Positions 1 to 64,000 of a stretch of DNA of 64,000 nt are shown here, one piece after another (position 1 is the stretch's first letter; every line of letters begins with the position of its first letter). The DNA is taken from contig JAHYIZ010000005.1 of NCBI GenBank assembly GCA_019429405.1, positions 1 to 64,000 on the forward strand. The letters run 5' to 3'. Under the pieces are notes generated by a model. That model was not told the origin of the DNA, searched no databases, and saw only the letters and a program-made list of their open reading frames with translations. This DNA comes from Paracoccaceae bacterium. GTDB lineage: Bacteria > Pseudomonadota > Alphaproteobacteria > Rhodobacterales > Rhodobacteraceae. Both the position numbers and the translations under genes were made by a program.

Positions 1-1
1 C

Positions 2-904
2 AAGGGCGAAGCGGCGGCAAGCGCCGAGGCGGCAGTCGCGGCGGGTTATGCGCGCGGCGAAACCGACGAATTCATCGCGCCCGCGGTGGTGGCGGGCTAT
101 GCTGGTGCCCGTGACGGCGACGGGTTCTTTTGCCTTAACTTCCGGGCCGACCGGGCGCGCGAGATCTTGCAGGCGCTGGGCGAGCCGGGGTTTGCGGCGT
201 TTGAGGCAGGTACGCGGCCAAAATGGGCGGCGATGCTGGGCATGGTCGATTATTCGAAAACGCATGACGCCTACATGAGCGTTGCCTACCCCAAACAGAC
301 CATCAAGAATACTCTGGGCGAATGGGTGGCGGCGCACGGGCTGCGCCAATACCGGCTGGCTGAAACCGAGAAATACCCGCATGTGACGTTTTTCCTCAAC
401 GGCGGGCGCGAGGCGCCCGAACCGGGCGAAGACCGCTTCATGCCCGCCTCACCCAAGGTGGCCACCTATGACTTGCAGCCCGAGATGTCGGCGCCCGAAG
501 TGACCGACCGATTTGTGGCGGCGATCGAGGTGGGCTATGACCTGATCGTGGTCAACTTTGCCAACCCCGACATGGTGGGCCACACCGGCAGCCTGCCCGC
601 TGCGATTGCCGCCTGCGAAGAGATCGACCGCGATCTGGGGCGTGTGCTGGCTGCCTTGAAGGCGGCGGGCGGGGCGATGCTGCTGACCGCCGACCACGGC
701 AACTGCGAGCTGATGATCGACCCGGAAACCGGCGGGCCGCATACCGCGCACACCACCAACCCGGTGCCGGTGGCGCTGATCGGTGGGCCCGAGGGGGTGC
801 GGCTGAACACGGGAAGGCTGGCCGACATTGCGCCGACGCTGCTGGAACTGATGGGTCTGCCCAAACCGCCCGAGATGACGGGCACCAGCCTGATTACGCG
901 CTGA
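2..904 (+). CDS. gpmI: 2,3-bisphosphoglycerate-independent phosphoglycerate mutase, C-terminal 300 residues (5' end outside window)
   Basis: Interconverts 3-phosphoglycerate and 2-phosphoglycerate in glycolysis and gluconeogenesis; cytosolic, Mn-dependent, alkaline-phosphatase superfamily. The reading frame is open from base 2 and begins upstream of the window. Visible family motifs include GDGFFCLNFRADRAREI, the EKYPHVTFFLNGG segment, the metal-binding NFANPDMVGHTG and the LLTADHGNCELM loop. The end matches the usual GpmI C-terminus (LMGLPKPPEMTGTSLI). The TGA stop overlaps the ATG of the envC-like gene, so the two are probably co-transcribed. The family call is secure; only the N-terminal part is missing. 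Confidence 0.96.
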   Translation, partial: KGEAAASAEAAVAAGYARGETDEFIAPAVVAGYAGARDGDGFFCLNFRADRAREILQALGEPGFAAFEAGTRPKWAAMLGMVDYSKTHDAYMSVAYPKQTIKNTLGEWVAAHGLRQYRLAETEKYPHVTFFLNGGREAPEPGEDRFMPASPKVATYDLQPEMSAPEVTDRFVAAIEVGYDLIVVNFANPDMVGHTGSLPAAIAACEEIDRDLGRVLAALKAAGGAMLLTADHGNCELMIDPETGGPHTAHTTNPVPVALIGGPEGVRLNTGRLADIAPTLLELMGLPKPPEMTGTSLITR

Positions 905-2049
905 TGCGCTGGGCGCTGGTTCTGTCGGTGGTGCTGGCGGTGGTGCTGGGCACGGGCGCGGCGCGGGCCGAACCGGGCGCGACCGATGCAGCACGGGCGG
1001 CGGCCGAAGATTTGCGCGCCTCGATTGCGGCGCTCGATGCGGCGCAGCGGGCCTCAGACCGGGTGGCGGCGCTGACAACAACCATTGGCGCCTATGAGCG
1101 GGGCTTGGCGGCGCTGCGCGAGGGCTTGCGGCGGGTGGCGGTGCGCGAGGCCGAAATTGCCGCCGGTTTTGCCGCGCGGCAAGACGAGATCGGGCGGCTC
1201 TTGGCGGTGATGGCCTCGATCGAGCGCACTGACGCGCCGCTGCTGCTGTTGCATCCGGCGGGGGCGCTAAGCGCGGCGCGCACCGGCATGGTGTTGTCGG
1301 AGGTGACGCCCGCGTTGCAGGCCCGCGCCGACGCCTTGCGGGCCGATCTGGAAGAGCTGACCGATCTGCGCGCGCTGCAAGAGGGGGCCGCCGAGACTTT
1401 GGCGGCGGGGCTGGCCTCGGCGCAGGGTGCGCGCGCGGCGCTGAGCAAGGCCGTGGCCGAGCGCACCGATCTGCCGCGGCGCTACCTTGAAGAACCGGTT
1501 GAGCTGATGGCGCTGCTGCAATCGGCGGAAACGCTCGACGGGTTCGCGATCGGGCTGGCGGACATGGAAACCGATATCGGCGCGCCGAGGGCTGATTTTG
1601 CCGGGGCCAAGGGCAGCCTGCCGCTGCCGGCGCTGGGCCGGGTGCTGCGCCGCATGAACGAGGCCGACGCCGCCGGCATCCGCCGCCCCGGCCTGATTCT
1701 GGCCACCGAACCGGGCGCGCTGGTGACCGCGCCCTGGGCCGCGACCATTCGTTACCGCGGGCCGCTGCTCGACTACGGAAATGTGATGATCGTTGAGCCC
1801 GCATCCGGCTATCTTCTGGTTCTGGCGGGGCTTGGCACGGTCTATGGTGAAACCGGAGATGTGTTGGCGGCCGGGGCGCCCCTGGGCTTGATGGGCGGCA
1901 ACGTGCCTGCCGCGGGCGAATTCGGGCAAGGGGCGCAACAAGGCGGTAGCGCTGCCCGCAGCGAAACGCTTTATATGGAACTCAGACAGGGCAAGACGCC
2001 CGTGGACCCGAGCGAGTGGTTCACCATGACAGGGGATAACCAGGGGTAG
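904..2049 (+). CDS. murein hydrolase activator EnvC-like protein (degenerate LytM/M23 domain)
   Basis: Predicted periplasmic protein of 381 residues. Residues 1-22 form a signal peptide ending ARA. Residues about 25-220 are Ala/Leu/Glu/Arg-rich and probably a coiled coil. Residues about 255-375 resemble a LytM (M23) fold with the LDYGNVMIVEPASGYLLVLAGLG segment where active enzymes carry zinc-binding histidines. No HxxxD or HxH pair is visible, so it is probably a non-catalytic activator of amidases during septal splitting, as known for EnvC. The start ATG overlaps the gpmI stop, and the stop lies 3 nt before ctpA. The gpmI-envC-ctpA order is common in alphaproteobacteria. Confidence 0.88.
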   Translation: MRWALVLSVVLAVVLGTGAARAEPGATDAARAAAEDLRASIAALDAAQRASDRVAALTTTIGAYERGLAALREGLRRVAVREAEIAAGFAARQDEIGRLLAVMASIERTDAPLLLLHPAGALSAARTGMVLSEVTPALQARADALRADLEELTDLRALQEGAAETLAAGLASAQGARAALSKAVAERTDLPRRYLEEPVELMALLQSAETLDGFAIGLADMETDIGAPRADFAGAKGSLPLPALGRVLRRMNEADAAGIRRPGLILATEPGALVTAPWAATIRYRGPLLDYGNVMIVEPASGYLLVLAGLGTVYGETGDVLAAGAPLGLMGGNVPAAGEFGQGAQQGGSAARSETLYMELRQGKTPVDPSEWFTMTGDNQG

Positions 2050-2052
2050 AGG

Positions 2053-3390
2053 ATGAGGAAATTCGCGATCGCCGCGCTGTGCGGCACCGTTGCAGGGGCG
2101 CTTTTGACCACGCAATATGCCGGGCCTCTGGTGGCGCAAGAAGCGGCAAGGCCGTCTTCGGTCTATGAGCAACTCGACCTGTTTGGCTCGATCTTCGAGC
2201 GGATCCGGGCCGATTATGTGGAAGAGGTCGATTCGCAAAAGCTGATCGAGGCGGCGATCAACGGCATGTTGACGTCGCTTGATCCGCATTCAAGCTACCT
2301 GCCGCCCGATGATTATGCCGACATGCGGGTGCAGACGCGCGGCAGCTTTGGCGGGCTTGGCATCGAGGTGACGCAGGAAGAGGGCTTCGTGAAGGTGGTC
2401 TCGCCGATGGATGGCACCCCGGCCGATGCGGCGGGCATGCAGGCGGGCGACTTCATCACCCATGTCGATGGCGAATCGGTGCTGGGCCTGACGCTCGATC
2501 AGGCGGTTGACAAGATGCGCGGGCCAGTGGGCAGCGAGATCATCATTACCGTGGTGCGCGAAGGGCGATCCGAGCCGTTTGATGTGTCGATCATCCGCGA
2601 CACCATCAAGCTGACTGCCGTCAAGGGGCGCACCGAGGGCAAGGCAGTCGTGCTGCGCATTTCCACCTTCAACGACCAGACATTTGCCAATCTTGAAGAG
2701 AGCATCGGCACGGCGATTGCCGAGCTTGGCGGCATCGACAATGTTTCGGGCTTCGTGGTTGATCTGCGCAATAACCCCGGCGGGCTTTTGACGCAGGCGA
2801 TCAAGGTTTCGGACGCCTTCCTCGACGCGGGCGAAATTGTCTCGACCCGTGGCCGCGACCCGGCGCAAAGCGAACGCTTCAACGCCGAGCCGGGCGATCT
2901 GGCGCAGGGCAAGCCGGTGGTGGTGCTGATCAACGGCGGTTCGGCCTCGGCCTCCGAGATTGTCACCGGCGCGTTGCAAGACCACCACCGCGCAATCGTG
3001 GTGGGCACCAAATCGTTCGGCAAGGGCTCGGTGCAGACCGTAATGCCGATCCGGGGTGACGGTGCGATGCGTCTGACGACCTCGCGCTATTACACGCCTT
3101 CGGGCCGCTCGATCCAGTCGCTGGGCATTGCGCCCGATATCGTGGTGCAGCAGCCGCCGCGCGCCCCGGCGACCGACGAAGAACCCGCATCGGCAACCAC
3201 GGCCAACCGGAACGAGGCGGCCTTGCGCGGCGCGATCACCAACGATTCGATGACCGAGGATGAGAGGGCGCAGTTTCTGGCCGAACAGAAGCGCGCCGAA
3301 GACGCGGCCAAGCTGCGCCTCGATGACTATCAGCTGGCCTATGCGATCGACATACTTACCGGGATGTCGAAGCTCGCTTCGGTCAAATGA
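2053..3390 (+). CDS. ctpA: C-terminal processing peptidase, S41 family
   Basis: Periplasmic tail-specific serine protease of 445 residues. An N-terminal signal/anchor segment (about residues 1-30) precedes a PDZ domain (about 95-180, [13 protein letters not shown] onward) and the S41 protease core. The Ser-Lys dyad is visible: Ser299 in SASASEI and Lys324 in FGKGSVQT, with the same 25-residue spacing as E. coli Prc. The C-terminal tail (390-445) is charged and helical. Together with the EnvC-like protein upstream it fits a role in controlling peptidoglycan hydrolases or their adaptors; the substrate is not deducible. The start follows the envC stop by 3 nt. Confidence 0.95.
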
Positions 3391-3439
3391 TCTCCCTTGG
3401 GGGCGGGAAACCGCCCCCGTTGCACGAAAAGGCGCGCCC

Positions 3440-3925
3440 ATGACACCGGAAAAAATCGCCGCGTTGCCCTATCGCCCCTGCGTTGGGGTGATGCTGGTCA
3501 ATCCTGCCGGGCTGGTTTTTGCCGGGCAGCGGATTGATAACCCCGGCCCCGCCTGGCAGATGCCGCAGGGCGGCATTGACGCGGGCGAAGAACCGCGCGC
3601 GGCAGCGCTGCGCGAGCTGTGGGAAGAAACCGGCATCACCCCCGATCTGGTCGAGGTGGTCGCCAACACCCCCGATTGGCTGACCTATGATCTACCCCCC
3701 GAGCTGGTCGGCCATATCTGGGGCGGTAAATATCGCGGACAGCGGCAGCTTTGGTATCTGATGCGTTTTTTGGGCAGCGATGCGCAGGTGAGCATCGACA
3801 CGCCGCACCCCGAATTTGAACGCTGGCGCTGGATTGGCGCGGATGAACTGGTTACCCGCATCGTGCCCTTCAAGCGGCAGGTCTATGACACGGTCATCAG
3901 CGCCTTCCGCCCGCATCTGGCGTGA
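3440..3925 (+). CDS. rppH: RNA pyrophosphohydrolase (Nudix)
   Basis: Removes pyrophosphate from triphosphorylated RNA 5' ends, starting mRNA decay. The protein has 161 residues, the usual length for alphaproteobacterial RppH. The Nudix box is complete ([20 protein letters not shown], then TG). Typical family segments are [11 protein letters not shown] near the N-terminus, WQMPQGG, the [17 protein letters not shown] stretch and VPFKRQVYD near the C-terminus. The frame is open further upstream, but ATG 3440 gives the canonical N-terminus [19 protein letters not shown]. It lies 49 nt after ctpA on the same strand and converges on the transglycosylase gene. Confidence 0.95.
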
Positions 3926-3932
3926 TCCCACG

Positions 3933-3964
3933 GCTTGCCTTGGCGTAAATATCCCCGCCGGAGG
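3933..3964. repeat. single-arm copy of the CCTTGG-AAATATCCCCGCCGG intergenic repeat
   Basis: The stretch contains TTGCCTTGGCGTAAATATCC followed by CCGCCGGAGGCGCC, between the convergent rppH and transglycosylase genes. The same core returns at 12973, 25805 and 63430. Only one arm is present here, unlike the paired copies at 12973 and 25805. Function is unknown; the position between convergent 3' ends suggests a role in transcription termination. Confidence 0.75.
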
Positions 3965-3971
3965 CGCCTTT

Positions 3972-5216
3972 TTACCGCAGCTTGCGCAACAAATCCTCGG
4001 TGGCAAAGCCATCAGCAATCAACCCCCGCGCGCGCTGAAAGGCGGCTATGGCGGCGCTGGTGTTGGGACCGATCTTGCCGTCGGCGCCTTGCGTGTCAAA
4101 CCCCGCACCGGTCAGGCGCTGCTGCAATTCGACCCGCTCGGAAAGGCTGAGCAAACGGGTGCCGCGCGGCCAGCTGGCGCTGAAGGCCTTGCCACCCGCC
4201 AGACGGTCGGCAAGGTGGCCGGTGCCGATCACATAGGCGTCGGCGGTGTTGTAGCGCGCGATGGCGAAGAAGTTGGACCAGAGCAGAAATGCCGGGCCGC
4301 CCGCGCCTGCGGGCAGCAAGACCGAGGCAAGGCCGTGGTCGGGCGGCACCGCGCCACCCGGCAGGCGCACCCCCATCTGCACCCAGTCGGCATGCGCGCG
4401 GCGGTGGTTTTTGCCGGTTGCCGCGTAGTTGAAGCCTTGGGGCAGCACCACTTCGGCGCCCCAGGGCTGGCCCTTCACCCATCCCGCGCGCGCAAGGTAG
4501 GCGGCGGTTGAGGCCAGCGCGTCGGCGGGGTCATCGCCCCAGATGTCGCGCTTGCCATCACCGGTGAAATCTTCGGCATAGGCCAGATACGAAGTGGGGA
4601 TGAACTGGGTGTGCCCCATCGCGCCCGCCCAGGAGCCCACCAGATGCGCCGCATCGACCTCGCGCGCTTCGATGATCTTGAGCGCGGCAATCAGTTGCGC
4701 CTCGAAGAATGCACCGCGCCGCCCGTCATAGGCCAGCGTGGCGAGCGCGGGGATGATCGGGCTGCCGCCACGCTGGCGGCCAAAATTGGTCTCCATCCCC
4801 CAGATCGCGGCCAGCACCTCGCGCTCGACGCCGTAGCGGGCTTCAAGTGCTGCAAAAAGCTGCTTGCGCGCGGTCAGCTCGGCCTTGCCGGTCTGGATGC
4901 GGGTGGCGGAAACGGCGGTATCAAGATAGTCCCAGATCGGCTGGTCAAACTCGTTCTGGCGGCGGTCGCGGCGGATCACGTCGGGGTCGAAGCGCAAGCC
5001 CTTGGTGGCGTCGGCGAAGGTTCGGGCCGAAATGCCCGCCGCCAGTGCGCGGGGGCGAAAGGCGGCCAACCAACGCTGGAAACCGGCTTCGGATGCGGCG
5101 TCGGCGGGCGTCCGGGCTTCGTTGGGCATGGCACCTCCGGCGGTGGTTTCGGCGCGACCCGCGCAGGCCGCAAGGGCAAGCGTGGCGGCGGCAAGGGTGG
5201 CGGTGACGGGGTGCAT
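3972..5216 (-). CDS. lytic murein transglycosylase (MltB-type) with peptidoglycan-binding domain, lipoprotein
   Basis: Predicted outer-membrane lipoprotein of 414 residues that cleaves the MurNAc-GlcNAc bond with 1,6-anhydro product formation. The chosen start gives MHPVTATLAAATLALAAC with lipobox LAAC at residues 15-18; an in-frame start 51 nt upstream would give an atypical leader. The SLT_2 core shows AIWGMETNFG with the catalytic Glu and GSWAGAMGHTQFIPTSY. The last 60 residues (LQQRLTGAGFDTQGADGKIG) are a PG_binding_1 domain. It converges on rppH. The downstream gene of the next unit (5330-5692) lies 113 nt upstream on the same strand. Confidence 0.93.
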   Translation of the reverse strand: MHPVTATLAAATLALAACAGRAETTAGGAMPNEARTPADAASEAGFQRWLAAFRPRALAAGISARTFADATKGLRFDPDVIRRDRRQNEFDQPIWDYLDTAVSATRIQTGKAELTARKQLFAALEARYGVEREVLAAIWGMETNFGRQRGGSPIIPALATLAYDGRRGAFFEAQLIAALKIIEAREVDAAHLVGSWAGAMGHTQFIPTSYLAYAEDFTGDGKRDIWGDDPADALASTAAYLARAGWVKGQPWGAEVVLPQGFNYAATGKNHRRAHADWVQMGVRLPGGAVPPDHGLASVLLPAGAGGPAFLLWSNFFAIARYNTADAYVIGTGHLADRLAGGKAFSASWPRGTRLLSLSERVELQQRLTGAGFDTQGADGKIGPNTSAAIAAFQRARGLIADGFATEDLLRKLR

Positions 5217-5329
5217 GGGCTGCCTGCTGTTTTGTGGCAGTCTAGCGCAGGCCGGGGCCGGGGCCAATGGCGGGGCCGCACAGCGCCCCGCTTTCAGCGG
5301 CTTCTTGCCCGAATGCGCGGCGCGGCGGG

Positions 5330-5692
5330 TCAGTCTTTCGCCGGCCGCTCGTCGCCAAAGAATGGCTCCATCTGCGCCACGATCACCGCGTTTTCAGCCA
5401 AGGCGCGGGCCATCAGCGCGCGTTCTTCGGGGTCGATGGCATCGCCCCCTGCCTCGCGTTCGGCAAGGCTGCCGTAGCCGGTCACATCAAGCGGCGATAG
5501 GTCGGCGGTTTTCAGCACTGCCACCGCCTCGCGCACCGCCTCGGCCTCATCCACGCCGGTGGCATAAAGCAGCAGGCCCGCGCCAGTGGCGCCTTTCGGC
5601 AGGCCATCGCCCGCCTTGCGCCCCACCTCGACCAGAAGGGTAAAGACCTGCTGCGGGCGCTTTTCACGCGGGGGTTCCGGTCCCTCAGTCAC
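5330..5692 (-). CDS. conserved hypothetical protein downstream of dapD
   Basis: Small soluble protein of 120 residues; I cannot assign a family. No signal peptide or membrane segment is visible. A Lys/Arg/Pro-rich start ([15 protein letters not shown]) precedes an alpha/beta-like body with [19 protein letters not shown] and a C-terminal half rich in Ala and Glu. The GTG at 5692 overlaps the dapD stop (GTGACTGA), the usual arrangement of translationally coupled genes. In-frame ATGs at 5704 or 5734 would overlap dapD more. Coupling to dapD suggests co-expression only; no metabolic role can be inferred. Confidence 0.72.
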
Positions 5693-6527
5693 GCAGCAAC
5701 TCATTGACCGAGGTCTTGCTGCGGGTCTGCGCATCGACCTTTTTCACGATCACGGCGCAGTAGAGGTTGACGCCTTTGGATGGCAGCGAGCCTGCCACCA
5801 CCACCGAACCGGCAGGCACCTCGCCATAGCTCACGCTGCCGGTTTCACGGTCGTAGATTTTGGTGGACTGGCCGATGAACACGCCCATGCCAAGCACCGA
5901 GCCTTCGCGGATGATGCAGCCTTCGACCACCTCAGATCGCGCGCCAATGAAGCAGTTGTCTTCGATGATGGTGGGGCCAGCCTGCATCGGCTCCAGTACG
6001 CCGCCGATGCCGACCCCGCCCGACAGGTGCACGTTGCGCCCGATCTGCGCGCAACTGCCCACGGTGGCCCAGGTGTCAACCATGGTGCCTTCGCCGACAT
6101 AGGCCCCGAGATTGACGAACGAGGGCATCAGCACTGCGCCGGGGGCGATATAGGCCGAGCGGCGCACCACAGCATTTGGCACCGCGCGAAAGGCGGCGGC
6201 GCGCCAGTCTGCCTCGGTCCAGCCCTTGAACTTGCTATCGACCTTGTCCCACCAGCCGCCGCCCTGCGGGCCGCCGGGTTGCACGGCCATGTCGTTCAGC
6301 CGAAAGCTCAGCAGAACCGCCTTTTTTACCCATTGGTTGACGTGCCAGCGACCATCGGCCTGCCGCTCGGCCACCCGCAGGCGGCCCTTGTCGAGGTCTT
6401 CAAGCGTGGCCTCGACCGCAGCGCGCACTTCGCCGCCTGTGGCGGGGCTGATGGTGTCGCGCGCCTCCCAGGCGGCGTTGACGGTGGCTTCAAGGGCGCT
6501 TGCGGGCATGGCGGCTTTGTCTTTCAT
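5685..6527 (-). CDS. dapD: 2,3,4,5-tetrahydropyridine-2,6-dicarboxylate N-succinyltransferase
   Basis: Uses succinyl-CoA to form N-succinyl-2-amino-6-oxopimelate in the diaminopimelate/lysine pathway. The protein has 280 residues. Residues about 100-240 are left-handed beta-helix hexapeptide repeats ([40 protein letters not shown]). Signature segments include [21 protein letters not shown] and [14 protein letters not shown]. Two starts are possible, ATG 6527 (MKDKAAM) or ATG 6509 ([10 protein letters not shown]); neither has a clear Shine-Dalgarno, and the second agrees better with shorter homologue N-termini. It overlaps the GTG of the hypothetical gene downstream. Confidence 0.96.
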
Positions 6528-6610
6528 ATGGCATTGACGAGGCCCAGCCTATAATCGGAGCGGACGTGCCACGCAATGCGCGCGACGGCACGGTGCCCAA
6601 GGAGAATGCG

Positions 6611-7432
6611 ATGAAAGACGAACCCCGCAGCCACCCGTTTCGCGATTCTGTGCAGGATGTCGCGGCCTCGCACCGCATCCCCGAAACGCCTCAGACCCGC
6701 GCGCCCGCCTACCGGTTGGCCTTCACCGACACCGACTTTCTCATGCGCGAGGAATTGCGCCCGGTGCGGCTGCAACTGGAATTGCTCAAGCCGCAGATGA
6801 TATTGGACGAACGCGGCGTGAACACCACGGTGGTGATGTTTGGTGGTGCGCGCATACCAGCGCCGGAGCTGGCGCATACCGCGCGTGTGCCCGCGCTGGC
6901 CGAGCTGAGCCATTTCTACGAAGAAGCACGCCGCTTTGCCTTCATGATGACCGAGCAGAGCATGGCCAGCTACGGGCGCGAAAACGTGATCTGCACCGGC
7001 GGCGGGCCGGGGGTGATGGAGGCGGGCAACCGTGGCGCGCATGAAGCGGGCGGGCAGAGCATCGGCCTGAATATCGTGCTGCCGCACGAACAGGCGCCGA
7101 ATGTGTATGTGACGCCGGACCTGAGCTTCAACTTTCACTACTTTGCCATTCGCAAGATGCACTTTCTGATGCGCGCGCGCGCGGTTTGCGTGTTTCCGGG
7201 TGGCTTTGGCACCATGGACGAAATGTTTGAGGCGCTGACGCTGATTCAGACCGGGCGGATGAAGCGCATCCCCATCATCCTGTTTGGCAGGGCGTTCTGG
7301 GAAAACGTCATCAACTGGCAGGCGCTCTGCGAGGCGGGCACGATTTCGCCTGAGGACCTCGACCTGATCTCTTTCGTGGAAACCGCCGACGAAGCGGTAG
7401 CGGTGATCGAGAACTGGAAGAACGGGGTTTAA
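6611..7432 (+). CDS. LOG family protein (TIGR00730-type, lysine-decarboxylase-like fold)
   Basis: Cytosolic protein of 273 residues with a Rossmann-like fold. The family includes nucleoside-5'-monophosphate phosphoribohydrolases (LOG). The signature PGGFGTMDEMFE is complete, preceded by the glycine-rich CTGGGPGVMEAGNRGA. An N-terminal extension of about 70 residues is typical of the longer alphaproteobacterial subgroup. AAGGAG (6599-6604) sits 6 nt before ATG 6611 and fixes the start. The 3' end overlaps the convergent LRR gene by 4 nt. Substrate is not established from sequence; the older label lysine decarboxylase is misleading. Confidence 0.9.
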   Translation: MKDEPRSHPFRDSVQDVAASHRIPETPQTRAPAYRLAFTDTDFLMREELRPVRLQLELLKPQMILDERGVNTTVVMFGGARIPAPELAHTARVPALAELSHFYEEARRFAFMMTEQSMASYGRENVICTGGGPGVMEAGNRGAHEAGGQSIGLNIVLPHEQAPNVYVTPDLSFNFHYFAIRKMHFLMRARAVCVFPGGFGTMDEMFEALTLIQTGRMKRIPIILFGRAFWENVINWQALCEAGTISPEDLDLISFVETADEAVAVIENWKNGV

Positions 7433-8697
7433 GGGTCGCGAAACCGGGTGAGATTGACCTGCGGCAGGCGCGCCCGCAATTCGGGGGTGGGGGCCACCGC
7501 GGCGATGAACCAATCCAGAAAGCCCGCGCCATAGGTGCCTGCGACGTCGACCAGCAAGGCCCAGTGGGTGTGCACGAAGGCGCTGATAGCGGGGTTTGAT
7601 GCCGCCACCCCGGCGACGACGGCAACGCCAAAGCGCGTAGTCTCCAACGTCGCGCCCGCCGCAATTCGCCAGACCAAGTTGCGATGCACGGGGGTCTGGA
7701 TCGCCGAAAGAACGCTCTGCGAAAGCCCCTCGATGCGCTGTTCCAGCGCCTGCAAACGGTCGCCAATGGCCGGGTCGCCTGCCGCAAGAGCCCGCCCGAG
7801 CGCCGCATGGGCCGCCTGATCTTCGGCGGGGGCGGGGTCTTGCCTGTAGCGCCGCTTGCGGTCCTCAAAGAGCATCACATCGGCATGGTCGAGCGTCAGG
7901 CCCGGTGCGATCCGCACCACATCAGAGAGCGGGCCGGTCACTTCGGGCGGAAACATCTCACCATCTTCCTGCCCGAGCGCGAGGCGCTGGGTAAGGTCTT
8001 CAACGCCCAGATGCACCTGAAGCAGGTCCACGTCCTCAAGGGGCTTATCCACATCCGCCAGCAGCGCGCGCGCCAACCGCGCCAGACGCGGAAAGCGGTT
8101 GCCCGCCGCCTGCGCCAGTTCCTCGACCTTGGGCCGCAACCGCGCATGCAGCGCGCGCTTCAGCGGCTCGTCGCGCTCGGCGGCATCGGGCAGCGAGGCG
8201 GCAACTTCGAGGCGGCCAGCCTTGATCACCACCGGCAGAAACGGGTCGGGTTCGGGCGCCTCGGGCGGCAGCGGCGGCACCCAGGTTTCGAGATAGTCGA
8301 ACAGGGTTCGGGCGCGGGTGGCGGGGTCTGTGATCTTGGCGATTTCGGCGATGCGCGAGTCGGCACGGGCGGCGGCGGAGCCTTTGAAGGTAAGGCCTCT
8401 GTGCTCCGGCGTCTCGACGAGGGCGCGAAGACCACGCAGCGGGCGCAGGTCAAGCGCGGCACTGGCTTTGAGCCAAAGCGTCGCGATCCCGGTCATCCCC
8501 GCCATCGGTGCGAGGTCGGTGACCTGGGTGCCGCTCAAATCAAGCTCGCGCAAGCTGTCGAGCGCGGCAATGCCGGGCGGCAGGCGGGTCAGCGCATGCG
8601 TCTCTGGGCGGTTGAAACTGAGATCCTTCGCACCCGTCCGCTTCGCCTCGGCGATCAGGCGTTCCGCTTCTGCATAGGCGTCGTCTGCAGCGCTCAT
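7429..8697 (-). CDS. leucine-rich-repeat protein with long helical body and hydrophobic C-terminus, function unknown
   Basis: Protein of 422 residues with three parts. Residues about 25-110 contain leucine-rich repeats (LTRLPPGIAALDSLRELDLS, then TDLAPMAGMTGIATLWL). Residues about 110-330 are charged and mostly helical, with several acidic Pro-rich stretches. Residues about 345-410 hold two or three hydrophobic segments (FGVAVVAGVAASN, WALLVDVAGTYGAGFLDWFI) that could span or insert into a membrane. No signal peptide, kinase, protease or nucleotide-binding motif is visible. The start ATG 8697 gives MSAADDAYAEAERLI; an upstream in-frame start exists. It is probably monocistronic, 59 nt downstream of nothing recognisable on its strand (YcaQ-like gene ends further left at 8756). 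Confidence 0.82.
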   Translation of the reverse strand: MSAADDAYAEAERLIAEAKRTGAKDLSFNRPETHALTRLPPGIAALDSLRELDLSGTQVTDLAPMAGMTGIATLWLKASAALDLRPLRGLRALVETPEHRGLTFKGSAAARADSRIAEIAKITDPATRARTLFDYLETWVPPLPPEAPEPDPFLPVVIKAGRLEVAASLPDAAERDEPLKRALHARLRPKVEELAQAAGNRFPRLARLARALLADVDKPLEDVDLLQVHLGVEDLTQRLALGQEDGEMFPPEVTGPLSDVVRIAPGLTLDHADVMLFEDRKRRYRQDPAPAEDQAAHAALGRALAAGDPAIGDRLQALEQRIEGLSQSVLSAIQTPVHRNLVWRIAAGATLETTRFGVAVVAGVAASNPAISAFVHTHWALLVDVAGTYGAGFLDWFIAAVAPTPELRARLPQVNLTRFRDP

Positions 8698-8755
8698 GGT
8701 TGCTCCCGATGGGCCGGCGCCAGAATGGCGGGGCGGGGTCACCAAGGCAAGGGGC

Positions 8756-9970
8756 CTAGGGCGTCAGCGACTCGCGTTGCCAGTCGGGGGCGAAGGTGAT
8801 TTCGGGGCAGCCGGTGAAGGCGGCAATCCGCGCCAGTTCGGCGTCGAGGCGCGCCTTGCGGGCCGGGGTCAGGCGGACCCCCGGCTCGGGCCAGAAGGCG
8901 CGGATGCGCAGCGCGGCGTCGGTGCGGTGCGCCTTGAGGTCGATGCGGCCGATCAGCCGCGCGCCTTCGAGCACCGGAAACACATAATAGCCGTAGCGCC
9001 GCTTTGCTTCGGGCACGAACACCTCGATGCGGTAGTGAAAGCCGAAGAGGTGCTCGGTGCGGGCGCGGTCGCGCAGCGCCGGGTCAAAGGGCGAGAGGAT
9101 GCGCAGGCGGGCGGGGGGCTCGGGGGCGGCCTCGGCGCGGCCCAGCACATCGGGGCGGGCATAGGCGCGGCGGCGGCGGCCATCGGCGCCTTCCACCTCG
9201 ACCTCGGCCAGATCGCCTCGCGCCAGCGCCGCACGGCACCAGCCGCGCGCCGCTTCGGGGGTGACGGCACGCCAGAAGGCGGCAATTTCGCCCGAGGTGG
9301 CAAAGCCGAGCCGGTCAAGCGCGGCGGCGCAGGCCCAGTTCAGCGTTTCTTCGGGTGTGGGGGTGGGCAGGCGCGCGGCGGCGGGAATCACCCGCTCGGT
9401 CAGGTCATAGACCTTCTGGAAGCCCTCGCGCCGGGTAATGGCCAGCGCGCCGGTGCGCCAGAGCCATTCGAGCGCGGTTTTTGAAGGGTGCCAGTCCCAC
9501 CAGCCGCCGGTGCCGCGAGCCTCGCCTGTGCCGACATCGGAAACCTTCACCGGGCCATCATCCGCAATGCGCCGCAGAATGGTGTCGAACTGCGCCTCAT
9601 AGCCCTCGCGAAACCACTTGCGCCAGTTGCGGTGCAGACGTTCGGCATCGTGTGCGAACCGATGGCGCCAGTGCGGGTAAAGCGCCATCGGCAAGATTGC
9701 GGCGTCATGCGTCCAGTGTTCCCAAAGCGCGCGGCTGGCAAGCAGGGGCGGCAGCGCCTCGGGGCGGTAACCTTGGCGCCGCGCGCGCAAGATCATGTGG
9801 TGCGCGCGCGCGACGGTGGTGATGCTGTCAACCTGCACGAAGCCCAGGGTGTCGATGACACCGGCAAGCGCCGCGCCCTTGGCGGCGCCGCTGGGCGGGG
9901 CAGCAAGGCCAGCGCCCGCAAGAAACAAGCGGCGGGCGAGGGGGTTGGAAAGCCGCGGCGCAGCGCGCAT
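8756..9970 (-). CDS. YcaQ-type winged-helix DNA glycosylase (HTH_42 superfamily)
   Basis: Predicted DNA-repair glycosylase of 404 residues acting on bulky or crosslinked bases; this family comprises AlkZ-like enzymes (QxQ catalytic motif) and YcaQ-like enzymes (QxD). Here the motif is Q46-V-D48 in FVQVDSITTVARAHH, so it belongs to the YcaQ-like branch. Other segments are ALWEHWTHDAAILP, the WDWHPSKTALEWLWRTG wing and LSPFDPALRDRARTEHLFGF. ATG 9970 gives MRAAPRLSNPLARRLFLAGA; a longer in-frame start lies inside rlmN and is unlikely. It starts 4 nt after the rlmN stop and is probably co-transcribed with it. Confidence 0.88.
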   Translation of the reverse strand: MRAAPRLSNPLARRLFLAGAGLAAPPSGAAKGAALAGVIDTLGFVQVDSITTVARAHHMILRARRQGYRPEALPPLLASRALWEHWTHDAAILPMALYPHWRHRFAHDAERLHRNWRKWFREGYEAQFDTILRRIADDGPVKVSDVGTGEARGTGGWWDWHPSKTALEWLWRTGALAITRREGFQKVYDLTERVIPAAARLPTPTPEETLNWACAAALDRLGFATSGEIAAFWRAVTPEAARGWCRAALARGDLAEVEVEGADGRRRRAYARPDVLGRAEAAPEPPARLRILSPFDPALRDRARTEHLFGFHYRIEVFVPEAKRRYGYYVFPVLEGARLIGRIDLKAHRTDAALRIRAFWPEPGVRLTPARKARLDAELARIAAFTGCPEITFAPDWQRESLTP

Positions 9971-9974
9971 GGAC

Positions 9975-11198
9975 CTAATGCAGGTCGGGCGCGTCAGGCT
10001 GCCGCGCCACACGCAGCGGCGGTTCCTGCCCCGCCTCGGCGGCAATCTCGGCCCGGCTGCGGCGGCCCCTCTCGGTGGCCGATTTCAACTGGCCACAGGC
10101 TGCCATGATGTCTTCGCCGCGCGGGGTGCGAATGGGGCTGGCGTAGCCTGCGTTGTGGATGATGTCGGCGAATGCGTGGATACGGTTGCCGGACGAGCGC
10201 TTGTAGGGCGCGCCCGGCCATTCGTTGAACGGGATCAGGTTGACCTTGGCCGGAATGCCCTGCAACAGCGCCACCAGCCGGTGCGCGTCGTCCTTGCTGT
10301 CATTCACGCCGTCCAGCATCACGTATTCAAAGGTGATGCGTTCGGAATTGCTGAGGCCGGGGTAGGCGCGCAGGGCATCGAGCAGGGTGGCGATGTTCCA
10401 TTTGCGGTTGATCGGCACCAGACGATCGCGCACCTCGTCGGTGGTGGCGTGAAAAGACACAGCCAAGAGGCAGCCGATTTCGGTGGCGGTGCGGGCAATT
10501 TCAGGCACCACGCCCGAGGTGGACAGCGTGATCCGGCGGCGGCCAAGGGCGATGCCCTCGTTATCCATCACCACCTTCATCGCGTCGCGGACGTTTTCAA
10601 AGTTGTAAAGCGGCTCACCCATGCCCATCAGCACAACATTGGATATAAGGCGTGTTTCTTCCTTCGGCGCGCCGCGCTGGGGCCATTCGCCCAGATCGTC
10701 ACGCGCCAGCATAACCTGCCCGACGATCTCGCCCGCGGTCAGGTTGCGCACCAGCATCTGCGTGCCGGTGTGGCAGAAGGTGCACGAAAGGGTGCAGCCA
10801 ACCTGGCTTGAGATGCAGAGCGTGCCGCGGTCTTCTTCGGGGATATAGACCACCTCAACCTCGTGCCCGCCCGCCACCCGCACCAGATACTTGCGGGTGC
10901 CGTCGTCCGAAAGCTGGCGGGTGACGACTTCGGGCAGCGTGATGTCGAAATGCTCGACCAGAAGCGCGCGGTAATCCTTGGCGAGATTGGACATCATCGC
11001 AAAGTCGCGCACCCCCCAGTGGTAGACCCATTGCCAGACCTGCCCCAAGCGCATGCTGGCCTGCCGCTCGGGTGTGCCCGCTGCAACAAGCGCGGCGCGC
11101 AGCTGGTCGCGGGTCAGGCCGACAATATTGGTGCGCGCTCCCTCGGGCCGCTTGCGCGGCAGCACGCGAACATCGGGGGTAAGGGCGGGTTCGGTCAT
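9975..11198 (-). CDS. rlmN: dual-specificity 23S rRNA A2503 / tRNA A37 C2-methyltransferase (radical SAM)
   Basis: Methylates C2 of A2503 in 23S rRNA and A37 in a subset of tRNAs. The protein has 407 residues. The radical-SAM cluster motif is [11 protein letters not shown]. Other RlmN hallmarks are [39 protein letters not shown] and the [17 protein letters not shown] segment. The conserved catalytic Cys lies in MAACGQLKS near the C-terminus. ATG 11198 gives [14 protein letters not shown]; another ATG 12 nt upstream is possible. The IalB-like gene lies 73 nt upstream on the same strand. Confidence 0.97.
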
Positions 11199-11271
11199 CG
11201 GCGGGTCCAACTGCTTGAGAGGCCCCGATATAGGGGAAGCGCCGCAAAAACGAAACAGCCGACGCGCGTGG

Positions 11272-11799
11272 TTATTTGCAGCGCGCCGCCGCCTCGTCGA
11301 TGGCGGCGGTGAAGCCCAGCAGCGAGAAGGTATCTTTGGTGGTCGTGCCGCGCGCCGAGCGCCCGGTCACGATGGCCGAAGCCCCCGCCTTGAGCGACGC
11401 GATGATCTTGGCATCATCCTCGGGCGAACCTGCCCAGGCGGTCTCGTTCTGGGTGAAAAGATCGTATTTGGTGCCGCCCACGTCCAGCTCGACTGTCGAG
11501 CCGGGGGCGAAGGGGTAGCCACCGGCAAAGGAAATCTCACCCTTGCTGGCGGGGAAATAGGAGACATAAAGCAGGATCTTGCCCCGGTTCACCTGCGCGG
11601 GCTGGCCATCGCGAAGGTTCACGGTTTCTTTCGGCTGCGACACGCTCCAGCACGACTTCTCGGGCGTTTCCTCAACGAAAACGCTCCAATCGGTCGCGGC
11701 GGCGACGCGGTTGGTGCTGTCTTGCGCGAAAACGGGGATGGCAGAGAGGTTGAGCGCAAGCACCGCAACCAAAGCACTACGCATTCCGAAATGGGTCAT
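11272..11799 (-). CDS. invasion-associated locus B (IalB) family secreted protein
   Basis: Periplasmic protein of 175 residues. The signal peptide ends at IPVFAQ (about residue 26). The IalB fold is recognisable from [18 protein letters not shown], the [18 protein letters not shown] strand pair and [18 protein letters not shown], with one Cys in each half that could form a disulfide. Despite the name, family members are common in free-living Rhodobacteraceae and have no defined activity. GGAGG lies about 10 nt before ATG 11799; ATG 11784 is an alternative. It precedes rlmN on the same strand. Confidence 0.88.
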
Positions 11800-11971
11800 C
11801 TTTCAACTGCCTCCAGCGGTATTCCTGCCCTGGCATCGCACCACACGGGCCTTATGCCCTTTTTTCGGATGGCGGAGCCCTTTTCAACTCGATAACGAAC
11901 AGATACCGCAAATTTGGCGGCGGGTAAAACCCTCGTTGGCGGGAAACCGCGCAAAACCCAGGAGGAAGCGC

Positions 11972-12961
11972 ATGGCAGCGGTGCCGATGATCGAGTTGTG
12001 GCGTGGCGGGCGGCTGGAAAGCGCGCATCTGGGGCATGCGGTGGTCTGGGGGCCGGGTGGCATCGAGGCTGAGTGGGGCGATGCAGGGGCGGTGATATTC
12101 CCGCGCTCATCGTGCAAGATGATTCAGGCATTGCCGTTGGTGGAAAGCGGTGCGGCAGCTGCGGCAGGGTTGAGCGAGCGGCAACTGGCGCTGGCCTGCG
12201 CCAGCCATCAGGGTGCAATGATCCACACCGAGGCGGTCAGTGACTGGCTCGCGGGGCTGGGTCTGGGCGAATCTGATCTACGCTGCGGGTCGCACCTGCC
12301 CAATGACCCCGAGGCGCGCAAGGCGCTGATCTGTTCCGATACCGAACCTTGCCAGATTCACAACAATTGTTCGGGCAAGCACGCCGGGTTCCTGACGCTT
12401 GGCAAACACCTCAAGGCGGGGCCGGACTATGTCGACCCCGCGCACCCGGTGCAGCGCGCGGTGCGCGCGGCCTTTGAAGATGTGACCGGCGCAGCCAGCC
12501 CCGGCTTTGGCATTGACGGCTGCTCGGCCCCCAATTTCGCCACCACCGTGGCGGGCCTCGCGCGTGCCATGCAGTTTTTCGCCGCCGCCGACCCCGAAGG
12601 CCGCCGCCGCGACGCGGCCGCGGCGCGGCTGGCGCGGGCGATGATGGCTTACCCCGAAATGGTGGCGGGTGAGGGCCGTGCCTGCACAGACCTTATGCGC
12701 GCCATGGGCGGGCGGGTGGCGGTGAAGACCGGCGCCGAGGCGGTGTTTGTGGCGATCCTGCCGGATCAGAAGCGCGGTATCGCGCTGAAGATCGTCGATG
12801 GCGCGACCCGCGCCTCGGAAGCGGCGATTGTGGCGCTTTTGGTCAAATACGGCGCCCTGCCTGCGGCGCATTCGATGGCGCAGAAATACCTTGGCGCTTC
12901 GCTGACCAATTGGCGCGGGCTGAGAACGGGCGAACTGCGGCTGTCGGCGGGATTTGCCTGA
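11972..12961 (+). CDS. L-asparaginase II family (Rhizobium etli type)
   Basis: Hydrolyses L-asparagine to aspartate and ammonia; this family is unrelated to the E. coli AnsA/AnsB fold. The protein has 329 residues with family segments LWRGGRLESAHLGHAVV, FPRSSCKMIQALPL, ALACASHQGAMIHTEAV, the NNCSGKHAGFL motif and FGIDGCSAPNFA. The frame stays open far upstream, but AGGAGG (11960-11965) six nt before ATG 11972 decides the start. It is followed by a 22-bp-arm inverted repeat and converges on the TauE gene. Cytosolic; it may serve amino-acid catabolism. Confidence 0.93.
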   Translation: MAAVPMIELWRGGRLESAHLGHAVVWGPGGIEAEWGDAGAVIFPRSSCKMIQALPLVESGAAAAAGLSERQLALACASHQGAMIHTEAVSDWLAGLGLGESDLRCGSHLPNDPEARKALICSDTEPCQIHNNCSGKHAGFLTLGKHLKAGPDYVDPAHPVQRAVRAAFEDVTGAASPGFGIDGCSAPNFATTVAGLARAMQFFAAADPEGRRRDAAAARLARAMMAYPEMVAGEGRACTDLMRAMGGRVAVKTGAEAVFVAILPDQKRGIALKIVDGATRASEAAIVALLVKYGALPAAHSMAQKYLGASLTNWRGLRTGELRLSAGFA

Positions 12962-12972
12962 AAACGTGCCAA

Positions 12973-13051
12973 TTGCCTTGGTCCAAATATCCCCCGCGGA
13001 GCGTAGCCCGGCCCGAGCTTGCCTCCGGCGGGGATATTTGGACCAAGGCAA
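12973..13051. repeat. large inverted repeat between convergent genes (22-nt arms), probable bidirectional terminator
   Basis: Left arm 12973-12994 (TTGCCTTGGTCCAAATATCC then CC) and right arm 13030-13051 are exact reverse complements over 22 nt, separated by 35 nt. The element lies 11 nt after the asparaginase stop and 4 nt before the TauE stop. It is the most complete copy of a repeat seen also at 3933, 25805 and 63430. Its placement between convergent 3' ends argues for termination or transcript-end protection in both directions. Confidence 0.85.
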
Positions 13052-13055
13052 GCGG

Positions 13056-13814
13056 CTACAGCATCTGCCAGATCAGCCGCAGCGCAAGCAGCGTTGAGGT
13101 GGTGACGAGCAAAGGCTTGATCAGGCGCGCGCCGATCCGCATCGCCAGGCGTGCGCCAAGCCGCGCGCCGGCAATCTGGGCAAGGCCCATCGCCAGCCCC
13201 ATGAACCACCATGGCGCGCCGACAGCGGCGAAGGCCAGAAGGCCGCCGAGGTTTGAGGCGAAGTTTAGCAGTTTGGTGTGCGCGGTGGCGCGCAGCACGC
13301 CGTAACCCGCCAATGTGACAAAGCCGATCATGTAGAAGGCGCCAGCGCCGGGGCCGATCAGGCCATCGTAAAAGCCGATCAAAGGCACCACGAAAGCGGT
13401 GAAGGTTGCCGGGGCCATGCGTTGGGCGCGGTCGGTATCATCCAGCCCCTTGCGCAGCCAGAAGAACGCGGCAATCGCGATCAGCACCACGGGCAGCACA
13501 AGGCGCAATGGCTCGGTCGGGATGACCGACACCAAGAGCGCCCCGGCGACGCCTGCTCCAAAGGCTGCGGCTGCGGCGGCAAGCTGACTGCGCAGCTTGA
13601 CATGGCCCTTCGCGCCATAGCTGAGCGCCGCCGTGGCGGCGCCGAACACCCCCTGCACCTTGTTTGTGGACAGCGCTTGCAGCGGTGACGCCCCGGCCAA
13701 GAGCAGCACTGGCAGGGTGATCAGCCCGCCACCGCCTGCAATGCTGTCGACGAACCCCGCCGCAAAGGCGGCGACGATAAGCAGGGCGGCGAGATCCAGC
13801 GAGACTTCGAACAT
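13056..13814 (-). CDS. TauE/SafE family permease (sulfite/sulfonate-type exporter)
   Basis: Integral membrane protein of 252 residues with about eight hydrophobic segments. Family hallmarks are GFVDSIAGGGGLITLPVLL near residue 20, TNKVQGVFGAATAALSY near 50, and the repeat-half counterpart FYDGLIGPGAGAFYMIGFV near 145 followed by TKLLNFASNLGG. TauE/SafE proteins move small anions such as sulfite or sulfoacetate; substrate cannot be read here. ATG 13814 yields a canonical N-terminus; the much longer open frame upstream is high-GC artefact. Divergent from the Na/Pi cotransporter gene with 181 nt between starts. Confidence 0.92.
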   Translation of the reverse strand: MFEVSLDLAALLIVAAFAAGFVDSIAGGGGLITLPVLLLAGASPLQALSTNKVQGVFGAATAALSYGAKGHVKLRSQLAAAAAAFGAGVAGALLVSVIPTEPLRLVLPVVLIAIAAFFWLRKGLDDTDRAQRMAPATFTAFVVPLIGFYDGLIGPGAGAFYMIGFVTLAGYGVLRATAHTKLLNFASNLGGLLAFAAVGAPWWFMGLAMGLAQIAGARLGARLAMRIGARLIKPLLVTTSTLLALRLIWQML

Positions 13815-13995
13815 TTGGCGCTCCGGCGGCGTGGCGCCTTTGATTGCGGCTGGCCGCAGCGAAGTAAAGGGGCGTGTGGGTGCGCGCGAGAGAGATCTTG
13901 GCGGGCATGGACTTTTTGCGCCAACTGGTCGCAAATGGAAGGATTCTGCCAAACGGGGCCGGCACAGCGCGGGCCGGGGCAGACGAGGAGGCGGC

Positions 13996-15663
13996 GTGGA
14001 AAACCCCGGCGTGGTTTTGTTCTTGCTGCACATCGCGGGTGCGGCGGCGCTGTTGATCTGGTCGGTGCGGCTGGTGCGCACCGGTGTCGAGCGCGCCTTT
14101 TCAGTGCCGCTGCGCCGGTGGCTGCGTCTGGGCGCGGGGCGCCCGGCGCTGGCGGCGCTGGCGGGGGCCGGGGTGGCGGTTCTGCTGCAAAGCTCGACGG
14201 CGGTGGCGATGCTCGCCACCTCGTTCATCGCGGCGGGCACGATGACCGCATCGGTTGCGCTGGCGATTGTTCTGGGGGCCGATGTCGGCTCGGCGGTGGT
14301 GGTGCAGCTGTTGCTGTTGCGCGCCGATTGGCTGGTGCCGCTGCTGTTGCTGGCCGGGGTGACGCTGTTCTTGCGCAGTCAGGACAAGACATGGAGGCAG
14401 GGCGGGCGCATCATCATTGGGCTGGCGCTGATCTTTGTTTCACTGGGCATGATCCGAGACGCGACCGAGCCTTTGCGTGAAAGCGCGGCGCTGGCGGCGG
14501 CAATGCGCTATCTGGGCACCGATGCGATCAGCGCGTTTCTGATTGGCGCGGCGTTTGCCTGGGCGGTGCAATCAAGCGTGGCGGCGGTTCTGCTGGTGGT
14601 CACATTCGTCGCCGAAGGGGTGATGCCGGTGCCGGTGGCGGCGGCGATGGTGCTGGGTGCGAACCTTGGCGGCAGTTTCATCGCGTGGTTCCTGACGCTG
14701 GGCGCCGAAGTTGAGGCGCGGCGTGTGGTGCTGGCCAACCTGATGCTGCGCGGCGGCGGGGCGGTGGCGGCGCTACTTTGGCTGGGCGCGCTGGTGCAAT
14801 TCCTGCCGATGCTGGGCGGCGGCGGGGTGCGACAGATCCTGACGCTGCACCTTGGCTTTAACCTGATCGTGGCGATGCTGGCATTGCCGATTTGCGGCGC
14901 GGTGCTGCGCGCGGCCTCGAGGCTGTTGCGCCAGCCAGAGGCAGCCGCCGAACTGGCGCGGCTGTCGGCGCTGGAGCCGAGCGCGCTGGCCTTTCCTGAC
15001 CGCGCGCTGGCCTGCGCCGCGCGCGAGGTTTTGCACATGGGCGAAGAGGTCGAGGCGATGCTGCGCCCGGTGGTGAAGCTTTACCGCGACTGGGATGAGC
15101 CGACCGCCGAAGCGATCCGGCAAAAAGAGAAGGCCGTGGACCGGATGCATTTCGAGACCAAGCTTTACCTTGCGCGGCTAACACGCGAAAGCGAGGGCGT
15201 CGAGGTGGCGCGGCGGAGCGTCGAACTGGCCGACCTTGCGGCCAATATCGAGGCAGCGGGCGATGCGATTTCGCGCCAGATGCTGGGGCTGGCAGCGCGG
15301 ATGGGCCCGCAAAACCTGCGGTTTTCCGAGACCGGCTGGCAGGAAATCACCGATTTTCACGACCGGGTGCTGGCCAATGCACAGTCTGCGCTGAATGTGC
15401 TGATGACCGCCAACCCCGATGCGGCGCGCGCGCTGGTCGAGGAAAAGGAGCGGGTGCGCGAGGTCGAGCATGATTTGCAGCGCTCGCATCTGGACCGGTT
15501 GCGGCGGGGTCTGGTGGAAAGCATCGAGACCTCGAACATCCATCAGGAAACGCTGCGCGCGCTGAAACAGGTGAACACCGCCTTCACGATGGTCGCCTAT
15601 CCGATCTTGTCGGAGACCGGTGATCTGCTGGCCAGCCGCCTGACGCGGCACCCCGAGGTGTGA
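13996..15663 (+). CDS. Na/Pi cotransporter family protein with C-terminal PhoU-like domain (NptA/YjbB type)
   Basis: Inner-membrane sodium-phosphate symporter or exporter of 555 residues. Two NptA half-repeats are visible: AVLLQSSTAVAMLATSFI at about residues 55-75 and AWAVQSSVAAVLLVVTFV at about 190, each with the QSS motif. Residues about 330-555 are cytosolic helices with PhoU-type EKAVDRMHFETKLYLARL and VELADLAANIEAAGDAIS. The start is GTG 13996 with AGGAGG (13986-13991) just upstream; the frame is open further left without a good start. It may work alongside the Pit transporter at 43.9 kb; PhoU-like domains often link transport to phosphate status. Confidence 0.9.
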   Translation: MENPGVVLFLLHIAGAAALLIWSVRLVRTGVERAFSVPLRRWLRLGAGRPALAALAGAGVAVLLQSSTAVAMLATSFIAAGTMTASVALAIVLGADVGSAVVVQLLLLRADWLVPLLLLAGVTLFLRSQDKTWRQGGRIIIGLALIFVSLGMIRDATEPLRESAALAAAMRYLGTDAISAFLIGAAFAWAVQSSVAAVLLVVTFVAEGVMPVPVAAAMVLGANLGGSFIAWFLTLGAEVEARRVVLANLMLRGGGAVAALLWLGALVQFLPMLGGGGVRQILTLHLGFNLIVAMLALPICGAVLRAASRLLRQPEAAAELARLSALEPSALAFPDRALACAAREVLHMGEEVEAMLRPVVKLYRDWDEPTAEAIRQKEKAVDRMHFETKLYLARLTRESEGVEVARRSVELADLAANIEAAGDAISRQMLGLAARMGPQNLRFSETGWQEITDFHDRVLANAQSALNVLMTANPDAARALVEEKERVREVEHDLQRSHLDRLRRGLVESIETSNIHQETLRALKQVNTAFTMVAYPILSETGDLLASRLTRHPEV

Positions 15664-15691
15664 GTGCGCGCCCCGCGTATGGGTATGTGAT

Positions 15692-16423
15692 CTAGTTGAT
15701 CGGCCCGGTGCGGGTGACCAGATCGAAGAAGAATTCCATGCCCTCGGGTGTGCGCAGCGAAATCATCGAGTGCTTGTCGGTACCACGGATTTCAAAATAG
15801 AGGTCAACACCGGCCGCGAGCAAGGCATCGCGTGATTGCGTGGCGCCGGGATGGTAAGCGAAGTCATCGCCGCCGACCATCAGGTTGACGGGAATATCCT
15901 TGAGTACGGCAACGTTGGGCAGGTCTTCATCGGCCACATAGCTTGAGGTCGAGGTGATCGAGCGGAACATCTCGGGGTGGCGAATGGCCGCGCGGAAGGC
16001 GGATTCGCCCCCCGCCGAGTGGCCCGTGACGTAGAAGGTGCCACCTTCGACCGGGTAGCGCGCCAGCATCTCGGCCATCAGCTGCGGTATCAGCGTGTCG
16101 TCGGCATAGGGGCCGAACATCGGGCGCACGCCGTTGTAATCGGTGGAAATGCCGATCACGATGATGCCGCGCTTGTTGGCCTCGTCTTCAAAGCGCCCGA
16201 CCATGCTCAACGCACCTTCGGGGGTTTGCTCGCCGCCTGGAATCGCGATCAGGGTGGGGTAGGTCTTGGTCGCGTCAAAGTCGGGCGGCAGTGCCACGAC
16301 ATAGCGCGAATCGCTGCCGTCTGGCAGCGTGATCTTGATCATATCCAGCGCCGCCGCAGGGGCCGCGGGGGCTAGTGCAAGTGCCAGCGCGACGGCGGAT
16401 AGCCGAGCCAAAATCCGGTGCAT
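15692..16423 (-). CDS. secreted alpha/beta-hydrolase (esterase/depolymerase-like)
   Basis: Exported protein of 243 residues. The signal peptide ends around PAAPAAALD (residue about 25). The alpha/beta-hydrolase fold shows the oxyanion strand TLIAIPGGEQTPEG, nucleophile elbow GHSAGG, a late Asp in VGGDDFAYHPG and catalytic-His candidate GTDKHSMI. It resembles feruloyl-esterase/PHB-depolymerase-like hydrolases, but the substrate is unknown. GGGGAG upstream of ATG 16423 supports this start over a longer open frame. It stands between two oppositely arranged membrane-protein genes and looks monocistronic. Confidence 0.85.
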   Translation of the reverse strand: MHRILARLSAVALALALAPAAPAAALDMIKITLPDGSDSRYVVALPPDFDATKTYPTLIAIPGGEQTPEGALSMVGRFEDEANKRGIIVIGISTDYNGVRPMFGPYADDTLIPQLMAEMLARYPVEGGTFYVTGHSAGGESAFRAAIRHPEMFRSITSTSSYVADEDLPNVAVLKDIPVNLMVGGDDFAYHPGATQSRDALLAAGVDLYFEIRGTDKHSMISLRTPEGMEFFFDLVTRTGPIN

Positions 16424-16523
16424 GTCAGTCTCCCCACAAGGCCCGCGCGGTGCTGGCCGATTTTCAGAACGCTTCCGCATATAACTGAAATTCGCGGCCC
16501 CGCGCGTGGGCAAAGTGTCGCGG

Positions 16524-19226
16524 TCAGGGGGTGGGGCTGCGCTGTTGCGTTGCGGCCCAGCGGTTCAGCCAGGCGCTGCCCGCCAGCGCCAGCCCAAGCC
16601 CGAGAAACGAGGCAACGCGGGTCAGACCGGTAAGGCCAGCGGCGTCGAGCAAAAACACCTTGGCCACGGTCAGCACCACCACTGCCATCGCCAGCCGCCG
16701 CAGCGGCGAAGAGCCACGCGCGATCGCCTGATAGAGCAGCGCCGCGGCGGCCAGCACCATCGCCACAGTATAGCTGATCAACTCGCCTTGTGGCAGCCCC
16801 CCGCGCCAGAGCGTATCGCCCACCCAGAAGCGGCGAATCTCCAGCCCCAGCCAGAGCGCGGCCAGCGCGCCGCTGGCCCAGAGCAGCGGCAAGTGCAGCC
16901 ATGGCAGGCGGGTGCGAAAGCCGCGGGCGGCGGCAAAGGCGAGCGCGGCGGGGATGAGGTAGGCAATTGTCAGGGTATCGAGCGGGGTCGGCCCGGCAAC
17001 GGCGTTGTCGCCAGCCACGCCCGGCGACAGCAGCGGATTTGCGGCCAGCACCGCAGCGCCTAGCCCGGCAAGGCCCGCCGCCCCGGCTAACAGCGCAAGC
17101 ACCTTGCGGAACGCCAAAAGCGGGCCGCCGACCTGAAGCCGCCAGAGTGCCACCAGCGCGGTGACAAGCCACGGCAGCGCCAGCAGCGTCAGCCCCCAGT
17201 GCGTTGTTGCCGCATCACCCGCAAAGTTGTCGCGCAGCCAGCGGAAGATCACGAGGTCAACGAATATGGCTGCAAAACCCGCGCCCGCGCTCTCCAGCAG
17301 CGGGGTCACGCGGTCGCGCCCGAGGCTTTGCAGCAACACCCGCGCCGCAACACTTGCCGCGACGGGGGCGAGGAAGCCGAGCGCCAACTCCCAAAGCGGC
17401 GCATAAAGTGCCCAGTCAAGGCCGGGGTCGACCAGCAGGCGCCAGCTGAGAACCAGCAATCCCGCCTGAATGAACCAGCCCATTTCAGGCAGCCGCAGGC
17501 GGCGGTCAAGAGCGGCGGCAACCACCAGCAGCGCGGCCAACGCCACCGTCAGCGCGGTTTCGGTCAGCACGACGAACAGCGCGAAGGCGATCAGCGACAG
17601 CGCCGAAAGCGTGGCAAGTGCGGCGCGGCGCAGGTTTGTGGCATCAGCGCGCGCGTAGAGCACCGCAAGCCAGACCATCAGCGCTGCCATCGCCATGATC
17701 TGTGTTGCCCAGAGGCTGGTGCCGGTTACGCGCGCGGGGGCCCAGAAAAGTTCAAGCCCAAGGGCGGCGAGGGGGGCAAAGAGCACCGCGCCCGCTGCCC
17801 AGTAAATGCCAAACGCGGTGTCCGCCACGCGCAGGCTGCGCCATGCCGCAGCAAAGCTGCCCGCAAGCGCCAGCGCCAGCAGCAGCGTGACGGTGACCGG
17901 GGCGGTGGTTTCGGGCGCGCGCAGCACTATCATCTGCGCCATGAACTCACGGTGCAGCGGGCCGCCAAGCGATTCGGTGGCAAGGCGCGCAAGGTAGGCC
18001 AGCGCCGGCACCGCAGTCAGATCGGCCAACGCGGGGGCACCCTTGGCCCAGATGGCGAACATCAGCACAAGCGCGGCGAGGCAGGCAAAGACGAACAGGC
18101 TCTCGGCGGCGGTTTCGCTGCCTAAAAGCGCCAGCGTCAGGCTGGCGGCAAGCAGCGCGCCCGCGACGAGCCGGGTTGGAAATGTGGGCCAGTCGCCGCC
18201 ACGGCGCAGCAGCCGCGCGGTCACGCTGGCGCCGTCGTGCGCGGGCATCGCGCGCAGCATCGGCACGGTCAGGGTCAGCGCCACCAGCGCCACAAGTTGC
18301 GCCGCGAACCAGCCCGGCGCGCCCCCGCCCGCCAGCACCATCACCCCGCCCGCATAGCCCAAAGCCAGCGCTAGTACCGAAACCCACGCCCAGCGGCGGC
18401 CAGCATCAATCGCAAGGCCGGTGGCGGCGATGAGCGTGAAGTAGGGGAAGAGCCACCAGATGACTTCGCTCGACCCGCCCACGAGGAACGGGGCTGCGGC
18501 CGCGCCGACAAGCCCGACTGCAGCCAGCCACGGCCCGTAAAGCCAGCCAAGCACCAGCGCCAGCGCCGCCACCAGCAGCAACCCGGCAAAGGCCACTTCT
18601 GGGCCGATCAGGCCGTAAAGCTGGCGCGCGGCGAGCGCGACGGCGAACAAGGCCACGATGCCAGCGCCCGAGAAGGTGGAAGGTAGGTAGGCTGTGCTGT
18701 GGCTTTTGCCGTCGCCATGGCGGCGGCGCAGCCATTCGCCCGAGGCCACCAGCCCGAGGCCCATCACAATCGCCGCAGCCACCCGCGCGACGGGGGGCAG
18801 CAAGCCGTGCTCGACGCCGTATTGCAGCAAAAAGATCGCGGCAAGCGCCAGCGACGCGGCGGAAACCACATAGACCCAGTTGCGCATCAGCCAGTCGGCG
18901 GCGGTCTTGAAACGCTCGGAGCTGACCGCGAGCGGCCGGTTCTGGTCGCCGGGTTCTGCAAGCGGGGCCGGGGCCTCTGCGGGCCGCGGTGCGGGGCGCC
19001 ACGGCGAGGGCGCGGCTTCGGGCTCGGCCAGGGGTGCAACCGGCGCGGAATCTGAATCCGCCACGTTCGACCGTGTGGGTGCGACCTGCGGCAGGCGACT
19101 GGCCTCTAGCTCGGCAATCCGCGCATTCAGGCGCGAGATGCGGCCCCCGAGGATCAGCACATAGACAGGCAGCCAGATCAAAAGGCCGACGATTGTCAGC
19201 GCCAGAAGGATCAGAAAGGCTTCCAT
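16524..19226 (-). CDS. DUF2339 family large polytopic membrane protein
   Basis: Integral membrane protein of 900 residues with roughly 25 predicted membrane segments. An N-terminal anchor (residues 3-25) is followed by a short coiled coil (RISRLNARIAELEAS) and a Pro/Ala-rich linker to about residue 110, then continuous hydrophobic helices from WLMRNWVYVVSAASLALAAI to the end. A DUF2339 hallmark is STFSGAGIVALFAVALAARQLYG. No catalytic motif is recognisable. ATG 19226 has GAGGTG upstream. No function is known for the family; neighbours (serB upstream by 57 nt on the same strand, hydrolase downstream) do not reveal one. Confidence 0.88.
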   Translation of the reverse strand: MEAFLILLALTIVGLLIWLPVYVLILGGRISRLNARIAELEASRLPQVAPTRSNVADSDSAPVAPLAEPEAAPSPWRPAPRPAEAPAPLAEPGDQNRPLAVSSERFKTAADWLMRNWVYVVSAASLALAAIFLLQYGVEHGLLPPVARVAAAIVMGLGLVASGEWLRRRHGDGKSHSTAYLPSTFSGAGIVALFAVALAARQLYGLIGPEVAFAGLLLVAALALVLGWLYGPWLAAVGLVGAAAAPFLVGGSSEVIWWLFPYFTLIAATGLAIDAGRRWAWVSVLALALGYAGGVMVLAGGGAPGWFAAQLVALVALTLTVPMLRAMPAHDGASVTARLLRRGGDWPTFPTRLVAGALLAASLTLALLGSETAAESLFVFACLAALVLMFAIWAKGAPALADLTAVPALAYLARLATESLGGPLHREFMAQMIVLRAPETTAPVTVTLLLALALAGSFAAAWRSLRVADTAFGIYWAAGAVLFAPLAALGLELFWAPARVTGTSLWATQIMAMAALMVWLAVLYARADATNLRRAALATLSALSLIAFALFVVLTETALTVALAALLVVAAALDRRLRLPEMGWFIQAGLLVLSWRLLVDPGLDWALYAPLWELALGFLAPVAASVAARVLLQSLGRDRVTPLLESAGAGFAAIFVDLVIFRWLRDNFAGDAATTHWGLTLLALPWLVTALVALWRLQVGGPLLAFRKVLALLAGAAGLAGLGAAVLAANPLLSPGVAGDNAVAGPTPLDTLTIAYLIPAALAFAAARGFRTRLPWLHLPLLWASGALAALWLGLEIRRFWVGDTLWRGGLPQGELISYTVAMVLAAAALLYQAIARGSSPLRRLAMAVVVLTVAKVFLLDAAGLTGLTRVASFLGLGLALAGSAWLNRWAATQQRSPTP

Positions 19227-19283
19227 GCCGCACCTCAGCCCAGATTTGCGCCACGCTACAACGCGGCGCAAGCGCTGGCAATC

Positions 19284-20156
19284 TCAGGCGAAATCGGTGG
19301 CGGCGTAGCCTTGCAGATACAAGAGAGCGGTCAGATCGCCGTGGTTGATGCGCAGATCGCACTCGGCCGCAACAGCGGGTTTGGCGTGCAGCGCCACCCC
19401 GGCGCCAGCGGCGTGCAACATGCCGAGGTCATTGGCGCCATCGCCTACGGCCAGCACTTCGGCGGGGGTCAGGCCGAGGCGGGCGGTGACTTCCGTCAGC
19501 GCGGCCACCTTGGCGGCGCGGCCAAGTATGGGGCGTGCGACTTCGCCGGTCAGGTGACCGTTATTGACCAGCAGCGTATTGGCGCGGTGTTCGTCGAACC
19601 CCAGATGCGCGGCAACGGCGGTGGTAAAGGCGGTGAACCCGCCCGACACCAGCACCGCATGTGCGCCAAAGGCGTGCATGGTGGCAATCAGCGTGCGCCC
19701 GCCGGGGGTGTAGGTGATGCGCTCGGCGAGAACCTGCGCGATCACCGCCTCGGGCAGGCCCTTCAGCAAGCCCACCCGCTCGGTCAGCGCGCCCTCAAAA
19801 TCAAGCTCGCCGTTCATGGCGCGGGCGGTGATGTCTTTCACATGCGCGCCGACGCCCGCCATGTCGGCCAGTTCGTCGATGCATTCCTGCCCGATCATCG
19901 TGCTGTCCATGTCGGCCAGCAGCATGCGTTTCTGCCGCCCCTCGGCGGGCTGGATGCAGAGGTCAAGCCCCAGCTCCTGCAACCCCTGCCAGACCTCCCA
20001 GCGGTTGCCGGGCACCTGCGGCAGATCGAACTCGGCCGCAATGCCAGGGTTGAGCCACACCGCCTCGCCCCCGCCCCAGGCATCGCGCAGGCTTTCCACC
20101 GTGACCCGGTCGAGCGGGCGGCCTGCGGGGTTGGCGATCAGGCTGGCGATGAACAT
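19284..20156 (-). CDS. serB: phosphoserine phosphatase
   Basis: Last step of serine synthesis: O-phosphoserine to serine. The protein has 290 residues: a small N-terminal regulatory-like part (1-75) and a HAD catalytic domain. Visible motifs are the nucleophile [10 protein letters not shown], motif II VSGGF, Lys in GRAAKVAAL and motif [15 protein letters not shown] 20156 gives [12 protein letters not shown], the usual SerB start. It is divergent from serC-serA with 154 nt between starts, so the whole phosphorylated serine pathway sits together here. Confidence 0.96.
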
Positions 20157-20257
20157 GGGGCGAGTTTCCGATCGTAAACAGTCGTTGTCGCAATTGTTGC
20201 GCAAAGCGGCGCTTAGCGCAGAAATGCGGCTTGTGCCAGTGCTGCGGTGCGGCTATG

Positions 20258-20310
20258 CCCGGCAGCGGGACACCCCTCCCCAACGGGGGGCATTTATCTG
20301 GAAGGATACC
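20258..20310 (+). promoter_or_regulatory. candidate serC leader RNA (two hairpins before serC)
   Basis: Two small stems precede serC: CCCG(58-61)/CGGG(66-69) within 20258-20269, and 20276-20281/20285-20290 (CTCCCC with loop AAC and GGGGGG, one G-U pair). The second stem is followed by CATTTATCTGGAAGGATACC and the serC start, so it could hide or expose the ribosome-binding site. A serC leader motif is described upstream of alphaproteobacterial serC-serA operons; this matches in position and general form, but I cannot run the covariance model. Confidence 0.45.
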
Positions 20311-21459
20311 ATGTCTGATCTGCAGACCCCGGCTGCGCGCCCGGCAAACCCGCGCTTTTCCTCTGGCCCCTGTGCTAAAATCCCCGGCTTCACGCTGGAA
20401 ATGCTGGCCGACGCCCCCTTGGGCCGGTCGCACCGCGCCGCCGTGGGTAAGGCCAAGCTGAAAGAGGCGATTGACCTGACCCGCGAAGTGCTGCGGGTGC
20501 CCGAGGGCTACCGCATCGGCATCGTGCCGGGGTCGGATACCGGTGCTGTGGAAATGGCGCTCTGGTCGCTCTTGGGCGCGCGCCCGGTCGAAATGCTGGC
20601 CTGGGAAAGCTTTGGCGAGGGCTGGGTGACGGATGTCGTCAAGCAGTTGAAGCTGAACGCCACGGTGCGCAAGGCACCCTATGGCGAGATCGTCGATCTG
20701 GCGCAGGTCGATTTCAACGCCGACGTGGTGTTTACCTGGAACGGCACCACCTCAGGCGTGCGGTTGCCGAACGGCGACGCGATTCCTGCAGACCGGCAGG
20801 GCCTGACGATCTGCGATGCCACCAGTGCGGCCTTTGCGATGGATTTGCCGTGGCCAAAGCTCGATGTGGTGACGTATTCCTGGCAAAAGGCTTTGGGCGG
20901 CGAAGGTGCGCATGGGGTGCTGATCCTCAGCCCCCGCGCCGTGGAAAGGCTGGAAAGCTACACGCCCACATGGCCCCTGCCCAAGATCTTTCGCATGACC
21001 AAGGGCGGCAAGCTGATCGAGGGCATCTTCGTGGGCGAAACCATCAACACCCCCTCGATGCTGGCGGTTGAAGACTACCTTGTGGCGCTGAAATGGGCGA
21101 AAGCCATCGGCGGGTTGCCGGCGCTGATCGCGCGGGCCAATGCCAATGCCCGCGCCATTGCCGATTTCATCGCGGGCAAGGACTGGGTCGCCAATCTGGC
21201 GGTTGATCCGGCCACCGCCTCGACCACCAGCGTGTGCCTGAAGTTCACCGATCCGCGCATTGCCGATGGCGCCGCCTTCGCCAAGGCGGTCGCAAAGCGG
21301 CTTGAGAAAGAGGGTGTCGCGCTGGATGCGGGCGCTTACCGCGATGCCCCCCCCGGCCTGCGCATCTGGTGTGGCTCGACTGTGGAAACCGCTGATGTCG
21401 CGGCGCTGATGCCCTGGGTCGAATGGGCGTTTGCCGCCGAAATCGCCGCGCAGGCCTGA
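20311..21459 (+). CDS. serC: phosphoserine aminotransferase
   Basis: PLP enzyme converting 3-phosphohydroxypyruvate plus glutamate to phosphoserine; second step of serine synthesis. The protein has 382 residues of the alphaproteobacterial-type SerC. Segments seen are [13 protein letters not shown] at the N-terminus, [35 protein letters not shown], and the PLP lysine in [21 protein letters not shown] lies 6 nt before ATG 20311. It is followed by serA after 62 nt and is preceded by a possible leader RNA. Confidence 0.96.
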
Positions 21460-21521
21460 CCTTTGGGGGCGGGCCGCTGCCCGCCCACATTCCCAATCCC
21501 GATATTTCAAGGAGCCCCGAA

Positions 21522-23117
21522 ATGGCACCCCGCGTTCTCGTATCCGACAAGCTTTCCGAAACTGCCGTGCAGATCTTCCGCAACCGAGGTGTCGAGGTCG
21601 ATTACCTGCCCGACCTTGGCAAGGACAAGGAAAAGCTGGCCGAGGTGATCGGCCAGTATGACGGCCTTGCCATCCGCTCGGCCACCAAGGTGACGGAAAA
21701 GATCCTTGCCGCCGCGACCAACCTCAAGGTCATCGGCCGCGCCGGGATCGGCGTTGACAACGTAGATATTCCCGCCGCCAGCAAGAAAGGCGTGATCGTG
21801 ATGAACACGCCCTTTGGCAACTCGGTCACCACCGCCGAGCACGCGATTGCGATGATGTTTGCGGTGGCGCGGCAATTGCCCGAGGCCAGTGCCAGCACCC
21901 ACGCCGGCAAATGGGAAAAGAACCGCTTCATGGGGGCGGAACTCTTTAACAAGACGCTGGGCGTGATCGGCGCGGGCAACATTGGCGGCATCGTTTGCGA
22001 TCGTGCTTTGGGGCTGAAGATGAAGGTCATCGCCTATGACCCTTTCCTGAGCGACGAGCGGGCGCAAAAGTTGGGGGTGACCAAGGTCGAGCTTGATGAC
22101 CTGCTCGCCCGCGCCGACTTCATCACCCTGCATGTGCCGATGACCGACAAGACACGCAACATCCTTTCGCGCGAAGCGCTGGCCAAGACCAAGAAAGGCG
22201 TGCGCATCATCAACTGCGCGCGCGGCGGGTTGATTGATGAGGCCGCGCTGCGTGAGGCGCTGCAATCGGGGCATGTGGCGGGGGCGGCGCTGGATGTGTT
22301 TGCCACCGAGCCCGCCACCGAAAGCCCGCTCTTTGGCATGCCCAACGTGGTCTGCACGCCGCACCTTGGCGCCTCGACCACCGAAGCGCAGGAAAACGTG
22401 GCCCTGCAGGTGGCCGAACAGATGGCCGATTACCTGCTGACGGGCGCGGTGCAGAACGCGCTCAACATGCCCTCTGTCACGGCGGAAGAGGCGGCCGTGA
22501 TGGGGCCATGGCTGAAGCTGGCGGGGCATCTGGGCGCCTTCGTCGGCCAGATGACCGATGAGCCGCTCCGCGCGATCAACATCCTCTATGATGGCGCCGT
22601 GGCCGACATGAACCTTGCGGCGCTCAACTGCGCCGCCATCGCGGGCATCATGCAGGCCACCAACCCCGACGTGAACATGGTCTCTGCCCCGGTCATCGCC
22701 AAGGAACGCGGTGTGCAGATTGCCACCACCCGGCAGGAAAAATCGGGCGCGTTTGATGCCTATATCAAGCTTACCGTGGTCACCGAAACCCGCGAACGCT
22801 CGGTCGCGGGCACCTGTTTTGCCGATGGCAAGCCGCGGTTTATCCAGATCAAGGGCATCAATATCGACGCCGAGGTGGGGGCACATATGCTCTACACCAC
22901 CAACCGCGACGTGCCCGGCATTATCGGCACGCTGGGCGGCACCATGGGCAAACACGGCGTGAACATCGCCAACTTCACCCTTGGCCGCGCAAAGGCAGGG
23001 GGCGATGCGATTGCCATTCTCTACCTTGATGAGCCGCTGGCGCCCGAAGTGATTGCCGAACTGGAGGCGACCGGGCTTTTCCAACAGGTCAAGCCGCTGG
23101 AGTTTGAGGTCGTCTGA
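21522..23117 (+). CDS. serA: D-3-phosphoglycerate dehydrogenase
   Basis: NAD-dependent first step of serine synthesis. The protein has 531 residues, the long form with an intervening domain and a C-terminal ACT domain. Visible are GRAGIGVDNVDIPAA, the NAD-binding GVIGAGNIGGIVCDRALG, catalytic Arg in NCARGGLIDE, Glu in DVFATEPA and His in CTPHLGAST. Residues about 455-531 form the ACT domain (TTNRDVPGIIGTLGGTMGKH), where serine feedback usually binds. AAGGAG (21509-21514) is well placed for ATG 21522. A strong terminator follows the stop. Confidence 0.97.
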   Translation: MAPRVLVSDKLSETAVQIFRNRGVEVDYLPDLGKDKEKLAEVIGQYDGLAIRSATKVTEKILAAATNLKVIGRAGIGVDNVDIPAASKKGVIVMNTPFGNSVTTAEHAIAMMFAVARQLPEASASTHAGKWEKNRFMGAELFNKTLGVIGAGNIGGIVCDRALGLKMKVIAYDPFLSDERAQKLGVTKVELDDLLARADFITLHVPMTDKTRNILSREALAKTKKGVRIINCARGGLIDEAALREALQSGHVAGAALDVFATEPATESPLFGMPNVVCTPHLGASTTEAQENVALQVAEQMADYLLTGAVQNALNMPSVTAEEAAVMGPWLKLAGHLGAFVGQMTDEPLRAINILYDGAVADMNLAALNCAAIAGIMQATNPDVNMVSAPVIAKERGVQIATTRQEKSGAFDAYIKLTVVTETRERSVAGTCFADGKPRFIQIKGINIDAEVGAHMLYTTNRDVPGIIGTLGGTMGKHGVNIANFTLGRAKAGGDAIAILYLDEPLAPEVIAELEATGLFQQVKPLEFEVV

Positions 23118-23137
23118 CGCTTGTGGTAACCAGTGCC

Positions 23138-23165
23138 GGCCCCCTGCCCAAGCGGGGGGCCTTTT
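23138..23165 (+). terminator. rho-independent terminator after serA
   Basis: GGCCCCC (23138-23144) pairs with GGGGGCC (23155-23161) over 7 bp and is followed directly by TTTTC. It lies 20 nt after the serA stop and just ahead of the phosphoesterase start at 23180, so it separates the serine operon from the next gene. Confidence 0.85.
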
Positions 23166-23179
23166 CATTGCGGGGTGCC

Positions 23180-23914
23180 ATGCAGACCTATGCCATAGGC
23201 GACATTCACGGCCATCTGGCCCTGTTAGAGCAAGCGCATGCGCTGATTGCCGCTGACCGCGCGCAGCACGGCGATGCCGATGCTCCGGTGGTGCATGTGG
23301 GCGATGTGGTGGACCGTGGGCCCGATAGCCGGGGCGCGATCGAGTTTCTGATGCGCGGGCAGGCCGCGGGCGCGCCATGGGTGGTGTTGAAGGGCAACCA
23401 CGACCGCATGTTTGCCCGGTTCCTCGATGACCCCTGGGCGCGTGACCCCGGCTTGCGGGCCGAGCTGACATGGTTGCACCCGCGCCTTGGCGGGCCGGGC
23501 ACGCTCGAATCCTATGGGTTGCGCGAACCGGCGAACCGGCCGGTCGATCAGGTGCACGCCGAGGCGCTGGTGGCGGTGCCGCAGGCGCACCGCGAATGGC
23601 TGGCGAGCATGCCGCTGCACCATCTGCGTAGTCAGGCGTTGTTCGTGCATGCGGGCATCCGGCCCGGTGTCGATCTGGCAGCGCAGCGCGAAGATGACCT
23701 TCTGTGGATTCGCGCCGATTTTCTGGAAGATACGCGCGACCATGGCGCGCTGGTGGTGCACGGCCACACCGCGATTGACACCCCGCGTCATTACGGCAAC
23801 CGGCTGAACATCGACAGCTCGGCGGGCTACGGCGGCCCGGTTTCCGCGGTGGTGATCGAGGGGCGCGCAGCATGGTTGCTGACACCCGCCGGGCGCGTTC
23901 CGCTGACCCCCTGA
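23180..23914 (+). CDS. metallophosphoesterase (PPP serine/threonine phosphatase-like)
   Basis: Cytosolic protein of 244 residues with the full dinuclear metallophosphoesterase set: GDIHGH near residue 7, GDVVDRGPDSRG near 45, GNHDRMF near 78, VHAG near 165 and GHT near 200. This layout fits bacterial PPP-type phosphatases related to PrpA/ApaH. Whether it acts on phosphoproteins or dinucleoside polyphosphates cannot be told. ATG 23180 gives the compact MQTYAIGDIHGH start; an upstream in-frame start would run through the terminator hairpin. Confidence 0.9.
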   Translation: MQTYAIGDIHGHLALLEQAHALIAADRAQHGDADAPVVHVGDVVDRGPDSRGAIEFLMRGQAAGAPWVVLKGNHDRMFARFLDDPWARDPGLRAELTWLHPRLGGPGTLESYGLREPANRPVDQVHAEALVAVPQAHREWLASMPLHHLRSQALFVHAGIRPGVDLAAQREDDLLWIRADFLEDTRDHGALVVHGHTAIDTPRHYGNRLNIDSSAGYGGPVSAVVIEGRAAWLLTPAGRVPLTP

Positions 23915-23993
23915 CCGGCCCCCCGTCCCCCTGACCCGCGCAAGCCACTGGCGCGGCCTTGCCATTGCCCTGCGCGCGTGGTTGCATCCGGCC

Positions 23994-24539
23994 ATGCGTA
24001 CGCACCTGATGCCTTGGGTCTGGGCCGCGGTGCTGATGGCCGCCGCCGCCGCCGCCATGCTTGCATCGGGGCGCGCCTTGGTCTGCCCCTGCGGCAGCAT
24101 CCGGTTGGCCAGCGCGGCGGCGGAAACGGCGCAGGTCTCGCAGCAATTCACCGATTGGTACACGCTTTCGCATCTGGTGCACGGGTTGCTGCTTTATGGC
24201 GCGGCGTGGTGGCTGCTGCCCCGGCTTGCGCCGCATGGGCGGATGCTGGCGGCGGTCGCGGTTGAGGCGCTTTGGGAGGTGGTCGAAAACTCGAACCTCG
24301 TGATCGTGCTTTTTCGCGCTGATGAGGCGGCACTTGGCGCGGTGGGCGATACCGTGCTGAACGCGCAAGGCGATATTGCCGCAATGATCGCGGGGTTCTG
24401 GCTGGCGCGCTGGCTGCCGGTTTGGGTAAGTGCGGCGCTTGCGGTGGCGCTGGAGCTGCTGGCCTATTGGGCGATCCGCGACGGGTTGGTGCTGATCGTG
24501 CTGCGCACGATCGTGCCTGCGGTGCTGCCCGACGGTTAG
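23994..24539 (+). CDS. DUF2585 (UPF0314) family membrane protein
   Basis: Membrane protein of 181 residues with about five hydrophobic segments. Family features are the early CPCGSIRL, the [20 protein letters not shown] stretch and [14 protein letters not shown] followed by [17 protein letters not shown]. Function is unknown; the family is typical of alphaproteobacteria. The ATG at 23994 is preferred; an in-frame TTG at 23982 is possible. It lies 79 nt after the phosphoesterase gene and is followed by the thiolase gene 79 nt downstream. Confidence 0.85.
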
Positions 24540-24618
24540 GCCCGCAACGCCGCGTAACGGCTGGCGTGACGGGGCACCCGGCGCTAGAGTTTGCCCGAAA
24601 CCTCTGGGGGATACCATC

Positions 24619-25794
24619 ATGACCGACATCGTCATTCTGTCCGGCGCGCGCACCGCCATCGGCACCTTTGGTGGCAGCCTCGCCAGCCTGAGCCCGATCG
24701 AGCTTGCCACCATCGCTTTCAAGGCGGCGCTGGAACGCGCCGGGGTTGAAGGCGCGCAGATCGGGCATGTGATGCTGGGCCACGTCATCAACACCGAACC
24801 GCGCGACATGTATGTAAGCCGGGTCGCGGCGATACGCGCAGGCGTGCCCGACACCACCCCCGCAATGAACGTGAACCGGCTGTGTGGGTCGGGCGCGCAG
24901 GCGATTGTGTCGGCAATGCAGGCGCTGATGTTGGGCGATGCCGATTTCGCCCTTGCCGGCGGGTCCGAATGCATGAGCCGCTCGCCCTATATCCTGCCGC
25001 AGGCGCGCTGGGGCCAGAAGATGGGCGATTTGACGGCAATCGACATGATGACCGGAACGCTCAACTGCCCGTTCGGCTCTGGCCACATGGGGGTAACGGC
25101 CGAAAACGTGGCGCGCGAAGTTTCCATCAGCCGGGCCGATCAGGATGCGTTTGCGCTCGAAAGCCAGCACCGCGCGGCGGCAGCAATTGCGGCGGGGCAT
25201 TTCAAGGCCGAGATCGTGCCGGTTGAAATCGTGGGTCGCAAGGGGACGGTGGTGTTTGATACCGACGAGCACCCCAAGGCGACCAGCGCCGAAGCGCTGG
25301 CGGGCCTGAAGCCGGTGTTCGAGAAAGGCGGCACGGTGACCGCAGGCAACGCGAGCGGCATCAACGATGCCGCGGCGGCGCTGGTGCTGGCGCGCGCCGA
25401 TGCGGCGGCGAAAGCCGGGCTGCAGCCGCGCGGCCGCATTCTGGGCTATGCCCACGCCGGGGTGCGCCCTGAGGTGATGGGGCTCGGCCCGGTGCCCGCG
25501 ATTCGCGCACTGCTGGCCCGCACCGGCCTGAGGCTGGCCGATTTCGACTGGATTGAATCGAACGAGGCCTTTGCCGCGCAGGCGATTGCCGTGACGCGCG
25601 AACTTGGCCTTGACCCCGCGAAGGTGAACCCTTCGGGCGGCGCCATTGCGCTGGGGCACCCGGTGGGGGCCACCGGCGCCCTGCTGACCGTAAAGGCGTT
25701 GCACGCGCTTGAACGCACCGGCGGCTACCGCGCGCTGATCACCATGTGCATCGGGGGCGGGCAAGGCATTGCGCTGGCGATCGAGCGGGCCTGA
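24619..25794 (+). CDS. acetyl-CoA acetyltransferase / thiolase family
   Basis: Thiolase of 391 residues catalysing acyl-CoA condensation or cleavage. The acyl-accepting Cys89 is in [16 protein letters not shown]. The HxNxxG-type region appears as [12 protein letters not shown] with [18 protein letters not shown], and the second catalytic Cys is in [11 protein letters not shown]. These are the PhaA/AtoB/BktB-type signatures; chain-length preference cannot be read. A GGGGA motif precedes ATG 24619. There is no phaB or other PHB gene beside it. The gene ends against an inverted repeat and converges on pbpC. Confidence 0.93.
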
Positions 25795-25804
25795 CCGCTT
25801 CCAA

Positions 25805-25889
25805 TTGCCTTGGTCCAAATATCCCCGCCGGAGGCACCTGACGGCGCGTCGCTCGCATCCGGCGGGGGTATTTGGGCGTTGAAGACAGG
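25805..25889. repeat. imperfect inverted repeat between thiolase and pbpC
   Basis: The left arm (25812-25831, core TCCAAATATCCCCGCCGG) and right arm (25859-25877, CCGGCGGGGGTATTTGGG) pair at about 17 of 19 positions with a GC-rich loop. It is a second paired copy of the repeat at 12973, again between convergent 3' ends. The right arm runs into GGGTATTTGGGCGTTGAAGA, the core of the other repeat form seen at 42881 and 56666. Confidence 0.8.
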
Positions 25890-25891
25890 GA

Positions 25892-27928
25892 TCAGCGCAG
25901 GGTGATTTCGGCGCGGGCAGCGTTGCCTTTGGCGTCGATCACGCTGAGCGTGACGAGGCCGGGGCCGGGCATTGGCAGTGTGGTTTCACGGGTGCGGATC
26001 GCCAGCGCCACGGGCGCGCCATTGGCAAGCCATGTGAAGGGCGCGGTGCCGCCAAGGATCTTGACCGCGAGCGCGCCGCCCGGTGCCTCGACGAGCGCGC
26101 CATCCGGCGGAAACACCAGATCGGGCGCCTCGGGGTTGGTGGTGGCGAAGGCCGCGTCGCGCGGGCGGAAACGTTGCAGCGGCTGCGGCAGGCGCTCGGT
26201 GGGCAGCAAGAGCGTGGCAGGGGGCGGTGGCGGCAGCGGGTCGGGCGCGGCCTTGGCGCGACCGATCAGCTCGAACAGGATCGGCGCGGCCAGATCGCCG
26301 CCAAATGCACCCGGCACCGGGGTGCCATCGGCGCGGCCCAGCCAGACGCCCGCCACGTGGCGCCCGTCAAAGCCCAGCGCCAGCGCATCGCGGTGGCCGT
26401 AGCTGGTGCCGGTTTTGTAGGCGATCCGGCCGGGTGCGGCGCCTGCGGGGGGTGCGAGGCCGGCAAGAATGTCGGCCACCTGCCACCCTGCCACGGGGCC
26501 GAACAGCGGCTGTGCCAACGCATGCCCTTGCCCTGGCTGTGGCGAGAGCGTGATCGGTGCGCCAAGCCGTGCGAGCGCGGCGTAGGCCTGCACCAGCCCT
26601 TCGAGGCTTAGGCCCACCCCGCCCAATGCCACCGCCAGACCCGGCCTGCCATCAACCACAGCCACCACCCCGGCGCGCTTCAGCGTGGCCAGCAGCCGCG
26701 CGGGGCCAATGGCTTCGGTCAGGCTGACCGCCGGGATGTTAAGCGAAGCTTGCAAGGCGGCGCGCACGGTCACGGTGCCGCGAAACTGGCGGTCGAAGTT
26801 TTGCGGACGCCATGCGCCGAAGGCGGTGGGGCGGTCTTCGATCAGCGTTTCGGGGTGGGCGAGGCCGTCATCGAAGGCCAGCGCATAGACAAAGGGTTTG
26901 AGCGTCGAGCCGGGCGAGCGCAGCGCCGTGGTCATGTCGACAAAGCCGGCGCGGGTATCGTTGCTCCACTCGGCGGCACCGACATGTGCGAGGATTTCGC
27001 CACTTTGGTGGTCGGCCAGGATCAGAGCGGCGGTCAGCCTCCCCTCTTGCCCGGCGACGGCGCGCAGCGCCAGCGCCTCGGCGGCGCGTTGCAGGCTGGC
27101 GTCAATGGTCGTGGCGATGCGGGTGGCCTCGGGTTGGGCGCGGTGCAGCCTTTCGGTCAGGTGCGGGGCGAGTGCGGGAAAGGCGCGGCGGGTGGTGGGG
27201 ATGGGTTCGCGCACGGCGGCGGCGACCTCATCAGCGTCAAGCGCACCTTGTGCCGCCGCGCGCGCCAGCACGCGGGCGCGTGCGGCCTCGGCGGCGGCGG
27301 GCGCGCGGTCGGGGCGGCGCAGTTCGGGTGATTGCGGCAACGCGATCAGCAGCGCCGCCTCGGCCGGGGTCAGGCGGCGCGGTTCCTTGCCGAACCAGGC
27401 GAGGGAGGCCGCGCGGATGCCCTCAAGGTTGCCGCCATAGGGCGCGAGCCGCAGATAAAGGTCGAGGATTTCGACCTTGTTCAACCGCGCTTCCAGCGCC
27501 AGTGCCACCCGGACCTGCCGCAGCTTGCCCGAAAGGGTGCCGGTCGGCCCCTCCTCCAAGAGCCGCGCCACCTGCATGGTCAGCGTCGAGGCGCCCGAGA
27601 CGATGCGCCGGTGCCAGAGGGTCTGCGCCACGGCGCGGGCAGCGGCACGCAGATCGACCCCGGAATGGGCGTAGAACCGGCGGTCCTCGTAGGCCAGCAG
27701 CATGGCGACAAAGCGTTCATCAACCGGCCCCGGCGTCAGCCGCCAGCGGCCATCGGATACCTGAAACGCGCGCAGCAGGGTGCCGTCGCGCGCGAGCACT
27801 TCGGCGCCGACGGCTACGGAAAGCGGGGGCAGACCGGTGCGGGCTACCCAGTCACGGCCCGCATCCAAGGCGGCGGTGGCGGCCCAGAGTGCCGCCACCA
27901 GCCAGATGAGCCTCGCGCCCGCGCGCAC
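25892..27928 (-). CDS. pbpC: penicillin-binding protein 1C (bifunctional transglycosylase/transpeptidase)
   Basis: Class A penicillin-binding protein of 678 residues at the inner membrane. An N-terminal anchor (about 7-22) is followed by a GT51 domain with EDRRFYAHSGVD and TLTMQVARLLE, then a transpeptidase domain with SPGSTLKPFVY (SxxK), SLN and KTGTSYG. Residues about 590-678 are the BiPBP_C domain found in PbpC. The start is GTG 27928, 4 nt after the stop of the alpha-2-macroglobulin gene. This pairing is the one known in E. coli (yfhM-pbpC). Confidence 0.96.
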   Translation of the reverse strand: MRAGARLIWLVAALWAATAALDAGRDWVARTGLPPLSVAVGAEVLARDGTLLRAFQVSDGRWRLTPGPVDERFVAMLLAYEDRRFYAHSGVDLRAAARAVAQTLWHRRIVSGASTLTMQVARLLEEGPTGTLSGKLRQVRVALALEARLNKVEILDLYLRLAPYGGNLEGIRAASLAWFGKEPRRLTPAEAALLIALPQSPELRRPDRAPAAAEAARARVLARAAAQGALDADEVAAAVREPIPTTRRAFPALAPHLTERLHRAQPEATRIATTIDASLQRAAEALALRAVAGQEGRLTAALILADHQSGEILAHVGAAEWSNDTRAGFVDMTTALRSPGSTLKPFVYALAFDDGLAHPETLIEDRPTAFGAWRPQNFDRQFRGTVTVRAALQASLNIPAVSLTEAIGPARLLATLKRAGVVAVVDGRPGLAVALGGVGLSLEGLVQAYAALARLGAPITLSPQPGQGHALAQPLFGPVAGWQVADILAGLAPPAGAAPGRIAYKTGTSYGHRDALALGFDGRHVAGVWLGRADGTPVPGAFGGDLAAPILFELIGRAKAAPDPLPPPPPATLLLPTERLPQPLQRFRPRDAAFATTNPEAPDLVFPPDGALVEAPGGALAVKILGGTAPFTWLANGAPVALAIRTRETTLPMPGPGLVTLSVIDAKGNAARAEITLR

Positions 27929-27932
27929 CGGC

Positions 27933-30900
27933 CTAGTTGACCGTTACCTGCCCGGCTTCGGTCTGGGCGCGCTGGTCGGGGCGATACATATCTTCCACGC
28001 TGGCCGCCGGATGGTGGAAGCTACCGGGGCTGATGGCGCGCACGATATAGGCCAGGCGGAACATGTCATTGCCATACCAGTCGATTGCCGCAAGAAAGCG
28101 GTCTTGGCGGAACTCGGTCATCGACGTTCCGCCCTCGACGTCCAGCCAGTCGAGCGCCGCAAGGTCGCCCGCGCGCAAAAGGTTCGGGTTGTCGATCTCG
28201 AACCCGGCAGGCAGCGGGTCATTGACCATCAGCCGCGCGGCGCTGTCGCGTGCGTGCGGGATGATTTCGAGCACCGTTACTAGCCGCGTGCCCTGAGCCA
28301 CGGCCTCGGGCGAGACCGCCTCGCCATCCAGCGTGTAGTAACTGCGGGTGATGGTGTAGCCCTTGCCAGCGGCGGGTTCAGGCACCTCGGGCACGCCGAA
28401 AACGGTCAGCGTCAACGTTTCGGGGCGCGGCGAGCCGTTGCCGATGCTGGCGGGGCTGAACCCTGGCCCGTCATCAAGCACGCGCACCAGCGGCCCGGTG
28501 AAGGGCGCGCCGTTAAGTGTAAAGCCCTCGGCGCCGGGGCGGTCGATCAACGCATGGGTGGCCAGCAGCGCCCATGTCGCCTCTTGTGTCGAAAGCCGCT
28601 GGCCCAGCAGCCGGCTGGCAAGCGATTGCCCGGCGCTGTCGGCGGCGATGGCGTTTGACCCCGCCTCGACCGCGAGCGCCAGCACCGCCGCCTGATCGCG
28701 CAGGCGGGTACCATAATCGGCACGCCAAAGCGCGGTTTCGGGTGAGCGGTCGGCCATCAGCCTTGCGGCGCGGGCAAACATCGCGTCGGCGCGTGTCTGT
28801 TCGCCGTACGAGGCAAGTGCTGCGCCCAGTTGCGCGGCGGCAAGCGGGGTGGCGAAATCATCGCGCTTCACATCGGCGTAGTAGCGCAGATCGCCCACCG
28901 GCACCGCGCCTTCACGCGCCAGAACCATCAGCGCATAGGCGACATCGACCCCGCCGCCATTCGACGAGGCGTCGAATTCTGGCGCGTAGTTGACCTGATT
29001 GCGCAGATTATCAAGCGCGTTGCGGAAGGCGTTTGCGGGCACTGCATGGCCCTGCGTTTGTGCCCGGCTGAGGAAGTCGGTCACATAGGCATCAAGCCAC
29101 AGATCGCCGCTGTCAGGTTGCCAGAGGCCAAAGGCGCCGCTGGCATCCTGATTGGTCAATACCCCGGCGATGGCACTGCTGATGCGGGCGGCAACATCTT
29201 CTTGCCCGGCCAGCCCCATCGCGGTGGCGACATCGTTGAAATACAAAAGCGGCAGCGCTCGTGAGGTGATCTGCTCGGTGCAGCCGTAGGGGTAGGCGTT
29301 GAGCGAGGCCAGAAGCCCCGCCGTATCGAACCGCGCCAGCGGCCCGACAGCAAGCGTGGCGCGCCCGGTGCCGGGCACGAGGCCGTCAAACACATTGGCA
29401 TCAAGCGTGAAGCTTTTGCCTGCCGCCAGCTCAAAGCGCGACTGGCGCGATACTGCGGGGTCAAGCCGCTGCACGGGAATGCTGAGTACCTTTTCGAGCA
29501 CCTTGCCATCGGGCGTCGTCAGCGCGATGCGCAGGCTTTGCACGCCTTCTACCTCGCCCGCCGTCACCGGCACACTGATCGTGGTGGAGCGGCGCGGGGC
29601 AAGGTTGATCTCGGCTGGAGATTTGCCAAGCCGCAGACCGGTGGCAGAGACCGCAAGCGGCATCTTGCCAGCCGGACCGGTGGCATGGGTGATTTCCAGC
29701 AGCAGCCGCGACTGGTCGCCCGGCGCCATGAAACGCGGCACCGTGGCCGTGACCACCACGGGGTCACGCACCAGAACATCGGTATTCGCCTGGCCCACGC
29801 CCGAGGTTGACCATACCACCGCCATCAGCCGCACGGTGCCGTTGAACGCGGGCATCGCAAAATCGATGCGCACATAGCCATCAGGGCCGACGGTCAGCGG
29901 GCCGCTGAAATAGGCGACCAGTTCTTCGGTCGGCGGCGGTGCCTGCATTTTCAGCCCGGCGTTCGCATCGCCGCCCGAACGCAGTATGCCAAGGGTTCCG
30001 GCGCGCCCGTCGATCAGGCGGCCATAGAGGTCGCGCAGGCCCACGCCAAGGCGGCGCTGGCCAAAGTAATGCGCAGCGGGGTCGGGCGACCTGAACCCGG
30101 TCAGGTTCAGAATGCCCAGATCAACTGCGGCGATGGTGGCGTAGGCGGTCTCGCCCGCAGCCACGCCATCGACCCTTAGCGCCACGGGCAACGGCGCGCG
30201 CGGGTCGGAACTGTCGGGCACTTCAAACGTGACGCCAAGGTGGCGCGCGCCGGGGTCAACAGCGGCATGGACAAGGCCAAGGGCGCGGTTGGGCGCGCGG
30301 TCGGCGGCGGTGGTTGCCAGCGGGCGCAGCACCGAGGCGGTGACATAGGCACCCGCGCCCCATTCATCGGTCACCGGCAGATCGATCACGTTTTCGCCTG
30401 CGGTCACGGCCACGGTTTGCAGCGAAATCAGGTGGTTGGAAAGCACCGAAACCACCGCAACACCATCGGTTTGCGGCACGATGCGCAGCCGCGCGGTATC
30501 GCCCGAACGGTAGCTGGCGGCATCGAGCGAAACTGCCAGACGGTCGGGGCTTTCCAGCGCCCCGGCGGCGGCATACCAGCCCGCGTCAAAGCCCATCGAG
30601 GCGGCGGTGTAGGCGCCGCTGGCGGATTCGACCTTCAGTTCGTAGTGGCCCCAATCAACCTGCGCACCAATGTCCTGCGCGCCTGCGGCGGTCAGCGCAA
30701 GCTCGCCCTCGGCCACGCGGGTGCGGTGGGTGACAGGTTCCCAGTTCCAGGTGCCCGAAATCGCATACCATTGGTAGCGGGTTTCGACGCGGTTCAACGC
30801 CCAGTGCACGGGCATCGCGGTGGCGGCGCCATCTGGCCCGAGCGCGACGATCTGGAACCGCGCCTCTGCGCCTTCGGCCACGGCATCATCCGCAAACATC

Positions 30901-33389
30901 GGCTTGATTCCAAGGAACGGCCGCGCGGGCAGCACGGTGCGGCTGATCTGCCGTTCGACCGGGCGGCCCGAGCCTTCGTAGGCGCGCAGGGTGAACGTTG
31001 CCTCAAGCGGGGCCATCAGGTCTTCGGCGGGTTCGGACAAGACCGGGTAAAAGGTCGCCCGGCCCTCGGTATCGGTGCTGGCGGCACCGAGAAAATCGTA
31101 GGAAGTCGTGAAGGCGGCATCGTGCTGCCCGAAGCGGAAGCCGGGGAAGCCCGCAAGCCCCTCGGCGCGGGCCAGCCGCAAATCGCCATCAAGATTGAGG
31201 CCCGCACCCGGAGCGCCGAACAGATAGCGCGCGGCGACGCCAAGCTCGGTTTCCATGCCCAGTGCCAGTGCGCCGTCGGGCAAGCTGAGGTCAAAGTCGA
31301 TACGTTCTGGCAAAAAGTCTTCGACCAGCACGCGTTGCGAGGCGAGCGGCGGCGCGTTGACATCGGCGAACACGTCCAGCCGCCATGTGCCGCGCGGGGC
31401 AGCGGCGGCGATGGGGAAGGCCACCACATGCCCGCCCGCGCCCAGATCGGGGGCAAGGGTGCGCGCGTATTCCACCCCGTCGGGTCGCATCAGCACCGCC
31501 ACCAGCGGCAGGCCGGGCAGCGCCCGCGTGGCGGCATCGCGCGCCAGCATCGTGGCGTTGACGGTTTCACCCGCACGGTAGGCGCCACGGTCGGTGGTCA
31601 GGAACACGTCGATCGGCGGCGCAGGTGGCAGGCCCTCGACGCCACGGTCGGAAAGGTCAAACTCGGCATCGGTCAGCGACAACAAGGCCATGTCATCGCC
31701 CATGGCCACAGTGACCAGCGCGGGCGCTGAAGACCCCTTGCCCCCGGTAAGCCCGGCGGCGAAATGGGCATAGCCATGCGCGTCGGTGCTGGCGGTGCCA
31801 AGCACGGTATTGGCTTTTGAGATCAGTTGCACCGCAACACCTTCGCGCGCCCCCGCATCGGAAAGCCCGCGCACCACCACATGCAGCCCGTCGGTGCCTG
31901 CCAGCGTGGAAAGCCCGAGATCTGAGATCACGAACCATTGCGTCGCGGGAGGCGTATCATAAAGATCGGCGCCCGGAATGGCGGCTTGCAGCGCGTAGAT
32001 GCCGGGGCCAAGCGGGCCGGTGATTTCCTGCACCGGCAAGCGAGTTGTGACATCGCGGTTGGTCAGCGATGCGACCTCGGCGGTGCCTTGCCAGACCGTT
32101 TCGGCCATCGTTTCGCCAAACCAGTCGAGCGACCAGTAATCCAGCGAGCGGGCGAAATAGTCATCGCGCATCGCGGCCACGAGGTTGCGGTCAGAGACGC
32201 GCAGCAAGGTCAGGTCCAGTGCCTCGGTGTTGACCGTGACCACCGGCAGGCCGGCATCTGCGGCGCGCGGCAGCACATAGGCGCGGCCATCGAAGCGCAC
32301 GGCAGGCGCGCGGTCGCGCACATAGGCGGTTACGGTCACGTCAGAGGCCAGCACCTCGCCGGTGGCGGCGGGCAGACCGGCGCTGAAGGTCAGCGCATAG
32401 CGACCGCCGTGCTCGACCCCGTCGATGCAGATCTGGCTTGCTTCGGCCTCGACCGATAATCCGGTCTGCGGCAGTCGCACGAAGCTTGCATAATCCACCC
32501 CTGCGCGCACCAGATCATCGCTGAAGGTCACGCAGATACGGGGGGCGGCGCTGTCGGCCTCAACACGGTGCTCGGCGATGCGGAAGCCATATTTCGCCGC
32601 AGCATCATCCAGCGCGGCGGTGATATCTTCGCGCCGCGAAATCGACGTGGCCAGCCGCAGCGCGGGCACCATGTCGCGGCCACGGCCAACGCGTTCAAGC
32701 GCTTGGGCCAACACCAGCAACGCCTCGGCACGCACCCCGGCAGAGCCGGTGCGCAAATAGCCGTTGATCGCGGCGCGCATCGCGCGCGCGCCCTGCGCCC
32801 TTTTGTCGCTGTCGTTGCCGCCCATGGCAAGAAGCAGACGCGCATATTCCAGCCAGTGGTCGGGGGCGTCGGTCAGGTTCAACACCGCGCCCTGCAAGCG
32901 CATCGCAAGCGCCAGATCGCCGGACCGGCGCGCATCGGCCACGCCGTCAAGCAATTGCTTGTCGGTCCAGTCGTTGGTCAGATGCGTTTGCGCCAGTGTC
33001 GAGGCCTGATCATAGGCCGCGGCAAAGTCGCCCGCGCCCAGAAACGCCAGCTCGCCCGCGCGCCCGATGGCGCGGTTGGCAACGCCCGCCCCCGCAAGGC
33101 GCACGCGCGCCGAATAGGCGCCCTGATAGGGCGACTCGCGGGTTACCGCCGATTTTGGAAAGCACGAGCCGTTGCGGGTGTTGAAGGTCAGGGCAGTGCA
33201 GGCGGAATTGCTGATGCACGCAATTGCGCAAGCTTCCAGCGTGGTGTCGAAGATCTGGGCAAGGTCGGTTCCCACCAGATCGAGGTTCTCGCTCATCACC
33301 AGGCGACGGGCCGGGACCAGGGGGTTTTCCTGCGCGAAGACGGGCATGGCAATGGCGCTGAGAAGGGCGGCGGTCAGCAGGGCGCGCAT
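27933..33389 (-). CDS. bacterial alpha-2-macroglobulin with N-terminal PAN/apple-like domain and thioester
   Basis: Large periplasmic protease-trap protein of 1818 residues. A signal peptide ends at PVFAQ (residue 20). Residues about 30-90 contain six cysteines in a PAN/apple-like pattern (EACAIACISNSACTALTF). A helical part and the MG domains follow, with the bait region probably near residues 900-1000. The thioester motif CTEQ is intact with Cys1370 in YPYGCTEQITSRALPLLYF. No lipobox is seen, so it appears soluble or held by another means. AAGGAG stands 7 nt before ATG 33389. It is co-transcribed with pbpC, consistent with guarding the envelope while PbpC repairs peptidoglycan. Confidence 0.95.
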   Translation of the reverse strand: MRALLTAALLSAIAMPVFAQENPLVPARRLVMSENLDLVGTDLAQIFDTTLEACAIACISNSACTALTFNTRNGSCFPKSAVTRESPYQGAYSARVRLAGAGVANRAIGRAGELAFLGAGDFAAAYDQASTLAQTHLTNDWTDKQLLDGVADARRSGDLALAMRLQGAVLNLTDAPDHWLEYARLLLAMGGNDSDKRAQGARAMRAAINGYLRTGSAGVRAEALLVLAQALERVGRGRDMVPALRLATSISRREDITAALDDAAAKYGFRIAEHRVEADSAAPRICVTFSDDLVRAGVDYASFVRLPQTGLSVEAEASQICIDGVEHGGRYALTFSAGLPAATGEVLASDVTVTAYVRDRAPAVRFDGRAYVLPRAADAGLPVVTVNTEALDLTLLRVSDRNLVAAMRDDYFARSLDYWSLDWFGETMAETVWQGTAEVASLTNRDVTTRLPVQEITGPLGPGIYALQAAIPGADLYDTPPATQWFVISDLGLSTLAGTDGLHVVVRGLSDAGAREGVAVQLISKANTVLGTASTDAHGYAHFAAGLTGGKGSSAPALVTVAMGDDMALLSLTDAEFDLSDRGVEGLPPAPPIDVFLTTDRGAYRAGETVNATMLARDAATRALPGLPLVAVLMRPDGVEYARTLAPDLGAGGHVVAFPIAAAAPRGTWRLDVFADVNAPPLASQRVLVEDFLPERIDFDLSLPDGALALGMETELGVAARYLFGAPGAGLNLDGDLRLARAEGLAGFPGFRFGQHDAAFTTSYDFLGAASTDTEGRATFYPVLSEPAEDLMAPLEATFTLRAYEGSGRPVERQISRTVLPARPFLGIKPMFADDAVAEGAEARFQIVALGPDGAATAMPVHWALNRVETRYQWYAISGTWNWEPVTHRTRVAEGELALTAAGAQDIGAQVDWGHYELKVESASGAYTAASMGFDAGWYAAAGALESPDRLAVSLDAASYRSGDTARLRIVPQTDGVAVVSVLSNHLISLQTVAVTAGENVIDLPVTDEWGAGAYVTASVLRPLATTAADRAPNRALGLVHAAVDPGARHLGVTFEVPDSSDPRAPLPVALRVDGVAAGETAYATIAAVDLGILNLTGFRSPDPAAHYFGQRRLGVGLRDLYGRLIDGRAGTLGILRSGGDANAGLKMQAPPPTEELVAYFSGPLTVGPDGYVRIDFAMPAFNGTVRLMAVVWSTSGVGQANTDVLVRDPVVVTATVPRFMAPGDQSRLLLEITHATGPAGKMPLAVSATGLRLGKSPAEINLAPRRSTTISVPVTAGEVEGVQSLRIALTTPDGKVLEKVLSIPVQRLDPAVSRQSRFELAAGKSFTLDANVFDGLVPGTGRATLAVGPLARFDTAGLLASLNAYPYGCTEQITSRALPLLYFNDVATAMGLAGQEDVAARISSAIAGVLTNQDASGAFGLWQPDSGDLWLDAYVTDFLSRAQTQGHAVPANAFRNALDNLRNQVNYAPEFDASSNGGGVDVAYALMVLAREGAVPVGDLRYYADVKRDDFATPLAAAQLGAALASYGEQTRADAMFARAARLMADRSPETALWRADYGTRLRDQAAVLALAVEAGSNAIAADSAGQSLASRLLGQRLSTQEATWALLATHALIDRPGAEGFTLNGAPFTGPLVRVLDDGPGFSPASIGNGSPRPETLTLTVFGVPEVPEPAAGKGYTITRSYYTLDGEAVSPEAVAQGTRLVTVLEIIPHARDSAARLMVNDPLPAGFEIDNPNLLRAGDLAALDWLDVEGGTSMTEFRQDRFLAAIDWYGNDMFRLAYIVRAISPGSFHHPAASVEDMYRPDQRAQTEAGQVTVN

Positions 33390-33541
33390 GAGAAAACTCC
33401 TTGGTCGATGAATGGCGGGATGGTCTCACTTTCGTCGATTCCAAGCAAGCGCGCCGCCGTTCTTGGCGCGGATTAAGCGCTTGTTCACGCGAACTGTGCA
33501 GGCTTGGCGCGAAACATTCAGGCAACAATGGGCGCCGCAGG

Positions 33542-35749
33542 ATGCAGGTCAGCATTGCCGACAAACTGGCACAGGAACGGCGGGCACGACTGGCTGCCGA
33601 ACGACTGCTGGAACAGAAGAAAACCGAGCTTTTTGCGGCGAACCAGAAGCTCGCGCTGCACGCGCGTTCGCTCTCTGACCAGATCGTGGAACAGCGCCAC
33701 GGGCTGGAGCGCGCCCGCGCTACGGCCGAATCGCTTATGGGGGAAAACCACAAGGTGCGCGGCGATCTGGAACTTGCCAATTCGGCGGTGCAGATTGCGC
33801 AGCGGCGGCTGTGGGAGGCGCTGGAAACCATCCGCGACGGTTTTGCGGTGTTTGACGCGAACCTGCGGCTGGTCGCGGCGAATCGTGCCTATCTGGCGTT
33901 CTTTGAAGGTCAGGTCGCGGTGACGGTGGGGGTCAGCTACGCGGCGGTGCTCAAGCTGGTGGCGCAGCACGGGATGTTTGATCTTGAGGGGCGCGACCCG
34001 CTGGATTGGCACCATGAGATGGTCGCGCGCATTCGCCGCAGCAAGATTGAGCCGAAGGTGCTGCGCCAGGCCAACGGCCGCTATCTGCGGCTGATCGATC
34101 GCTGGGGCGATGACGGCGATCTGGTCTGTCTGGTGCAGGACATCACCAAGACCATGGCGCGCGAAGCCGAGCTTGAAAAAGCGCGCGCCGATGCCGAAGC
34201 GGCGAACCGCGCCAAATCGGCCTTCCTTGCCAATATGAGCCACGAAATTCGCACGCCGATGAATGGCGTTGTGGGCATGGCAGACTTGCTGTGTGAAACC
34301 GCGTTGACCGAAGACCAGCGGCTCTATGCTGAAACCATCAAGTCTTCGGGCGAGGCGCTGCTGACGATCATCAACGAGGTGCTCGACTATTCAAAGATCG
34401 AGGCCGACAAGCTGCGCCTTTACCCCGAAGAATTCGACCTGGAGCGCTGCCTGCATGAGGTGATGCTGCTTCTTGGCCCCTCGGCGCGCGACAAGGGGCT
34501 GAAGTTGCTGGTCGATTACGACATGTTCCTGCCCACGCGCTTCGTGGCCGACCCCGGCAGGATGCGGCAGGTGATGACCAATCTCATTGGCAACGCGGTC
34601 AAGTTTACCCCCGCCGGGCATGTGCTGGCGCGGGTGGTGGGGCTGGACCGGGGCAACGGGCAGTTCGACCTGCATGTGACGGTCGAAGATACCGGTATCG
34701 GCATTGCGACGGACAACATCGAACATGTGTTCGGCGAGTTCAATCAGGTCGAAAGCGCCTCGAACCGCAAGTTCGAGGGCACCGGGCTGGGGCTGGCGAT
34801 CAGCCGGCAACTGGTCGAATTGATGGGCGGCACGGTCTGGGTGGATAGCGAGCTTGGGCACGGGTCGTGCTTCGGTTTCAAGGTGACGCTGCCGGTCGCC
34901 GAGCCGCGCGAGGTGATTGATGGGCCGACGCCGCCGATCACGCTCAGCGCGGCGCTGGTGATCGACGATCTGATGGTGAACCGGGTGATCCTCGAACGCC
35001 AGTTGCAGACTTATGGGCTGGCGGTGACGCTCTGCCGGTCGGGTGCCGAAGCGCTGGCGGCGCTCGATGCGGGCGGGCGGTTCGATGTGGTGCTGACGGA
35101 CCACCAGATGCCCGACATGGACGGGCTTCAGCTGGTGATGCGGCTGCGCGAAAAAGGGCTCGCAACACCGATTCTGCTGCTGACATCGAACCCTGATGTG
35201 GCGGCGATCGGGCCGGTCCGGGGCGAGCTGGCGGGGTTGCTGGAAAAGCCGGTGCTGCGGTCAGACCTGTGCCGGGCCTTGCAAGAGATTTCGCAACCCG
35301 AAGGTGCTGCTGCGGCGGCGGCTACGCCCGAATTGCGGCAGATGCGGGTGCTCGCCGCCGAGGACAACCGCACCAACCAGCTGGTCTTTCGCAAGATGGT
35401 GAAGGATTACGACATCGACCTGACATTCGCCAGCAATGGCCGCGAAGCGGTCGATCTGTGGCAAAGCCTGCACCCCGATCTGGTGTTCATGGATATCTCG
35501 ATGCCCGAAATGGATGGCCGTGAGGCAAGTCGGCAGATCCGCGCCCACGAGTTGGTAAAGGGGCTGCCCCGCACCCCGATCGTGGCGCTGACCGCGCATG
35601 CGATGGAGGGGGATTCGGAGTCGATCCTTGCTGCGGGCATTGACTACTACCTGACCAAGCCGCTGAAAAAGAGCGCCATCGCCGAGAGAATTCGCGCGCA
35701 TTGCCCCGCAGGGGCGCGGTCTGCGGTGCCCGAAGCCGAAATCCCGTAG
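33542..35749 (+). CDS. hybrid sensor histidine kinase with two receiver domains
   Basis: Cytosolic-looking hybrid kinase of 735 residues; no membrane segment is visible. Residues 1-80 are a coiled coil (QERRARLAAERLLEQKKTE). Residues about 85-205 are a PAS-type sensor (LETIRDGFAVFDANLRLVAA). HisKA has the phospho-acceptor His234 in NMSHEIRTPMNG. The HATPase has NLIGNAVKFT, DTGIGI and GTGLGLAIS. Receiver 1 has acidic pair IDD and Asp520 in TDHQMPDMDG; receiver 2 has AEDN and Asp651 in FMDISMPEMDG. No output domain or cognate regulator lies nearby. It is divergent from the alpha-2-macroglobulin gene. The start ATG 33542 has only a weak Shine-Dalgarno. Confidence 0.93.
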   Translation: MQVSIADKLAQERRARLAAERLLEQKKTELFAANQKLALHARSLSDQIVEQRHGLERARATAESLMGENHKVRGDLELANSAVQIAQRRLWEALETIRDGFAVFDANLRLVAANRAYLAFFEGQVAVTVGVSYAAVLKLVAQHGMFDLEGRDPLDWHHEMVARIRRSKIEPKVLRQANGRYLRLIDRWGDDGDLVCLVQDITKTMAREAELEKARADAEAANRAKSAFLANMSHEIRTPMNGVVGMADLLCETALTEDQRLYAETIKSSGEALLTIINEVLDYSKIEADKLRLYPEEFDLERCLHEVMLLLGPSARDKGLKLLVDYDMFLPTRFVADPGRMRQVMTNLIGNAVKFTPAGHVLARVVGLDRGNGQFDLHVTVEDTGIGIATDNIEHVFGEFNQVESASNRKFEGTGLGLAISRQLVELMGGTVWVDSELGHGSCFGFKVTLPVAEPREVIDGPTPPITLSAALVIDDLMVNRVILERQLQTYGLAVTLCRSGAEALAALDAGGRFDVVLTDHQMPDMDGLQLVMRLREKGLATPILLLTSNPDVAAIGPVRGELAGLLEKPVLRSDLCRALQEISQPEGAAAAAATPELRQMRVLAAEDNRTNQLVFRKMVKDYDIDLTFASNGREAVDLWQSLHPDLVFMDISMPEMDGREASRQIRAHELVKGLPRTPIVALTAHAMEGDSESILAAGIDYYLTKPLKKSAIAERIRAHCPAGARSAVPEAEIP

Positions 35750-35773
35750 CGGCGGGCGCCGAAAGGCCGCGCT

Positions 35774-37822
35774 TCAGCCCTCAGCGATGATTGCCAGAAA
35801 AACCGCGCCAAAGCGGTCGGTCTTGGCTTCACCCATGCCTTGCACCTGCGCCAGTTGGGCAAGGCTGCGCGGCCGGCTTTCGGCGATCTGGCGCAGCGTG
35901 GTTTGCGTACAATTCAGATAGCGCCCGTGGCCGTCGGCACCGCGCGCCAGTTCCAGTTGCGCGGCTTGCAGGCGGTCAAACAGCGCCCCTGCCACGCTGC
36001 CCGCCAGCTTTCTACGCGCCGGGTGCATATCGGGCGCCGCCCCCGCGATCACTTCCAGAAACTGCGCGCCAAAGCTTTCGAGCTTCTTGGCCCCCACCCC
36101 CGAGATGCGCGCCATCGCATCCATCGTCATCGGCCGCGCCTCGGCCATTTCGATCAGCGTGCGGTCGGGAAAGATGACATAGGCGGGCGCGCGGGCGGCC
36201 TCGGCCAGCGCGCGGCGTTTGGCCTTGAGCGCCGACAAGAGCGGCGCATCTTCGTCAGACACGAGCGCGCGCACCACGGGGGCCGATCTGGCGCGCCGGA
36301 TCAGGTCGCGGCGAAAACTGACCTGCGCTTCGCCGCGCAGCACCGGGCGGGCGGCCTCGGTCATCACCAAAGCGCCGTGGCGTTCGGGGTCGGGGCGGAT
36401 CAGGTCGTGCCCCTGCATCTGGCGAAACACCGATTGCCACTGCGCCTTGGACAGGTCGCGGCCAACGCCAAAGGTGGGCAGCGTGTCGTGCCCGCGCTGG
36501 CGTAGCTTGTCGGTCACAGAACCTGTGAGAATGTCGATCAGGTGCCCCGCGCCGAAATTTTCACCGGTGCGCAGGCAGGCCGACAGCGCCTTGCGCACGG
36601 CGTCAGTTGCGTCAAACACCTCGGGCGGGGTGTCGCACAGATCGCAGTTGCCGCAGGGTTCCGATGCCTCGCCAAAATAGCCAAGAAGGCGCTGGCGGCG
36701 GCACGCGGTGGCCTCGGCCAGCCCCAAAAGCGTGTTAAGCCGGGCGTGGTCGGCGGTCTTGCGGTCGGCGGGGGCCAGACCCTCGTCGATTTGCGCGCGG
36801 CGCAGGCGAATGTCATCGGCGCCGTAAAGGGTCAGGGTTTCGGCGGGGGCGCCATCGCGCCCGGCGCGCCCGATTTCCTGATAATAGCTTTCGATTGATT
36901 TCGGCAGGTCGGCATGCGCGACCCAGCGAATATCGGGTTTGTCGATGCCCATGCCGAAGGCCACGGTTGCCACCACGATCAGCCCGTCATCCTGCTGAAA
37001 TCGGGCCTCGACATCGCGGCGCGGCTGCGCCTCCATGCCGGCATGGTAGGATAGGGCGGTGTGCCCCGCTGCGCAGAGGGCGGCGGCAAGGGTTTCGGTC
37101 TTGGCGCGGCTGGCGCAATAAATGATGCCCGATTGCCCGCGCCTCGCCCCGGCAAAGGCCAGAATTTGCGCGCGCGGTTCATCCTTGGGGGCGAAGGCAA
37201 GGTGGATGTTGGGCCGGTCAAAGCCGCGCAGGAAGGTTTCGGGGGCGATGCCGCCAAACAGGCGGGTCACGATTTCGGCGCGTGTTTCTTCATCCGCGGT
37301 GGCGGTAAAGGCGGCCAGCGGCACGCCCAAGGCACGGCGCAAATCCCCGATACGAAGGTAATCGGGGCGGAAATCGTGCCCCCACTGGCTGACACAATGC
37401 GCCTCATCGACCGCGATCAGCGTGGTGTTGATGCGCCGCAAAAGGCCCAGTGTGGCCGCACCCGCAAGCCGTTCTGGCGCCATGTAAAGTAGGCGCAGGC
37501 GGCCTGCATCAAGCGCCTCATAGACCTCTTCGGTTTCCTCATCGGTATTGCCTGATGTCAGCGCCCCGGCCTCAACCCCCGCCGCGCGCAACGCCCGCAC
37601 CTGATCGCGCATCAAGGCGATCAGCGGCGAGATCACCACCGTAACGCCGTCGCGGCAAAGCGCAGGGAGCTGAAAGCAGAGCGACTTGCCGCCCCCGGTC
37701 GGCATGATCGCCAGCGTGTTGCGCCCCGCCAGCACCGCACGCACAACCTCTTCCTGCCCCGGCCTGAAGGCGGAAAAGCCGAACACCGAGGCCAGCAGCG
37801 CATGCAGGGCGGGCGCGGTCAC
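35774..37822 (-). CDS. recQ: ATP-dependent DNA helicase RecQ
   Basis: 3'-5' superfamily 2 helicase of 682 residues acting in recombination and fork repair. Motif I is MPTGGGKSLCFQ, motif II DEAHCVSQWGHDFRPDY, motif III FTATAD, motif V VATVAFGMGIDKPD and motif VI QEIGRAGRDG. The zinc site is in ACRRQRLLGYF and EPCGNCDLC. Two HRDC-like segments close the protein (about 525-600 and 615-680), so it is a two-HRDC form. The start is GTG 37822, one nt after the yggT stop, so the two are coupled. Confidence 0.96.
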   Translation of the reverse strand: MTAPALHALLASVFGFSAFRPGQEEVVRAVLAGRNTLAIMPTGGGKSLCFQLPALCRDGVTVVISPLIALMRDQVRALRAAGVEAGALTSGNTDEETEEVYEALDAGRLRLLYMAPERLAGAATLGLLRRINTTLIAVDEAHCVSQWGHDFRPDYLRIGDLRRALGVPLAAFTATADEETRAEIVTRLFGGIAPETFLRGFDRPNIHLAFAPKDEPRAQILAFAGARRGQSGIIYCASRAKTETLAAALCAAGHTALSYHAGMEAQPRRDVEARFQQDDGLIVVATVAFGMGIDKPDIRWVAHADLPKSIESYYQEIGRAGRDGAPAETLTLYGADDIRLRRAQIDEGLAPADRKTADHARLNTLLGLAEATACRRQRLLGYFGEASEPCGNCDLCDTPPEVFDATDAVRKALSACLRTGENFGAGHLIDILTGSVTDKLRQRGHDTLPTFGVGRDLSKAQWQSVFRQMQGHDLIRPDPERHGALVMTEAARPVLRGEAQVSFRRDLIRRARSAPVVRALVSDEDAPLLSALKAKRRALAEAARAPAYVIFPDRTLIEMAEARPMTMDAMARISGVGAKKLESFGAQFLEVIAGAAPDMHPARRKLAGSVAGALFDRLQAAQLELARGADGHGRYLNCTQTTLRQIAESRPRSLAQLAQVQGMGEAKTDRFGAVFLAIIAEG

Positions 37823-37823
37823 C

Positions 37824-38117
37824 CTAGAAGCCGTAAAAGAAGCCCGCGTTGTTGATCAGCGCGCGTTGCAGGATGATGACCACGATGAACAGCACCAGCG
37901 GTGCAAGGTCGAGCCCGCCCATGTTCGGCAGCATCCGGCGGATCGGCGCATAAATCGGGTCAAGCAGGCGGTTGAGGCCAAACCAGAGTTGCGCCACCAG
38001 CGGCTGGCGGACGTTGAGCACCTGAAAATTGATCAGCCAGCTCAGGATGATGTGGGCGATCATGATGAACCAGACCACATTGAGGATGAGCGTCAGGGCT
38101 TGAAACAGGGTGATCAT
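37824..38117 (-). CDS. YggT family membrane protein
   Basis: Small inner-membrane protein of 97 residues with two hydrophobic stretches: residues 3-30 (FQALTLILNVVWFIMIAHII) and about 70-92 (LAPLVLFIVVIILQRALI). The YggT signature LLDPIYAPIRRMLPNMGGLD is present. The family is linked with osmotic shock and cell division in various bacteria, but its activity is undefined. AAGAGG six nt before ATG 38117 supports this start. It is followed by recQ after 1 nt. Confidence 0.93.
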   Translation of the reverse strand: MITLFQALTLILNVVWFIMIAHIILSWLINFQVLNVRQPLVAQLWFGLNRLLDPIYAPIRRMLPNMGGLDLAPLVLFIVVIILQRALINNAGFFYGF

Positions 38118-38247
38118 GGGCATCCTCTTGGCGTTGCGGCACCACAGGTATGTCAGCCGTGCGCGGCTTGCAACCGCAAGTGCCGCAACGTGCCGGGTTG
38201 ACCTTGCCGGGGGCCTGGGGCAGCGAAGGCGGCAAAGCGAGGAGCGC

Positions 38248-38778
38248 ATGTATCCATTCGTCCGGTTGGCCAAAGAGGCGCTGAAATTTCGGGGTGCCCC
38301 GCCGCTGGGGCTGTTTGGCACGCATGTCAGCCATCACATTTGCTGGCCTTGGGATATTGACCCCTGGATGGAGCTGAACAACGGCCGCGCGCTGACGCTG
38401 TACGACCTCGGGCGCATTCCGCTGGCAACCCGCACCGGGTTGGTGCGGGTCTTGCGGGCGCATGGCTGGGGGCTGACGGTGGCGGGCAATTCGGTGCGCT
38501 ACCGGCGACGGGTGCAGGCATTCCAGCGGTTTGAGATGCGCAGCCGCGCGCTGGGCTGGGATGCACGGTTCTTCTACATGGAGCAGACTATGTGGCGGGC
38601 TGGCGAGTGCACCAACCAGATGCTGTTGCGCAGCGCGGTCATCTCAAAGGGCGGCATGATCGCGCCTGCGCGGGTGGCGGCGGAACTGGGGCACGCGGGC
38701 CCTTCCCCGGCGCTGCCCGATTGGGTGCAGGCGTGGATTGCCGCCGATGCCACCCGCCCCTGGCCGCCTGCACCCTGA
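38248..38778 (+). CDS. acyl-CoA thioesterase-like protein (4HBT, THEM6-like)
   Basis: Cytosolic protein of 176 residues with a hot-dog fold. Typical segments are HVSHHICWPWDIDPWMELNN, GRALTLYDLGRIPLA, SVRYRRRVQAFQRFEMRSR and MEQTMWRAGECTNQMLLRSA. The substrate is unknown. GAGGAG is placed just before ATG 38248 and decides the start over a longer open frame. Divergent from yggT with 130 nt between starts; the MFS gene follows 58 nt downstream. Confidence 0.85.
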   Translation: MYPFVRLAKEALKFRGAPPLGLFGTHVSHHICWPWDIDPWMELNNGRALTLYDLGRIPLATRTGLVRVLRAHGWGLTVAGNSVRYRRRVQAFQRFEMRSRALGWDARFFYMEQTMWRAGECTNQMLLRSAVISKGGMIAPARVAAELGHAGPSPALPDWVQAWIAADATRPWPPAP

Positions 38779-38836
38779 GCCGCTTGCGCCGGGCGCCGTT
38801 TTCGGGCTTGATCGGGGCACCGGGCAGGGGGGCAGA

Positions 38837-40171
38837 ATGGCGCGCGCAAGCAAGAAGATCTGGGGCTGGTGGTTTTTTGACTGGGCAAGCCAGCCTTACA
38901 ACACGCTGCTGATCACCTTCATCTTCGCCCCCTACATGACCGAGCTTTTGGGCAGCGGCACCGCGGCGCAAACGGTCTGGGGGTACGGTATCGGCGCCAC
39001 CGGCTTTGTAATCGCGATCCTCGCGCCATTGCTGGGCGCGGTTGCCGACAAATCAGGCGGGCGGATGCGGTTCATCTGGCTGTTCTCGGCCATGTATGTC
39101 GTGGGGGCGTGGCTTCTGTGGTATGCAGCACCCGGTGATTTCAACATCTGGCTGGTGATGCTGGCCTTTGCCCTTGGCATGATCGGCATGGAATTTGCCA
39201 CCACCTTCACCAATGCGATGCTGCCAGACCTCGGGCCGCCCGACCAGATCGGGCGCATTTCAGGCTCTGGCTGGGCATTTGGCTACCTTGGCGGCATGGT
39301 TGCGCTGATCGTGATGCTGACACTTTTTGCCGAGAACGGCGCAGGCAGAACGCTGATCGGCATTTCGCCGATTTTCGGGCTGGATTCGGCGGCGCGCGAA
39401 GGCACGCGAACGGTCGGGCCGTTCACGGCGATCTGGTATGCCGTTTTCATGGTGCCCTTTTTCCTCTGGGTGCGCGAAGTGCGCCGCCCCGGCATGGTTT
39501 CTATCGGCACCGCCGTGCGCGGCGCATGGCCGGAACTGCGGCAAACCTTGCGGCACCTGCCGCGCGATCGCAGCCTGTTCGCCTTTCTCTTTGCGTCGAT
39601 GTTCTATCGCGATGCTCTGAACGGAATCTATTATTTCGGCGGCATTTATGCCTCGGGCGTGCTGGGCTGGTCGGTTGTCAGCGTCGGCATTTTCGGGATT
39701 CTGGGCACCATTACCGGGGCCACGTTTGCCTGGCTCGGCGGCAAGGCCGATGACCGTTTCGGCCCCAAGCCGGTCATCGTGTTCACGGTGGCGGTGCTGA
39801 CGCTGGTGGCGGTGGGTGTGGTGTACGTTTCGCGCACCTCGGTGTTTGGCTTCGCAGTGGGGCCTGAAAGCAACCTGCCCGACATCGCCTTTTATGTGAT
39901 CGGCGGGCTGATCGGGGCGGCGGGCGGGGCGATGCAATCGGCCAGCCGTTCAATGATGGTGCGGCAATCCGACCCGGCAAAGATTACCGAAAGTTTCGGG
40001 CTTTATGCGCTGACCGGCAAGGCGACCTCGTTCCTTGCGCCGCTGAGCATCGGCGTGGTGACGCAAATCAGCGGCAGCCAGCAAATTGGCATCATGCCGC
40101 TGGTGGTGCTGTTTTTGGCAGGCTTGCTGCTGATGTTCTGGGTGAAGCCGCAAGGGGAGGCGAAAAGATGA
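38837..40171 (+). CDS. MFS transporter, UMF1/Atg22-like family
   Basis: Inner-membrane permease of 444 residues with about twelve hydrophobic segments. UMF1 (Atg22-related) features are WWFFDWASQPYNTLLITFIF near the N-terminus, FATTFTNAMLPDL, and GRISGSGWAFGYLGG. The substrate is unknown; family members are suspected amino-acid exporters. ATG 38837 fits the family N-terminus MARASKKIWGWWFFDWA. The stop overlaps the mepA start (ATGA), so expression is coupled. Confidence 0.9.
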   Translation: MARASKKIWGWWFFDWASQPYNTLLITFIFAPYMTELLGSGTAAQTVWGYGIGATGFVIAILAPLLGAVADKSGGRMRFIWLFSAMYVVGAWLLWYAAPGDFNIWLVMLAFALGMIGMEFATTFTNAMLPDLGPPDQIGRISGSGWAFGYLGGMVALIVMLTLFAENGAGRTLIGISPIFGLDSAAREGTRTVGPFTAIWYAVFMVPFFLWVREVRRPGMVSIGTAVRGAWPELRQTLRHLPRDRSLFAFLFASMFYRDALNGIYYFGGIYASGVLGWSVVSVGIFGILGTITGATFAWLGGKADDRFGPKPVIVFTVAVLTLVAVGVVYVSRTSVFGFAVGPESNLPDIAFYVIGGLIGAAGGAMQSASRSMMVRQSDPAKITESFGLYALTGKATSFLAPLSIGVVTQISGSQQIGIMPLVVLFLAGLLLMFWVKPQGEAKR

Positions 40172-41055
40172 TCCGCTTGTTGCTGGCCGCGTTGCTGCTT
40201 GCTACCCCGGTCGGGGCCGAACCCTTGGCGCGCACGCTGTTTGGTGCCGCCAAGGCGCCCTCGCCGCAGGCGAGCGCGGCGATCGGATCCTACGCCAAAG
40301 GGTGCGGCGCAGGATTGGTGGCGATGCCCGAAAGCGGGCCGACGTGGCAGGCGATGCGGCTGAGCCGCAACCGCTTTTGGGGCCAGCCCGAGATGATCGC
40401 GTATTTGCAGGACCTTTCGCGGGTGGCGCAGGCTATTGGCTGGGCGGGCCTCTATCTTGGCGACATCAGCCAGCCGCGTGGCGGACCGATGACAGGCGAC
40501 CATGCCAGCCACCAGATCGGGCTGGATGCCGACATCTGGATGCTGCCGCCAACCCGCCTGAACCTGAGCCGCGCCGAGCGCGAAGAGATATCGTCAATTT
40601 CGGTGCGCACCGAAGACCAACGCGCGGTGAATGCGAACTTCACCCCGGCGCACGCCGCGCTGCTGCAAGCGGCAGCGTCTGACCCAAGGGTAGACCGCAT
40701 TTTCGTAGCGGCCGCGGTCAAGCTTGAAATGTGCAAAACCGCCAAGCGGCGAGATACCTCGTGGCTGCAAAAGATCAGGCCGATTGCAGGGCACAACACG
40801 CATTTTCATGTGCGGCTGCGCTGCCCTGAAGGCTCGTCAGGGTGCGTCACGCAATCGCCCACGGTTGCCGAGCTTTCAAATGGCGGAAACGGGTGCGATG
40901 CAACGCTTGACTGGTGGGTGACCACCTACCTTGAGCCACCGAAAAAGCCCACCACGCCACCGCCAAAGCCCACCACGCCACCGCCGCGCACCGCGCGCAC
41001 CTACCTCATGTCGGACCTGCCCGCCCAATGTTCCGCCGTTCTTGCCGCCAAATAA
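40168..41055 (+). CDS. mepA: penicillin-insensitive murein endopeptidase
   Basis: Periplasmic LAS-type zinc endopeptidase of 295 residues that cuts D-Ala-mDAP crosslinks. The signal peptide ends at VGAEP (about residue 18). Zinc ligands are seen as His115 and Asp122 (HASHQIGLDADIW) and His214 in GHNTHFHVRLRCP. The C-terminal tail has two KPTTPPP units encoded by a 21-nt tandem repeat, an unusual Pro/Thr linker before the final 25 residues. It overlaps the MFS gene upstream by 4 nt and the phytase-like gene downstream by 28 nt. Confidence 0.96.
   Translation: MIRLLLAALLLATPVGAEPLARTLFGAAKAPSPQASAAIGSYAKGCGAGLVAMPESGPTWQAMRLSRNRFWGQPEMIAYLQDLSRVAQAIGWAGLYLGDISQPRGGPMTGDHASHQIGLDADIWMLPPTRLNLSRAEREEISSISVRTEDQRAVNANFTPAHAALLQAAASDPRVDRIFVAAAVKLEMCKTAKRRDTSWLQKIRPIAGHNTHFHVRLRCPEGSSGCVTQSPTVAELSNGGNGCDATLDWWVTTYLEPPKKPTTPPPKPTTPPPRTARTYLMSDLPAQCSAVLAAK
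40944..40985 (+). repeat. 21-nt tandem repeat (2 copies) inside mepA
   Basis: AAAGCCCACCACGCCACCGC plus C is repeated exactly at 40944-40964 and 40965-40985, encoding KPTTPPP twice. It is an in-frame coding repeat that could vary in copy number by slippage; it is not a CRISPR array. Confidence 0.85.
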
Positions 41056-41921
41056 CCCTTGCGCTGATGTGGGCGCTGGCCGCCGGGGCGGCGGGCGCGC
41101 AAGGTTTGGCGGAATACCTCGGCTCGGTCACTTGGGCCGATGCCGACCCCGCCTTTGGCGGCTTTTCGGGCATCGAGGTCGCGGCGGACGGGCTGGAGTT
41201 TCTGGCGCTTTCGGACCGTGCGACGGTCTGGCGCGGGCGTATTTTGCGCGATGCCGACGGGCGCATGACCGGCGCCATGGCGCTGGGGCATGACGCGCTG
41301 CGCGATGCCGATGGCAAGCTGCTTACCGGCTATCTGACCGATGCCGAGGGGCTGGCCACGGCGCCCGATGGCGGCATCTACGTCAGTTTTGAGGGGCTGG
41401 CGCGGGTGGTGCACTACCCGCACCCGGATGCCGCCTCGCAGCCGCTGCCACGCGCTGATGCGTTCAGGGAAATGCAAAGCAACGCGTCGCTTGAGGCTTT
41501 GGCAATCGGCCCGGACGGCGCGCTTTACACGATGCCGGAAAGGCCGGGTGTGCTCGCCGCAAGATTTCCGGTCTACCGCTACCGCGACGGCGCGTGGGGG
41601 CAGCCCTTCACGGTGCCGCGCGATGGCGGATGGCAGGCGGTGGGGGCCGATTTTGGCCCCGACGGGCGATTTTATCTGCTTGAGCGCGACTATTGGGGGC
41701 TGGTCGGGTTTTTAAGCCGCGTACGCCGGTTCGATCTGACCGAAGCGGGGTTTGCGGGCGAAACCTTGCTGCTGCAAACGCGGGTGCGGATGCATGACAA
41801 CCTTGAGGGCATTTCGGTCTGGCGCGATGGCGCGGGCGACATCCGGCTGACACTGATTGCAGACAACAACTTTCGGCTGTTTCAGAGCAACGAGATTGCG
41901 GAATACCGGGTCAAGGATTGA
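41028..41921 (+). CDS. esterase-like phytase-family secreted protein
   Basis: Exported protein of 297 residues. The signal peptide ends near AAGAAGAQG (residue about 25). The body is beta-propeller-like, with repeated segments such as FSGIEVAADGLEFLALSDRA, DAEGLATAPDGGIYVSFEG, LEALAIGPDGALYTMPE and NLEGISVWRDGAG, matching the phytase-like esterase domain (PF13449). Actual substrate is not known. The ATG at 41028 lies inside the 3' end of mepA in another frame, an overlap of 28 nt, suggesting translational coupling. Confidence 0.86.
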   Translation: MFRRSCRQITLALMWALAAGAAGAQGLAEYLGSVTWADADPAFGGFSGIEVAADGLEFLALSDRATVWRGRILRDADGRMTGAMALGHDALRDADGKLLTGYLTDAEGLATAPDGGIYVSFEGLARVVHYPHPDAASQPLPRADAFREMQSNASLEALAIGPDGALYTMPERPGVLAARFPVYRYRDGAWGQPFTVPRDGGWQAVGADFGPDGRFYLLERDYWGLVGFLSRVRRFDLTEAGFAGETLLLQTRVRMHDNLEGISVWRDGAGDIRLTLIADNNFRLFQSNEIAEYRVKD

Positions 41922-42005
41922 CGCGGGCTGGCGCAGCGCGTAAGGCGCGCTGCCCGCGGCGGTCGCGGGCCAAGTTTCCGCTACCTTGTCAAAACGGATG
42001 ATCCC

Positions 42006-42611
42006 ATGACCCGCTATCTTCCCGGCATTCTTGCCATGTCCGCCCTTGTGGTGGCTTCGAACATTCTGGTGCAGTTCCTGTTCGGCAACTGGCTGACCTG
42101 GGGCGCCTTTACCTACCCGTTTGCGTTTCTGGTTACCGATGTGATGAACCGCGTTTACGGGCCCGATGCCGCCAAGCGGGTGGTATTGGCGGGGTTCGGC
42201 GTCGGGGTCGCCTGCTCGCTGGTGGCTGCGGGTTTTGAGGCGACAACGCTGCGGATTGCGCTTGGCTCTGGCATTGCCTTCGTGGTGGCGCAGATGACAG
42301 ATGTGGCGGTGTTCGACCGTCTGCGCGCTGGCAGCTGGTGGCGCGCGCCGCTGGTTTCGACGCTGGCCGGGGCGACACTGGATACGGCAATTTTCTTCAG
42401 TGTGGCGTTTGCGGCGGTGCTGACATTCATCGAACCGGCGAATGATACAAGCTGGGCGACGGGGGCCGTGCCGCTGCTGGGTCTGGGGCCGTTGGCACCG
42501 CTTTGGGTGTCGCTGGCGGTGGCAGACTGGGGCGTGAAACTGGCGCTGGCGCTGGCCGCGCTGCCGCTATTTCGCATCATCGTGAACAAGATGATCGCAA
42601 AGGTAGCGTAA
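42006..42611 (+). CDS. queuosine precursor transporter (YhhQ/VUT family)
   Basis: Inner-membrane transporter of 201 residues with about six hydrophobic segments. Features of the YhhQ family are NILVQFLFGNWLTWGAFTYP, the LVTDVMNRVYGPDAAKRVV stretch, and QMTDVAVFDRLRAGSWWRAP. Members import preQ0/preQ1 for tRNA queuosine. No preQ1 riboswitch is seen in the 84-nt gap upstream. The small transcription unit at 42618 begins immediately after the stop. Confidence 0.93.
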   Translation: MTRYLPGILAMSALVVASNILVQFLFGNWLTWGAFTYPFAFLVTDVMNRVYGPDAAKRVVLAGFGVGVACSLVAAGFEATTLRIALGSGIAFVVAQMTDVAVFDRLRAGSWWRAPLVSTLAGATLDTAIFFSVAFAAVLTFIEPANDTSWATGAVPLLGLGPLAPLWVSLAVADWGVKLALALAALPLFRIIVNKMIAKVA

Positions 42612-42617
42612 AAACTT

Positions 42618-42646
42618 TTGACAAACACAAAATCTGTGTCAGCCTA
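42618..42646 (+). promoter_or_regulatory. candidate promoter of the small 42.65-kb transcript
   Basis: TTGACA at 42618-42623 is a perfect -35 hexamer. A 17-nt spacer leads to AGCCTA (42641-42646), a weak -10 match, as is common in this group. The spacer carries an inverted repeat, ACACA-AAATC-TGTGT, that could be an operator. It lies directly after the yhhQ-like stop and before a small ORF with an extended ribosome-binding site. Confidence 0.45.
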
Positions 42647-42682
42647 CGGGTATCGGTAACACGAGCGAAAGGAGGTGGTCCA

Positions 42683-42739
42683 GTGTCGAGAGTGATATTG
42701 GAGAGAGGTGTCGGGACAGTCAGGGGGGAGCTTGCCTGA
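42683..42739 (+). CDS. 18-codon small ORF with extended Shine-Dalgarno, function unknown
   Basis: GTG at 42683 opens an 18-residue peptide, VSRVILERGVGTVRGELA (initiator read as Met), ending in TGA 42737-42739. The upstream AAAGGAGGTG (42668-42677) is fully complementary to the 16S rRNA tail, stronger than any other site in the window. The peptide is basic and has no membrane segment. The ORF end overlaps the RNA stem region (42717-42725), so ribosome passage would disrupt it. It could be a leader peptide, a small protein, or a coincidental ORF in a structured RNA. Confidence 0.5.
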   Translation: MSRVILERGVGTVRGELA

Positions 42740-42820
42740 GGGCAGACCCAAGGGTGACAAGCCCTGACTGGGACCAGTCGGTGACGACCCCCTAACTGGC
42801 CCATCTCCGTAGATCTCGAG

Positions 42821-42845
42821 GGCCGCCCGGCAACGGGCGGCCTTT
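42821..42845 (+). terminator. rho-independent terminator with GCAA tetraloop
   Basis: GGCCGCCCG (42821-42829) and CGGGCGGCC (42834-42842) form a perfect 9-bp stem closed by the GNRA loop GCAA, followed by TTT. It ends the small transcript and separates it from arfB, whose start lies about 100 nt further on. Confidence 0.85.
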
Positions 42846-42850
42846 CGATT

Positions 42851-42903
42851 GGCAGCCGGGGGCGCTGCCCCCGGACCCCCGGGGTATTTGAGCGATGAAG
42901 ATG
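42851..42903. repeat. intergenic hairpin repeat of the GGGTATTTGAGCGATGAAG form
   Basis: CCGGGGGC (42856-42863) and GCCCCCGG (42867-42874) make an 8-bp stem with a 3-nt loop, followed by ACCCCCGGGGTATTTGAGCG and ATGAAGATG. Related tails are seen at 25867 and 56666. It lies between the small-RNA terminator and arfB. Confidence 0.7.
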
Positions 42904-42947
42904 CCGGAAGCGGGGTTGGTTTCTGGCATTGCACTGGCCTGGTAGAC

Positions 42948-43370
42948 ATGTTGCGGATCAACGACGCCATCACGATTGCCGACTGGGAACTGGTCGAGAG
43001 CTTCACCCGCGCGCAAGGGCCGGGGGGGCAGAACGTCAACAAGGTGTCTTCGGCGGTTGAATTGCGGTTTGAGGCGGCGCGCAGCCCGCACCTCGCGCCC
43101 GCCGTTAAGGCGCGGCTGAAGCGGCTGGCGGGGCGGCGCTGGACGCTTGAAGGTGCCATCGTGATTAGGGCCGAGGAAACGCGCAGCCAGGCGCAGAACC
43201 GCGAGGCGGCGCGCGAGCGGCTGGCCGAGCTGATCCGGGCTGCGCTGGTGGTGCCGAAGCGCAGGGTGCCGACCAAGCCGACGCTGGGTAGCCAGCGGCG
43301 GCGCTTGGCCGCGAAAGTGGAGCGCGGCGAGGTCAAGGCGTTGCGCGGCAAGGTCGGCGATGACGAATAG
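42948..43370 (+). CDS. arfB: alternative ribosome-rescue factor / peptidyl-tRNA hydrolase ArfB
   Basis: Rescues ribosomes stalled on non-stop mRNAs by hydrolysing peptidyl-tRNA. The protein has 140 residues with a release-factor domain carrying the GGQ motif at residues 26-28 (QGPGGQNVNKVSS). The basic C-terminal tail (PKRRVPTKPTLGSQRRRLAA, then K-rich) enters the mRNA channel. ATG 42948 gives the usual MLRINDAITI start; a longer open frame upstream passes through the repeat and is not coding. It overlaps the downstream Nudix gene by 11 nt. Confidence 0.93.
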   Translation: MLRINDAITIADWELVESFTRAQGPGGQNVNKVSSAVELRFEAARSPHLAPAVKARLKRLAGRRWTLEGAIVIRAEETRSQAQNREAARERLAELIRAALVVPKRRVPTKPTLGSQRRRLAAKVERGEVKALRGKVGDDE

Positions 43371-43830
43371 TCTGGTGCCATTTGCCGCCGGTGGCCTGCG
43401 CGGCTGGCTGGCGCGGTTCTTCAGCCGCAGCCAGCCCGCGCTGCAGGTGGGGGCGCTGTGCCTGCGTGGCAGGCCCGAGCGGCGTGAGGTGCTGCTGGTA
43501 TCGTCGCTCGGCACCGGGCGCTGGATCATTCCCAAGGGCTGGCCGATGCGCGGGCGCACGCTGGCCGAGGCCGCCTTGCGCGAGGCCTGGGAAGAAGCGG
43601 GCGTGCAGGGCGAGGTGGGCGCGCTGCCCTTTGGCGCCTTTGGCTATGCCAAGCAGCGTGATGGCGCGGCGCCCACCCCCTGCCGGGTTCAGGTCTTCAT
43701 TGTGCGGGTGCGCGGGCTTGCTGACGATTACCCGGAGGCGGGGCGGCGGGCGCGGCGATGGGTGCGCCCGATCGAAGCGGCGGCAATGGTGGATGAACCG
43801 GAGCTGAAAGCATTGCTGAGCGGCCTCTAG
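43360..43830 (+). CDS. Nudix hydrolase, DIPP-like
   Basis: Cytosolic hydrolase of 156 residues. The Nudix box begins at GWPMRGRTLAEAALREAWEE, then AG; the spacing is canonical. The preceding GRWIIPKGWP and the family body resemble diphosphoinositol-polyphosphate/dinucleoside-polyphosphate hydrolases, but the substrate is not established. It overlaps arfB by 11 nt, so the two are coupled. The pit gene follows on the same strand 78 nt downstream behind Pho-box-like repeats. Confidence 0.88.
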   Translation: MTNSLVPFAAGGLRGWLARFFSRSQPALQVGALCLRGRPERREVLLVSSLGTGRWIIPKGWPMRGRTLAEAALREAWEEAGVQGEVGALPFGAFGYAKQRDGAAPTPCRVQVFIVRVRGLADDYPEAGRRARRWVRPIEAAAMVDEPELKALLSGL

Positions 43831-43880
43831 GCCGATAGCAGTTGCGGCGCGGGGGAGATCGGGCTACCTCGCGGGCCGAA

Positions 43881-43910
43881 TGTAACAGCTGCATGACGGA
43901 TGTGTGACAT
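43881..43910 (+). promoter_or_regulatory. candidate Pho box: three 11-nt-spaced direct repeats at the pit start
   Basis: TGTAACAG (43881-43888), CATGACGG (43892-43899) and TGTGACAT (43903-43910) recur at exact 11-nt steps. Each resembles ATGACAG, the reverse complement of the PhoB half-site CTGTCAT, which also repeats every 11 nt. The last unit overlaps the start codon, a position expected for repression. PhoB repression of a pit operon is known in Sinorhizobium. Confidence 0.5.
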
Positions 43911-45381
43911 GGCCCTGCCGCCGCAAAACCAGTGGAAAACGCTCGACAAGGACCTTGGCCGGATCGATCGGCTGGAGGAAGCCACGCATTTCGTCGGGCG
44001 CCCGCTGGTGGCGCCGGGAATTGCGCTGGCTTTCGTGGTGCTGGCGGGCATTGGGGCCGCGCTCTTCTTCGGGGCGCAGCCAAAGGCGTTTGTGGTGGTC
44101 GCGGCGGCTGTGATCGGGGCCTATATGGCGCTGAATATCGGCGCCAACGACGTGGCCAACAACATGGGCCCGGCGGTGGGTGCCAATGCGCTGACGCTGG
44201 GCGGGGCGCTGCTGATTGCGGCGGTGTTCGAGACGGCGGGGGCGCTGATTGCCGGTGGCGATGTGGTCAAGACCATTTCGACCGGGATCGTGTCGCCGGA
44301 TGTGTTCGCGCAGAGTTCGGTTTTCATCTGGGCGATGATGGCGGCGCTGCTGGCGGCGGCGCTGTGGCTGAACCTTGCGACATGGTTTGGCGCGCCGGTC
44401 TCGACCACGCATTCGATTGTCGGCGGCGTTGTGGGCGCGGGCATCGCGGCGGCGGGTGTTGCGGCAATCAACTGGCCGGCCATCGGCCGCATTGCCGCAA
44501 GCTGGGTGATCTCGCCGCTTCTGGGAGGGATCATTGCGGCGGTGTTTCTGGCGTTGATCAAGTCGCGCATCATGTATGCCGAGGATAAGATCGCCGCTGC
44601 GCGGCGCTGGGTGCCGGTGCTGATCGGCATCATGGCGGGGGCATTTGCGGCCTATCTGGCGCTTAAAGGGCTGAGCAAGGTCATCAAGGTCGATTTGGCC
44701 ACGGCGCTTATGGTTGGGCTGGCGATGGGCGTGCTGGGCTGGGCGGTTTCGGTGCCGCTGATTCGGCGCCAGTCGGAGGGGCTGGAAAACCGCAAGAAAT
44801 CGCTCAAGCGGCTTTTTGCGGTGCCGCTGGTGATTTCGGCCGCGCTGTTGTCGTTCGCGCACGGCGCGAATGATGTGGCCAACGCGGTGGGGCCGCTGGC
44901 GGCGATCGTGCATGCCGTGGGGACCGGCGGCGCCGGCGCTGGCAGTGTGTCAATTCCGCTTTGGGTGATGCTGATCGGGGCGGGCGGCATTTCATTTGGC
45001 CTTGTACTCTTTGGGCCAAAGCTCATCCGCATGGTTGGCAGCGAGATCACCAAACTCAACCCGATGCGGGCCTATTGCGTGGCGCTGTCGGCGGCGGTGA
45101 CGGTGATCATGGCCTCGTGGCTGGGGCTGCCGGTTTCATCCACCCATATCGCGGTGGGGGCTGTGTTTGGCGTCGGCTTTTTCCGCGAATGGCACGCTGA
45201 GCGGCGCGCGCGTGCGCTGGGGTTGATCAAGGGCAAGGTGGTGCCGCCCGAAGAACGCAAGCGGCGCAAGCTGGTGCGGCGGTCACATCTGATTGCGGTG
45301 GCGGCGGCATGGGTGATTACCGTGCCCGCATCGGCCGCGCTTTCGGCGCTGGTGTTCACGGTGCTGCGGCTGATCGCCTGA
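43909..45381 (+). CDS. low-affinity inorganic phosphate transporter, PiT family
   Basis: Inner-membrane phosphate permease of 490 residues with ten to twelve hydrophobic segments. The two PiT signature repeats are both present: GANDVANNMGPAVGANAL at about residue 80 and GANDVANAVGPLAAI at about 320, with the STTHSIVGG and SSTHIAVGA partner segments. ATG 43909 gives MALPPQNQWKTL; ATG 43900 is equally in frame, and neither has a clear Shine-Dalgarno. Pho-box-like repeats overlap the start, suggesting phosphate control. It converges on pncB with 3 nt between stops. Confidence 0.93.
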   Translation: MALPPQNQWKTLDKDLGRIDRLEEATHFVGRPLVAPGIALAFVVLAGIGAALFFGAQPKAFVVVAAAVIGAYMALNIGANDVANNMGPAVGANALTLGGALLIAAVFETAGALIAGGDVVKTISTGIVSPDVFAQSSVFIWAMMAALLAAALWLNLATWFGAPVSTTHSIVGGVVGAGIAAAGVAAINWPAIGRIAASWVISPLLGGIIAAVFLALIKSRIMYAEDKIAAARRWVPVLIGIMAGAFAAYLALKGLSKVIKVDLATALMVGLAMGVLGWAVSVPLIRRQSEGLENRKKSLKRLFAVPLVISAALLSFAHGANDVANAVGPLAAIVHAVGTGGAGAGSVSIPLWVMLIGAGGISFGLVLFGPKLIRMVGSEITKLNPMRAYCVALSAAVTVIMASWLGLPVSSTHIAVGAVFGVGFFREWHAERRARALGLIKGKVVPPEERKRRKLVRRSHLIAVAAAWVITVPASAALSALVFTVLRLIA

Positions 45382-45384
45382 ACG

Positions 45385-46677
45385 TCAGACCAGCACTGGC
45401 CGCGCCACCTGCGCGCCAACGCCGAACACCTGCTTGTAATGCGCGATTTCCGCAGCCGGTCCCATCGCCTTGGTCGGGTTGTCAGACAGCTTGACGGTGG
45501 GGCGGCCATTTGCGCTGACCGCCTTGCACACAAGGCTGAAAGGCGCGAGGCCATCGCCCGCCACAAGGCCGCGAAAATCGTTGGTCAGCAGCGTGCCCCA
45601 GCCGAACGACACCTTGACCCGGCCTGCAAAGCGCGCCTGCAGCGCAAGGATCGCGTCGACATCGAGCCCGTCGGAAAAGATCACAAGCTTGTCGCGCGGG
45701 TCTTCGCCACGCGATTTCCACCAGGCGATGGCCATTTCGGCGCCCTCGACCGGGTCGCCCGAATCGACACGAACCCCGGTCCATGCGGCAAGCCAATCGG
45801 GCGCGTGTTCCAAAAACCCGGCGGTGCCGAAGGTGTCGGGCAGGATGACGCGCAGGTTGCCTTCATGCTCTTCCTGCCAGTCAGCCAATACGCGGTAGGG
45901 CGCCTGGCGCAATTCGTCGTCGCTGTTGGCCAGCGCGGCATAGACCATGGGCAATTCGTGCGCGTTGGTGCCGATGGCCTCAATATCGCGGCGCATCGCG
46001 ATAAGGCAGTTCGAGGTGCCGGTGAAGGCATCGCCCAACCCTTCCATCATCGCCTGCACGCACCAGTCTTGCCAAAGAAACGAGTGCCGCCGCCGCGTGC
46101 CGAAATCGGCAATGCGCGGGGAATTGGCGCCGCGCAGGCGTTCGATCTTTTCCCACAGGTGGGTCATGGCGCGGGCGTAGAGCACCTGCAGTTCAAACCG
46201 CCCCATGTCCTTTAACACGGCGCGACCGCGCAGCTCCATCAGCACGGCGAGCGCAGGGATCTCCCACATCATCACTTCGGGCCAATTGCCCTCGAAGGTC
46301 AGCACATATTGGCCATCGCGCTTTTCGAGGTGGTAGGGCGGCAGGCGGAAACCCTCAAACCACTCCATGAAATCGGGGCGGAACATCTGGCGCTTGCCAT
46401 AGAACATGTTGCCGCGCAGCCAAGTGCTTTCGCCGCGGGTCAGCGATAGCGAGCGCACATGGTCAAGTTGTTCGCGCAGCTCGCCTTCGTCGACCAGATC
46501 GGCAAGGCGGATCGTCTTGGTGCGGTTGATGAGGGAAAAGGTCACTTGCGTGTCGGGGCGGTTGCGAAAGATCGACTGGCACATCAGAAGCTTGTAAAAG
46601 TCGGTGTCGATCAGGCTGCGCACGATCGGGTCGATCTTCCATTTGTGGTCGTAAACGCGAGTGGCGATGTCGGCCAT
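45385..46677 (-). CDS. pncB: nicotinate phosphoribosyltransferase
   Basis: Joins nicotinate and PRPP (with ATP) to nicotinate mononucleotide in the Preiss-Handler NAD salvage route. The protein has 430 residues. Visible are [15 protein letters not shown] near the N-terminus, the phosphorylated-His region [14 protein letters not shown], the phosphate-binding [10 protein letters not shown], and [15 protein letters not shown]. It starts 1 nt after the pncA stop, so nicotinamide is deamidated and the product used by neighbouring gene products in one operon. Confidence 0.97.
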
Positions 46678-46678
46678 G

Positions 46679-47287
46679 TCAGCTCTCCAGTGTCACGCCA
46701 GCGGCGCGCAGTTCGGTGCGCGCCTGGGCAAGCGAGCCGTTGAGGTCGATGGCGCGGCAGGCGCCCATCAGCACGGTTGCGCCAAACCCGAGCCGCACCG
46801 CATCCAGCGCCGACCATGCCACGCAGAAATCGGTGGCAAGACCGGCAAAGGTCAGATGCGTGGCGCCGCGTTCGCGCAGATAGCCCGCAAGCCCGGTGGC
46901 GGTGGTGCGGTCATTTTCAAAAAAGGCCGAATAGCTGTCGATCGCGGGGCGAAACCCCTTGCGCAGGGTCAGATCGGCGCGGTCGGTATGCAAACCGGGG
47001 TGAAAGGCCGCGCCCGGTGTGCCCTGCACGCAATGGGCGGGCCAGAGCACCTGCGGGCCGTAGGGCATTTCGGTGCTGGAAAAGGGCGCGGCGCCGGGGT
47101 GGTTTTCGGCAAAACTGGCGTGGGTGGCGGGGTGCCAGTCTTGCGTCAGCACGCGGATGGGGAAAGCACCCAGAAGCGCGTTGACGCGCGGCACGATTTC
47201 GTCCCCCCCCGCGACCGCAAGCGCGCCGCCGGGGCAGAAATCATTTTGCAGATCAATCACAATCAGCGCTTGCGTAGTGTGCGGCAT
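46679..47287 (-). CDS. pncA: nicotinamidase (pyrazinamidase)
   Basis: Deamidates nicotinamide to nicotinate; isochorismatase-like fold. The protein has 202 residues. The catalytic Asp12 is in [12 protein letters not shown], metal ligands are in [12 protein letters not shown], the catalytic Lys lies in LTLRKGFRP and the nucleophile Cys in [14 protein letters not shown]. First gene of the pncA-pncB unit; divergent from mbfA with 132 nt between starts. Confidence 0.96.
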
Positions 47288-47359
47288 CGGCGCCCTCCCC
47301 CAGCGATGGCACAGGCTTAAGTGCCGCCTTGCACCCCGTCAATGCCTGCACGCCGCGCG

Positions 47360-47404
47360 TTTTGCGCTTGCCGCGCGCGGGCGCGCCGTTAGTTTGGCGC
47401 AAAA
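47360..47404. promoter_or_regulatory. 8-bp inverted repeat upstream of mbfA (possible operator)
   Basis: TTTTGCGC (47360-47367) and GCGCAAAA (47397-47404) form a perfect inverted repeat with 29 nt between arms, ending 15 nt before the mbfA start. Family relatives are iron-controlled by Irr, but these arms do not match an Irr box that I can recognise. Confidence 0.3.
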
Positions 47405-47419
47405 GCTGATAGGTGCCCC

Positions 47420-48397
47420 ATGATCCCCGGCCTTGCCTCACGCCGCCGCTTTTCTGACCTTTCGGAACAGGAGATTCTCGCACTTGCGATTTCGTCCGAA
47501 GAGGATGACGCCAGCATCTACCGCACCTATGCGCAGCGGTTGCGCGCCGACTACCCGGCTTCGGCGCAGGTGTTCGATGGCATGGCCGCGGAAGAAGATG
47601 ACCACCGCCGCCGCCTGATCGAGGTGCATCAGGCGCGCTTCGGTGAGGTTATCCCGCTGATCCGGCGCGAACATGTGGCGGGGTTTTATGCCCGCCGCCC
47701 GGTCTGGCTGATGGAAAACCTGTCGCTTGAACGGATGCGCGCCGAGGCCGAGGCGATGGAGCATGAGGCGGCCAAGTTCTACACCGCCGCCGCCAAGCAA
47801 AGCACCGATGCCGCCGCGCGCAGGCTGTTGGGCGATCTTGCCGCAGCAGAGGTGGGGCACGAGACGCGCGCCGGCGAATTGGTGGCCGAGCATCTGGACG
47901 ATGAGGAGAAGGGCCGCGAAGACCGCGCCGCGCACCGCCAGTTCATTCTGACATGGGTGCAGCCGGGGCTGGCGGGGCTTATGGATGGTTCGGTTTCGAC
48001 CCTCGCACCGATCTTCGCCACCGCCTTTGCCACGCAAAACACATGGACCACGTTTCTGGTGGGCGCCGCCGCGTCGGTGGGCGCGGGCATCTCGATGGGC
48101 TTTACTGAGGCCGCGCATGACGATGGCGTGCTCTCTGGCCGTGGCAGCCCGTTCAAGCGCGGCGTCGCCTCGGGGGTAATGACCACGCTTGGCGGCATGG
48201 GCCACGCCCTGCCCTACCTGATCCCCGATTTCTGGACCGCGACCAGTGTCGCCATGGTGGTGGTGTTCGTCGAGCTTTGGGCGATTGCGTGGATACAAAA
48301 CCGCTTCATGGAAACCCCGTTCCTGCGCGCCGCGATGCAGGTGGTCCTGGGGGGCGCGCTGGTGTTTGCCGCCGGTGTGCTGATCGGCGGCGGTTGA
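47420..48397 (+). CDS. mbfA: membrane-bound ferritin-like iron exporter MbfA (rubrerythrin-VIT1 fusion)
   Basis: Inner-membrane protein of 325 residues joining a ferritin-like di-iron domain (about residues 15-165) to a VIT1/CCC1-type transport domain (about 180-325). Ligand-type residues are visible in ALAISSEEDDASIYRTYAQR, MAAEEDDHRRRL, AEAMEHEAAKFYTAAA and AAEVGHETRAGEL. The transport part starts at PGLAGLMDGSVSTLAPIFAT. MbfA proteins export iron under excess iron or acid/peroxide stress. ATG 47420 follows TAGGTGCCCC. No heme or ferritin gene is adjacent. Confidence 0.93.
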   Translation: MIPGLASRRRFSDLSEQEILALAISSEEDDASIYRTYAQRLRADYPASAQVFDGMAAEEDDHRRRLIEVHQARFGEVIPLIRREHVAGFYARRPVWLMENLSLERMRAEAEAMEHEAAKFYTAAAKQSTDAAARRLLGDLAAAEVGHETRAGELVAEHLDDEEKGREDRAAHRQFILTWVQPGLAGLMDGSVSTLAPIFATAFATQNTWTTFLVGAAASVGAGISMGFTEAAHDDGVLSGRGSPFKRGVASGVMTTLGGMGHALPYLIPDFWTATSVAMVVVFVELWAIAWIQNRFMETPFLRAAMQVVLGGALVFAAGVLIGGG

Positions 48398-48477
48398 GGC
48401 GGCGACAGTATCGCGCTTGGCGTAACAATCTGCACCGTCGCTGGTCTTTACCAGGATCCGCCCAGAAGGATAGCGCC

Positions 48478-48714
48478 ATGACGATTGCGACTCATTCAGA
48501 AATCACCTGCCCGGTGTGCGGCCATCGCAAGGTTGAAGAGATGCCGACCGATGCCTGCCAGTTCTTCTATGAGTGCGAGCAGTGCAGCACGGTGCTGCGC
48601 CCGAACGCGGGCGATTGCTGCGTGTTCTGCTCGTATGGCTCCGAGGCCTGCCCTTCGATTCAGGCTGAGCGCGCGGCACCTGAGGCCGGGGCGGCGGGGG
48701 CCTGCACCTGCTAA
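48478..48714 (+). CDS. GDCCVxC-motif cysteine-rich small protein
   Basis: Protein of 78 residues with eleven cysteines: Cys11, 14, 27, 33, 36, 47, 48, 51, 58, 76 and 78. The first five suggest a zinc ribbon (TCPVCGHRKVEEMP, YECEQC). The motif GDCCVFCSYGSEACP is that of the GDCCVxC (seleno)protein family, which has selenocysteine in some members and is often found near mercury-resistance genes. No mer genes are nearby. AGAAGGA lies 7 nt before ATG 48478 and fixes the start. It is probably cytosolic and metal-binding or redox-active; the activity is not known. Confidence 0.85.
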   Translation: MTIATHSEITCPVCGHRKVEEMPTDACQFFYECEQCSTVLRPNAGDCCVFCSYGSEACPSIQAERAAPEAGAAGACTC

Positions 48715-48747
48715 AAGGCACTGGCGGTATCGGTGACAAGGTCGAGT

Positions 48748-48912
48748 ACCCGGCGGTGAAAGTTGCGGGTCAAGGCGCGGCATTGCGCTAACTAGCCATC
48801 CGCCGCCCGCGCCTTCGGCAATGTCGCCAGCCAGTCGGCAGCGTCGGCCAGTGCGGGGGGCTGCGTGAAGCCGTCGAACTTTTCGCCATAGGGCGGGCAC
48901 AACACGCGCCGA
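48748..48912 (-). pseudogene. fragment of a polysaccharide pyruvyltransferase gene (partial copy of 50593-51336)
   Basis: On the minus strand this stretch encodes RRVLCPPYGEKFDGFTQPPA and continues to KARAADG, then a TAG stop. The intact gene at 50593-51336 reads RRVLCLPYSEKFAGFAQPPA and KAWAADGYLEE. The fragment has only the last 50 or so codons, with a nonsense codon where the intact gene has Tyr (TAC to TAG). Homology stops abruptly at about 48912, where a nitroreductase remnant on the other strand begins. It is not expected to be functional. Confidence 0.75.
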
Positions 48913-49235
48913 ATCTGACCGAAGCGCCCTGGCTGATCGTGGTGTTCGCGCAGCGCTATGGGCTGGCGCCCGACGGCGGTCGGTTCAAGCACTGCTATGT
49001 GCCCGAAAGCGTCGGCATCGCGGTCGGGGTGCTGATTGCCGCCGCCCACCGGGCGGGGCTCGTGTGGCTTGAACACACGCCGAACTCGATGAAATTTCTC
49101 AACGCCGCCTGCAAGTGGCCCGCGAAAGAAGAACCGGTAATGATCTTGCCGGTGGGCCGCCTCGCCGCGCAGGCCACGGTGCCCGCCGTGGCCAAGATCA
49201 AGAAGCCCCTGCCCGAGGTGCTGAGCGTGCTCTGA
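48912..49235 (+). pseudogene. 5'-truncated nitroreductase-family gene remnant
   Basis: The frame ends at TGA 49233-49235 and encodes about 107 residues matching the C-terminal half of nitroreductases: APWLIVVFAQRYG, KHCYVPESVGIAVGVLIAAA, LEHTPNSMKFLNAACKWPA and MILPVGRLA. The flavin-binding N-terminal part is missing and no credible start or Shine-Dalgarno is found at the break. It abuts the pyruvyltransferase fragment at about 48912, so a recombination event removed its 5' half. Confidence 0.75.
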
Positions 49236-49247
49236 CCCTGCGGGGGG

Positions 49248-50437
49248 TCAGAACCGCATCTCATACCCCAGCCGCAGCGTCGCTGCGGGCCGCCCGCCAT
49301 GGGGCGATTGCGCAACCCCGAGGTCGGCGGTCAGCGCGCCCGTGGCGCCAACCCTGCGTGTCAGCCCGACCGACCCGATCAGCCGCGCCTCGTTCGCCAC
49401 AGCAGGCGTGTCGATGGCAAAGTCGCCTGCGTCCGAGGTGCCGATGATCTGCCCGGCGGCGCGCGCAAGGTCGACCTCGATGCCAAAATCGTAGCGCAGG
49501 GTGCTGAGGTCGTTCAGCCGATACTTTCCGGCAAGGCCCAGTGTGGCGGTGGTCAGGTCCAGCGCCTGTTCCGCATAGGTCACCGGAAAGTCGATGTCGT
49601 CGGCCTCGGTATAGCCGCCGCGCGTGGTTTGCGCGCGCATCAGCCGCAGGTAGGGCGTCATCCGGCCTGCGGCGGTCGCCATGTCCCAGCCGACTTCGGC
49701 CAGCATGGCGCGGCTTTGCAGGTCGGCAAGGCCGTGGCCTGCCTCGGTGTCGGGCAGCGCGTCAGACCGCCGCACATCAACGGTGCCGCCGCCCCCGGCC
49801 AGGGCCAGCTTCCAGGTCAGGCCGCGCCCTGCGGTGCCGCGATAGCGCAGATAGAGCGCGCCGATCCGCAGCACCGCCGGCATCCGCGCCGGCATCGCCC
49901 CCATGCTCGATGCGGTCGGGACAAGCTCGTTGCCCGCGCCGCCAAGCTCGGTATTGGCCAGCCCGCCGATCATGCCCAGTTGCTGCGCCCCCGCCGCCGC
50001 CAGATCGGCCGCGGTCTGCACCATCGCCGTTTGCGTGTTCGCAAGGTCGAGCATCTGGCTGCGGTAGATGAAGGCACGGGCGCCAGTCGAGCTGCCGGAA
50101 TCGCCGACGACTACCGAGCCGTCAGCACTTAACGCCCTTGCCATCGACCATGTGCCGCCCTCAAGGGTGCCAAGGTCAAGCATGCCATCGCCCTCGGTCC
50201 AGCGAAACGCCGAGTGATAGGCATTGGCCGCATGGTAGGAATAGCCCGCCACCACCGCGCCATCAGCGCTGACGTATTGCGCCTCGGCCCAGCCGCCGCC
50301 GAGGTTGCCAAGGTTCTGCATTCCGGCGGCCGTCCAACGGGCTGCATGATACTCGACGTTTAGGAGGGTGGAATTGCCCACCGCCACTGCGCCATCAGCG
50401 CTGCCAGTGCCGCAGCCACACCTGAAATCTGCCTCAT
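49248..50437 (-). pseudogene. HAF-repeat autotransporter gene with apparent frameshift after the signal peptide
   Basis: The ATG at 50437, behind GGAGGG, encodes a signal-peptide-like MRQISGVAAALAALMA, but that frame stops at 50360. From about 50405 the next frame continues with three HAF-type repeats (SADGAVAVGNS, VSADGAVVAGYS, LSADGSVVVGDS) and then an autotransporter beta-barrel of about 250 residues ending LRLGYEMRF, with the terminal Phe expected for outer-membrane insertion. A one-base shift in the region where the frames overlap would rejoin signal and body. Either it is a pseudogene, or it needs frameshifting. The family exports HAF-repeat passenger domains. Confidence 0.7.
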
Positions 50438-50592
50438 CACCAACCCTCCGCGCCAATGCCGCGAAGCCGCAACCCGCGGCGAAAAAACCCTAATATGCTG
50501 GTAAAGCTGCGCTTCGCGGCAAAAGTCGCCAACGCGGCAGATCGCCGCGTTGGGCAATATCGAACCCCTGCTGCTCCGGCGCCCCAGCCGCC

Positions 50593-51336
50593 TCAGGCCA
50601 GCGCCAGCACGCGGGCGTGAAATTCCGCTGTCAGCGCCCGGCACTCCTCAAGGTAGCCATCTGCCGCCCACGCCTTCGGCAATGCGGCCAGCCAGTCGGC
50701 GGCGTCGGCCATTGCGGGGGGCTGCGCGAAGCCCGCGAACTTTTCGCTATAGGGCAGGCACAGCACCCGCCGCCCCAACAACAGTGCCCAATAGGTGCCG
50801 TGGTAGGAATTGGTCACCACCGTTGCGCCCGAGCCAATGAAATCCACCGCCTGCGCGAATGTGCCGCCGTGGTTGGTTGCACAAGGGATACCCGAGGGGC
50901 GTTGCAGCCCGCGCGATTTGCTGGCGTGGGCGTAGATGACCAGCTCGTGCCGGGGTGGTGGCGGGCTGGCAAGACGCGGCGCCATGCACGATGCGCAGGG
51001 CACATGCACGGTGCCCGGCATGCCGACATCGCGGCAGCCCATCAGATCGACCGCGCCCGTGAACACGTCATGGCGCGCGGTTTCGCGGTTCACCCCCAGC
51101 ATGCCGATGCCCCAGACCACACGGCGCCGCGCGGCGGCGGAACGGTAAAGCACCGCGCCCGCCGCCTCGTTATAAACCTGCCCGCCGCCGAACACCGCCA
51201 CATCGCAAGGCGGCACCTGCGCGCCAAAATCCTGCACGGTAATGTCAGGCCCGAAATCGAGCCAGCGCGCCGGGGTTGCCACCCGGTCGCCGATGTTGGG
51301 CGTTGTGCGGAGGTGCTGGAATGCGAAATGCGCCAT
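50593..51336 (-). CDS. polysaccharide pyruvyl transferase family protein
   Basis: Protein of 247 residues, shorter than most family members (300-400), so a compact form. The family is recognised by FGGGQVYNEA, RRRVVWGIGMLGV, TVHVPCASCMAP and TNSYHGTYWALLLGRRVLCL. Members add pyruvate ketals to surface polysaccharides or act as glycosyltransferase-like enzymes. No polysaccharide genes are clustered here. A broken partial copy of its C-terminus is at 48748-48912. Divergent from the AEC permease gene with 58 nt between starts. Confidence 0.82.
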   Translation of the reverse strand: MAHFAFQHLRTTPNIGDRVATPARWLDFGPDITVQDFGAQVPPCDVAVFGGGQVYNEAAGAVLYRSAAARRRVVWGIGMLGVNRETARHDVFTGAVDLMGCRDVGMPGTVHVPCASCMAPRLASPPPPRHELVIYAHASKSRGLQRPSGIPCATNHGGTFAQAVDFIGSGATVVTNSYHGTYWALLLGRRVLCLPYSEKFAGFAQPPAMADAADWLAALPKAWAADGYLEECRALTAEFHARVLALA

Positions 51337-51394
51337 GGCGCCAAGGTGCCCGCCCTATCTTGCAATCGCAAGCACGGCGTGAAAGCGTGCCGCC

Positions 51395-52321
51395 ATGCTG
51401 GAGATCTTCTTCAAGACATTGCCTTTCTTCGCGTTGATCGGGCTTGGGTGGGGCGCGGGCCGGCTGCGCTTTTTCCCGCCCGAGGCAACGGCGTGGCTGA
51501 CCAAATTCGTCTTCTACTTTGCGCTTTCGGCGATGCTGTTTCGCTTTACCGCCACGCTCAGCCTTGGCGCGCTGTTCAACGCCCGCTTCGTGCTGGCCTA
51601 TCTTTGCGGGTCAGGCCTTGTCTGGGCCATCGGCATGGCGGTGGCGCGCGCCCGCGCCCTGCCGCTAGCCGAGGCGGCGATGGAGGCGCACACCGGCATG
51701 ACCGGTAACACCGGCTTTCTGGGCGTGCCGATGCTGGTGGTGCTGTTGGGGCCAGCGGCGGTGGGGCCGGTGCTGATGGTGCTGGCGATTGACCTGGTTG
51801 TGTTCTCATCGCTGGTGACGCTGTTGGTCACGGGGGCACGGCATGGCCGGGTTTCGGGGGCGATGTTCGCGGCGCTGGGCCTTGGGTTGGTGAAAAACCC
51901 GATGATCGTTTCCATGCTGGCGGGGCTGGCATGGGCCGGGTTCGAACTGCCCACACCGGACCCGCTGATAGAGTTCGTCACCATTCTGGGTGCCGCTGCA
52001 ACCCCCGGCGCGCTTTTCGCCATTGGCGCTTCGCTTGCCGAACGCTCGGCCGAGCGCCTGCGCCCGGCGGTCTGGCTGTCTTCCGCCAAGCTGGTGCTGC
52101 ACCCGCTGGCGGTGGCGGTCGCGGCCTGGGCCTTCGGGGTTGAGGGCTATGCGGCGGGGGTGATGGTGGCGGCGGCGGCTTTGCCAGTGGCGGGGAACGT
52201 GTATATTCTGGCCAGCCACTATGGCGTGGCACCGCAGCGGGTTTCGGCCAGCATTCTGATTTCGACCGTGTTTTCCATTCTTACCGTGCCGGCGGTGATC
52301 GCCTGGGTCACGGCCAGCTGA
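51395..52321 (+). CDS. AEC family permease (auxin efflux carrier-like)
   Basis: Inner-membrane permease of 308 residues with about ten hydrophobic segments. The AEC fold is suggested by the N-terminal FFKTLPFFALIGLGWGAGRL, GMTGNTGFLGVPMLVVLLG, the GLVKNPMIVSMLAGLAWAG stretch, and AAALPVAGNVYILASHYG. Family members move organic anions such as malate or malonate; the substrate is unknown. First gene of a tightly packed five-gene unit extending to 55138. Confidence 0.9.
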   Translation: MLEIFFKTLPFFALIGLGWGAGRLRFFPPEATAWLTKFVFYFALSAMLFRFTATLSLGALFNARFVLAYLCGSGLVWAIGMAVARARALPLAEAAMEAHTGMTGNTGFLGVPMLVVLLGPAAVGPVLMVLAIDLVVFSSLVTLLVTGARHGRVSGAMFAALGLGLVKNPMIVSMLAGLAWAGFELPTPDPLIEFVTILGAAATPGALFAIGASLAERSAERLRPAVWLSSAKLVLHPLAVAVAAWAFGVEGYAAGVMVAAAALPVAGNVYILASHYGVAPQRVSASILISTVFSILTVPAVIAWVTAS

Positions 52322-52331
52322 GGAGGCCATC

Positions 52332-53159
52332 TTGCGCAGCATTTCTGAAAACCGGGCCTTTGGCGGCGTGCAGGGGGTCTATGCCCACGCCTCGCAGGCT
52401 ACCGGAACCGAGATGACCTTTGGCCTTTACCTGCCGCCCGCCGCCGAGGCCGGGCCGGTGCCGCTTGTGTGGTTTCTGGCGGGGCTGACCTGCACGCATG
52501 AAAACGCGATGGTCAAGGCGGGTGCGCAGGCTTTTGCCGCCAAGGCCGGGCTGGCGCTCTGCTTTCCCGATACTTCGCCGAGGGGGCCGGGGGTGGCCGA
52601 TGATGCCGCCTATGATCTGGGCCAGGGCGCCGGGTTCTATCTGAACGCGACCGAGGCGCCATGGGCCGCGCATTACCGCATGTGGGATTATCTGGCCGAC
52701 GAATTGCCGCGCATCGTCACCGCCAATTTCGCGGTCGATGAGGAACGCCAGAGCATCACCGGCCATTCGATGGGCGGGCATGGCGCGCTGACGCTGGCGA
52801 TGCGCCTGCCGGGCCGCTACCGCTCGGTTTCCGCCTTCGCGCCCATCGCGCAGCCGACGCGGTCAGACTGGGGGCGGCGGCAGTTTGCGGCCTACCTTGG
52901 CGCCGAAGAAAGCCGCTGGCTCATGCATGACGCAAGCTATCTGATGGTCGAACATGGGTTTCCGGGTGACGTGCTGATAGACCAGGGCACCGCCGACCCC
53001 TACCTTGACCTTTTGCGCCCCGAGGCGCTCGCCGGGGCCATGGCCACCCGCCGCCAACCCGGCGCGTTTCGCATGCAGGCTGGCTATGACCACAGCTATT
53101 TCTTCATCGCGAGCTTCATGGCCGACCACATTGCCTTTCACGCCAAGGCGCTCGCCTGA
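52332..53159 (+). CDS. fghA: S-formylglutathione hydrolase
   Basis: Hydrolyses S-formylglutathione to formate and glutathione in formaldehyde detoxification; esterase D family. The protein has 275 residues with Ser146 in [10 protein letters not shown], the Asp in [11 protein letters not shown] and the His in GYDHSYFF. The segment [18 protein letters not shown] is diagnostic. The start is TTG 52332, chosen because AGGAGG (52321-52326) lies 5 nt upstream. The glutathione-dependent formaldehyde dehydrogenase gene usually found beside it is absent from this window. Confidence 0.95.
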
Positions 53160-53617
53160 TGCTTTATGTCGATGCTGATGCCTGCCCGGTCAAGGCCGAG
53201 GCCGAGGCGGTAGCGAGCCGCCTGAAGCTGCGGCTGTTCATGGTCTCGAACGGCGGCCTGCGGCCGTCGGCCAACCCGCTGGTGGAAATGGTCTATGTTG
53301 CCGCCGGCGCGGATGAGGCCGACAAGTGGATCGCGGCGCGCGCTGCCCGTGGCGATGTGGTGGTAACCGCCGACATCCCGCTGGCCGCAAAATGCGTGGC
53401 CTCCGGGGCGCGGGTGCTGACCCACGCGGGTGAGCCGCTGACCCCGGCCAACATCGGCCAGATCCTTGCCACGCGCGACCTGATGGCCGATCTGCGCGCC
53501 GCTGACCCGTTCCGCCAAGGTTCGGGCAAGGGTTTCACAAAGGCCGACCGGTCCCGCTTTCTCGACGCGCTCGACCGGGCGGCGCGGGCCGCCGAAAGGG
53601 ATGTGACGCATGATTGA
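53159..53617 (+). CDS. UPF0178 / YaiI family protein
   Basis: Protein of 152 residues from a conserved family (DUF188) with a PIN-like fold. Hallmarks are [17 protein letters not shown] at the N-terminus, [36 protein letters not shown] and [20 protein letters not shown]. The DADACP motif suggests a metal-dependent nuclease-type fold but no activity is established. The ATG overlaps the fghA stop by one base (TGATG), and its end overlaps the HAD gene by 8 nt. Confidence 0.92.
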
Positions 53618-54227
53618 GGCAGTGGTTTTCGACATCGGCAACGTGTTGATCGAGTGGCAGCCCGAGCAGTTCTATGACCGCGTCATCGGCGCCGAAGCGC
53701 GCCGCGCGATGTTCGACGAGGTTGATCTGCACGGCATGAACGACGCGGTGGACCGGGGCGGCGATTTTCAGGGCACGATCTATGCCACCGCTGCCCGCTA
53801 TCCCCGCTGGCAGCGCGAAATCGAGATGTGGCATTCGCACTGGATCGAGATGGCCAGCCCCGCCATTCCGCGCTCGGTGCGCCTTTTGCGGGCCTTGCGG
53901 GCGCGCGGCACCCCGGTGTTCGCGCTGACCAATTTCGGTATCGGTTCCTTCGCCTATGCCCGCACGGAATACGACTTTCTGAACGAGTTTGATCGCGCCT
54001 GGGTGTCGGGCCAAATGGGTGTCATCAAACCCGACCCGCGCATCTACGCGCTGGCCGAGGCCGATTGCGGGCTTGCACCCGCATCGCTGCTGTTTGCGGA
54101 CGACCGCGCCGAAAACATCGCCGCCGCCGCTACCCGCAGCTGGCAAGTGCACCATTTCACCGGGCCTGAAGGCTGGGCCGCAAGGCTCGTATCCGAGGGC
54201 CTGCTTACCGAGGGAGAGGCAAAATGA
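53610..54227 (+). CDS. HAD-superfamily phosphatase (HAD-IA, YihX-like)
   Basis: Cytosolic hydrolase of 205 residues. Motif I is [10 protein letters not shown] (Asp nucleophile with the G-N variant usual in YihX-like proteins), motif II is ALTNFG, motif III Lys in [14 protein letters not shown] and motif [14 protein letters not shown]. The cap is helical and inserted after motif I (HAD-IA type). The substrate is unknown; sugar phosphates are likely. It overlaps the ornithine cyclodeaminase gene by 4 nt. Confidence 0.9.
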
Positions 54228-55138
54228 GCGTCGAAATCATCGGCCCCGAGGCCGAAGCGCATCTTGACTGGATCACGCTGACCGATGCGCTGGCCGCAGG
54301 CCACGCGCTGCCGCGTGCCGAGGTGGCCGACACCTTCCTCTACCGTGGCAAGGATACGCTGCTGACCCGTTCGGCCTGGATCAGCGGGCTGGGGCTGGCG
54401 GTCAAGGCGGCGAGCGTGTTTCCGGCCAACCCAGGCAAGGGCGTGCCGATGGTCAACGGCGCGGTCACGCTTTACGACGATGCCACCGGTCGGCTTGAAG
54501 CCATCGTCGATTTTCACCTCGTCACGAAATGGAAAACCGCTGGCGACAGCCTGCTGGCGGCGCGCCGCCTTGCCCGGCCCGATGCCCGCCGCATCCTGAT
54601 CGTCGGCGCGGGCAACGTGGCGCGCTCGATGATCGCGGCCTACCGCGCCGCCTTCCCCGGTGCGCGCTTCACAATCTGGAACCGATCGCCCGAAGCCGCC
54701 CGCACACTGGCCGCCGTCAGCGGTGCCACCGCCAGCGAAAACCTCGAAAGTGCGGTGCGCGGCGCCGAGATCATCGCCACCACCACGATGTCGGCCACGC
54801 CGCTCATCAAGGGCGAATGGCTAGCCCCCGGCACTCACCTCGACCTGATCGGCGCCTATCGCCCCGACATGCGCGAGGTTGATGATACCGCGCTGACCCG
54901 CGCCAGCCTGTTCGTCGATGCCCGCGCTACCACCATCGCCCATATCGGCGAGTTGCAAGACCCGATCGCGCGCGGTGTCATCACCCCCGAAAGCATCAAG
55001 GCCGATTTCTACGACCTTCCCGCAGGCCGTTTTGCCCGCGCCAGCGCCGATGAAATCACGCTGTGCAAGAACGGCGGCGGCGCCCACCTTGACCTGATCA
55101 CGGCACAGTACATTCTTGCCGCATGGCGCCACCGCTAA
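54224..55138 (+). CDS. ornithine cyclodeaminase family protein
   Basis: NAD(P)-dependent enzyme of 304 residues; the family includes ornithine cyclodeaminase, mu-crystallin and ketimine reductases. Features are WISGLGLAVKAASVFPANPG, the DFHLVTKWKTAGDSLLAA substrate region, the Rossmann ILIVGAGNVARSMI, and LDLIGAYRPDMREVDD. It is often annotated as OCD but the substrate cannot be read. Last gene of the AEC-fghA-yaiI-HAD operon, followed by three hairpin repeats. Confidence 0.9.
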   Translation: MSVEIIGPEAEAHLDWITLTDALAAGHALPRAEVADTFLYRGKDTLLTRSAWISGLGLAVKAASVFPANPGKGVPMVNGAVTLYDDATGRLEAIVDFHLVTKWKTAGDSLLAARRLARPDARRILIVGAGNVARSMIAAYRAAFPGARFTIWNRSPEAARTLAAVSGATASENLESAVRGAEIIATTTMSATPLIKGEWLAPGTHLDLIGAYRPDMREVDDTALTRASLFVDARATTIAHIGELQDPIARGVITPESIKADFYDLPAGRFARASADEITLCKNGGGAHLDLITAQYILAAWRHR

Positions 55139-55139
55139 A

Positions 55140-55183
55140 GCGCGTTCCGAAAAGTGTGGCGCGGTTTTCGGATAAAATGCGCG
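55140..55183. repeat. alphaproteobacterial TTCCGAAAA-type palindromic repeat
   Basis: CCGAAAA (55147-55153) and TTTTCGG (55165-55171) form an inverted repeat nested in GCGCGTT at the left end and AATGCGCG at the right end. Short dispersed repeats of this type (TTCCGAAAAGTG ... TTTTCGG) are common in intergenic DNA of Rhizobiales and related bacteria. It starts 2 nt after the ornithine cyclodeaminase stop. Confidence 0.65.
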
Positions 55184-55242
55184 TGAAAACCGCTGCAGAC
55201 ATCTTCTTTGCATAAATACCCTGCTGGGTGAGGAGGGATCAA

Positions 55243-55313
55243 GAAACCGTCCAGTGGACGGTTTCCCCGACGGACGCGCGGCCCGTGGCCGCGCTGGGGG
55301 GTGCAAACCCCCC
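55243..55313. repeat. triple-hairpin intergenic element
   Basis: Three perfect stems follow in a row. GAAACCGTCC (55243-55252) pairs with GGACGGTTTC (55256-55265), 10 bp. GCGCGGCC (55276-55283) pairs with GGCCGCGC (55287-55294), 8 bp. GGGGGGT (55296-55302) pairs with ACCCCCC (55307-55313), 7 bp, with a GCAA loop. The element lies between convergent gene ends and may act as a terminator for both. Confidence 0.8.
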
Positions 55314-55320
55314 GGCTTCC

Positions 55321-56556
55321 TCAGGCGGCGCGCAGTTCCATCACCCGCTCGCGTACGGGCAGATGCACGATGGCCGAAAATGCCCCCACCGCTACGCCGA
55401 TCCACCAGACCGTCGTGTAGCTGCCATAGATGTCATAGAGCTTGCCGCCCAGCCAGACCCCCATGAATGACCCGATCTGGTGCGACAGGAACACAAAGCC
55501 GTAAAGCGTGCCCATGTAGCGCAACCCGTAGATATGCGCGACCAGCCCCGAGGTCAGTGGCACCGTGGCCAGCCATAGCGCCCCCATCACCAGTGAAAAG
55601 ATCACCACCGAGGCGGGCGTGATCGGCATCAGAATGAAGACGGCTGAAACCAGCGTGCGCGCGGTGTAGATGCCCGCCAGCAGATATTTCTTGGTGTAGC
55701 GCTTGCCCAGCCACCCGGCCATGATCGAACCGCCGATATTGGCCAGCCCGATCAGCGAAATGGCAATCGCCCCAAGCGCCGAGGTGGTCGTAATGCCCAA
55801 GGCCGACAGCACCCCGTTGGGTGCGATGGCGCCGCACATTTCGGTAATGAAGGCCGGGAAATGCGCGGTCAGAAACCCGAGCTGGTAACCGCAAGAGAAA
55901 AACCCGAGGAAAATCAGCGTGTAGGAGGGGTCGCTAAAGGCGCGCTTGAGAACGTGCCCAAGGCTTTCTTCCAGTTCGGCGCGGCTGATACGGGCTGGCG
56001 CGCGCAGCATCGGCAATGCGAAAAGCGCCAGCAAAATGACCGCAGCGAAGATCACGAACACCTGCTGCCACGGCATCACGCCCAGCAGCGCCTCGGCTAC
56101 CGGCGCGCCAAACACCTGCCCGGCCGACCCTGCGGCGGTGGCGATACCAAGCGCAAGGCTGCGGTTCGCGTCCGACGTGGCGCGCCCCACCACCGCAAGG
56201 ATCACCCCGAACCCGGTGCCCGCGATACCGAAGCCGACGAGAATTTCCAGCAGTTGGTGTTGCAGCGGGGTGATCGCATAGGCCGAAAGCACCAGCCCCC
56301 CAGCGTAGAACAGCGCCCCCAGCGTGATCGCGCGGCGGTCGCCAAAGCGTTCGGCCAGCGCGCCAAAAATCGGCTGGCCGATGCCCCAGGCTAGGTTCTG
56401 GATCGCGATGGCAAGGCTGAACTCGGCGCGCGGCCATCCAAACTCAGAGGCAATCGGGATCTGGAACACGCCAAAACTGCCGCGAATGGCAAAGCCAAGC
56501 ATCAAGATGATGCTGCCCCCGATCAGCACGGGCGTCATCAGGCGGGATTGGGTCAT
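55321..56556 (-). CDS. MFS transporter
   Basis: Inner-membrane permease of 411 residues with twelve hydrophobic segments. Hallmarks are the motif-A-type GALAERFGDRRAITLGALFY after helix 2, the GSIMAGWLGKRYTKKYLLAG counterpart after helix 8, and conserved glycine-rich helix 5 (TAAGSAGQVFGAPVAEALL). The substrate is unknown; it resembles the oxalate/formate or monocarboxylate-like MFS. Its 3' end faces the triple-hairpin element and the ornithine cyclodeaminase operon. Confidence 0.9.
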   Translation of the reverse strand: MTQSRLMTPVLIGGSIILMLGFAIRGSFGVFQIPIASEFGWPRAEFSLAIAIQNLAWGIGQPIFGALAERFGDRRAITLGALFYAGGLVLSAYAITPLQHQLLEILVGFGIAGTGFGVILAVVGRATSDANRSLALGIATAAGSAGQVFGAPVAEALLGVMPWQQVFVIFAAVILLALFALPMLRAPARISRAELEESLGHVLKRAFSDPSYTLIFLGFFSCGYQLGFLTAHFPAFITEMCGAIAPNGVLSALGITTTSALGAIAISLIGLANIGGSIMAGWLGKRYTKKYLLAGIYTARTLVSAVFILMPITPASVVIFSLVMGALWLATVPLTSGLVAHIYGLRYMGTLYGFVFLSHQIGSFMGVWLGGKLYDIYGSYTTVWWIGVAVGAFSAIVHLPVRERVMELRAA

Positions 56557-56700
56557 GCGTGAACTCCAGGCAGGCAGAGGCGCAGAATCGGTTCAGGGCC
56601 GGGGGCCGTCAACGGGTGAATTGTGCTGGCGTCAATTTTCCTGCGCGCGGGTGGCCACGGCGCCCCGACGCTGGCGGGTACTTCAGCGATGCAGACGTGC

Positions 56701-57870
56701 TCAGCGCAGGTTTGCCGCTGCGGCCCCGGCGGCATGGCGGGCGGTCGCAAGGCAGGCGGTGATGAGGTAACCCCCGGTCGGGGCTTCCCAATCGAGCATT
56801 TCACCCACCGCGAAGGTGCCGGGCAGGGCGCTGAGTTCGAGCGCTTCGGTGAGGCTGGCGGCACTGATGCCGCCGGCGCTTGAAATTGCCTCGGCAATCG
56901 GGCGGGGCCCTTGGTGCTGCACTGGTAGCGCCTTGATCAGGCGCGCGAGCTTATCGGGTGCGGCAGGCAGGGGGCGGCCCCATTCCTGCAACAGCGCGAG
57001 TTTCAGCGGGTCGAGGTGCAGCGTCTTGCGCAGCCAGTTGGCCACGGTATCGGCGCCACGCGGGCGGGCAAGGCGGCCCGTGACCTCGGCAAGGCCGCGA
57101 TCTGGGGCAAGGTCAAGCGTAAGTGCGGCGCCATCGCGTACCAGCGCAGAAAGCGCATAAACCCCGCCGCCCTCGATCCCGCGCGCGGTCAGCACCCATT
57201 CGCCACGGCTGACGCGCCCTGCCGCTTCAAGTGCCACACCCTTGACCGGGGCGCCGAAATGAGGGGCCATGTGGGCCGACCATGCCACGGTGAAACCCAT
57301 GTTCGCGGGGCGGAAGGGAGCAACCTCAACGCCTTTTTCCTGAAGCCACGGCACCCAGGTGGCATCAGACCCAAGCTGAGGCCAGCTTGCCCCGCCAAGC
57401 GCCAGAAAGGTTGCAGCGGGGGTGACAAGGCGCACCCCTTCGGGGGTTTCAAAGCGCAAGGCCTCGCCCTGCCAGCCGGTCCAGCGCCAGCGCCGTTGCA
57501 ACTGCACCCCGAGGCCATCAAGGCGGCGCAGCCAGGCGCGGAGCAAAGGCGAGCCTTTCATCTCGACCGGGAACACGCGCCCGGTCGAGCCGGTAAAAAG
57601 CTCGATGCCAAGCCCGCGCGCCCAAGCCATCACCTCTGCCGGGCCGAAGACGGCGAGGATGGGGCCGAGCCAGGGGGCATCGTAATTGGCGGCGAAGCGG
57701 GCGGGGGGTTCATCGCGGGTGAAGTTCAGGCCGCTTTTGCCCGCCATCAGAAATTTGCGCGCGGGGCTGGGCTTGGCCTCGTAAATGGTCACGCGGTGGC
57801 CCGCGCCCGCCAGCACTTCGGCCGCCATCAGGCCAGCGGGGCCCGCGCCGATGACCGCAACTTCGCTCAT
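56701..57870 (-). CDS. FAD-dependent oxidoreductase, HI0933/TIGR03862 family
   Basis: Flavoprotein of 389 residues. The dinucleotide-binding GAGPAGLMAAEVLAGAGH is at residues 8-25, then KFLMAGKSGLNFTRDEPPA, a TIGR03862 hallmark. A second nucleotide motif is seen at ATFLALGGASWPQLGSD, and the C-terminal GEMLDWEAPTGGYLITACLA closes the FAD site. The reaction is not known. The start overlaps the mscS stop (ATGA), so the two are co-translated. Confidence 0.9.
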   Translation of the reverse strand: MSEVAVIGAGPAGLMAAEVLAGAGHRVTIYEAKPSPARKFLMAGKSGLNFTRDEPPARFAANYDAPWLGPILAVFGPAEVMAWARGLGIELFTGSTGRVFPVEMKGSPLLRAWLRRLDGLGVQLQRRWRWTGWQGEALRFETPEGVRLVTPAATFLALGGASWPQLGSDATWVPWLQEKGVEVAPFRPANMGFTVAWSAHMAPHFGAPVKGVALEAAGRVSRGEWVLTARGIEGGGVYALSALVRDGAALTLDLAPDRGLAEVTGRLARPRGADTVANWLRKTLHLDPLKLALLQEWGRPLPAAPDKLARLIKALPVQHQGPRPIAEAISSAGGISAASLTEALELSALPGTFAVGEMLDWEAPTGGYLITACLATARHAAGAAAANLR

Positions 57871-59177
57871 ATCTTGCCACCTCTGATTTCAACGACGCGG
57901 TGGGGGTAGGGAATTTCGACCCCGGCTGCCTTCAGCGCGTTCCAGACCGCGAACAGCACCTTGCTCGCGTATTTGTTGCGGCCGTCGTCGATACCGTTGA
58001 CCCAGTATTCGACCGCGAAATCGATGCCTGATTCGCCAAAGCCGCGCAACTCGACATCGGGGCCCTCGGGTTCTGTCAGCACGAAGGGAAGTGCGGCCAC
58101 GGCGTGGGCGATGATGCCGGGCACCGTGTTGATGTCGGTGTCGTATGAAACCGAAAACGCGACCTCATAGCGGTTGGCGCTGCCCTGGTCGGAATAGTTC
58201 ACGACCCGTGTGGTTACGAAATGTTCGTTTGGCACCACGATCCAGCGGCCATCGAAGGTTTCAAGAATGCAGGCGCGCGCGGTCATGCGCACGATGGTGC
58301 CCTGCTCGCCGCCGTCAAGTTCGACAAAATCGCCGACCGTGGTCTGGCCCTCGATCAGAAGAATAATGCCCGAGATGAAGTTGGCGGCAATCTGTTGCAG
58401 GCCAAGCCCGATACCCACGCCAAGCGCGCCACCGATTACTGCGATTGCGGTAAGGTCGATGCCCATGATTGACATCACCAAGAGGAAGGCGGCGCCGAAA
58501 ATGGCGATTTCTGCGGCTTTTACGGCGAGTTCACGGGTTGCGGGGCGCAAGCCGTCCTGCGCCTTGATGTAGCCCGCGCTCTGTTGGTTTGACCATCCGC
58601 CGAGCCAGAAGAGAAGGCTGCCTGCAATCGCCCCGCGCGCCAGCGACATGACCGAAAACCGGATGTTGCCAAGCTCGACGGTCAGGCTTTCAAGCCAGTC
58701 GGTAATGGCAGGAAGCAACCCGAGAGCATAAAGCGCCATTACCGGGATCAGCACATATCGGCCCATCAGTCGCAGGAACGGGTCGCGCAGCATGTCGCGG
58801 GCGAAGGCTTGAGCGGCGAGGAACAGGAACACGCGCTTGCCAAAGGCAATAACCGCGCCCGAGCCGAACACCTGCCGGGTGAGAGCCTCGCCAAGAGCGG
58901 TAAAGCCGTAAGCGAGCAGCGGCAGTAGCAATGGCAAAAAGCGCACCGCAAAGCGGCGGGCGGCAGCGATGGGGCCGGTGGCGCCGGGCTTGGCGCCGAC
59001 AAGGCGTTCGAGATGGGGCGCAAGCCGTTTCGCGGCGCTGCGCGCCAGCAGCCAAGAGGCGAGCAGCAGGCCAAACTGCGACCAGGCGGCGGGGCTACCC
59101 AGCCAGCCTGCGGCAATTTCCCAGCCTTGGGTCAGATATCCCAGTGCGTGGGTTACGATAACGGGTTGGGCATCCAT
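57867..59177 (-). CDS. mechanosensitive ion channel, MscS family
   Basis: Inner-membrane channel of 436 residues releasing solutes upon hypo-osmotic shock. Additional N-terminal helices precede the MscS core. The pore helix is ALGVGIGLGLQQIAANFISG, followed by the beta domain with GQTTVGDFVELDGGEQGTIV and the FDGRWIVVPNEHFVTTRVVN stretch. The ATG at 59177 is preferred over an in-frame GTG 12 nt upstream. It overlaps the flavoprotein gene by 4 nt. Confidence 0.94.
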   Translation of the reverse strand: MDAQPVIVTHALGYLTQGWEIAAGWLGSPAAWSQFGLLLASWLLARSAAKRLAPHLERLVGAKPGATGPIAAARRFAVRFLPLLLPLLAYGFTALGEALTRQVFGSGAVIAFGKRVFLFLAAQAFARDMLRDPFLRLMGRYVLIPVMALYALGLLPAITDWLESLTVELGNIRFSVMSLARGAIAGSLLFWLGGWSNQQSAGYIKAQDGLRPATRELAVKAAEIAIFGAAFLLVMSIMGIDLTAIAVIGGALGVGIGLGLQQIAANFISGIILLIEGQTTVGDFVELDGGEQGTIVRMTARACILETFDGRWIVVPNEHFVTTRVVNYSDQGSANRYEVAFSVSYDTDINTVPGIIAHAVAALPFVLTEPEGPDVELRGFGESGIDFAVEYWVNGIDDGRNKYASKVLFAVWNALKAAGVEIPYPHRVVEIRGGKI

Positions 59178-59251
59178 GGGTCGGCTCACATCGGCGGTTG
59201 CTGCTCTGGTGCATCAGCCGCGCCGCCAAGGCAAGGAAAAGCCGCTGTCGC

Positions 59252-60274
59252 CTAGGTTTGCGCCATCCGCGCAAGGCGAATCAGGGTGCGCTCGATCACC
59301 GCCATTGCTGGGGCACGCGAGGATGAGCGCAGCGAAAGGTCGGTTTCGACCAGTTGCCGCAGCGCCTCTTCCAGCCGGGGCACCTGCCATGCCTGTGCTT
59401 GCCGCAGCATCCGATCACGCCGGGGGCCCTGCACCGGCGGGCGGGCGCGGGCAAGGCCCGCGGCGGGGCCACCGGGGTCGGCCTTGGCGGCGTAAAGCGT
59501 GCGGAAATGGCGCAGCGCGGCAATGGCTAGCGAAACCGGCAACACGCCCTGCCCGGTGATTCGCTGCATCATCGGGCCAAAGGCGCCGGTGCGCCCTTCG
59601 GCCACGATATGCAGCAGGTCATCAACCTCGGCTTCGATCGTCGCGGGGGTGCAAAGGGCGATTTCTTCACAGCTGAGAGGGGTGGCGTCGCCGTGCTTGT
59701 AGAGCGAGATCTTTTCGACGGTCTGGCGAAAATCGCCGGGGTCAAGCGCCTGCGCCAATGCCACAAGGTCGGCCATCGCGTCGCGGCCAATGCTGCGCAG
59801 CCCCGCCTTGGCCAACGATTGCGCGATTTCCTCGCTACTGGGCGGGTCATCGTAGATGCCGATGCAGGGCGCGCTGGCATGGTCTTCAAAAAACTTGCGC
59901 AGGCTTGATCGGGGCGCCAGCACGGCGGCGGTGACCACGAGCGTTGCGTCGCCCTTGTGCCAGTCGGCCAGCGCCGCTTGCACCAGCGGCGTGGCGGTAT
60001 CGGTGGCGCCTTCCAGCAAGACCACGCGCGCGCCGGGAAAGAAGCCCTGCGCGCGCAAGCCATCGGCCAGCGCCGCCGGGTCTTTGCGCAGGTCTGACGC
60101 GTCAAGGCGCGTCAGGCGCATTTCGCCTTCGCCCTCGGGGCCGATCATCAGCGCGATCAGGTCTTGCCGCTTCAGCGCCACCCGCATTGCGTCGCCGCCA
60201 TAGAGCAGGACGCCGGGCAAGTCCGGCGCCGGGCGGGCGAGAAAACGCGCGGCGGCGGCGCCGGTCAGCTTCAT
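59252..60274 (-). CDS. holA: DNA polymerase III subunit delta
   Basis: Clamp-loader subunit that opens the beta sliding clamp. The protein has 340 residues, as usual. Recognised segments are LLYGGDAMRVALKRQDLIAL near the N-terminus, the ARVVLLEGATDTATPLV stretch, and the C-terminal helical part (VSLAIAALRHFRTLYAAK). The start codon overlaps the lptE stop by 4 nt (ATGA). The leuS-lptE-holA order is a conserved alphaproteobacterial cluster and supports the call. Confidence 0.93.
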   Translation of the reverse strand: MKLTGAAAARFLARPAPDLPGVLLYGGDAMRVALKRQDLIALMIGPEGEGEMRLTRLDASDLRKDPAALADGLRAQGFFPGARVVLLEGATDTATPLVQAALADWHKGDATLVVTAAVLAPRSSLRKFFEDHASAPCIGIYDDPPSSEEIAQSLAKAGLRSIGRDAMADLVALAQALDPGDFRQTVEKISLYKHGDATPLSCEEIALCTPATIEAEVDDLLHIVAEGRTGAFGPMMQRITGQGVLPVSLAIAALRHFRTLYAAKADPGGPAAGLARARPPVQGPRRDRMLRQAQAWQVPRLEEALRQLVETDLSLRSSSRAPAMAVIERTLIRLARMAQT

Positions 60275-60759
60275 TGCGGCAGGCTGGTGGCGTCGGCCAG
60301 CAGCCGGGTCACGATCTGGTCGGCCAGAATGCGCATCAGCCGCACATGCGCGTCATCTTCGGCGGCACGGGTGGCAACCGTAGTGCCCGAGGCCGACCAC
60401 GAGGTGAAGCCATCCACCTCACCCGCCAGCAGTTCGGCGCCGCTGCCGATGGCAATCAGCCGAAACGCCGCAGTGCCATGCAGCGAAAAGCGCGTGGTGG
60501 CGTTATCAGGCTTAATCGCTTGCCCCGACGCGGCGGTGGCGACCGTGTAAGCCAGCCGGAAGCGCGGCGCCTCTGGCGGGCCAAGCCGTTCGGCCAGCCG
60601 CCGGGTCAACGCGAAATCGTCGCGCGTGGCGGGGGCATCGGGCACCACCGCGCCCAGCAGCACGCCCGCGCCGCCGCCCGGCCCGAAGGCGGGCGTGAAG
60701 CCGCAGCCCGCAAGGGCGGCGAGTGAGATCAGCAAGCTGCGACGATCAGAGAACCACAT
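60271..60759 (-). CDS. lptE: LPS-assembly lipoprotein LptE
   Basis: Outer-membrane lipoprotein of 162 residues that plugs LptD and assists LPS insertion. The lipobox LAGC lies at residues 16-19 after a short signal ([20 protein letters not shown]). The sequence resembles alphaproteobacterial LptE ([23 protein letters not shown], then [17 protein letters not shown]). The gene start overlaps the leuS 3' end by 14 nt, and its stop overlaps the holA start. The synteny makes the identity firm. Confidence 0.92.
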
Positions 60760-63349
60760 TGACGATGCGCCCCGGCACCACGATCAGCTTTTTCGGCGCC
60801 TGCCCCGCAAGCGCCTTGGCCACAGTCTCGTCTTCCAGCACAAGCTTTTCAACCTCGGCGGTGGGCATATCTTTTGGAACCGTGATTTCGGCGCGCCGTT
60901 TGCCGTTGATCTGTATCGGCAGGGTCACGCTGTCTTGCTCCAGCAATGCCGGGTCGGCCTTGGGCCAAGGGGCGGTGACCACAAGCCCCGCGCCCCCCAT
61001 CGCGGCCCAGATTTCCTCGGCCAGATGCGGCACCATGGGTGACATCAGCTGCGCCATGGTGCGCAGGGCGAATGTCATGGCGGCGCGGCTGGCGGTGGCG
61101 CGCGACAGCGTGTTGGTCAGTTCATAGATCTTGGCGATTGCCTTGTTGAAGGCAAAGTTTTCAATGCTCGCGGTCACATCGGCAATGGCACGGTGCACCG
61201 CGCGGGCCAGCGCCTCGTCGCCCGCCGAATCGCCCGGCGCGCTTTCTGCCACCCGCTCGGCAATCAGCCAGACGCGGTTGAGAAACTTGTAGGCGGCTTC
61301 GGCGCCCGATGCTGTCCATTCCACATCACGTTCGGGCGGGCTGTCGGACAGGATGAACCAGCGCGCGGTGTCGGCGCCAAACGCGCGGATGATGTTGACC
61401 GGATCGACCACGTTCTTTTTCGATTTCGACATCTTGGCCGAGGGGATGACCGAGACCGGCTCGTCAGTGTCCTTGACATAAACGCCGCCATCGCGTCGTT
61501 CGACCTCTTCTGGCAGGAAATACTCTGGCCGACTGGTGAACTCCACCATGTCACCGCCACCTGTGTAGGCCGTCAACTCCACTTTCTGTCTGCGTTTGTA
61601 TATCTCATGCGTCACCATGCCTTGCGTGAACAGCGCGTTGAACGGCTCGATTGCCTTCGCAGGCAGGTGCCCGGTCTTGTGCATCGCGCGGGCGAAGAAG
61701 CGCGAATAGAGCAGGTGCAGAATCGCATGTTCGATGCCGCCGATGTATTGATCGACGTTCATCCAGTAATCGGCCTCGGCCAGATCGGTGGGCGTTGCTG
61801 CGTGGGGGGCGGTAAAGCGCGCATAATACCATGACGAATCAACGAACGTGTCCATCGTGTCTGATTCGCGCCGTGCCGCGCCGCCGCATTTCGGGCAGGC
61901 GCAATCGCGCCATGTCGGGTGCCGGTCCAAGGGGTTGCCGGGCACATCGAAGCTTACATCGTCGGGCAGGCGCACCGGCAGGTTTTCCTTGCGCTCGGGC
62001 ACCACGCCGCAGGCGGGGCAATGCACCACTGGAATCGGGCAGCCCCAATAGCGCTGGCGCGAAATGCCCCAGTCGCGCAGGCGGTAGTTGGTGACGCCCC
62101 GCCCGATGCCGCGCTCTTCGCACTGCGCAATGGCGCTGGCCACGCCCGCCTCGCCGGTTTGCACGGCCTCGCCCGCGAAACCGCGCACATAGTGCACGCG
62201 CTCGGATTTCAACGGCACATAGGCTTCGGGCAAGGGCGCATCCACCGCGCCTTCGGGCACGAAGACCGCGTTGATCGGCAGGCCGTATTTGGTGGCAAAT
62301 TCAAAATCGCGCGCGTCATGCGCGGGGCAACCGAAGATCGCGCCGGTGCCATAATCCATCAGAATGAAATTGGCGATGTAGACCGGCAATTCCCACGCCG
62401 GATCAAGCGGATGGCGCACCCTGATGCCGGTCTCAAGGCCCCGCTTTTCGGCGGTCTCGATCTCGGCTGCGCTGGTGCCGCCCCTGCGGCATTCGGCCAC
62501 GAACGCCGCCACCGCCGGGTCGCGCGCCTCTAGCGCGCGCGCCAGCGGATGATCGGGGCTGATCGCGGCGAAGCTGGCGCCCATCAGGGTGTCGGGCCGC
62601 GTGGTGTAAACCTCAAGCTGGCCGAACCCTTCGGGCGCGCCCACCGTTTCAAAGGCGAATTGCAGGCCACGGCTCTGGCCGATCCAGTTTGCCTGCATCA
62701 CCCGCACCTTCTCGGGCCAGTCTTTCAGCCCATCAAGCGCCGCCAGCAATTCCTCGGAATAATCCGAAATCTTGAAGAACCACTGCGTCAGCTCGCGCCG
62801 TTCCACCGGCGCGTTTGACCGCCAGCCGCGCCCGTCTATCACCTGCTCGTTGGCGAGCACGGTCATGTCGACCGGGTCCCAGTTCACCACGGCTGCCTTG
62901 CGGTACACCAGCCCCGCCGCGAGCATATCAAGGAACATCGCTTGCTGCTGGCCGTAATATTCCGGGTCGCAGGTGGCAAATTCGCGGCTCCAGTCGATGC
63001 TCAGGCCCAAGGGCTGCATCTGCGCCTTCATGTCGGCGATATTGCCATAGGTCCAGGTTTTGGGGTGCCCGCCGCGCTCCATCGCGGCGTTTTCGGCGGG
63101 CATGCCGAAGGCATCCCAGCCCATCGGGTGCAGCACGCTGAAACCCTGCGCGATCTTATAGCGCGCCACCACGTCGCCCATGGTGTAGTTGCGCACATGG
63201 CCCATGTGGATGCGCCCTGAAGGGTAGGGGAACATCTCAAGCACATAATACTTGGGCTTTGCCGCGTCGCGCCGCGCCTTGAAGACCTCGGCCTTGGCCC
63301 AGGCGGCTTGCCATTTCGCTTCGCTCTGGCCGGGTTTGTAGCGCGCCAT
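60746..63349 (-). CDS. leuS: leucyl-tRNA synthetase
   Basis: Class I aminoacyl-tRNA synthetase charging tRNA-Leu; 867 residues. The HIGH motif appears as HMGH at residues 48-51 ([15 protein letters not shown]), KMSKS is intact ([11 protein letters not shown]) and the CP1 editing domain has the [12 protein letters not shown] segment. A zinc-site-like CPxC pair is visible ([27 protein letters not shown]). ATG 63349 behind AAGGGG is preferred over an in-frame ATG 21 nt upstream. Its end overlaps lptE. Confidence 0.97.
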
Positions 63350-63429
63350 GTTCTGCCCCTTCGCGGTCATTCATCGCGCGTGGTTATAACGGGCGCGCAG
63401 CCAAGGTCCAGCGCGTCAACGCCAGATGC

Positions 63430-63466
63430 CATTGCCTTGGCTTAAATATCCACTGTTGCGGTGGCG
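63430..63466. repeat. single-arm copy of the CCTTGG-AAATATCC repeat between leuS and DUF3576
   Basis: ATTGCCTTGGCTTAAATATC then C is followed by a small CCACTG-TTG-CGGTGG hairpin. The copy lies in the 119-nt gap between the DUF3576 stop and the leuS start, both on the minus strand. It is the only copy placed between tandem rather than convergent genes. Confidence 0.7.
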
Positions 63467-63468
63467 GC

Positions 63469-63960
63469 CTAAAGGCCCGCGTCACGAATGCGCAATTGCC
63501 GCGCGCGGGTCAGGATCGCATCTTCGACCGCGTGCACGGTATCGGCTGAAACCGCCGCCCCGCCCGCGCCTTGCAACGAAACCTTCAGGCTGCGCGCATC
63601 CAGCGCCGGGTCGGTTACATAGATCGTGGCGCGATAGCTGCGCCCGCCGCCGGGGGGCGTGCCATAGCCGGTAACGATGATCCCCGAGAACGGGTCAACC
63701 GACTGGATCGGCAGGAAATTCAGCACCTCAAGCGAGGCCTTCCAGAGGTACTTGTTGACCTCGACCGTAATATTGGGGTCGTCGGCGTTCTTGAACAGAT
63801 CCCAGATCGTGCCGCCGCGTTCCTCTTCGCCGCGTATCGCGGGGCCGGTATTTGCGTTATCACTGGTGCCCTTGCCAAAGAGGCCGCCATTACCGCAGGC
63901 GGCGGTCAGGGCCACCAGCCCCGCCAGCAGCGTTGCGCGCAGAATGCGTGAAGTGGTCAT
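63469..63960 (-). CDS. DUF3576 family lipoprotein
   Basis: Lipoprotein of 163 residues. The signal peptide ends in the lipobox TAAC with Cys22 (LLAGLVALTAACGNG). The DUF3576 hallmark segments are GTIWDLFKNADDPNITVEVN, KYLWKASLEVLNFLPIQSVD, FSGIIVTGYGTPPGG and RATIYVTDPALDARSLKVS. The family lies upstream of leuS in many alphaproteobacteria and may contribute to the outer membrane, but its function is unknown. The stop is 119 nt before the leuS start. Confidence 0.93.
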   Translation of the reverse strand: MTTSRILRATLLAGLVALTAACGNGGLFGKGTSDNANTGPAIRGEEERGGTIWDLFKNADDPNITVEVNKYLWKASLEVLNFLPIQSVDPFSGIIVTGYGTPPGGGRSYRATIYVTDPALDARSLKVSLQGAGGAAVSADTVHAVEDAILTRARQLRIRDAGL

Positions 63961-64000
63961 CGGAACGGCCCCCGTTTCGGTTTCCCGATCTCTAGCCCAT

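Follow-up and report, generated by a model that had tools for sequence, protein, structure and literature searches.

The window analysed here is a stretch of DNA of 64,000 nt. At 42612–42850 it holds a self-contained transcription unit with an open reading frame (ORF) of only 18 codons. A sequence-only reading had proposed a dual-function small RNA or a translation-coupled switch. Its positions for TTGACA, the Shine-Dalgarno sequence (SD), GTG 42683, the 18 codons and the GCAA-loop terminator were all correct when the letters were re-read. The features of the locus were as follows.

42612–42850, plus strand: the locus in the 64,000-nt window, with TTGACA, SD, GTG, 18 codons, TGA and GCAA-loop terminator all inside 230 bases
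42618–42623, plus strand: −35 element TTGACA, letters re-read
42640–42645, plus strand: probable, weak −10 element CAGCCT (putative assignment; 16-nt spacer)
42667–42681, plus strand: extended SD GAAAGGAGGTGGTCC, complementary to the 16S rRNA 3' tail with one G–U pair
42668–42677, plus strand: SD 10-mer AAAGGAGGTG, followed by a 5-nt gap and GTG 42683
42683–42739, plus strand: ORF of 18 codons with GTG start and TGA stop (42737–42739)
42686–42691, plus strand: 5' arm of helix P1, TCGAGA, in codons 2–4, from the swap test and two-sided pair changes
42717–42725, plus strand: 5' arm of helix P2, CAGTCAGGG, in codons 12–15, from the swap test
42762–42770, plus strand: 3' arm of P2, CCCTGACTG, exact reverse complement of 42717–42725, from the swap test
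42795–42808, plus strand: internal SD complement ACTGGCCCATCTCC, pairing with 42671–42684 (SD and first start-codon bases)
42814–42819, plus strand: 3' arm of P1, TCTCGA, adjoining the terminator, from the swap test and pair counts
42821–42846, plus strand: intrinsic terminator, 9-bp stem 42821–42829/42834–42842, GCAA loop and short U-run

The RNA should be about 190 nt long, its ends being inferred. A 197-nt RNA had a predicted fold of −93.1 kcal/mol against −75.3 kcal/mol (sd 4.2) for shuffled sequences (z −4.2), and none of 200 shuffles was as low. Of 65 family loci, 42 carry TTGAC 48–53 nt 5' of the SD, and the terminator stem was recovered in the family alignment. Simple scanners called neither the promoter nor the terminator at the locus, because the −10 element and the U-run match their consensus weakly. 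The 14-base SD motif AAAGGAGGTGRTCC had a single mismatch-free occurrence genome-wide. The SD 10-mer occurred exactly once within the window; with one mismatch allowed, three matches were obtained against 2.1 expected, which is about chance.

Family and distribution of the RNA

No family known to the sequence-only reading had matched the locus, a statement that fails against Rfam. In a permissive search, 42659–42843 aligned end to end with RF01867 (CC2171) at 32.6 bits (E 2.8e-5). The 5' core of that family, CGAAAGGAGGUGrUCCAGUGUC, and its long-range helix closing before the terminator were both present in the window RNA and its homologues, whereas most of the inner sequence was unalignable. 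The gathering score of RF01867 is 75 bits. It was not reached by the window RNA, which is therefore termed a homologue of RF01867 and not a member. As judged from this alignment, the window RNA is a distant homologue of CC2171, a Caulobacter sRNA. The Rfam entry is named as an sRNA and gives no ORF. CC2171 has also been identified as MH_s33 of Mesorhizobium huakuii, with a sequence of 215 nt (PMC5596092), and it stands in the table of improved structures of the Rfam 15 paper (PMC11701678). In the portions of text that a literature search on the CC2171 sRNA and related terms returned, no description of the ORF or of its conservation was found.

The RF01867 model gave matches in 129 of the 149 genomes of the window's family, none of them over the cut-off, so that the cut-off hides most relatives. 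Class-wide, 56 of 240 genomes were matched, seven of them over the cut-off. The Rfam control matched Caulobacter vibrioides over the cut-off and Deinobacterium chartae below it; because the latter is unrelated, single weak covariance-model matches may be chance. More than one such match was obtained in several genomes (five in the family set, six in the class set). In one of them (G048), one of the two matches was of MSHC type and the other, at a different place, carried the exact motif (L028 and L089), and this genome possibly holds a second copy. BLAST with the segment matched 30 of 61 relatives, some over short pieces only. Matches to RNaseP-T and suhB overlapped the terminator, scored below their own cut-offs and were disregarded.

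The strict motif AAAGGAGGTGRTCCNDTG was present in 71 of 337 genomes of the class, at most once per genome. In a phylum-wide sample, the strict SD-plus-start motif was found in 75 of 348 genomes and its reversed control in none; counted from the listing, the positives were 75 of 137 alphaproteobacterial genomes against 0 of 211 other Pseudomonadota genomes. The class-level figures are lower bounds because the motif is strict. In a named genome collection, at least 119 stretches carried it. Among the matches listed, the titles were alphaproteobacterial, save three metagenome-assembled genomes titled only 'Proteobacteria bacterium', and included Rhodobacteraceae, Rhizobiales/Hyphomicrobiales, Sphingomonadales, Caulobacterales and Rhodospirillales. 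By these searches, the tiny gene is widespread in Alphaproteobacteria. Conservation outside close relatives was thus present, and the SD, start, stop, terminator and first stem pointed out in the sequence-only reading all recurred in relatives.

The searches select for the SD core, so retrieval partly selects for the 16S complement. The pattern used for the named collection includes the start codon and TC, whose conservation in those loci (L112–L230) is by construction; ORF length and stop were not built into it. Duplicate rows were removed from the locus set. Neighbouring rows are related by descent, a few genomes occur in two sets, and 224 of 227 rows are distinct by 120 nt.

The ORF and its peptide

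The ORF had exactly 18 codons in 64 of the 65 distinct family-group loci. Codon 19 was TGA in 33 loci, TAG in 23, TAA in 8 and AGG in 1; TGG was absent, although G was common at both variable positions. AGG belonged to the sole shorter ORF in the group, of 12 codons (L022, genome G033). A locus of the window's family with a 26-codon ORF (L029) was grouped with other orders by peptide type, and the strict same-family count is 64 of 66. An ORF of 14–35 codons was present in 219 of the 224 distinct homologues, compared with 77 and 79 when the same DNA was read in the two other frames; two of the five exceptions run off the locus end. In the shuffle control, 222 of 225 rows were in range against a mean of 75 and a maximum of 93 over 200 shuffles. 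The length was specific to the clade: 18 codons in Rhodobacterales and most Sphingomonadales rows, 14 in Bradyrhizobium and mostly 20–26 elsewhere. The largest outlier, a 59-codon ORF after the SD motif in Azospirillum sp. B21 (L192), may be another gene with a chance motif match.

Conservation of this kind could mean that the locus is a small mRNA for a functional micropeptide, with its own structure controlling translation and the peptide as the product that matters. The family shares the recurring peptide MSRxxLExGVGT, and the other peptides are order-specific. The synonymous fraction was 0.36 in the family group and 0.37 in the larger Rhodobacterales set, against 0.29 by chance in each; this slight excess leaves room for a functional peptide. 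However, the nearest-neighbour differences in the family group were spread evenly over the codon positions (149/141/151). The synonymous fraction was at or below chance in Sphingomonadales (0.14 vs 0.26) and in the 25-codon group (0.25 vs 0.25). It was 0.12 vs 0.23 in one further group, and 0.33 vs 0.15 and 0.17 vs 0.15 in two very small groups. Peptides of different orders had little in common past the first two or three residues, whereas the RNA frame was common to them, and the constant peptide positions coincided with invariant RNA motifs. Consistent purifying selection on the peptide was not found across the groups compared. The micropeptide explanation is considered unlikely.

As far as codon comparison can tell, the frame, stop and length of the ORF are under selection and the amino acids mostly are not. 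These results suggest that translation itself, rather than the peptide, may be what matters. Rfam lists the RNA as a Caulobacter sRNA with a narrow scoring range, yet it proves to occur across the class, its ORF being under selection and its peptide not consistently so.

Two features lie around the stop. In most family loci it is followed directly (window 42740–42752) by a motif resembling GGCAGCCC or GGCAACCC whose flanks are complementary, possibly a small hairpin at the place where ribosomes are expected to terminate. In the 12-codon locus, the stop precedes the same GGCAG motif.

Covarying helices and the SD

P1 joins codons 3–5 with the bases before the terminator, and its arms change in step across clades. 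The arm pairs included CATTGTC/GACAATG, CATTGCC/GGCAATG, CATCGTT/GACGATG, CATGGTT/GACCATG, GTGAG/CTCAC, GAAAG/CTTTC and GAGAA/TTCTC, with TCGAGA/TCTCGA in the window. In the swap test (n = 162), own arms gave 13.78, cross-clade swaps 11.00 (maximum 11.39 of 100) and within-clade swaps 13.28 (maximum 13.63). This test left out 14 of 176 rows, which were incomplete, too short or had no terminator found. In the family alignment, two-sided changes occurred in all five counted pairs of P1. Counted jointly, P1 and the SD helix had 91% of their cells paired, against 49–57% with the partner slid by 1–3 columns, and 42 cells were changed on both sides, against 13.9 in shuffles. At two outer positions of P1, pairing failed in 19 and 27 of the 62 loci, respectively; in many such loci, including the window, the arms pair in a shifted register. 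For P2, the swap test (n = 64) gave 18.36 with own arms and 14.33 with swapped arms (maximum 15.46 of 200). By these tests, both P1 and P2 covary.

With RNAalifold on the MAFFT family alignment, the helix at the SD, a hairpin at the start codon and the terminator were predicted, and P1 and P2 were not. For the mixed-order set, the prediction contained just a 3-bp hairpin besides the terminator. Since MAFFT misaligns the P2 arms, swap tests and counts of named pairs were used. The family alignment left out L022, L024 and L070 of 65 loci, and the mixed-order alignment left out L081, L100, L101, L103 and L107 of 31. The predicted start-codon hairpin consists of mostly invariant pairs; in the window, ATTGGA (42697–42702) complements TCCAGT (42679–42684) around the start codon.

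The sequence-only reading had described P2 as a stem that competes with two others. The exact complementarity of 42717–42725 to 42762–42770 was borne out, and this is the stem that also covaries in relatives. The proposed rival, 42717–42727 with 42788–42798, does pair at 10 of 11 positions, and the minimum-energy fold of the window nonetheless uses it, but it did not covary as a rival stem: own arms had a mean of 12.29 and swaps 11.89, with 20 of 200 swaps reaching the own value (n = 62). The second competitor, hairpin 42766–42779, was present only in four same-genus loci (L001–L004) of the 62, and its competition with P2 was not supported. The match claimed for the SD region is real, GGACCA (42771–42776) being complementary to TGGTCC (42676–42681). 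P1 and the SD partner at 42795–42808 had been missed. The competition that recurs in relatives appears to be a different one, between the 16S 3' tail and an internal SD complement, and the evidence for it, set out below, is suggestive.

Of 31 genomes, two family members contained the 16S 3' end GGCTGGATCACCTCCTTTC, in each case as the end of full-length SSU rRNA; no match was obtained in the window's own assembly. The SD core is the reverse complement of GGCTGGATCACCTCCTTTC; in the window RNA the complementarity extends over nearly all of the 16S tail, at a spacing suited to initiation at the 18-codon ORF. The 16S-tail complement was near-invariant in all homologues compared, for which retrieval partly selects. 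At the one freely variable SD base, 63 of 65 family loci and 31 of 31 others have A or G, both of which pair with U of 16S. SD variation is, on this count, as expected from 16S pairing.

In the window, the complementarity of the SD to ACTGGCCCATCTCC had a z of −3.1, with 1 of 100 shuffles equally good. Across 62 family loci, the corresponding helix had 97.5% of its cells paired, with changes on the partner side only. Such one-sided variation is what constraint of the SD by 16S would produce. The SD complement of several CC2171-like relatives lies within the ORF (CTGGATCGTCGCCTCC and the like) and resembles the 16S end; its position was not conserved between orders. Over 96 homologues, the mean z was −1.59. 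For 40 of them, at most 5 of 100 shuffles did as well; masking was uneven, 11 of 96 being worse than half of their own shuffles. Predicted SD unpairedness was 0.217 against 0.329 with shuffled bodies and was lower in 100 of 162. These predictions make internal SD masking suggestive, not proven. A known parallel is the icaR mRNA of Staphylococcus aureus, in which a motif in the 3' part masks the SD of its own transcript and so keeps ribosomes from loading (PMC3868564). Cover of the SD by a segment of the same RNA is likewise proposed here. However, icaR is a long protein-coding mRNA with a long 3'UTR, whereas the window RNA has about 190 nt, and its SD cover lies in the 3' half and, in other orders, within the ORF, unlike that in the icaR 3'UTR.

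Ribosome loading as a proposed switch, and other readings

The preferred reading, held tentatively and at somewhat less than even confidence, is a free-standing RNA switch set by 30S loading or ribosome traffic, with the peptide as a by-product or secondary. The peptide drifts although the ORF retains its length and stop, and codons of the ORF also serve as helix arms; the fold would therefore be set by ribosome traffic. With few 30S subunits available, the internal mimic of the 16S tail would cover the SD and start, giving a closed state. In the open state, a 30S subunit, or ribosomes on the ORF, would unfold P1 and P2, and the C-rich 3' half would be bared until termination. Loading and termination at a fixed place could then determine how stable the RNA is or whether other mRNAs gain access to its 3' half. 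A narrower form, possible but doubtful, is a sensor of free 30S in which the 16S tail competes with the internal mimic and translation of an ORF of fixed length and free sequence sets the RNA state. If translation is the signal, the locus would offer a clear and testable example of an independent RNA that senses ribosome availability. The first proposal of a dual-function sRNA or translation-coupled switch thus remains the best fit, as the ORF is conserved and the helices covary; the stem competition named with it does not stand.

RNAIII/delta-hemolysin is a dual-function sRNA with a very short ORF and strong structure. Like it and rnTrpL/peTrpL, the window RNA is a single, strongly structured RNA that has a very short ORF and may act in trans; the comparative data on the ORF favour its translation. 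The peptide of the window RNA is not consistently conserved, which is a difference from dual-function sRNAs. In rnTrpL, a short ORF and trans action are combined in one RNA (PMC10117765). rnTrpL is the product of an attenuator, whereas the window RNA is not tied to a gene.

The strong SD may instead mark a 30S-binding stabiliser against 5' decay, or a subunit decoy, in which the ORF only tunes release. The near-invariant 16S-tail complement would fit this function, and RNase J is known from Alphaproteobacteria. The STAB-SD of cry3A mRNA is a strong near-5' SD that binds the 16S 3' end of the 30S subunit without initiation and blocks RNase J1 (PMC4113751). The window RNA likewise has a strong SD matching the 16S 3' end near its 5' end, as placed from the promoter. 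However, STAB-SD directs no initiation, whereas a start, a stop and an ORF of fixed length are kept here, and the conserved ORF speaks for initiation at this SD. The covariation of P1 and P2 would not be needed in a simple stabiliser. This explanation is considered quite improbable.

A conventional non-coding sRNA, with SD and ORF untranslated and the 5' or C-rich regions pairing with target mRNAs, would agree with the entry of CC2171 in Rfam as an sRNA and with the covarying structure. Ribosome profiling in Caulobacter described intergenic ncRNA regions in general as untranslated and two formerly predicted ncRNAs as translated, none being named in the text available (PMC4117421). The former statement favours a non-coding RNA and counts against the switch. 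In S. meliloti, one third of 54 newly found translated sORFs were on annotated sRNAs (PMC10117765). Stop codons that are exchanged without TGG and a narrow window of ORF length are unexpected in an untranslated RNA, and this explanation is very unlikely.

In the window's family, a queuosine-precursor transporter gene (Vut_1; TIGR00697) lay upstream in 62 of 65 family-group loci. That the RNA acts as transcription attenuator or leader for arfB, the ribosome-rescue gene downstream, was rejected on synteny and is extremely unlikely. Of the 61 family loci with enough sequence, 49 have ArfB (NF006718) no more than 800 nt downstream in the same orientation, with the terminator in between, but ArfB is missing in the other 12, and outside Rhodobacterales the neighbours differ while RNA, ORF and terminator persist. 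A downstream gene conserved throughout, as an attenuator or leader would need, was thus not found across the family and the orders compared. Since the neighbours change outside Rhodobacterales, the RNA is an independent gene and not a leader. Those shared neighbours that could be clustered were specific to one order; an example is an FtsJ-type methyltransferase, present at 8 Sphingomonadales loci. Elsewhere in the window, the serC leader RNA RF00517 was found at 20263–20314 on the plus strand (67.4 bits), the sole window match at Rfam's own thresholds.
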